Positions 1-22,057 of a DNA stretch of 22,057 nucleotides are shown one piece after another. The stretch lies in IMG/VR virus record IMGVR_UViG_3300006030_000124, positions 1 to 22,057 of that record; one strand, given 5' to 3'. The stretch comes from a virus. Numbering within the stretch: the first letter of the stretch is position 1; every line of letters starts with the position of its first letter. The translations under genes were made by a program, and so were the position numbers. The notes beneath the pieces were generated by a model. It was not told the origin of the DNA and searched no databases. It was given only the letters and a program-made list of their open reading frames with translations.

Positions 1-12
1 GGGGGTGGCCTG

Positions 13-378
13 ATGTTGGCTGAGGGGTTTACCACGGGGGCGGATGTTCTGGCCAAGGCCCGCAAGGCCTTCAAGACTGAGGCCGTGGAGGTTCCGGAAT
101 GGGGCCTCACGGTGTATGTCCGGGAGCTCACCGCGGGCCAGCGGGACAAGTTTGAGGGGGAGCAGGTATCCGCCACGGGCATGGCCAAGTACAAGAATTT
201 CCGGGCCCGTCTGGTGGTGCTGACTGCTTGCGTGGCTGGTGGCGGTTTGCTGTTCGGTGAGGATCAGGTGGACGATGTGGCAAGCCTGCCAGCTTCCGGC
301 GTGGATAAGGTTTTTGATGCGGCTTGCCGGCTCAATCGGCTCCTGAAAGAGGATGTGGAAAGCCTGGAAAAAAACTAG
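13..378 (+). CDS. Tail assembly chaperone, G-like (N-terminal part of GT)
   Basis: This 121-residue protein resembles phage tail assembly chaperones of the lambda gpG type, which coat the tape measure protein in the cytoplasm before tail tube polymerisation and are absent from the virion. The N-terminal half contains the 'EVPEWG..VYVREL' strand-rich segment usual in these proteins. The C-terminal half ends in a helix with 'RLNRLLKEDVESLEKN'. It lies directly before a gpT-like frame and the tape measure gene, the classic order. The last codons before its TAG form an A AAA AAC slippery heptamer (369-375), so a minority of ribosomes should shift to -1 and make a 231-residue G-T fusion. The ATG at 13 overlaps a possible TGA (11-13) of an upstream gene lying outside the window. 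Function is inferred from family and position; the frame is certain. Confidence 0.85.
   Translation: MLAEGFTTGADVLAKARKAFKTEAVEVPEWGLTVYVRELTAGQRDKFEGEQVSATGMAKYKNFRARLVVLTACVAGGGLLFGEDQVDDVASLPASGVDKVFDAACRLNRLLKEDVESLEKN
369..375 (+). promoter_or_regulatory. Programmed -1 ribosomal frameshift site (A AAA AAC)
   Basis: The heptamer A AAA AAC is in the zero frame of the G gene (codons gaA AAA AAC) and is followed at once by the TAG stop. Slippage by -1 enters exactly the frame that encodes the gpT-like domain. An inverted repeat, AGCCAGG at 377-383 with CCTGGCT at 410-416, and an inner GGCC/GGCC pair (385-388/398-401) lie just downstream. They could act as a stimulatory structure. The outer stem begins only one base after the heptamer, so the inner stem has the more usual spacing. 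Confidence 0.85.
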
Positions 379-707
379 CCAGGCGGCCAGACCGGCGGGC
401 CAAGTTTGCCCTGGCTGCCATGTTGGGCCGGACGGTTGCCGAGCTGGATGAGGGCATGAGCTCCGCGGAGTATGCGGAGTGGATGGCCCTGCTGAGGGTG
501 GAGCCCTGGGGGCAATACCGGGCGGATTTTCAGGCGGCCATTGGTGCCTGGGCATCCGCGGCCCCGTGGTCCAGCCAGGTGAAGGTTTCCGACTTTGTGC
601 CGGAGTATGGGGACAGGACAGCAACGCCAACCGACCCGGCCAAGATCCGGGCATTTTTTAGGGCACTAAGCGGGGGCAAACCGGATGGCCAGCCTGAGCC
701 GGGTTAA
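375..707 (+). CDS. gpT-like domain, made as the -1 frameshift fusion G-T (13..707)
   Basis: The -1 frame continues 110 codons past the G stop, starting with residues LARRPDRRAKF. It carries the pattern 'AMLGRTVAEL....S..EYAEWMALLRVEPWG...AD', which matches the DUF4035/gpT half of tail assembly chaperones. In lambda the T domain recruits the major tail tube protein to the gpG-coated tape measure. An ATG in this frame exists upstream at 324 but has no convincing ribosome binding site. The reading is best explained as a fusion made by slippage at 369-375, giving about 231 residues in total. Its 3' end overlaps the tape measure start by 23 nt. Independent initiation cannot be excluded. Confidence 0.8.
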   Translation, partial: LARRPDRRAKFALAAMLGRTVAELDEGMSSAEYAEWMALLRVEPWGQYRADFQAAIGAWASAAPWSSQVKVSDFVPEYGDRTATPTDPAKIRAFFRALSGGKPDGQPEPG

Positions 708-2505
708 TGTTCAGGTGGGTTTCCAGGGCCAAGAGGCCGTGGCCGGTTTTGAGCAGGTTGGCAACTCCGCCAAAAAGACCACCGGGGAAGTGGACAAGCT
801 CAACCAGAAAGCCGAGCAGGGGGGCAAGGCTGCCGGCTCCTCCGGCATGAAATGGACTGAGCTGAAAAGCAAGCTGGACCTATTCCTGGGTGGCATCGGC
901 AAGGTGGCCGGTGCCGTGGAGGCATTTGCCGCCCTGGGGGCTGAGCTCCAGACCACCCAGATCCGGCTGGCTTATGTCACCGGCTCCTGGGAAGAAGCTG
1001 GCCGGGTGCTGGAGGATGTCCGGCAGCAAAGCATGGAAACCGGCCAAAGCTTTGCCGGCATGGTGGATGGCCTGCAAAAGCTCACCAGCGTGGGGCTGTC
1101 CGCGGGGGCTGCCGCCACGGTGCTGGAGCGCATGGGCAACGCGGCGGAGCTGCTGGGCGCCCAGGGCATGAGCTCACTGGCCGGCAGCATCAACCAGCTC
1201 ATGCGGGCTGGCACAGCCACGGAGGGGGCCCTCATGGGCCTCCAGGACCAGGGGCTGGATGTGTTTGGATCCCTGGGGGACAGCCTGAGCAAGGTTACCG
1301 GCAAGGCCTACACCACGGAGGAGGCCATCCGGGCCATCCGGCGTGGGGCTGTCAGCTCAGCCCAGGCCATCGAGGCCATCGACGCGGCCAGCAACTCACC
1401 CAAGGCCCGTGAGGCGGCCCAGCGTTTCTTTGGTTCGTTTGAGGGCCAGGTGGCCCGGCTCAAGACCACCATGGAAGACACATTCCGGGAAATCTCCAAG
1501 CTATTCCTGGAGGCATTTGATTGGGCCGCGGTGGCTGCCGGTTTGCGCGGGGCTTTCTCTGCTGTCCGTGACATCGTCAAGGAAATAGCTGACACATTCC
1601 TCCCGGTGATTGATCCCAACAATAAGGCGGAGGGGATTGAGAAAAGCTTTAGGCTCATCCGTGATGTGACCTTTGAGGTGGGCCAACAGTTTTCCATGAC
1701 CATGCTCAAGCTGGGGGACAGCCTCACCCAGATCCTGGACAATGTAACTTTTGCAATTGAGAAGGCCTCAGCCATCCTTGAGGGCGGGATCAAGGGCTGG
1801 GCAACCGGTGCAACGGATGAGGAAATCGGCAAGGCTGAAAACCGGCTGGCCCGCAAGGATTTCAACCGGAACATGGATTTCCTGGACCGGCAAAAAGGCC
1901 TTGAGGATTTCTGGGGCAAGGTCCGCGGGAATGCTGCCGCCAATGATGACAAGCGGGCCCAAAAGATGGGCATGGAAAACCTGTTTGGTGGCGGGGTGTT
2001 TGACACCCTGAAGGATGGCGCCAAAGCCCTGGCGGAGCAGGTGAAACAGGCCGCGGCCAGGCTGGAGATTGCCAAGGGCACCTTTGAAAAGATGGCCTTG
2101 GATATGGAGGAAAATTTCGCCACGCCAGCCGAGCAGTTCAAAAAGACCATGGAGGATGTGGGCAACCAGCTCAAGGATGCCCGGGCCCGTCTGGCCAAGG
2201 GTGATCCCCTGCTGGGCCGGGTGGAGGCGGGGCTCCAGCGCAAGGCCGGCAAGCAGATCATGGATTTCCTGAAACAGAATGAGGTGGGGACAAGCTGGCA
2301 GGCATCGAGGGCGGATAAGGGCTCCGCGGCTGCCATGGAAACCATCCTCCGGAACAGGTTTGGTGAGCAGGGCAAGGATGTCCAGCAAAGGATCAAGGGG
2401 GCCCTGGACCTAGCCAACCGGCTGGCCCAGCAGCAACTGGCAGCCCAGGAGCGGGCCATTGCGGCTTTTGAAAATGCCCGGCCCGGCGTGGTGGCCTTCA
2501 AGTAA
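685..2505 (+). CDS. Tail tape measure protein
   Basis: The 606-residue product is long, alanine-rich and mostly helical, and follows the G/GT chaperone genes. It has the TP901-type N-terminal region: polar start, a hydrophobic stretch at about residues 64-87, then the segment 'AYVTGSWEEAGRVLEDVRQQ..ETGQSF..MVDGLQKL' typical of tape measure proteins. The last 250 residues are rich in Lys, Glu, Gln and Ala and probably form coiled coils. The protein sets tail length and is later ejected with the DNA. At roughly 1.5 Å per residue it would specify a tail near 90 nm, which is an inference from family behaviour. No lysozyme or peptidase domain is evident. The start ATG lies inside the T frame, as is common for this gene pair. 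Confidence 0.88.
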   Translation: MASLSRVNVQVGFQGQEAVAGFEQVGNSAKKTTGEVDKLNQKAEQGGKAAGSSGMKWTELKSKLDLFLGGIGKVAGAVEAFAALGAELQTTQIRLAYVTGSWEEAGRVLEDVRQQSMETGQSFAGMVDGLQKLTSVGLSAGAAATVLERMGNAAELLGAQGMSSLAGSINQLMRAGTATEGALMGLQDQGLDVFGSLGDSLSKVTGKAYTTEEAIRAIRRGAVSSAQAIEAIDAASNSPKAREAAQRFFGSFEGQVARLKTTMEDTFREISKLFLEAFDWAAVAAGLRGAFSAVRDIVKEIADTFLPVIDPNNKAEGIEKSFRLIRDVTFEVGQQFSMTMLKLGDSLTQILDNVTFAIEKASAILEGGIKGWATGATDEEIGKAENRLARKDFNRNMDFLDRQKGLEDFWGKVRGNAAANDDKRAQKMGMENLFGGGVFDTLKDGAKALAEQVKQAAARLEIAKGTFEKMALDMEENFATPAEQFKKTMEDVGNQLKDARARLAKGDPLLGRVEAGLQRKAGKQIMDFLKQNEVGTSWQASRADKGSAAAMETILRNRFGEQGKDVQQRIKGALDLANRLAQQQLAAQERAIAAFENARPGVVAFK

Positions 2506-2515
2506 GAGGTGAGCG

Positions 2516-3406
2516 GTGGCTTATACGCTATTTGCCGAGATCCATGAGGGGCGCCAGGCCTCGGTGGATTCCAAATACCAACGGACCTACACCAGGGCTT
2601 TCCTGGTGGGCACGGATGCCGGCACCTATGGGCCAGCCTATGCCGGCTCCCACCCCAGCCTGCCGGTTATTTTCAGTTTGCACCCGGATGATGCCGCGGC
2701 CTTTTGTGTGCGGCTCAGCCCGTCCCAGGATGCTCAAGATCCCACCCTGTGGCGGGTTACTGCCGAGTACAGCTACAACCCGGATATGGGTGGATCCGGC
2801 AATCCGGCCATTGATTCCCAGCAGCAAGGCGTGGCCCCTGGCAGCCGGAGCCCGGTTCCCACTACCAGGCCAAATGATTACAGCGTGGCCACATCCACCT
2901 ACCCCTACGCGGTGTGGAAAGACAAGGATGGCAATGCCGTGGTGAATGCCGCGGGTGATCCATTCTTGCCCCCGGTTGAAATCCAGAGGCCTGAGGCCAC
3001 ATTGACGGTTGGCCTCAACTCATTGAATGCCCCAAGCGGCGCCTGGCTTGGCTCGGTTGGTTGCACCAACTCCAACACCATGGTGATTGGGGCTTACACG
3101 GCCAACCCGGGCCAGGCCAAGCTCAACAGCCTTTCGGCCCAATTTTTGTATGAAAACGGAATGAACTACTGGCGGTGGACCTTGGTTTTTGGCTACCGGA
3201 CCACCTGGGAGGTGGAGATCCTCAACCAGGGCTTGCGTGAGCTGAGGGGTGGCAAGCTGGTTCCCATCCTGGACGATGCCACGGGTTACAAGGTGGACCA
3301 GCCGGCCCTTTTGACCACAGCCGGGGCCAAGGCCGCGGTGGGTGCGTCTCCCAATTATCTCACTTTCAATGTTTACCCGCGGGTAACCTTCCCAACCCCA
3401 TTGTGA
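2516..3406 (+). CDS. Putative distal tail / baseplate protein
   Basis: This 296-residue protein starts with GTG after a GAGGTGAG ribosome binding site. I do not recognise a named family. It is rich in Tyr, Thr, Pro and Gly, has no signal peptide or membrane segment, and looks like a beta-structured virion protein. The C-terminal part ('NYWRWTLVFGYRTTWEVEI' and following) has the feel of a tail-tube or distal-tail fold. Being the first gene after the tape measure, it is in the position of the distal tail protein in siphophages. The functional call rests on position and composition only. Confidence 0.55.
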   Translation: MAYTLFAEIHEGRQASVDSKYQRTYTRAFLVGTDAGTYGPAYAGSHPSLPVIFSLHPDDAAAFCVRLSPSQDAQDPTLWRVTAEYSYNPDMGGSGNPAIDSQQQGVAPGSRSPVPTTRPNDYSVATSTYPYAVWKDKDGNAVVNAAGDPFLPPVEIQRPEATLTVGLNSLNAPSGAWLGSVGCTNSNTMVIGAYTANPGQAKLNSLSAQFLYENGMNYWRWTLVFGYRTTWEVEILNQGLRELRGGKLVPILDDATGYKVDQPALLTTAGAKAAVGASPNYLTFNVYPRVTFPTPL

Positions 3407-3416
3407 GGTTAGCACC

Positions 3417-3845
3417 GTGGCTGGCTACCTGATTGATGACAAAAGCGCCGGGCGTGTGGGGGATATGCTCCGCGCCTGGGAAGGCAATGAGATCGGGGAA
3501 TACCGGGAGGGCAACCGGCTCCGGCCCAAGGCCGGAGAGGCCCCGCCCATCAATGTGGTTCGGGTGACTGGCGCCCAGACCGGAGGCTATTGGCCCGGTA
3601 AGGTTCAGTTTTGGGACAATGACACCAAAGCTTTCACGGATGGCGGGGATTGCCGGATCTATGAGCTGAATTCCAAGGCCCTGACCACCAAGAAATACTT
3701 TGGAAAACTGGCCGGCATGGATGAGACAGGCCCAAGCCAGTCTGATCCCAAGGTGCCCATTTATGTGGTTTATTCACCAGGGGAAGTGGTAACCAATATC
3801 ACCTGTACCAGTGGCACCCTGAGCGTTACCAAGGAAAAGGTGTAA
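3417..3845 (+). CDS. Unknown tail-module protein
   Basis: A 142-residue product starts with GTG at 3417, eight bases after a GAGG site, and its TAA overlaps the ATG of the next gene (TAATG). I do not recognise the family. The N-terminal third contains a charged segment 'RAWEGNEIGEYREGNRLRPK'. The middle has 'GGYWPGKVQFWDNDTKAF', which looks like beta strands of a small barrel. There is no signal peptide or transmembrane segment. Tight packing between the tape measure gene and Cys-rich tail-tip candidates suggests a virion or tail-assembly role. Confidence 0.5.
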   Translation: MAGYLIDDKSAGRVGDMLRAWEGNEIGEYREGNRLRPKAGEAPPINVVRVTGAQTGGYWPGKVQFWDNDTKAFTDGGDCRIYELNSKALTTKKYFGKLAGMDETGPSQSDPKVPIYVVYSPGEVVTNITCTSGTLSVTKEKV

Positions 3846-4492
3846 TGGCTGGTGGAACCATATCAGCCTCGGAATCCTTTGGCTCCAACCCAACCTATAC
3901 CATTGCGCCCACTGGCGGGGCATCCGGGGCATCTGGCGGCACAACCACTACGGCCATCAATTGTGCCCCTTGCTGTTCCACGGTGAAATTTTTGGAGGCC
4001 ATTTTCGGGGCATCAGGAGCCTGCCCCGGGGCTGTGGACAATTCGGTGCCGGTCACCCTTTACGCCACCTTTAATCTGACAGCTACCGGCTCCCATAATT
4101 TGGCAGACTACTGCTTGCCGGCATCGGAAACCCTTGAGATTATTGCGGATGACTATTACCTGACCATGGGCACCAGGTTCACCTCATTTTCCTCAAGCTG
4201 CTCGGCTGTATCCCCACCAACCACCAGGCTGGTGCCAAACAAGTCAAAGGCATTTTATTTTTATAAGTCTGGATCCTTGCTTTATTTTTACCTTAGCAAT
4301 GACAGCTTGGGCACGATAATGGTGTGTGATTGCAACTCATCATCATCAAGTTTGGCTTACCTCATTAAATATGGCGCCATGCCAGCCACCTCCACAACCT
4401 GCTCACCGTTTAGCATCACCTTTGGGACGGGAAACATTTACAATTTTTCCAATGTGGTGATCGGCACCTGGACGGTTACCTTTACCCTGTGA
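3845..4492 (+). CDS. Cysteine-rich putative tail-tip structural protein
   Basis: This 215-residue protein starts at an ATG overlapping the previous TAA. It opens with a low-complexity Gly/Ala/Ser/Thr stretch (residues about 20-40), then carries nine cysteines, including 'NCAPCC' and 'CDC' motifs, in an otherwise Ser/Thr-rich, beta-looking chain. The gene is visibly less GC-rich than its neighbours. Cys clusters in tail-tip proteins often bind metal or an Fe-S cluster, but no named motif is clear here. It ends in a GTGA overlap with another Cys-rich gene, so the two are probably co-translated and may act together. Function is unknown. Confidence 0.5.
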   Translation: MAGGTISASESFGSNPTYTIAPTGGASGASGGTTTTAINCAPCCSTVKFLEAIFGASGACPGAVDNSVPVTLYATFNLTATGSHNLADYCLPASETLEIIADDYYLTMGTRFTSFSSSCSAVSPPTTRLVPNKSKAFYFYKSGSLLYFYLSNDSLGTIMVCDCNSSSSSLAYLIKYGAMPATSTTCSPFSITFGTGNIYNFSNVVIGTWTVTFTL

Positions 4493-4791
4493 AACCCTGC
4501 CCAGCAGATCCCAGGGAATGCCCATGCCGCGTGTGCTGGCTGTTTTTGACTGATCCCCAATACAACCGGCTTTGGGGTGGATCCGGCATATCCGAGGAAA
4601 ACAGGCGCCAGATGTTGGACCGGGCAAAAAGGCCATGCCTGCACATGGGTGATCGGTTGCCCATCAATCCAGAATGTGCCTGCCCTGCCACCTACTCATG
4701 CGCCATCCATGGCCGGTGCAGGCGTACCGGGCCAAAAAGCGCCGGGGTGGAAAACTGCATGACCTGCCGGGATTACCAATGGCAAGCTTGA
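4489..4791 (+). CDS. Small cysteine-rich putative metal-binding protein
   Basis: The 100-residue product starts with GTG in a GTGA overlap with the previous gene. It contains eleven cysteines (4, 11, 13, 16, 50, 63, 65, 71, 77, 90, 93) arranged as an N-terminal 'CPCRVC' cluster, a central Cys/His group and a C-terminal 'CMTC'. This indicates at least two zinc or Fe-S sites. There is no signal peptide. Its position among tail genes suggests a tail-tip assembly or tip component, but the family is not recognised with certainty. The end overlaps the next gene by 13 nt. Confidence 0.5.
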   Translation: MKPCPADPRECPCRVCWLFLTDPQYNRLWGGSGISEENRRQMLDRAKRPCLHMGDRLPINPECACPATYSCAIHGRCRRTGPKSAGVENCMTCRDYQWQA

Positions 4792-5198
4792 TCTATAACA
4801 GCCTGTACCATGATGCCCTCAAGGGAAATCTGGATCTGGATGTGGACTCATTCAAAATGCTGCTGGTGACATCCAGTTACACCGCGGCCAAAAGCCATTC
4901 CCGGCGTAGTGACATCACCAACGAAGTGAGCGGGACTGGCTACACCAGCGGTGGGGCATCTTGCACCCTGACACTCAACAGCATTGACAACACCAATAAC
5001 CGAGTGACGGTGAGCTTTTCCCTGCCATCGTGGGCATCCTCAACCATCACGGCCCGCGGGGCTGTGGTGTACAAGGCCCGCGGTGGGGCATCGAGCGCGG
5101 ATGAGCTGGTCTGTTTCGTGGATTTTGGCTCAGATATTTCCAGCTCCAATGACACTTTTTCCCTGGCATACATCACGGATCTGCTGGTGCAAAACTAG
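4779..5198 (+). CDS. Phage structural protein of the 'DSFKMLLVTSSYT' family, function unknown
   Basis: The frame is open from 4674, but the conserved protein begins at the ATG at 4779 (MASLIYNSLYHDALKG), giving 139 residues. The segment 'DVDSFKMLLVTSSYTA', followed by 'TNEVSGTGYTSGGASCTL', is a pattern I have seen in many phage and prophage proteins that lie near tail genes. No biochemical role is established that I know of. It is Ser/Thr/Gly-rich and predicted beta-structured, compatible with a virion decoration, tail or fibre component. The upstream gene overlaps its first 13 nt, so translation is probably coupled. Confidence 0.6.
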   Translation: MASLIYNSLYHDALKGNLDLDVDSFKMLLVTSSYTAAKSHSRRSDITNEVSGTGYTSGGASCTLTLNSIDNTNNRVTVSFSLPSWASSTITARGAVVYKARGGASSADELVCFVDFGSDISSSNDTFSLAYITDLLVQN

Positions 5199-5267
5199 CC
5201 AGATCGTAGAGCTTCTTTGCCATACTCGGCACGGGGGAACAATCACCCTGTGGCCGGAGTTTCTGCA

Positions 5268-5507
5268 ATGGATTATGTCCAGATTATCCGAGACCTTGGC
5301 CTCCCGGTTGTGATCATTCTGGCCCTCGGATATGCCATCTGGACTTGTGGAATATGGATCGGAACACAGGTGGTGGTGCCGCTCAGGGATAGGCATTTTT
5401 CGTTTCTGACATCCCTGGAAAAAACCCTGGAAGTTATCGCGGATTGCCAGCGTGAAATCCACACCCGGATCAATGAGCTGCAATGCCTCAAGGGGAAACG
5501 GGAATGA
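5268..5507 (+). CDS. One-pass small membrane protein, holin/spanin candidate
   Basis: The likely start is the ATG at 5268, eight bases after GGAG (5256-5259), giving 79 residues. One hydrophobic segment at about residues 11-32 is followed by a charged, probably helical tail with 'REIHTRINEL'. Such a small one-helix protein after the tail genes and before a peptidase could be a holin, a spanin or another envelope protein. The sequence does not discriminate between these. The stop overlaps the next start (ATGA at 5504-5507). Confidence 0.5.
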   Translation: MDYVQIIRDLGLPVVIILALGYAIWTCGIWIGTQVVVPLRDRHFSFLTSLEKTLEVIADCQREIHTRINELQCLKGKRE

Positions 5508-6175
5508 TCTGCTTTTTGCTGCTGGCCATCGGCCAGGATCTCAAGCTCCCGGCGGAGGTTCGCGGGGAGGTGGGGAGCTTTGTGACCATCCTGGCGGAAA
5601 CCTCCGGCAAGGTGGTCAAGTTTTACCCATTGGATGCCGGGCTGTCCGTGTTCCCCCCGGCCCTGCTGGCCAACACCAAAGCCACGGTGGTGGTGGCCGC
5701 CCAGCCCGGAAGGTATCGGGTGCTGGCCTACACGGCTGCCGGGGATGCCCCGAGTGATCCGGTGCTCTGCACCGTGGTGATCGGTGGGGCACCTCCCGGC
5801 CCGGCTCCGGTTCCCCCGGCGCCCAATCCCCCGGCACCAATTCCGCCAGGGCCCGATCCATTGGCCATGAGCATCCGCGGGATATTTGGCGGGCTCCAGG
5901 AGGCCAGCAAGGCCCAGATGGCGGCCAGCCTGGCCAAGGTATTCCGGGCGGTGGATCCGGCAACCGTGGCCACCTTGGGGCAACTAGAGGCGGCCCTCCG
6001 GGCCCAAAGCCGCGGGATACCTGCCACGGCCATCCAGCCTATCCGGGAAACCATTGCCGAGCACCTCCGGAGCACCTTGGGGGAAAACCCTGAGCTGGTC
6101 ATGGATGAGGCCCTGAGGGCCAAGGCCCGGGCAGAGCTGGCCCGAGTGGCCACCATCCTGGAGGGCCTGCAATGA
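5504..6175 (+). CDS. Secreted or envelope protein with Pro-rich linker, unknown function
   Basis: Starting at the ATG of the ATGA overlap gives 223 residues. The first residues (MICFLLLAIGQ) look like a short signal or membrane anchor. Residues about 13-95 resemble a small Ig-like beta domain ('VVVAAQPGRYRVLAYTA'). Residues 96-120 form a Pro/Ala/Gly linker, and the remainder is helical and charged. Proteins of this build are familiar from Planctomycetota genomes, which supports the host guess weakly. Its ATGA link to the next gene places it in one operon with the cysteine peptidase. It might assist virion release or entry, which is an inference from position. Confidence 0.5.
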   Translation: MICFLLLAIGQDLKLPAEVRGEVGSFVTILAETSGKVVKFYPLDAGLSVFPPALLANTKATVVVAAQPGRYRVLAYTAAGDAPSDPVLCTVVIGGAPPGPAPVPPAPNPPAPIPPGPDPLAMSIRGIFGGLQEASKAQMAASLAKVFRAVDPATVATLGQLEAALRAQSRGIPATAIQPIRETIAEHLRSTLGENPELVMDEALRAKARAELARVATILEGLQ

Positions 6176-7074
6176 GTGACAACTACCCACAGGGCTGGGT
6201 GAGGGATGATGAGGCCGTGGAGGCCGTACAAGCCACCCTGCCATACCCCGTGGCGGGGGACACCCCAGCCGGCCAGGTGGAGGATATCCCGGACCATGTG
6301 TACCTGTGGGATGTGGCCAGGGCCGTTAATGGCGCCTTGCTGCCACCCAGGAACCAGGGGCAGGTGGGGAGCTGTGTCAGTTTTGGCACAGCCCGGGCCG
6401 TGGAATATTCCATGTGCGCGGAAATTGCGGTTGGGGAGCCGGAAACATTTCTGGACCTTTGCACCGAGGTGATCTACGCCGGGAGCCGGGTGGAGATTGG
6501 CGGGGGCCGGCTCAGGGGTGATGGCAGCGTGGGGGTATGGGCCGCAGACTGGTGCCGAAAATATGGCATTCTGGGCCGGCTTGAATACAAGACCGAAAAG
6601 GCCACCTACGATCTCCGCCAGTACTCCGAGGCCCGATGCAAGAGCTGGGGCTCCACGGGTGTGCCCAATGATCTGGAGCCCTTGGCCAAGGCCCACCCCA
6701 TCCGCCAGACCACCCAGGTGAAAACCTGGGAGGAGGCCAAGCGGATGCTGGCCAGTGGGTACGGGATAGCGGTGTGCTCAGGGCAAGGTTTCAGCATGAA
6801 ACGGTCTGAGCAGGGCGTGGCCAAGCCATCCGGCTCCTGGGCCCATTGCATGTGCCTATGCGGTTACCACATCGAGGGTGGGAAGGAGTTTGGCCGGATT
6901 GACAATTCCTGGGGAGCCAATGCCCACACGGGGCCAGTGGGCTGGGGCAACCCGGGGCCGGAAGGTTTCTGGGCTGAGGCCGCGGTGATCAACAAGATGT
7001 TGAGCGAAAAGGATTCCTGGGCATTCAGCGCGGTGGACGGTTTCCCGGCCAAAAAGCTCCGGTGGCTTATTTGA
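6172..7074 (+). CDS. Papain-like (C1A) cysteine peptidase
   Basis: The 300-residue product carries a papain catalytic layout. Gln62 (oxyanion hole) and Cys68 lie in 'RNQGQVGSC', with the same six-residue spacing as Gln19/Cys25 of papain. His225 lies in 'SWAHCMCLCGYH' and Asn245 in 'DNSWG'. There is no signal peptide, no obvious prodomain and no membrane segment. It starts in an ATGA overlap with the preceding secreted-protein gene. The operon position after tail genes and before a strong terminator is where lysis genes usually sit. It may therefore cleave envelope or cell-surface protein at lysis, or act as a virion-associated protease. No peptidoglycan hydrolase is visible nearby. The peptidase family is well supported; the role is inferred. 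Confidence 0.8.
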   Translation: MSDNYPQGWVRDDEAVEAVQATLPYPVAGDTPAGQVEDIPDHVYLWDVARAVNGALLPPRNQGQVGSCVSFGTARAVEYSMCAEIAVGEPETFLDLCTEVIYAGSRVEIGGGRLRGDGSVGVWAADWCRKYGILGRLEYKTEKATYDLRQYSEARCKSWGSTGVPNDLEPLAKAHPIRQTTQVKTWEEAKRMLASGYGIAVCSGQGFSMKRSEQGVAKPSGSWAHCMCLCGYHIEGGKEFGRIDNSWGANAHTGPVGWGNPGPEGFWAEAAVINKMLSEKDSWAFSAVDGFPAKKLRWLI

Positions 7075-7106
7075 AACGGCACCGGAGGAGCCTGCCCCGT
7101 GGAGCC

Positions 7107-7217
7107 ATGCCCAGGCCACACAGGAGCAAGCCAATGCCGGCCAGGTGTTCTGGGTGTTTTAGGTTTCGTTTTCGGTGTGCTTGCAAAAAGGAGGCGGAGA
7201 ATGGCAGATCCATGTGA
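7107..7217 (+). CDS. Possible 36-residue Cys/Arg-rich microprotein
   Basis: An ATG at 7107 opens 36 codons, ending inside the next gene. The product is basic, with 'CSGCFRFRFRCAC', a CxxC...CxC arrangement that could bind a metal. GGAG lies only two bases upstream, so the ribosome binding site is poorly placed. It fills an otherwise empty 126-base gap between the peptidase and the next well-supported start. It may be spurious. Confidence 0.25.
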   Translation: MPRPHRSKPMPARCSGCFRFRFRCACKKEAENGRSM

Positions 7218-7542
7218 GTTACCGGTGGACTTCCCGGCCAAGAGCGTGGCCATCATGTTGGACTTTGTCCGCGGGCGCCAGGAGTGGGGCCGGGATGTTC
7301 TGGCCGCGGGCTGGACCCTGGTTGGCTATGGGGCCGGCTTGGCCGTGGCCCCCAAGGTGGTTGGCCAGGTTCCCAGTGGGGTTCCGGGCATGGATCCCGG
7401 CCCCATGGAAACCAAGGTGGCTGAGGCCCTTGAGCAAGCCCTGGCCCAACATGAGCAACCAGAGGCCAAGCAGGGCATTGTGCCGTGGGTGCTGATTGTG
7501 GACTTTGCCGTCCAGCTTTTGCTGAAGCGGGTGTTTTCCTGA
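7201..7542 (+). CDS. Small protein with C-terminal hydrophobic segment, possible holin-like
   Basis: The start at 7201 is fixed by an excellent AAGGAGG site at 7188-7194, six bases upstream; an upstream in-frame GTG at 7099 lacks such a site. The 113-residue product has a weakly hydrophobic Gly/Ala stretch (about 38-55), a polar Glu/Gln-rich middle, and a clear hydrophobic segment at about 93-108 followed by Lys-Arg. It closes the late operon and is followed by a strong terminator. A membrane role in lysis, or tail anchoring, is possible. No family is recognised. Confidence 0.55.
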   Translation: MADPCELPVDFPAKSVAIMLDFVRGRQEWGRDVLAAGWTLVGYGAGLAVAPKVVGQVPSGVPGMDPGPMETKVAEALEQALAQHEQPEAKQGIVPWVLIVDFAVQLLLKRVFS

Positions 7543-7616
7543 GCCAAGGCCATTAGCTCAAAAACCGTTTGCCAGCCCTCACTGGTGAAAAGTAGAGTCT
7601 CGGTTTTGATCGAGTG

Positions 7617-7642
7617 ATGAGGGTGATCCGGTAGCCCCTCAT
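7617..7642 (+). repeat. Hairpin between late operon and terminator
   Basis: ATGAGGG (7617-7623) and CCCTCAT (7636-7642) form a perfect 7-bp stem with a 12-base loop. It lies just before the terminator in the gene-free stretch 7543-7894. It may be part of the transcript 3' end structure. No tRNA-like fold was found around it. Confidence 0.4.
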
Positions 7643-7650
7643 GGCCTGAC

Positions 7651-7680
7651 AAGCCCCCGGCATGGATGCCGGGGGCTTTT
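7651..7680 (+). terminator. Strong intrinsic terminator of the late operon
   Basis: AAGCCCCCGGC (7651-7661) and GCCGGGGGCTT (7668-7678) pair perfectly over 11 bp around the loop ATGGAT, followed by TTTT and a further TTT. The A-run on the opposite side is short, so the main direction is rightward. It separates the tail/lysis operon from the recombination module. The loop carries an ANGGA motif of the kind CsrA binds. Confidence 0.9.
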
Positions 7681-7684
7681 GCTT

Positions 7685-7903
7685 TGGCACGACAGAAAGC
7701 GTGGCACGACAGATGGCACGACAAGAAAAAACAGCTAAAAATCCAGCATTTTTCCTATCCTACCGGTCACTTCCAGTCATCCGTAACTACCTACAATAAC
7801 AGCCCAACCAATAATTTTCCCCGGTTTTTTGTGCCATCTATTGCATGGGTGTGCCGATCTATGCCACCATGTGCCAATCAGTTTGGCACGATGGATGGCA
7901 CGG
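7685..7903. other. Putative phage attachment site (attP) with arm-type repeats
   Basis: Three exact copies of TGGCACGACA (7685, 7702, 7714) lie on the left, and TGGCACGA (7884) and TGGCACGG (7896) on the right. Inverted copies of TGGCAC occur at 7831-7836 and 7871-7876, with a variant at 7851. The last two copies on each side are both spaced 12 bp apart. Between them, 7725-7829 is less GC-rich and gene-free. Repeats on both arms of a core next to an integrase gene match the layout of lambda-type attP, where the integrase N-terminal domain binds arm sites. The core crossover sequence cannot be identified without a bacterial attB. An alternative is a repressor operator array for the integrase promoter. 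Confidence 0.6.
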
Positions 7904-9049
7904 ATGCGGAAGAAACACGAGACTAGAAAGGTTCCCCCTGGGGCCCCTGCCCGGGTGCACAGGGGAAAGCACCAGGCCCTCATCCAGGTGGATGGCCGCG
8001 GGGTTTGGTGTGATCTGACAGCCACGGGCCGGGCCCGTGTGGTCAGGCCGGAATGGTACGCCAGCCTCAAGCTGGCCAATGGCCAAACCAAAACAGTCAA
8101 GCTTTGCCGAGACAAGACAGCCGCGGAAATGATGCTGGCCAAGCTACGGACCCGTGAGGACCAAATCCGGGCCGGCTTGGTTTTTCCTGTTTCCGAGTCT
8201 GGGGAAAATTTTTCGGATCTGCTGGAAAGGTTTTGGAAACACCGTGCAAGGAGCAGGTGTACGGCTGTATACCTGAAAAGCGCCCAAGTGAGCTTGAGAA
8301 AAGCCCTTGGCAGTTTGGGGGTGGGCTCGGTGTTGGATATCCGTGGGCTGAGCAAGGCTGCATGGGAGAAATGGGCGGATGAGCCCGTGGGGGGGATGGT
8401 CAAGCACCATCGGAGGGTACAGCTGAAGGTTTTCCTCAAATGGCTCCACCATGAAAACCTGCTGGCCTCAATCCCGGATGTTCCGAAAATAAAAATCACA
8501 TACAAGGAGCTCCGGAGGCCAGCCCGGCGCCATGAGGTGGACCAGCTCCAGAAGGTTGCCCCGTGGCCCCGTGGCATTTTTTATGCCTTGGCCTTTAGCA
8601 CCTTGGCCAGGAGGAATGCCTTGATTGGCTTGAGGCCCGAGGATTTCAACCTTGGGCCAAGCCCATTTGTCATGCTCCGGGCCCACCTAAGCAAGACAGG
8701 CATTGATCAGCAAATACCTTTGCCCCCGCGGCTGGTTCCCCAATTGAAAAAACTGATCAAGGAATGCCGGCCAGGTGGCTGTGTGTTTGATCTCATCAAT
8801 GATGCCAATTTCCACAAGCTACTGGACCATGACCTGGAGCTGGCCGGGATTCCACGGGTAACCACGGAGGGAAAGCTAGTGATCCATTCTTTTCGCCACG
8901 GTGGAGCCACGGAGCTGCTGGAGAAAGGTGTTTCGGTTTTGCTGGTCCAGCGGATGGGCGGTTGGAAAAGTTTGGCCATGCTGTCCAAGCATTACGCCCA
9001 TCTGAGCCCTGTTAGGTCCAGAAAGGAGATTGATTCGGTTTTTGAATAG
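7895..9049 (+). CDS. int: Tyrosine recombinase / phage integrase
   Basis: With the start at 7895 the protein has 384 residues; an upstream frame-open start at 7829 and an ATG at 7904 are alternatives, and none has a good ribosome binding site. It shows an N-terminal arm/DNA-binding segment, a core-binding domain (about 95-190), and a catalytic domain with Arg239 ('LARRNALIGLRPED'), Lys267 ('LSKTG'), His331 and Arg334 ('HSFRHGGAT'), Trp357 in place of the second His (as in many phage integrases), and nucleophile Tyr367 ('KHYAHLS'). All active-site residues are present, so it should be active in site-specific integration and excision. The attP-like repeats overlap its 5' end, as expected if integrase expression is linked to the state of att. 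Confidence 0.9.
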   Translation: MARMRKKHETRKVPPGAPARVHRGKHQALIQVDGRGVWCDLTATGRARVVRPEWYASLKLANGQTKTVKLCRDKTAAEMMLAKLRTREDQIRAGLVFPVSESGENFSDLLERFWKHRARSRCTAVYLKSAQVSLRKALGSLGVGSVLDIRGLSKAAWEKWADEPVGGMVKHHRRVQLKVFLKWLHHENLLASIPDVPKIKITYKELRRPARRHEVDQLQKVAPWPRGIFYALAFSTLARRNALIGLRPEDFNLGPSPFVMLRAHLSKTGIDQQIPLPPRLVPQLKKLIKECRPGGCVFDLINDANFHKLLDHDLELAGIPRVTTEGKLVIHSFRHGGATELLEKGVSVLLVQRMGGWKSLAMLSKHYAHLSPVRSRKEIDSVFE

Positions 9050-9073
9050 CTAGACCTCTTGAAAGTTTTGTCT

Positions 9074-9117
9074 GTTCAATGGTTTAGGTTCAATGATGAT
9101 TCAGGAATTTGAATTCC
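9074..9117. promoter_or_regulatory. Candidate operator repeats upstream of the excisionase-like gene
   Basis: The AT-richer gap 9050-9187 holds two direct copies of GTTCAATG (9074-9081 and 9088-9095, 14 bp apart) and an inverted repeat GGAATT-TG-AATTCC (9104-9117). These look like protein-binding sites for control of the following small HTH gene. I could not assign convincing -35/-10 elements. Alternatively they are excisionase sites. Confidence 0.4.
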
Positions 9118-9187
9118 AAAATTAACGGCCTTAGATTGACGATGTCAGTCATGGACAGAAAAGGCCAAAGGAGGCAACTGAACGAAA

Positions 9188-9400
9188 ATGGAAGGCAGCC
9201 CAAGCCTTCCGGTGTTATACGGCCCTGCTGATGTTTGCCGGCTTGTCGGCATATCGCGGAGAACATTGCACCGGTTGGTATCGGCTGGCAGTTTCCCAGG
9301 TGGATTAAAGGTTGGAGCAAGACGGGTATGGCACCCGGGAGAGCTTGACCACTACCTGAGACAAGCCAGCCAGGTGAAGCTGGCCAAAGCTAGGCGGTAA
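9188..9400 (+). CDS. MerR/AlpA-type small HTH protein, excisionase candidate
   Basis: The 70-residue protein is almost entirely one winged-helix DNA-binding domain of the HTH_17/AlpA type: 'YGPADVCRLVGISRRTLHRL', then a wing and 'VWHPGELDHYL'. Such proteins act as excisionases (directing integrase to excise) or as small transcription regulators. It lies directly after the integrase. An AAAGGAGG at 9167-9174 is 13 bases from the ATG, longer than usual, but no better start exists. No CI-like repressor is visible in the window, so it may also take part in the lysogeny decision. Confidence 0.75.
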   Translation: MEGSPSLPVLYGPADVCRLVGISRRTLHRLVSAGSFPGGLKVGARRVWHPGELDHYLRQASQVKLAKARR

Positions 9401-9408
9401 AAAACTGA

Positions 9409-9432
9409 GCCTCAGAGCTGTAACTCTGAGGC
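9409..9432. terminator. 9-bp hairpin, possible terminator on the minus strand
   Basis: GCCTCAGAG (9409-9417) and CTCTGAGGC (9424-9432) pair perfectly around a 6-base loop. On the + strand no T-run follows. On the - strand the stem is followed by TCAG and six Ts (the A-run at 9399-9404). It may block antisense transcription into the integrase region, or be a transcript-end structure for the HTH gene. The rest of 9401-9608 has no gene. Confidence 0.45.
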
Positions 9433-9572
9433 CCAGCGCCTGGACCGAGGCCCAGACTTCACACCCTCACAGGTGGCACCGGCATTTTACCCCCGGTTCC
9501 CCAAATCCGTCAAAGCCATCCGGCATTTCTCATCTAGCCGGCGGCGCCTTTTTCAAAAAAAAGCACGGGGAA

Positions 9573-9594
9573 AACAGCCATTCTCACGGCTGTT
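9573..9594 (+). promoter_or_regulatory. Leader hairpin before the early gene cluster
   Basis: AACAGCC (9573-9579) and GGCTGTT (9588-9594) form a perfect 7-bp stem, ending just before the GGGG ribosome binding site (9598-9601) of the gene at 9609. It follows a short GC-rich repeat (CCGGC 9520-9524 / GCCGG 9537-9541) and a T5-A8 tract. It could tune translation of the next gene; no ligand-binding riboswitch pattern is seen. Confidence 0.35.
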
Positions 9595-9608
9595 AAAGGG
9601 GAAAATAT

Positions 9609-9875
9609 ATGCAAGGATCCACGGGCAAGGCTGCCCAAGTATTCCAGGAAATACCTGGAGAATCTGTTTCTGATCGTCGGGTGAGATACTGGAAATGGAA
9701 ACGGCTGCAAGCCAAACTGGCAGGCCGCCAGGTTGAATATGGCCGTGGCATATCTGGAAACAAAAAGCCAACTATTACCCACCTCACCGCCCAGCTCCGG
9801 GATCTCACCCGCCAGGTTGAGGCCATGCGGTTTGAGCTCATGAAACGCGGCTACACCTTCCCGGTGGGGGAGTGA
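9609..9875 (+). CDS. Small basic early protein, unknown
   Basis: An 88-residue product starts at an ATG seven bases after GGGG. It is basic and helical, with 'VRYWKWKRLQAKLAGRQVEYGRG' in the first half. The second half, 'HLTAQLRDLTRQVEAMRFELM', is a probable short coiled coil. No family is recognised. It is the first gene of the cluster after the recombination module and could be a small DNA-binding or inhibitor protein, which is only inferred from charge and position. Confidence 0.5.
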   Translation: MQGSTGKAAQVFQEIPGESVSDRRVRYWKWKRLQAKLAGRQVEYGRGISGNKKPTITHLTAQLRDLTRQVEAMRFELMKRGYTFPVGE

Positions 9876-9878
9876 GCC

Positions 9879-10199
9879 GTGGAAAAAGGAACATTCTCCA
9901 GCCTCACCAGTGAGGCCATGAAAAGCCACGGCATGGCAGCCGCGGCCCAAGCCAGGCCGGACATCCTGGAGCTGGCCCGTGACATTGCCCGGGAACTGTG
10001 CCGGATTTCCGGCTCATGCACCGCAGACGATGTTGGCCAGATCCTTTCCAACTTCCATGGCATCCACTCCATGGGCCCGGCTGCCGGCAGCCTGTTCAAA
10101 CATCCGGACTTTGAGCCGACCGGACAGCTCACCAAGAGCATCCGGAAAAAGAACCACGCGCGGTTGATTTATGTTTGGCGCTTAAGCCAGGAGGGCTGA
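9879..10199 (+). CDS. Early protein with predicted winged-helix-like domain
   Basis: The 106-residue product starts with GTG at 9879, three bases after the previous stop. Residues about 26-100 ('LELARDIARELCRISG' through 'KNHARLIYVWRL') have the pattern of a winged-helix fold: helix, 'TADDVGQIL' helix, 'GPAAGSLFKHPDFEPTG' turn, and a beta wing ending in 'RLIYVWRL'. Similar small proteins occur in phage early regions, sometimes near replication genes. No enzyme motif is visible. Function is unknown; DNA binding is the best guess. Confidence 0.5.
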   Translation: MEKGTFSSLTSEAMKSHGMAAAAQARPDILELARDIARELCRISGSCTADDVGQILSNFHGIHSMGPAAGSLFKHPDFEPTGQLTKSIRKKNHARLIYVWRLSQEG

Positions 10200-10202
10200 T
10201 CC

Positions 10203-10373
10203 ATGCTTTGTTTGACCATTAAGGACGGTGAATGGGTGCAGATCGGTGATGCCAGGTTAAAAATTCTGGAAATCGACAAGGGCCGAATTCGCCTAGGCAT
10301 TGAGGCCCCGCGGTCCACTGAGGTGCTCCGGGAAAAGCTGATGAAAACCATCATCCGGAGGCAAACCAAATGA
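10203..10373 (+). CDS. csrA: Phage-encoded CsrA/RsmA-family RNA-binding regulator
   Basis: This 56-residue gene has the full CsrA pattern. The N-terminus MLCLTIKDGEW aligns with MLxLxRxxGE, followed by 'VQIGD', a strand, and 'GRIRLGIEAPRSTEVLREKL', which matches the family's RLGIxAPxxxxVxRxE block. CsrA dimers bind GGA motifs in mRNA leaders and block or stabilise translation. Arg43 (equivalent to E. coli Arg44, an RNA contact) is kept, but the other RNA-contact position, Arg6, is Ile here. The loop between strands is one residue shorter. It overlaps the next gene by ATGA. It could remodel host carbon or motility control or regulate phage mRNAs. Family assignment is strong; RNA specificity may be altered. 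Confidence 0.85.
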   Translation: MLCLTIKDGEWVQIGDARLKILEIDKGRIRLGIEAPRSTEVLREKLMKTIIRRQTK

Positions 10374-10576
10374 ACCACATGGGCGGAAAGGAAATCCGGA
10401 TCCGCAGGGTGCCACGCCTCGGGCCCAATGCCAACGGGTTTGACTGGGACTGGGTGGCCAGCATCTCACTGGGCCATTTTGCGTGGACGGCCACGGGGTA
10501 CTCCAAAACCAAAGAGGAGGCCATGGAACAGGCTGAGGCATTTATTGCCGAGATCAAGGCGGAGGGCTGGCAATGA
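10370..10576 (+). CDS. Small alpha/beta early protein, unknown
   Basis: The 68-residue product begins in an ATGA overlap with the csrA gene and ends in an ATGA overlap with the next, so the three are translationally coupled. The sequence reads as three or four strands ('EIRIRRVP', 'DWVASISL', 'FAWTATGYS') followed by a helix ('TKEEAMEQAEAFIAEIKAEG'). This is a compact fold often seen in small phage early proteins of unknown function. There is no cysteine, signal peptide or membrane segment. Confidence 0.5.
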   Translation: MNHMGGKEIRIRRVPRLGPNANGFDWDWVASISLGHFAWTATGYSKTKEEAMEQAEAFIAEIKAEGWQ

Positions 10577-11007
10577 AATCCTGGGAACTGCAAGCCCACG
10601 CCCGGCACATCGTGGATTTCCTCCGGCGGTGGAACCAAATGGGGCGCCCGGATCCAAGCACGGAACACGGCTACAGGTTGGCTACGCCTCAGGTGCCGTG
10701 GCCCCCGCGGGTGTTTCTCCAGGTGATCAATGGGCAGCTCATGCGCCAGCGTGAGCTACCCCGCGGGTTTCCCAGGCAGCGTGGCGATTGGGAGCCCATG
10801 GGCAACCCGGACCACTGTGAGCTGGTCTACCGGGAGGTGGCCGAAATGGACCTGGACGGGGTGAACATGGCGCCGGACACATCCCCAGAGGAGTGGTGGC
10901 TTAACGGCCCGATGCCCGGGGAAATCCGGTGTGAGGCGTGTGGAGCCTTGGGGCCTGTGACCTCAAGCGGGCTGTGCCACGGGTGCAAGACAGAAGGGGA
11001 GGTGTGA
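10573..11007 (+). CDS. Unknown protein with C-terminal zinc ribbon
   Basis: The 144-residue protein begins with a helical segment ('WELQAHARHIVDFLRRWNQ') and ends with a zinc-ribbon-like pair of CxxC motifs at Cys120/123 and Cys135/138 ('CEACGALG....GLCHGC'). The middle is Pro- and charge-rich without a recognised motif. The zinc ribbon suggests nucleic-acid or protein binding. It is the last of the csrA-linked set. Function is not known. Confidence 0.5.
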   Translation: MKSWELQAHARHIVDFLRRWNQMGRPDPSTEHGYRLATPQVPWPPRVFLQVINGQLMRQRELPRGFPRQRGDWEPMGNPDHCELVYREVAEMDLDGVNMAPDTSPEEWWLNGPMPGEIRCEACGALGPVTSSGLCHGCKTEGEV

Positions 11008-11008
11008 G

Positions 11009-11122
11009 ATGCGTTTCTTATTCATGCTGGCCCTGTGCGGGGGCTGTGCTGGTACACGGACAGAGGTGGCGGTGAGTTACTACCACCAGGATGGGGAAAT
11101 AAGTGTGAGGGTAATCAAATGA
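11009..11122 (+). CDS. Tiny secreted or lipoprotein-like peptide (37 aa)
   Basis: A 37-codon frame starts at 11009, six bases after a strong AGGGGAGG site. The N-terminus MRFLFMLALCGGC looks like a short signal sequence with cysteines at 10 and 13; the lipobox match is weak. The rest ('TRTEVAVSYYHQDGEISVRVIK') is a small polar strand pair. The ribosome binding site and the tight fit between neighbours argue that it is translated. An envelope-acting peptide, for example in superinfection exclusion, is conceivable but speculative. Confidence 0.45.
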   Translation: MRFLFMLALCGGCAGTRTEVAVSYYHQDGEISVRVIK

Positions 11123-11132
11123 GGGGGTAGCC

Positions 11133-11489
11133 ATGGAGATGCCTTGGGGGAAATACAAGGGGAAGGACATCAAAGAAATACCTGCCAGCTATTTGGGTTT
11201 TGTTTTGGAGGATTGCGATGGTCTTAAAGATCATTTACGCCAGGAAGTAAAGAACGAAATAAGGCGAAGGTTTTTGATTGGAATGTGTGTTTGCTGTTTT
11301 AGCAAAGCTACGGTTTGCGGCGCATGTGCTCAGAATACGCAAAGCGCCAATCCAACAAAAACAAATTTGCCAAACGACTGGCTCAGAAAAATGTCAAAAA
11401 GATTTCATCCAGATCGTGGTGGTTCAACGGATGCAATGGCAGCCGTTAACGAAGGGGTTTTGATTCTTAAAGAATTGATGGGGAATTGA
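11133..11489 (+). CDS. DUF3820-like / J-domain-like fusion protein
   Basis: The 118-residue product combines three parts. Residues 1-35 ('MPWGKYKGKDIKEIPASYL') match the N-terminal motif of DUF3820. Residues 52-65 hold four or five cysteines ('CVCC' and 'CGAC') that could form a zinc site. Residues 83-115 resemble helices II-III of a DnaJ J-domain, with the HPD tripeptide at 92-94 in 'KRFHPDRGG'. J-domains recruit DnaK-type chaperones; the conserved HPD suggests that host Hsp70 could be engaged, although helix I looks missing. The gene is visibly more AT-rich than its neighbours, hinting at separate acquisition. Start supported by AGGGGG five bases upstream. Confidence 0.6.
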   Translation: MEMPWGKYKGKDIKEIPASYLGFVLEDCDGLKDHLRQEVKNEIRRRFLIGMCVCCFSKATVCGACAQNTQSANPTKTNLPNDWLRKMSKRFHPDRGGSTDAMAAVNEGVLILKELMGN

Positions 11490-11490
11490 A

Positions 11491-11757
11491 ATGACCACAA
11501 GACCAGAAACCCAATATGTGCCCTACACCGATGGCCGCGGGATCACCGTGGAGCTTCCCCTGGCATTGAAGGTGTGCCACTGCTCCTGGTGCCTGTGCGT
11601 CATGGCTCGGGGCAATCTGATCAAGGCCATGCCCAAGCTGAAACGGCTTGTGAGCATCGGCAAGCTTTCAGAGATCGGCGGGGAATGGAACGGGCGCCCG
11701 GTGTGCGTGGTGTGCAAGGGGGAGCTCAAGGCTAGCAACAGGAGGGTGATGGGATGA
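11491..11757 (+). CDS. Small zinc-binding protein, unknown
   Basis: An 88-residue product has cysteines at 29, 31, 34, 36, 72 and 75. These form a 'CHCSWCLC' cluster and a later 'CVVC' pair separated by a basic stretch ('KAMPKLKRLVSIGKL'). This is a plausible zinc finger for nucleic-acid or protein contact. It ends in an ATGA overlap with the Sak4-like gene, so it probably belongs to the recombination/replication operon. No family name is offered. Confidence 0.5.
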   Translation: MTTRPETQYVPYTDGRGITVELPLALKVCHCSWCLCVMARGNLIKAMPKLKRLVSIGKLSEIGGEWNGRPVCVVCKGELKASNRRVMG

Positions 11758-12503
11758 GCAGGCTGAAACGGATACAGAAAGGCAAAACCAACCTGCCCCC
11801 GCGGCTGGTGGTGTATGGCACGGAGGGGATCGGGAAAAGCACCTTTGCGTGTTCTGCCCCCAGCCCCATTGTGATCCAGACAGAGGACGGGCTGGGCCAG
11901 ATTGAGGCGGATAAGTTCCCGGTGGCCACCAAGCTGGAGGATGTCCAGGCGGACCTCCTGGAGCTGGAAACCCAGGAGCATGAGTACCAGACTTTGGTGC
12001 TGGATTCGCTGGATTGGCTGGAGCGCCTGATCTGGGACTATGTTTGCCGGTCCCAGAAAAAAGAGGATATCAGCCAATTCGGATACGGGCAGGGCTACAC
12101 CCTGGCGTTGAAGTTTTGGCGGGAATTACTGGAGCAGATGGACCGGCTCCGGGAATCGAAAGGCATGGCCGTTATCCTCGTGGCTCATTCCAAGATTGAG
12201 CGTTTCGAGGATCCGGAAAGCCCGGCTTATGACCGATACAGCCCGCGCCTGCACAAGCTGGCCAGCGGGGTGATTTCAGAGTGGTGTGATGCCCTGCTGT
12301 TTGCCACCAGGCGGATACGGGTATCCGAGGAACAGGGCCGCGGTGGTGTCAGACACCTGGCGGCCACAACGAAATCCGGGGAGGAAAGGGTGCTCCGGTG
12401 TGTGGGGGGGCCAGCTTGTCTGGCCAAGAATCGTTTTGGTTTGCCCAATGAGATCCCCCTCTCATGGGAAAGCTTTGTCAGTGCAATTGGAGGGCAGGGG
12501 TAA
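11754..12503 (+). CDS. Sak4-like RecA-fold ATPase (phage nucleotide-binding protein, AAA_24)
   Basis: The 249-residue protein has Walker A 'GTEGIGKST' at residues 22-30 and a Walker B-like strand 'QTLVLDSLDWLE'. Two further conserved blocks follow: 'VILVAHSKIERFEDPE' and the C-terminal 'NRFGLPNEIPL', typical of AAA_24/Sak4 proteins. Sak4 is a single-strand annealing ATPase of phages, distantly related to Rad51/RecA, and usually works with a phage SSB. Here the next gene, joined by TAATG, is a DUF669 SSB-like protein, matching that partnership. It probably drives phage recombination and recombination-dependent replication. Confidence 0.82.
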   Translation: MSRLKRIQKGKTNLPPRLVVYGTEGIGKSTFACSAPSPIVIQTEDGLGQIEADKFPVATKLEDVQADLLELETQEHEYQTLVLDSLDWLERLIWDYVCRSQKKEDISQFGYGQGYTLALKFWRELLEQMDRLRESKGMAVILVAHSKIERFEDPESPAYDRYSPRLHKLASGVISEWCDALLFATRRIRVSEEQGRGGVRHLAATTKSGEERVLRCVGGPACLAKNRFGLPNEIPLSWESFVSAIGGQG

Positions 12504-13024
12504 TGAGACTAGCAGGGTTTGACGCAAACAAGGTAGAAATCACCCGCGGTGGCAGTGATGCCGTGCCGGCTGGGGAATACCTGGTGGAGATTGTCGGCTC
12601 CAAGGAAAAGCAGACCCGGGCTGGGAATGGTTCCTACCTGGAGTTTTCTTTCAAGGTGATTGAGGGACAGTACCAGGGCCACAGGTTTTGGAGCCGGCTC
12701 AATCTCCGAAATCCCAACCCCGTGGCGGTGGAGATTGCCAAGGGGGAGCTGGCCAGCATCTGCCGGGCTGTGGGGATTGCCACGCCGGAAGACAGCTCGG
12801 ACATGCACGGGGAGCCGTTGCTGGTGCGTGTGGTGCAGACCACCAGCCAGGATGGCACCGTGCGGAACGAGATCAAGGGTTACAAGCCCTGTGAGGATCC
12901 CAGCCTCAGGAATCAGCCAGCCCCTCAGCCCAAGGCGCCAGCCAAGGCCCCGTGGGGCAAGGCGCCGGCCAAGCCGGTCCAGCAGACCCTGGCTGTTCCC
13001 CCGTCTGACGAAATGCCCTTCTGA
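12503..13024 (+). CDS. DUF669-type ssDNA-binding-like protein with SSB tip
   Basis: Starting at the ATG of the TAATG overlap, with GGAGGG eight bases upstream, gives 173 residues. Residues about 5-120 match DUF669: 'GFDANKVE', 'VPAGEYLVEIVGSKEK', 'YLEFSFKVIEGQYQGHRFWSRLNL'. This is an OB-like core that replaces SSB in many phages. Residues 130-160 form a Pro/Ala/Lys linker. The C-terminus 'PPSDEMPF' mimics the acidic tip of bacterial SSB (DDDIPF), through which SSB recruits replication proteins. It should coat ssDNA for Sak4 and the primase-helicase. The upstream in-frame ATG at 12464 is less likely. Confidence 0.75.
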   Translation: MRLAGFDANKVEITRGGSDAVPAGEYLVEIVGSKEKQTRAGNGSYLEFSFKVIEGQYQGHRFWSRLNLRNPNPVAVEIAKGELASICRAVGIATPEDSSDMHGEPLLVRVVQTTSQDGTVRNEIKGYKPCEDPSLRNQPAPQPKAPAKAPWGKAPAKPVQQTLAVPPSDEMPF

Positions 13025-13050
13025 TCCCATCCACAACCCAAAACCCATCA

Positions 13051-13078
13051 CCCCGACCGGGCCTGTGGCCCGGCGGGG
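13051..13078 (+). promoter_or_regulatory. Strong GC hairpin in the leader of the primase-helicase gene
   Basis: CCCCG (13051-13055) and CGGGG (13074-13078) plus CCGGGCC (13057-13063) and GGCCCGG (13067-13073) form a 12-bp stem with one bulged A and a TGT loop. It lies 27 bases after the SSB-like gene's stop and 12 bases before the next ribosome binding site. No T-run follows. It may be a pause or attenuation element, an mRNA-stabilising stem or a rho-assisted terminator, separating SSB and primase expression. Confidence 0.5.
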
Positions 13079-13101
13079 CTTGGGGCGTTGGGAGGATGAG
13101 G

Positions 13102-15198
13102 ATGGAAAACAGTTTTTTGGATGCTGCCCTGGCATATGCCGCCCAAGGTTTCCGGGTGTTTCCCTGCCGCCCAGGCCGGAAGCTGCCCGCCACCAATAAT
13201 GGCCGGAATGATGCCACCACGGATGAGGACCAGATCCGGGCCTGGTGGGAGGCCACACCCACGGCAAACATCGGGCTGGTTACGGATGGCCTGGTGGTGG
13301 TGGATGTGGATGGTGGGGACAATGACTGGCCCACCAATCCGGAGCTGGCCGCGGATCTGTGCAATGCCCCAACATCCGCCACCCCGAGCGGTGGCCGGCA
13401 CCATGTGTACCGGCAACCGGCTGGCCGGGAGTACCGGAGCACAGCCGGGCGACTGGCGGAGAAAGTGGACACCCGGGCCAATGGTGGGTACATCGTGGCC
13501 CCGCCCAGCACCCTGGAGGATGGGAAATCCTACCAGTGGATAGACGGGCTGGAGCTGGAGCCCCTGGACCGGTTGCCGGAGCCCCCGGCATGGCTGGTGC
13601 AAATGCTGGATGCCCTGGCCCAGGGCCGCGGGCCGGGTGCCATGCCACAGGGGCCCATCATTGGGGATTCCAACCCCATTCCGGATGGCCAACGGAACTA
13701 CACCCTGGCACGGTTGGCCGGCACCATGCGGCGGGCTGGCATGAGCCGGGGGGAAATCTCCAGCGCCTTGCACCGGGCCAACCAGGATAGGTGCTGCCCG
13801 CCCCTTTGTGAGTCTGAGGTGGAGCGGATTGCTGACAGCATTTCCCGCTATGAGCCGGACCAGATCACCGTGGCCCTGGTGGAAAACCACTGGGGGCAGA
13901 TGGCTGAGGAGCTCCCGGACAATATCGGGCCCATTGATCCGGGGCCATTCCCGGGCCATCTGCTGGAGGTGCCTGGGCTGATCGGCTCAGCCTGTGAGTA
14001 CATGCTGGCCAGCAGTCACCGGCCCCAGCCCATCTTGAGCCTCGGGGCATCCCTGGGCCTGCTGTCCGTGATCACGGGCCGGCGGGTGATGGATGAGATC
14101 GGCACCAGGCCCAACCTGTACGGGCTCGGGGTGGCGCCATCCGGGGCCGGCAAAGAAGCCCCGCGGTCTGCTGTCAAGGAAATCCTCTGGCAGGCTGGTG
14201 CCGGGGCCATGCTGGGGGAGAGCATTGCCAGCCATTCCGGATTGGTCACACACACGGGCCAACAGCCCAGCATGATCTGGCTCATTGATGAGATTGGCCG
14301 GTGGCTCCGGGGGATTTCCACAGCAGGGGACAAGGCCCCACATCTGGCCGGCATTGTGACCAATTTCATGAAATTTTACACGAGCTCCCATTCTGTCTAT
14401 CTGGGGGATGCCTACGCGGATGTGAGCAAGCGGGTGGAGATTCACCAGCCCAATGTGGTGGTGTTTGGCACCACGGTGCCGGAGAGCCTGTACCAGGGCC
14501 TCACCGCGGACAGCGTGGCGGACGGGTTTCTGTCCAGGGTGCTGATCTGGGAAGGGCCCAACACCAGGCCCCGCAAGCGCAAGCCCAAGGTGATGAGCCC
14601 ACCAGCCGACCTGGTGGACCTGGTCCGGATGTGGTGCAACTGGACACCCGGCACGGGCAACCTGGCGGGCCAGCACCCCCGGCCCATGGTAATCCCAAGC
14701 ACCCGGGAGGCCGGGCTTATCCTGGATGAGTTTGATGAGAAGTGTGACAAGGCCCAAGACCAGGAGGATGGCCAGCTAGCCACCCTGTGGAGCCGGGCCG
14801 CGGAGAAGGCCCGCAAGCTGGCCTTGCTGTACACCTGCTCCAAGATCTTGCCGGGTGAGGCTGGTCAGATTGATGCCGAGGCTGCCAATTGGGCAACCGA
14901 GCTGGCCGGCTATCTCACCCAACGGCTCATTTATCTGAGTTACCAATGGGTGGCGGATGGGGCATTTGACGGGCGCCGGAAACGGGTGCTCCGGGCCATC
15001 CAAGAATCGGGCAAGCACGGGCTCACGGGCAGTGAGCTGTGCCGGAAAACCCAATCACTCAGCCCGCGGGAACGGGCGGAGGTGCTGGAGGCCCTGCTCC
15101 AGTCTGGGGAGATCCGGTCTGAATTGAGCGGTGGATTGAAGGCAAAGCGGAAGGCCTTGAAGTATTTCCACCACGGAAACACGGGGAAAAACCCATAA
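13102..15198 (+). CDS. Bifunctional prim-pol / DUF3987-like helicase domain protein
   Basis: The 698-residue start at 13102 is chosen over the ATG at 13096 because GGAGG (13091-13095) is six bases away. Residues about 5-160 form a prim-pol (AEP) domain: 'ALAYAAQGFRVFPCRPG', catalytic Asp68 and Asp70 in 'VVDVDGGD', and His100 in 'SGGRHHVY'. A connector follows. Then comes a P-loop domain of the DUF3987 type with Walker A-like 'APSGAGKE' (about 345-352) and Walker B 'MIWLIDEIG' (about 391-399). The C-terminal 60 residues look like a winged helix ('HGLTGSELCRKTQSLSPRERAEVLEALLQSGEI'). It should prime and unwind DNA at the phage origin. The AT-rich inverted iterons begin within its stop codon. 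Confidence 0.85.
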   Translation: MENSFLDAALAYAAQGFRVFPCRPGRKLPATNNGRNDATTDEDQIRAWWEATPTANIGLVTDGLVVVDVDGGDNDWPTNPELAADLCNAPTSATPSGGRHHVYRQPAGREYRSTAGRLAEKVDTRANGGYIVAPPSTLEDGKSYQWIDGLELEPLDRLPEPPAWLVQMLDALAQGRGPGAMPQGPIIGDSNPIPDGQRNYTLARLAGTMRRAGMSRGEISSALHRANQDRCCPPLCESEVERIADSISRYEPDQITVALVENHWGQMAEELPDNIGPIDPGPFPGHLLEVPGLIGSACEYMLASSHRPQPILSLGASLGLLSVITGRRVMDEIGTRPNLYGLGVAPSGAGKEAPRSAVKEILWQAGAGAMLGESIASHSGLVTHTGQQPSMIWLIDEIGRWLRGISTAGDKAPHLAGIVTNFMKFYTSSHSVYLGDAYADVSKRVEIHQPNVVVFGTTVPESLYQGLTADSVADGFLSRVLIWEGPNTRPRKRKPKVMSPPADLVDLVRMWCNWTPGTGNLAGQHPRPMVIPSTREAGLILDEFDEKCDKAQDQEDGQLATLWSRAAEKARKLALLYTCSKILPGEAGQIDAEAANWATELAGYLTQRLIYLSYQWVADGAFDGRRKRVLRAIQESGKHGLTGSELCRKTQSLSPRERAEVLEALLQSGEIRSELSGGLKAKRKALKYFHHGNTGKNP

Positions 15199-15316
15199 AT
15201 TCAAAAATTCAATAATTCATGTAAGCCTTTAGATATTAACCAAAGGAAACCGGAGAGAGACTGTGAAAACCTAAAGAGAAAGAACATGGAATGAATTATT
15301 GAATTATTGAATTTAT
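15195..15316. repeat. Long inverted iteron array, candidate replication origin
   Basis: Bases 15195-15220 and 15291-15316 form a 26-base inverted repeat with one A·A mismatch (15205/15306), separated by a 70-base spacer. The right arm contains three tandem units TGAATTAT, TGAATTAT, TGAATTTAT; the left arm has their complements. The spacer is purine-rich on the + strand, and the right side continues into a T/A tract (about 15312-15334). The gene-free stretch 15199-15343 stands out as AT-rich in a GC-rich genome and lies directly after the primase-helicase. This is the usual composition of an iteron origin with an unwinding element. A sigma-gene operator is an alternative. Confidence 0.65.
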
Positions 15317-15343
15317 TATTTTTATTATCTATTTACACGGAGT

Positions 15344-15913
15344 ATGGGGAAGATGGGGGAACCAGTTAGGCTCACGGAAAGCCAGAAAAAGCTTGCCGAG
15401 GATAATTACAGATTGGCCCTTAAATTTGCCAACAGCAAGAATCCACCCAATGGCATGGATATGGATGAGTGGGTATCTGAATGCTTTTACAACCTAGTTA
15501 AAGCTGCCGCGGGATATGATCCGGCCCGGTCACGGTTTGCCACCTATGCCTGGCGCTCCATGCTGAATGGCTGGTGTGCGGTGTATCGGTTGAAAAAGCA
15601 GATCAAGGCCGGGGGCAGCATGACGCAGGCTGGGGACTCATTCAGCCTGGATGAAATCCGGGACCATCGGCCCCAGGAGCCCACGCCTCTGGAACAAGAG
15701 GAGGCCAGCCAGACCATGGCCGGGGTGGATGGGCTGGTGAGGGCCCTGCCCGCGGATCTCCGGCTGTACATGCGCCAAAGGATCAATGGCCTCAGTTTTG
15801 GGGATATGTCCAAAAAATGGGGCATTAGCCGGCAAGCCCTCCAGCAACGGGCCGGCCATGCCAGGGCGGCCATGCTGGCCATTGCCCGGGCCCGCGGGAT
15901 CAAGCTGGGCTGA
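15344..15913 (+). CDS. Sigma-70-like factor, first of a tandem pair
   Basis: The 189-residue product has a region-2-like block ('DEWVSECFYNLVKAAAGYDPARSRFATYAWRSML' in two parts, residues about 42-75) that corresponds to the core-binding/-10 helix of sigma-70 factors. A region-4-like HTH lies near the C-terminus ('LSFGDMSKKWGISRQALQQR', about 147-170). There is no region 3 or 1.1. It shares a block with the next gene of the form GMDxxEWxSECxYxL...FxTYAxR....GWC, so the two are paralogues. GGAG at 15339-15342 fits a start at the ATG 15353 (ten bases) better than 15344. It likely redirects host RNA polymerase to phage promoters. The AT-rich iteron region is immediately upstream. Confidence 0.75.
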   Translation: MGKMGEPVRLTESQKKLAEDNYRLALKFANSKNPPNGMDMDEWVSECFYNLVKAAAGYDPARSRFATYAWRSMLNGWCAVYRLKKQIKAGGSMTQAGDSFSLDEIRDHRPQEPTPLEQEEASQTMAGVDGLVRALPADLRLYMRQRINGLSFGDMSKKWGISRQALQQRAGHARAAMLAIARARGIKLG

Positions 15914-15953
15914 TCGTGGCACCCCTGTGGCAACCTGTGGCCCGGGGGTGAGG

Positions 15954-16496
15954 ATGAGCACCAGAAAACTGACACCAGAACAGCAAGAGCTAGTCACGGC
16001 CAACATGGCCCTGGCGTTTGACTACGCACGGAAAAACAGCCCTCCGGGTGGCATGGATTTCCAGGAATGGGAATCGGAGTGCCTGTACAAGCTGTGCATT
16101 GCGGCCAGCACCTACAGGCCTGAGCTGGGCTGGGCATTCACCACCTATGCGGTTAGATGCCTATCTACTGGGTGGTGCACGGTCCAGCATCACATGACCA
16201 GGGAAATGCGGGACTACCGGCGGCACAGCCGCATGGGTGACCTGGACATCCTGGTGGTGGATCAGCGCCGGGCGGATACATCCGACGATGTCAAAGCCCA
16301 ATTGAATGCCCTGCTGGCCAGGTTGCCGGAGCGTGAGCGCCTGGTGCTGCAAGGCCGGGCCGGTGGGAAGATTCTCACCGAGATTGGCAAGGAGCTGGGG
16401 ATCACCCGGGAACGGGTGCGGCAGATTCAGGAGCGGGCCCTCACCAGGCTGTGGAGGCATGTGAGGATTGAGGGGCTGGAATATGCGGGGGATTGA
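15954..16496 (+). CDS. Sigma-70-like factor, second of a tandem pair
   Basis: The 180-residue product starts at the ATG at 15954 after GGGGGTGAGG; the frame is open further upstream but overlaps the previous gene. Region 2 is seen at about residues 33-70 ('GMDFQEWESECLYKL', 'FTTYAVRCLSTGWC'). A well-formed region 4 lies near the C-terminus ('LPERERLVLQGRAGGKILTEIG', then 'LGITRERVRQIQERALTRLW'), a textbook sigma-70 HTH. The region 4 is closer to consensus than that of its upstream paralogue. It probably directs RNA polymerase to a phage promoter class. Its stop is one base before the next start codon. Confidence 0.8.
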   Translation: MSTRKLTPEQQELVTANMALAFDYARKNSPPGGMDFQEWESECLYKLCIAASTYRPELGWAFTTYAVRCLSTGWCTVQHHMTREMRDYRRHSRMGDLDILVVDQRRADTSDDVKAQLNALLARLPERERLVLQGRAGGKILTEIGKELGITRERVRQIQERALTRLWRHVRIEGLEYAGD

Positions 16497-16497
16497 G

Positions 16498-17325
16498 ATG
16501 AGTGACCCATACAGGATTGATTCTCCTGGGGTTGTCTCATTCTCAGGGGGTGCAACTAGCGGCTTTATGCTTTGGCATATTCTCCAGGCCTTTGGCGGGG
16601 AGCTGCCAGAAACCATCCTGGTGGCTTTTGCAAACACGGGCCTCGAGCATCCGGCCACTCTTGATTTCGTGCGGGACGTTGAAACCAATTGGGGGGTGAA
16701 AGTTCACTGGCTTGAGTACCGACCCAAGAAGACTTGGGCTGAGGTGAATTATCAGAATGCTAGCCGCAACGGTGAGCCTTTTGACACCTTAATTGAGGAG
16801 CGGCAATACCTGCCCAACCCTGTTACCAGGTTCTGCACTGTTGAGCTCAAGATCCGCACCATTGACAGGTGGGCTGAATCTCTTGGTTGGGCTGATGGGC
16901 ACACGGAGGTTGTTGGCTTGCGCTATGACGAGCCGCACCGAGTTTCCAGGATCAAAGCCAACTCAAGGCGCAATGAGGTTGATTGCCCAATACACAGGGC
17001 CCGCCACACATTGGAGGATGTTGAGCGTTTCTGGAAACAGTAATCATTTAGGCTGAAAATCCCGAGACTGTTAGGCAATTGTGTTGGGTGCTTTTTAAAG
17101 GGTAGAGACAAGATTCAGCGCATTGCCAAAGATGATCCAGAATCCCTGGAATGGTGGGCCAGCAGAGAGGAGCGGGCTATCGGTTGGAAAAAAGATGGGA
17201 CAGCAAAAAGCGGACGTTTTAGGTCTGACAGGCCCAGCTACCGTGGGCTGATCAACATGGTCAAAGATCAAAAAGAGTTTGATTTTTTAGACGATGACAC
17301 CATGCCTTGCAATTGCACGGATTGA
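16498..17325 (+). pseudogene. PAPS-reductase-like PP-loop ATPase interrupted by one in-frame TAA
   Basis: The N-terminal 181 codons encode a phage-type phosphoadenosine-phosphosulfate-reductase-like (adenine nucleotide alpha hydrolase) protein: PP-loop 'SFSGGATSG' at 14-22, 'FANTGLEH', and 'LPNPVTRFCTVELKIR'. Codon 182 (17041-17043) is TAA. The same frame then continues without error for 93 codons with the family's expected C-terminal half: 'FRLKIPRLLGNCVGCFLKG', 'RSDRPSYRGL', 'PCNC', TGA at 17323. In relatives the interrupted position is usually Gln or a similar residue, and CAA to TAA needs one change. Either the gene is freshly inactivated, the base is a sequencing error, or the stop is read through. 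Cysteines needed for the family's metal site lie beyond the stop. In phages these proteins are sometimes linked to DNA modification, but the role is unproven. Confidence 0.8.
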
Positions 17326-17343
17326 CCAGAAACAGGGGGAGAG

Positions 17344-17595
17344 ATGAGCGACAGAGACACAGGCCATACATTGGCCGAGCTGCAAGAGGCCAGGGCTGAG
17401 GTGGACAGGTTGCGTGAGTTGCTCCGCTGGCGGAATGCAAAGGCTGAAAGGCCTGAAGCCGGGACCGATTGCATCGTGATTTTAGGAAATAACCAGTATG
17501 CCGATGCAACACGTTATTTGGGTGATGGGGACTGGTCTACCGGGATTATCAGTTTTTGGCGCCCAATCGGCCCGCTGCCGGGAGGGAAGCGATGA
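17344..17595 (+). CDS. Small coiled-coil plus DUF551-like protein
   Basis: An 83-residue product starts after GGGGGAGAG. Residues 8-30 ('HTLAELQEARAEVDRLRELLRW') form a short coiled coil. The C-terminal part ('WSTGIISFWRPIGPLPGGKR') resembles the ending of DUF551 phage proteins, where a strand leads to 'W.PLP'. DUF551 has no known activity. It ends in an ATGA overlap with the next gene. Confidence 0.55.
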   Translation: MSDRDTGHTLAELQEARAEVDRLRELLRWRNAKAERPEAGTDCIVILGNNQYADATRYLGDGDWSTGIISFWRPIGPLPGGKR

Positions 17596-17915
17596 GCGAC
17601 ACCGTCAACCCAGCCCACTACATGAGCCAGACGGGGCTGGAATGCCACGAGGCCCAGCGGGCTGTTTTGGGTCAAGCCGGGATGATGGCTTACTGGCACG
17701 GGTGTGCCATCAAGTACCTTTGGAGGTGCTGGCATAAGAACGGGGTGGAGGATCTGAGGAAAGCTATTCGGTGCCTGGAATTTCTGATTGAGGAGCTGGC
17801 CCATGACACTGGACCGGGACCGATACAAAGAAATGGTGCGGCACCTCAGCCAGGCCGTGGAGCTGGTGGGGCAAAGCGTAAAGCTGGCAGAAACAGGCAG
17901 ACTCAGGACGGCTAG
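17592..17915 (+). CDS. DUF3310 family phage protein
   Basis: The start at 17592 is in an ATGA overlap and gives 107 residues. Residues 6-72 match DUF3310: 'NPAHYMSQTGLECHEAQRAVLG', 'GMMAYWHGCAIKYLWRCWHKNGVEDLRKA', 'LEFLIEEL'. This helical family is common in phage early regions and is sometimes called nucleotide-kinase-like; no activity is confirmed. The last 35 residues are Pro/Gly/Arg-rich, atypical for the family, and overlap the next gene in another frame by 113 nt. The tail may therefore be a by-product of constraint on the overlapping gene. Confidence 0.7.
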   Translation: MSDTVNPAHYMSQTGLECHEAQRAVLGQAGMMAYWHGCAIKYLWRCWHKNGVEDLRKAIRCLEFLIEELAHDTGPGPIQRNGAAPQPGRGAGGAKRKAGRNRQTQDG

Positions 17916-18018
17916 GGAATGGCTCAGGCGCTCAAGGGCCCTGATCCGCCAGGGAATGGACATCCTGGAATTGGAGATTTTGGACAATGAGGACCGACAG
18001 GAGCAAGGGGGTGGGTGA
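17803..18018 (+). CDS. Small helical protein overlapping the DUF3310 gene
   Basis: A 71-residue frame starts at the ATG at 17803, seven bases after GAGGAG, and runs to a TGA that overlaps the clamp gene's ATG (TGATG). The product is entirely helical ('LDRDRYKEMVRHLSQAVELVG', 'SRALIRQGMDILELEIL'), charged and without cysteine. The good ribosome binding site and coupling to dnaN favour real translation despite the long overlap. Function is unknown. Confidence 0.5.
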   Translation: MTLDRDRYKEMVRHLSQAVELVGQSVKLAETGRLRTAREWLRRSRALIRQGMDILELEILDNEDRQEQGGG

Positions 18019-19157
18019 TGAGGTTGGAGGCAGAGCGGGATAACCTACTGGCCGCGGTGGCCATGGTGTGCGGGGTGGTGCCAAGCAAGCCGGTGAAAGA
18101 GGAGCTGGGATTCCTCCGGCTGAAATGCCCGGGGCTGTTTGATGCCGCGGTGCATGGCACGGATCTGGAAATCCATTTGGAGGCAGGCATTAGCCTGCTC
18201 ATCCTGGAAGGGCCCGGGGAGGTGCTGCTCCCAGCCCACCAGCTCCTGGCTGTTTTGCGTTTATTGCCGGAGGGCCCGGTCCATTTGGAAATGATGGGCT
18301 CCGAGTGCGTAATTAGATCAGGAGAGGTTGAGTACCGGCTGGAAACCGGCAAGACCGAAACCCTGCCGGATATGCCGGTCTGCAAGGATCCGTGGAAGCT
18401 GCTGGTATCTGGGGGCAGACTTCGCCAGGCATTCCGGCGGGTGAGCTACGCGGCCAGCACGGACGCGGCCAGGTTTTCAATGAACGGGGTGCGGCTCCGG
18501 TTTAACCTGCCAAACCTCCAGACCATTGCCACGGACGGGCGCCGGCTGGCTGTGGCTGAGCTGGATCTCAAGCAGGATGATGACTGGGATAATTCCCTCA
18601 GCAACCCGCCCAAGGTGCCATTGAAAATTGACGGGGTGACGGTGCCCCACAAGGCCGTGGATGTGATCGAGCGGGTGGGGCATGAGCGGGCGGTTTTTTC
18701 CTGGGACCGGAACACCATGACGGTGGCTTGGCTGGATGAAACCGGCAAGGCTGTGGTGTCGATGTCCACCCTGCTGATCGAGGGCAAGTACCCGGACATT
18801 GATGCCGTTTGGCCCAAGGGCAAGCCGGCCACCCAATTTGAGCACCAGGCGGATGAGCTGGTGCAGGCCGTGAGGCGGGCCGCGGTGTGCGCGGACCAGG
18901 AGGCCCGGCGCCTGGAAATGAACATCCAGCCCAAGGGCATCACCCTGACAGCCCGCGGGGTTGGCCGGGGGCAAGCCGTGGTGCAGGTGCCGGCCCAGGT
19001 GAAAGGTGAATCCATGACCGTGACGGTCAACCCGGCATACCTCATGGATGTTTTACGCCATGCAGGGGAATCGGCTGGGGTTTCCTGTACAGGTGTTGGG
19101 CAGCCCGTCCAGATCGGCGGGCAGGGCTACATGGCCCTTTTGATGCCCCTGACCTGA
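18018..19157 (+). CDS. dnaN: DNA polymerase III beta-subunit homologue (sliding clamp)
   Basis: The 379-residue length and sequence fit the three-domain DnaN clamp. Domain 1 spans about residues 1-115. Domain 2 (about 120-250) contains the recognisable 'AFRRVSYAASTDAARFSMNGVRL' and 'IATDGRRLAVAEL' blocks. Domain 3 ends in 'YMALLMPLT', the position of the family's conserved VMPMR-like C-terminus. Clamps encircle DNA and tether polymerases. A phage-encoded bacterial-type clamp is uncommon and implies either recruitment of the host replicase or a phage polymerase elsewhere in the genome. The start is the ATG at 18018; a GTG at 18015 is also in frame. Confidence 0.88.
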   Translation: MRLEAERDNLLAAVAMVCGVVPSKPVKEELGFLRLKCPGLFDAAVHGTDLEIHLEAGISLLILEGPGEVLLPAHQLLAVLRLLPEGPVHLEMMGSECVIRSGEVEYRLETGKTETLPDMPVCKDPWKLLVSGGRLRQAFRRVSYAASTDAARFSMNGVRLRFNLPNLQTIATDGRRLAVAELDLKQDDDWDNSLSNPPKVPLKIDGVTVPHKAVDVIERVGHERAVFSWDRNTMTVAWLDETGKAVVSMSTLLIEGKYPDIDAVWPKGKPATQFEHQADELVQAVRRAAVCADQEARRLEMNIQPKGITLTARGVGRGQAVVQVPAQVKGESMTVTVNPAYLMDVLRHAGESAGVSCTGVGQPVQIGGQGYMALLMPLT

Positions 19158-19163
19158 GGCCTT

Positions 19164-19535
19164 GTGCAAATAGATCTGCCCCTTCCCCCATCGGTCAATC
19201 ACATCTGGCGCCGGGGCAAGGGGCGGACCTACCTATCCGCCAATTACAGCAAATGGATTCGGATGGCCCATCCCATAGTGGCCATCCATCGGCCCAAGGT
19301 GCCCATGGCTGGCCCTGTTGCCGTGCGGATAGTGGCGTGGCGTGGCAAGGGCTGGAACGAGCGGAAAAGGGATCTGGACAACATTGCCAAGCCGGTGCTG
19401 GATCTGCTGGTGCGGGAGGGATTCCTGGCCGGTGATGACCATACCGTGGTCAAGCGGGTGGTGATCGAGCTGGGCCATGGCATGAGGCCGGATGCCGGGG
19501 TGATGGTGGAGGTTGCGGATTATGAATCGGTTTGA
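19164..19535 (+). CDS. rusA: RusA-family Holliday junction resolvase
   Basis: The 123-residue product starts with GTG four bases after GAGG. It carries the RusA pattern: N-terminal 'LPPSVNHIW', the catalytic block 'RDLDNIAKPVLDLL' with Asp70, Asp72 and Lys76, and 'GFLAGDDHTV' with Asp91. These are the residues essential in E. coli RusA, even at the same numbers. It cleaves four-way junctions left by recombination, fitting a phage with Sak4 and an SSB-like protein and a need to debranch DNA before packaging. The length is normal and no key residue is missing. Confidence 0.9.
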   Translation: MQIDLPLPPSVNHIWRRGKGRTYLSANYSKWIRMAHPIVAIHRPKVPMAGPVAVRIVAWRGKGWNERKRDLDNIAKPVLDLLVREGFLAGDDHTVVKRVVIELGHGMRPDAGVMVEVADYESV

Positions 19536-19932
19536 GATTGACGGGCGGACTGTGCCGGCTGCCGAGGTGGCCAAGCGGTTGGACCATGTGCGGCTGTGGG
19601 TTCAGGATGAGGAAATCCTGGACGGTCTGGCCGTGGCCATGGATGAGCTGCCGGATGAGGTGCCACTGGATGACCTGGAGGACCGGCTCGAAACCATCCC
19701 GGACCTGGTGCCCAAGATCACCGTGGCCCGGTGGGCTTTGCTGTGTGAGCTGGTGTGCCCGGAGCTGTACCTGGACAGCCCGCCCAGCAAGAAAACATCC
19801 GCGGCCATTCCTGGCAGCCGGTCCATGCTTTGGCGCCTGAGTGAGCGGGCCAGGTGCGGGCTGGCCTTGCAACACCCCAAGGATTCGGCAGGGGTTGATG
19901 AGCCGGTGCAATTGGAGCTGTTTGCCGGGTGA
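19522..19932 (+). CDS. Unknown acidic protein downstream of rusA
   Basis: The ATG at 19522 follows GGAGG by nine bases and overlaps the end of rusA by 14 nt. The 136-residue product is acidic in its first half ('DEEILDGLAVAMDELPDEV', 'DDLEDRLETIPDLV'). It then has a helical middle and ends with 'PVQLELFAG', a motif resembling a short beta-clamp-binding peptide (QLxLF). That raises the possibility of an interaction with the phage or host clamp encoded just upstream. No family is recognised; a replication-accessory role is an inference. Confidence 0.5.
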   Translation: MNRFEIDGRTVPAAEVAKRLDHVRLWVQDEEILDGLAVAMDELPDEVPLDDLEDRLETIPDLVPKITVARWALLCELVCPELYLDSPPSKKTSAAIPGSRSMLWRLSERARCGLALQHPKDSAGVDEPVQLELFAG

Positions 19933-19961
19933 TCGTGCGGGCTGTTGGTTAGGGTGCGGGA

Positions 19962-20249
19962 ATGGCTCCGCGCAGATTGGCACAGCACCGCACGACAGCC
20001 CCGGCCATGCCACGGGCTGTGACCAGGCCCTCTACTCATGCCCGCGGGTATGACAAGACCTGGCAAAAGCTCCGGCTCATGATCTTGAGGCGTGAGCCGT
20101 TGTGCCGGCGGTGTGGCAAGGCCGCGGGAGATGTGGATCACATTGTGAGCATCCGCAAGCGCCCAGACTTGAGGCTGGATCCGGAAAACCTTCAGGCCCT
20201 GTGCAGGGCCTGCCACTGCAAAAAGACCAGGGAGGATCAAGGTGCCTAA
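19962..20249 (+). CDS. HNH endonuclease
   Basis: The 95-residue protein has a complete HNH (beta-beta-alpha metal) fold. The zinc pair Cys48/Cys51 ('CRRCG') is followed by 'DVDHIV' with Asp59-His60. Asn76 lies in 'NLQALC', and the second zinc pair and final His lie in 'CRACHCKKT' (81-85). The first 30 residues are basic and disordered. Small phage HNH proteins often assist terminase at DNA packaging and sit beside terminase genes; here the next genes are virion proteins. It may alternatively be a homing-type nuclease. Confidence 0.85.
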   Translation: MAPRRLAQHRTTAPAMPRAVTRPSTHARGYDKTWQKLRLMILRREPLCRRCGKAAGDVDHIVSIRKRPDLRLDPENLQALCRACHCKKTREDQGA

Positions 20250-20661
20250 ATCAACCAATCTGAATTTCACCCAAGAGGTGGAGGTGCTGGGCAAGCGCCT
20301 GACCAGCTCGGACACCACCAGCTATGTGACCCTGTACACGGCTGGCACCAATGATGCTGTGGTCAAGAGCATCATGGCTACCACCACGGACACCGCGGCG
20401 GTGAATCTCAAGGTGGCCATTGGTGATGGCACCACGGATTACCTGCTGGGCACCGTGCGGGTGGCCTTGGGTTCCGGCACGGACGGGGCCACGGCATCGG
20501 TGGATATTCTGGGCTCCAGCTTGCTGCCGGGCCTGCCCAGGGATCTGAATGGCCGCGCGGTGCTGCCCTTGAAAAACGGCTACACCCTCAAGGTGGGATG
20601 CCTGGCCACCATGACAGCAGCAAAGCAAACGGACATCTTGGCCGTGGTTGAGGAGTACTAA
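20242..20661 (+). CDS. Phage virion protein, small beta-rich
   Basis: The 139-residue product starts with GTG six bases after GGGAGG and overlaps the HNH gene by 8 nt. It is Thr/Val/Gly-rich with alternating strands ('VTLYTAGTNDAVVKSIMATTTD', 'NLKVAIGDGTTDYLLGTV', 'GYTLKVGCLATMTA'), typical of phage surface or fibre-associated beta proteins. There is no signal peptide. It stands before a spike-base-like protein, so a role in the host-adsorption apparatus or capsid decoration is likely. The exact family is not named with confidence. Confidence 0.6.
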   Translation: MPKSTNLNFTQEVEVLGKRLTSSDTTSYVTLYTAGTNDAVVKSIMATTTDTAAVNLKVAIGDGTTDYLLGTVRVALGSGTDGATASVDILGSSLLPGLPRDLNGRAVLPLKNGYTLKVGCLATMTAAKQTDILAVVEEY

Positions 20662-20664
20662 GAA

Positions 20665-20928
20665 ATGGCTGATCAGCACAGCAGTTTTGTGGAAGGACTT
20701 ACCAGCCCTGCGGATAACGCCACGGCAGTCACACCCAGTGATTCAACGGACCTGGCCTACAACAGCCGGGCCATTTATGTGGGTGGCGCCGGCAATCTGG
20801 TTGTGACGATGGCCGGCGGTGGCGATGTTACTTTCACGGCAGTACCGGCTGGCAGCATTCTGCCTATTCGAGTAAGCCGCGTAAAAGCCACCAGCACCAC
20901 GGCCACATCCATCGTCAACCTGTACTAA
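20665..20928 (+). CDS. Spike base protein-like (RCAP_Rcc01079-type) small virion protein
   Basis: The 87-residue protein follows the pattern of the spike base family known from gene-transfer-agent-like and other phages: 'AVTPSDSTDLAYNSRAIYVGGAGNLVVTMA', then 'VTFTAVPAGSILPIRVSRVKAT' and 'TATSIVNLY'. These proteins form the base of a capsid or tail spike. It is directly followed by a receptor-binding-like protein, consistent with a spike/fibre unit. The assignment rests on recall of the family motif. Confidence 0.7.
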   Translation: MADQHSSFVEGLTSPADNATAVTPSDSTDLAYNSRAIYVGGAGNLVVTMAGGGDVTFTAVPAGSILPIRVSRVKATSTTATSIVNLY

Positions 20929-20941
20929 CCATGGGTGGCCA

Positions 20942-22057
20942 ATGCGAGATCTGCTGTCGATTGGCACCAGCCGGGGGTGTGAGATGATTGGTACGGGTTT
21001 GGGTCTAGGTTTGGCTGGTTACAGGATTAATCCGGCAGGTGTTTTGCCGGTTCTGGATATTAACTTTCGCGACTTCAAGACTTTTTCCAGCGCCATTGGA
21101 CCGACCGCCAGTTTTTCCCGTGCATCATCTGGCACCTACTTTGATGAAACGGGTGTACTCCGCACGGCATCCACAAATGTTGGCCGGATTAACCATGTTT
21201 ACAACGGCAGTACCTGGGTGTGCAAAGGCGGGTTGATTGAGGAACAGAGGACAAATCTTGCAAATTACAGCGAAGATTTCACGGTATCAACAGCCGGAAA
21301 TTGGAACGATAATTCCAACTTGACCATTACTGCCAACCAGGGAACGGCACCAGATAACTCGGCAACAGCCGATTTAGTGAGGCCTACAGCATCTGGATAC
21401 AACGCCCTTGGGACATCTGGAAAAGCCGTCTCATTGCCTAACAGTGGGACGGTTTCAATTTACGCAAAAGCTTCAGGAAAAAATTGGCTCAAGATGTGGG
21501 ACGCAAATGGCTTTTACCCATCATGGTTTAATCTTGCTACCGGCACATTGGGAACTGTTTCTTCCGGTTTTACAGCTTTAATCCAAAATGTAGGTAATGG
21601 GTGGTATCGCTGCTCGGTTTCAAGGACTTTGGTTGGTGGCAATGCCTATTTGTATTTTGGCGTTTCTGATGCTGATAACTCTACATCAGCTTCAGCTTCA
21701 GGGACGGACGGAATACTAGTTTGGGGAGCGCAGTTGGAAACTGGTTCATTTCCCACTAGCTACATCCCCACCACCTCCGCATCAGCCACACGAAGCGCCG
21801 ATGTGATGCAAATTACCGGCAGCAATTTTAGCGGCTTCTACAACGCAAGCGAAGGAAGCGTTTGTTTTGAAGGTGATTCAAACGGTTCAACTACTGCATC
21901 TGACACTTACTTTCTAATTTGCTCCGATGGCTCGACGTTTAATAATGCAGCGCCTTTTATTTTTTCAAGCGGTTCATCAAACAGCTTGCGCCACAGATTG
22001 AGAGCCGGTGGTTCTGACATTTTCAACATCACAACATCGGAGCAGTTGGCAAGAAAT
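20942..22057 (+). CDS. Putative tail/spike fibre, receptor-binding protein (3' end cut by window)
   Basis: The frame is open from the ATG at 20942 to the last base, at least 372 codons; an ATG at 20984 after GGGGGTGTGAG is an alternative start. The N-terminal half has motifs common in phage adsorption proteins: 'PTASFSRASSGTYFDETGVLRTA' (in part), 'GLIEEQRTNLANYSEDF', 'NGWYRCSVS', and 'WGAQLETGSFPTSYIPTT.SA.ATRSAD'. These belong to carbohydrate-binding/LamG-like jelly-roll modules of tail fibres. A second beta module begins near residue 300. The DNA is clearly less GC-rich than the rest of the window, as often seen for exchanged host-recognition modules. Its C-terminus, which would show any tip or enzymatic domain, lies outside the window. 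Confidence 0.75.
   Translation, partial: MRDLLSIGTSRGCEMIGTGLGLGLAGYRINPAGVLPVLDINFRDFKTFSSAIGPTASFSRASSGTYFDETGVLRTASTNVGRINHVYNGSTWVCKGGLIEEQRTNLANYSEDFTVSTAGNWNDNSNLTITANQGTAPDNSATADLVRPTASGYNALGTSGKAVSLPNSGTVSIYAKASGKNWLKMWDANGFYPSWFNLATGTLGTVSSGFTALIQNVGNGWYRCSVSRTLVGGNAYLYFGVSDADNSTSASASGTDGILVWGAQLETGSFPTSYIPTTSASATRSADVMQITGSNFSGFYNASEGSVCFEGDSNGSTTASDTYFLICSDGSTFNNAAPFIFSSGSSNSLRHRLRAGGSDIFNITTSEQLARN

Follow-up and report, generated by a model that had tools for sequence, protein, structure and literature searches.

A viral DNA stretch of 22,057 nucleotides (hereafter, the window) encodes a small member of the CsrA family in which both halves of the Arg6-Glu46 pair are replaced, a paired loss that, among the sequences compared, is shared with other phages and almost never seen in sampled bacterial copies of CsrA, a well-studied global regulator. 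Tentatively, we favour the reading that this is a phage-specific, homodimeric RNA regulator with the CsrA fold and a rewired inter-subunit pocket, which would pair mainly with itself. Phage csrA genes are already published, with 30 carriers among 2517 phage genomes (PMC7366521); in the passages covered by our literature searches, neither the joint absence of Arg6 and Glu46 nor any remark about these two positions in a phage CsrA turned up. Phage copies without either side of a supposedly indispensable bridge could serve to probe whether mobile CsrAs mix with the host protein or work alongside it, and also which pocket residues set the choice of RNA.

A CsrA-like gene in the window

The csrA-like open reading frame spans positions 10203–10373 (plus strand), starts with ATG and specifies 56 amino acids, with Ile6, Lys7, Arg43 and Lys45. 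Its product matches the Pfam family CsrA (PF02599; curated cut-off, 27 bits) with 54.9 bits and an E value of 8.2e-15, over profile positions 1–51 of 53, and the PDB matches of its predicted fold ranked 1 to 14 are all CsrA, RsmA or RsmE chains, bearing out an earlier note on this DNA that had proposed a phage CsrA homologue here. Against the NCBIfam CsrA equivalog TIGR00202, the protein scores 47.9 bits, below the cut-off of 70.1 bits, which by profile score makes it a CsrA-family member but not an ordinary, canonical CsrA.

An AlphaFold2 model of the monomer, built on a 15-row alignment (pLDDT 81.2, pTM 0.52), leaves strand 1 unassigned, as would be expected if this strand pairs with a partner subunit. 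The charge of the first 50 residues is unremarkable (1.5), being equalled or exceeded in 36 of 103 others, and we therefore rejected unusual charge as a feature of the protein. The gene is preceded by a likely, Shine-Dalgarno-like ribosome-binding site (AGGAGG, 10189–10194, +), with a purine-rich site upstream of the ATG in all five related loci, and its stop codon overlaps the start of the next gene (ATGA).

Both partners of the Arg6-Glu46 pair are replaced

Codon 6 (ATT, 10218–10220, +) specifies Ile where Arg is normal, and codon 43 (CGG, 10329–10331, +) specifies an Arg that aligns with Arg44 of E. coli CsrA, both as the earlier note had read them. The remaining principal residues of the pocket (Leu2, Leu4, Lys7, Val42 and Arg44 in E. 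coli numbering) are kept in the alignment, and the window protein shares with CsrA, RsmA and RsmE the fold, the length and the single-domain architecture. It differs from them in the absence of Arg6 and Glu46, in being one residue shorter before strand 2, and in a basic tail, IIRRxxK, that is common to its two closest viral relatives (L002 and L015, see below).

A 2019 study of Campylobacter CsrA describes a salt bridge between Arg6 and Glu46 as indispensable, with R6A and E46A each lowering activity; for the E. coli protein, it lists R6A as one of the changes that impair RNA binding most (PMC6692469). The earlier note had proposed that loss of Arg6 could weaken or change RNA recognition. The loss itself is confirmed, but an explanation in terms of this single residue had to be dropped, because the salt-bridge partner is replaced as well: the equivalent of Glu46 in the window protein is Lys45 (AAG, 10335–10337, +), a change absent from that note. 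With both residues lost, the two-sided change points to a rewiring of the pocket more than to a mere loss of strength.

The CsrA pocket draws on the opposite subunit (PMC6692469), and strands 1 and 5 come from opposing monomers (PMC7652899). We infer from the former that the Arg6-Glu46 bridge runs between subunits, linking strand 1 of one monomer to the end of strand 5 in its partner. In a dimer of the phage protein, the aliphatic residue 6 would then face Lys or Ser at position 46 across subunits, rewiring the composite pocket, and RNA would be bound through Arg44, Lys7 and the basic tail. As the remaining pocket residues are in place, the simplest interpretation is that the protein would still bind RNA, with its strength or specificity altered.

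Conservation among viral relatives

Scans of IMG/VR for relatives of the window protein found four in other viral records that lack Arg6. L002 and L015 are 59–61% identical to it and carry Val6; L099 and L196 are about 40% identical and carry Ile6, the former coming from a 42.9-kb record with an 85% identical primase. The Glu46 position is occupied in the four by Lys, Lys, Ser and Ser, and Lys7 and Arg44 (E. coli numbering) are kept in all five related viral loci, the window included. The other 12 IMG/VR relatives from the first scan all have Arg6. Whether Ile6 is fixed in related phages had been raised in the earlier note: an aliphatic residue 6 is found in 5/5 loci, but it is Val, not Ile, in L002 and L015.

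The close pairs L099-L196 and L002-L015 show dN/dS ratios of 0.164 (Fisher p 0.0004) and 0.181 (p 0.02), respectively, in tests that used rounded site counts, indicating from codon changes that these csrA-like genes are constrained as proteins. The leaders of four of the five related genes (window, L002, L015 and L196) fold no better than shuffled sequences (z 0.01 to 1.37), and we therefore rejected auto-regulation through a leader hairpin. An ACGGA motif occurs at the start codon in the L196/L099 leader.

Gene neighbourhood of the csrA-like gene

The region is opened by a tyrosine integrase gene (7829–9049, +; Pfam Phage_integrase), which is followed by a small, excisionase-like HTH_17 gene (9188–9400, +; Pfam HTH_17, 41.1 bits) and, just upstream of the csrA-like gene, by a gene for a 106-aa protein with no family match in profile searches (9879–10199, +); a 232-aa gene sits at the matching upstream place in L002 and L015. 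The order integrase, HTH, csrA-like is kept in relatives, and the csrA-like gene lies near integrase and excisionase-like genes in 5/5 loci, a placement that suits an early or lysogeny-linked regulator. We thus picture a small homodimeric RNA-binding protein that would act early in infection or in lysogeny, on phage messages, host messages or both. Purifying selection in the relatives, the ribosome-binding site and the conserved synteny together argue for a working protein.

The gene whose start overlaps the csrA-like stop encodes 68 amino acids (10370–10576, +) with a predicted beta-beta-beta-alpha fold (AlphaFold pLDDT 82.5), and is present in all three members of the close clade. Its best PDB matches with Foldseek are double-stranded RNA-binding (dsRBD-like) domains, the matches being weak (E 0.06–0.13).

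The window also encodes a tape-measure protein, AAA_24 and DUF669 proteins, a primase-polymerase, a PAPS-reductase-like protein and an HNH gene. Several other genes are worth recording. Two overlapping sigma-factor-like genes (15344–15913 and 15786–16496) match Sigma70 regions 2 and 4, and L015 also has two; a DnaN-like sliding clamp (18015–19157) is 60% identical to the clamp of L015; a papain-family cysteine protease domain occurs in a phage gene at 6172–7074, with a close copy in L002; and a small protein (11133–11489) has a C-terminal stretch containing HPD that may resemble a J-domain. As for the host, the only confirmed relatives of the primase in genome_contigs are in two metagenome-assembled genomes that carry planctomycete names (identities of 52% and 40%), and the host is thus probably a planctomycete, an assignment that rests on the binning of those genomes.

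A second phage family with an aliphatic residue 6

Ile6 is also found in the CsrA-like proteins of Parlo (a Serratia phage) and DC1 (a Burkholderia phage), which belong to phrog_8397, a family of CsrA-like regulators from Bcep22-like podophages; we accordingly gave up the idea that only planctomycete phages show this state. For this family we examined 13 chosen loci, of which 11 were picked from lists of 57 and 33 records and two were retrieved by accession number, giving 12 distinct sequences. All 12 have Ile or Leu at position 6 and Lys or Arg at position 7, and none has Glu46; Arg44 is kept in six and missing in the other six, so the wider aliphatic-6 class need not bind GGA RNA. By PHROG profile, the window protein itself is best matched by phrog_9500 (31 bits, versus 17.8 bits for phrog_8397).

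The phrog_8397 gene directly precedes the annotated major capsid gene in records of Lessievirus, Skulduggeryvirus, Lastavirus, Pavtokvirus and Parlovirus; in those of DC1 and Itty13, its neighbour is not labelled as major capsid. Pseudomonas phage F116 has two CsrA homologues (L185/L243), the phrog_8397 copy among structural genes and a canonical copy with Arg6 and Glu46 elsewhere. The window protein resembles those of Lessievirus, Lastavirus, Pavtokvirus and Parlovirus, and the second copy of F116, in the aliphatic residue 6, the Lys/Arg7 and the absence of Glu46. It departs from them in that their genes lie in the structural region, mostly adjoining the major capsid gene, whereas the window gene comes after those for an integrase and an HTH protein, and in that half of that family lacks the Arg44 that the window protein keeps. 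In three Bcep22-like phages (L237, 29889–30071; L238, 29875–30069; L239, 201–395), a gap of about 95–190 nt lies between the CsrA-like gene and its next same-strand neighbour, and may be a regulated leader.

These genes bring in the alternative that the CsrA fold was taken over for contacts between proteins, such as in the virion or with the 68-aa product of the overlapping gene, RNA binding being secondary. Their position next to the major capsid gene fits it, as do the six sequences without Arg44 and the retention of the 68-aa gene in 3/3 members of the close clade; furthermore, JC1 gp47, a phrog_8397 relative, gave one peptide in purified virions, although its authors call this likely and not definitive (PMC9144972). 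For the window protein we nevertheless consider this role improbable, given that its gene is not beside capsid genes and that Arg44 is kept in 5/5 members of its clade.

Distribution of residues 6 and 46

To place these states in context, we tabulated both positions in 122 rows, after dropping rows with fewer than 42 aligned residues. Planctomycete rows came from searches of 2, 59 and 392 genomes, from which we read the matches fetched as loci or regions; viral rows came from the IMG/VR matches and from 15 chosen loci of phage records, taken from lists of 34 and 92 records, along with the phrog_8397 set. Arg6 and Glu46 occur together in 101 rows (77 planctomycete, 24 viral), and an aliphatic residue 6 without Glu46 in 17 (5 of the window clade, 12 of phrog_8397).

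Canonical CsrAs of sampled bacteria and phages thus have both residues in 101 of 105 cases. Three of the other four have Arg6 with a gap at position 46, where inspection by eye places Pro (two coliphage copies) or Asp (one bacterial copy), indicating that, on these alignments, Arg6 can exist without Glu46; the fourth is a degenerate planctomycete copy with Cys6 and Asp46. A profile of four phage proteins, run on 392 planctomycete genomes, found no phage-type host copy beyond the ordinary CsrA range (best, 44.8 bits). Likewise, a DNA pattern for the start Met-Leu-x-aliphatic-x-Ile/Val-Lys matched in 8 planctomycete genomes, with 0/8 CsrA-like; a profile built from the three nearest phage proteins recovered nothing related from genome_contigs; and a PF02599 search of 30 phage records gave three matches, all in sister phages.

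Could the window protein be just an ordinary mobile CsrA, which dimerises and binds GGA hairpins much as host CsrA does, with Ile6 and Lys45 as neutral or compensated drift without functional consequence? It keeps Arg44, Leu4, Val42 and Lys7, the backbone of the protein has been described as the main source of CsrA specificity (PMC6692469), and the plasmid protein RsmQ binds the GGA motif of the host Rsm proteins (PMC9928087). Set against this are the effects of R6A and E46A described above and the retention of both residues in nearly all canonical rows, which implies that these positions are not free to drift. On balance, we regard such an ordinary CsrA as rather unlikely, and retain the rewired homodimer as the preferred reading.

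Number of origins

The trees rest on 45–50 columns and resolve few branches; rows with fewer than 42 aligned residues were left out of both, and the duplicate L249 was removed before the 122-row build. In one build, a branch with a support of 65 separates the five window-clade relatives from the other rows; another build needs two changes. A single clade of all 17 sequences with the paired loss was not rejected (AU p 0.672), its likelihood being above that of the free quick tree, with columns 6 and 46 omitted. The 17 sequences do not, therefore, count as 17 independent cases, and the paired loss may stem from a small number of events; so short an alignment neither establishes a single origin for all 17 nor speaks against one.

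A more far-reaching proposal would be a phage-born CsrA lineage that spans phages of planctomycetes and of proteobacteria and gave up the Arg6-Glu46 bridge in a single replacement, never regaining it. Its dimers would be insulated from host CsrA and serve as a private post-transcriptional regulator, in some members carried in the virion. We offer it as a speculation that is more probably wrong than right by some distance.

Comparison with other mobile CsrAs and mixing with host CsrA

Phage RsmA homologues have been proposed as anti-CRISPR regulators, with proteins of Parlo, DC1, Pavtok, LASTA and GP4 listed (PMC8450108). Those genes and the window gene are alike in being phage-borne csrA genes; however, the published homologues are called highly similar to bacterial RsmA and, in the text available from that source, residue 6 or 46 is not mentioned, nor was "Planctomyc" found in its main text. 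RsmQ of plasmid pQBR103 is likewise a CsrA homologue on a mobile element, and alters host post-transcriptional control; it differs in carrying a host-like VHRE/D motif, with RNA binding and heterodimers shown (PMC9928087).

RsmQ also bears on a further proposal of the earlier note, that the phage protein is a dominant-negative partner whose dimers with host CsrA bind RNA badly, lowering host Csr activity. Two-hybrid assays show that RsmQ heterodimerises with host RsmA and RsmE (PMC9928087), and potential partners are frequent in planctomycetes, with a CsrA match in 24 of 59 sampled genomes and up to 17 per genome. Yet both sides of the presumed inter-subunit bridge are changed, and neither composite pocket of a phage/host heterodimer would have a matching pair (Ile6 would meet Glu46 in one, and Arg6 would meet Lys45 in the other). 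Mixing with host CsrA would accordingly be expected to be weak and self-pairing to be favoured, which counts against the dominant-negative idea. The retention of Arg44, a residue that a dedicated poison subunit could do without, also speaks against it. We consider this proposal very improbable, and prefer a phage protein that mostly pairs with its own kind. Within the host group, one planctomycete genome (G080) has 17 CsrA-family matches, two of them within one open reading frame (L159).

Follow-up and report, generated by a model that had tools for sequence, protein, structure and literature searches.

Does the inverted repeat that follows the primase-helicase gene of this phage mark the place where its replication starts, and if so, which protein reads it? 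Such phages seldom have a known start of replication, and the helicase part of the gene product, DUF3987, still carries the label of a domain of unknown function. The stretch of DNA analysed here (the window) comes from IMG/VR and is 22,057 bases long, a fragment that forms its own whole record. It encodes an integrase (7829-9049), a 700-aa Prim-Pol/PriCT_1/DUF3987 primase-helicase with an MCM/E1-like AAA+ part (13096..15198, + strand; assigned from Pfam, from PHROGs as a DNA primase, and from an AF2 model with Foldseek), two tandem sigma-like genes (15344-15913 and 15963-16496; Pfam) and a tail protein (20942-22057; PHROGs). Pfam and PHROGs also identify a Sak4-like annealing protein, a DUF669/SSB-like protein, a PAPS-reductase-like protein and a sliding clamp, and the N-terminal domain of the primase matches the PF09250 Prim-Pol in Pfam at 3e-42. 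A search for DNA-level relatives of the window among named phages found none. The repeat separates the primase gene from the first sigma gene, and we consider it likely that this feature is the replication origin of an integrase-bearing tailed phage and that its initiator is the prim-pol/AAA+ helicase which the phage itself encodes just upstream.

The inverted repeat and its close relatives

The repeat consists of two 26-bp arms separated by a 70-base purine-rich spacer, directly after the prim-pol/helicase gene, and 25 of the 26 positions are complementary (96% reverse complement with one mismatch on recounting), so that its description in the sequence-only reading was accurate to the base. 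No inverted repeat of the window ranks above this arm pair, which is far above chance, with an inverted-repeat score of 22 in the 300 bases 3' of the primase stop against a shuffle maximum of 10. The left array (15195..15220, - strand) is built from three 8-bp units, TGAATTAT TGAATTTT TGAATTTA, and overlaps the primase stop codon (15196-15198), and the right array (15291..15316, + strand) is built from TGAATTAT TGAATTAT TGAATTTA. The earlier count of three TGAATTAT iterons per arm holds provided that degenerate units are included; exact TGAATTAT occurs four times in the 22 kb, three of them within this repeat. The left units lie on the minus strand and the right ones on the plus strand, so that both rows are directed outward from the spacer.

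The spacer (15221..15290), the sequence of which is not conserved, is 70% purine on the + strand and 39% G+C, and its A+T content of 61% compares with 41% for the contig as a whole; the richest A+T stretch is found beside the right array and not between the arrays. Positions 15280-15329, which cover and follow the right array, are 84% A+T. The 30 bases beyond the right array are 80% A+T, likewise in L004 and L005, while in L006 the A+T run is further from the array and reads (TA)n. Judged by its composition, the A+T-rich stretch adjoining the right array (15309..15335) is a candidate unwinding element. In five distant loci (L025, L045, L046, L047 and L054) the bases that follow the right array start with TATCTCTC, possibly a melting or priming element. 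No intrinsic terminator was found at the repeat region, and no Rfam family matched there.

Searches of IMG/VR with the primase identified L004 and L005, which are 85% identical, and L006, at about 66-67%. Conservation of the iterons in relatives had been proposed as a check on the origin reading, and the outcome was strongly positive: opposed TGAATTAT-type arrays occupy the equivalent place in all three of these close relatives, whose contigs lack TGAATTATTGAA elsewhere. When the gaps were aligned, most of the clustered invariant columns fell in the arrays and the spacer had diverged. What varies among the relatives is the spacer, the strength of the hairpin and the downstream genes; the arrays persist.

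These comparisons bear on whether the arms act as a stem-loop, either a DNA cruciform or an RNA hairpin, or whether proteins bind them as rows of iterons. A stem-loop role has been proposed for the plasmid pRN1, which requires a 100-bp stem-loop located 54 bp after its prim-pol/helicase gene (PMC4234260), and the single strand of the window folds far better than its shuffles (z -3.74 as RNA and -4.06 as DNA). Folding is, however, near background in L004, L005 and L035 (z 0.14, -0.99 and -1.30), so it is the 8-bp units that are conserved and not the stem. The arms are also built from direct repeats, and rows in the same orientation are additionally present at many distant loci. We therefore rejected the hairpin as a conserved feature, since strong folding is limited to the window and the units persist without a stem, and we regard a stem-loop function as quite improbable.

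The repeats might instead be an operator for a phage regulator of the downstream sigma genes, and no origin. A weak promoter-like sequence match (TTGAAT, 18, TATTAT; 15299..15328, + strand) overlaps the right array and could have a secondary role in sigma-gene expression, and the gene next to the primase is sigma-like in both the window and L006. On the other hand, promoter-like matches are no more frequent than expected by chance (two found versus 1.0 expected), and the arrays keep their place after the primase although the gene that follows varies: it is a small ORF in L004 and L005, an HTH-type ORF in L025 and, by reading, a ParB-like ORF in L026 and L038 and a nuclease-like ORF in L035. 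Control of the sigma operon, which the sequence-only reading had offered as a further function, is hence not the main function of the site, because the arrays follow the primase when its neighbour changes; it would be a secondary role at most, and an operator in place of an origin is very improbable. The two sigma-like genes have a 45-base stretch in common (76% identity), and one matches mainly sigma region 2 and the other mainly region 4; they are apparently a duplication. No relatives were found when IMG/VR was searched with the sigma protein.

Arrays behind distant prim-pol/DUF3987 genes

We also scanned IMG/VR with the DNA pattern only, ignoring protein, and obtained seven stretches. Two were relatives that were already known. 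The matches in L030 and L031, which have identical sequence, lie directly 3' of a distant, unrelated Prim-Pol/PriCT_2/DUF3987 gene, the match in L027 follows a gene that is DUF3987-type by reading alone, and those in L032 and L033 lie at sites that lack a prim-pol. In L032 (4608-4697) and L033 (4661-4750) a DNA-polymerase-like gene adjoins a long, almost perfect hairpin, which the same TTCAATAATTCA/TGAATTATTGAA pair closes; GTTACGCAAA repeats are close by.

A planctomycete set was drawn from the phylum of L025 (a Planctomycetaceae MAG); a relative was present in 92 of its 392 genomes. At these loci opposed arrays recur right 3' of the stop codon in sequences that differ from those of the window, with iterons that include CAATAGGT, GCGCAATAAGGG, AATAATCGT, TGAAAGAAG, GGTGAAAGG, TTGACGGAT and GGACAGAAT, among others. 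Arrays were scored as 9-mers (one mismatch) present in both orientations and compared with 25 dinucleotide shuffles per region. Downstream of prim-pol/DUF3987, 33 of 60 regions beat all 25 shuffles, which is an underestimate since this test misses short degenerate arrays; the window itself scored only 5, a value reached by 2 of its 25 shuffles. None of the 58 upstream regions beat all shuffles, and after other ORFs of the same loci 11 of 326 did so, as many as chance would give. For two IMG/VR families, the downstream regions that beat their shuffles numbered 52 of 66 and 30 of 54. The loops of clear array pairs span 43-91 bases.

Many loci have a third iteron row beyond a G+C-rich hairpin. 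The layout 3' of the primase in L043, L061, L063, L080, L085 and L088 is forward iterons, an A+T stretch, reverse iterons, a G+C-rich hairpin of ~50-60 bases and then forward iterons again. A second conserved element, roughly GGGAACAGnCnCCnTTnnnnACACAGTTTGTTT, is found 100-200 bases past the arrays and just before the next gene in many planctomycete loci, for example at about 8335-8395 in L025 and about 8420-8460 in L026, and also in L036, L037, L038, L041, L072 and L079; it is absent from the window.

The winged helix as candidate reader

The sequence-only reading had suggested that the C-terminal winged helix of the primase-helicase opens the origin. The AF2 model (40-sequence alignment, mean pLDDT 89, pTM 0.63) predicts a winged helix at residues 623-692, encoded by 14962..15171 (+ strand), with helices at 623-637, 645-651 and 657-670 and strands at 673-678 and 687-692. 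Foldseek matched the N-terminus to the prim-pols of pRN1 ORF904 and NrS-1 and the middle part to the hexameric helicases MCM and papillomavirus E1, in both cases with modest TM-scores, and a profile search with the alignment found ORF904 at 8e-7 and, weakly, the RPC39 winged helix at 0.005. Between the window and L006 the predicted winged helix is 84-88% identical, compared with 72% for the prim-pol and 59% for the AAA+ part.

If the winged helix reads the iterons, the likeness of iterons should track the winged helix and not the core, and partial Mantel tests agree. In the L030 family (49 loci) the correlation was 0.564 (p 0.0005) for the winged helix given the core and -0.027 (p 0.59) for the core given the winged helix, where the permutations take loci as exchangeable and kinship is thus controlled solely through the core. 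The corresponding values were 0.365 (p 0.0005) and 0.160 (p 0.04) in the L061 family (66 loci), and 0.187 (p 0.001) and 0.048 (p 0.06) in the planctomycete set (41 loci), where the covariation is weaker and, below 45% core identity, marginal (p 0.05). Helix and iteron pairs in the L030 family include SRNALVRKTQ with ACGTCAAT, SRSDVTRRSQ with TTCAATAATTCA, SRSAFVRKTQ with TCTTCAAC and TRTKLIEKTH with GGTTATTC. Based on these comparisons, iteron sequence tracks the predicted winged helix of the primase and not its helicase core. The proposal that the winged helix is the iteron reader has consequently gained indirect support, from the predicted fold, from raised conservation of this domain beside conserved iterons and from the covariation.

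The origin might also be read by another protein, such as a host DnaA-like factor or another phage protein, with the prim-pol recruited later. The same iterons in L032 and L033 without a prim-pol at the site would fit this, as would the finding that GTGAAAG-type iterons can be common to unlike winged helices. Nevertheless, it is hard to explain otherwise why iterons should track the primase's own winged helix after control for the core, and we judge a different reader to be highly improbable.

Proposed mechanism and comparison with known replicons

The conserved place of the arrays, their link to the primase and the covariation with the predicted winged helix all argue for the phage-origin reading of the iterons. 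Like iteron origins in general, the locus has repeated candidate initiator sites by an A+T-rich stretch, adjoining the putative initiator gene. Cumulative GC skew, another of the proposed checks, gave no support: neither the window nor two relatives have an inflection at the repeat, and the curve tracks the one-way gene order. Given the covariation and the predicted fold, the C-terminal winged helices of successive subunits would bind the 8-bp iterons, with one array for each orientation. The geometry of the arrays and the MCM/E1-like fold suggest that the opposed arrays would then nucleate two oppositely oriented helicase rings, so that two opposed helicases are probably loaded there. The A+T-rich stretch beside the right array, judging from its composition, may melt first, and from known prim-pol biochemistry the prim-pol domain would prime, with replication proceeding outward, probably both ways.

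By analogy, the window would work like the Rep-ori of PICI/SaPI satellites, the alpha protein of phage P4 and the pRN1 replicon, yet it departs from one defining feature of each. As in PICI/SaPI Rep-ori (PMC6092414), the origin would lie directly 3' of the initiator gene, where the left array in the window overlaps the stop codon, and there are two iteron sets with an A+T-rich stretch and a helicase-type initiator with a C-terminal DNA-binding domain, which is predicted in the window. In the related SCCmec protein Cch2, the C-terminal domain binds repeats downstream of its own gene (PMC7581432). However, PICI/SaPI are satellites without virion genes of their own, whereas the window has tail (20942-22057) and integrase genes; its initiator would be a Prim-Pol/DUF3987 fusion; and the PICI/SaPI iteron sets flank the A+T-rich region, which in the window is richest beside the arrays. 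The alpha protein of P4, on which this comparison rests rather than on the ori and crr sites, likewise unites primase, helicase and an iteron-binding winged helix (predicted in the window) in one polypeptide (PMC4234260), but its primase is of the TOPRIM (DnaG-like) type and that of the window is an archaeo-eukaryotic-type PF09250 Prim-Pol.

ORF904 of pRN1 also combines an archaeo-eukaryotic-type prim-pol, a ring helicase and a C-terminal winged helix (the window's being predicted), and its arm-loop-arm, with a 21-nt stem and a 58-nt loop, resembles the 26 and 70 of the window (PMC4234260). In contrast, pRN1 is described as iteron-free and stem-dependent, whereas the relatives of the window keep the iterons and not the stem, and the pRN1 helicase is of the SF3 type, while that of the window is DUF3987 by family with a fold closest to MCM/E1. 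What distinguishes the window from these replicons is its primase of the archaeo-eukaryotic type, joined to an MCM/E1-like helicase and found in an integrase-bearing tailed phage.

We lean somewhat towards the broader view that these loci form a large and hitherto unrecognised class of replicons in phages and prophages, in which the fused prim-pol/DUF3987 helicase is a self-loading double-ring initiator with arrays directly 3' and a readable winged-helix/iteron code; this novelty was judged against the open-licence literature, and the class may already have been described elsewhere. The origin layout that has been called unique to PICI satellites would in this way also apply to phages and prophages. 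A candidate origin could be sought by the simple rule of looking directly 3' of the prim-pol/DUF3987 stop codon, with the primase-helicase named as its likely reader, and the loci offer many naturally matched protein-DNA pairs for winged-helix specificity. If true, the recognition code would make origin-compatibility groups readable from sequence.

The array-after-primase rule is not universal, since the shuffle test detected no iteron arrays in the 350 bases that follow seven DUF3987-type primases of named phages. The authors of the pRN1 study proposed a similar stem-loop for Bordetella phages, with BPP-1 as kin (PMC4234260), and no iteron arrays were found after the primase-helicase gene of BPP-1. 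Loktanella phage pCB2051-A (L069), one of the seven named phages without arrays by the shuffle test, has two paired arms of 38 bases around a 70-base loop in the 200 bases after its primase, where iterons are not obvious, and thus there may be a true stem-loop version within this primase family.
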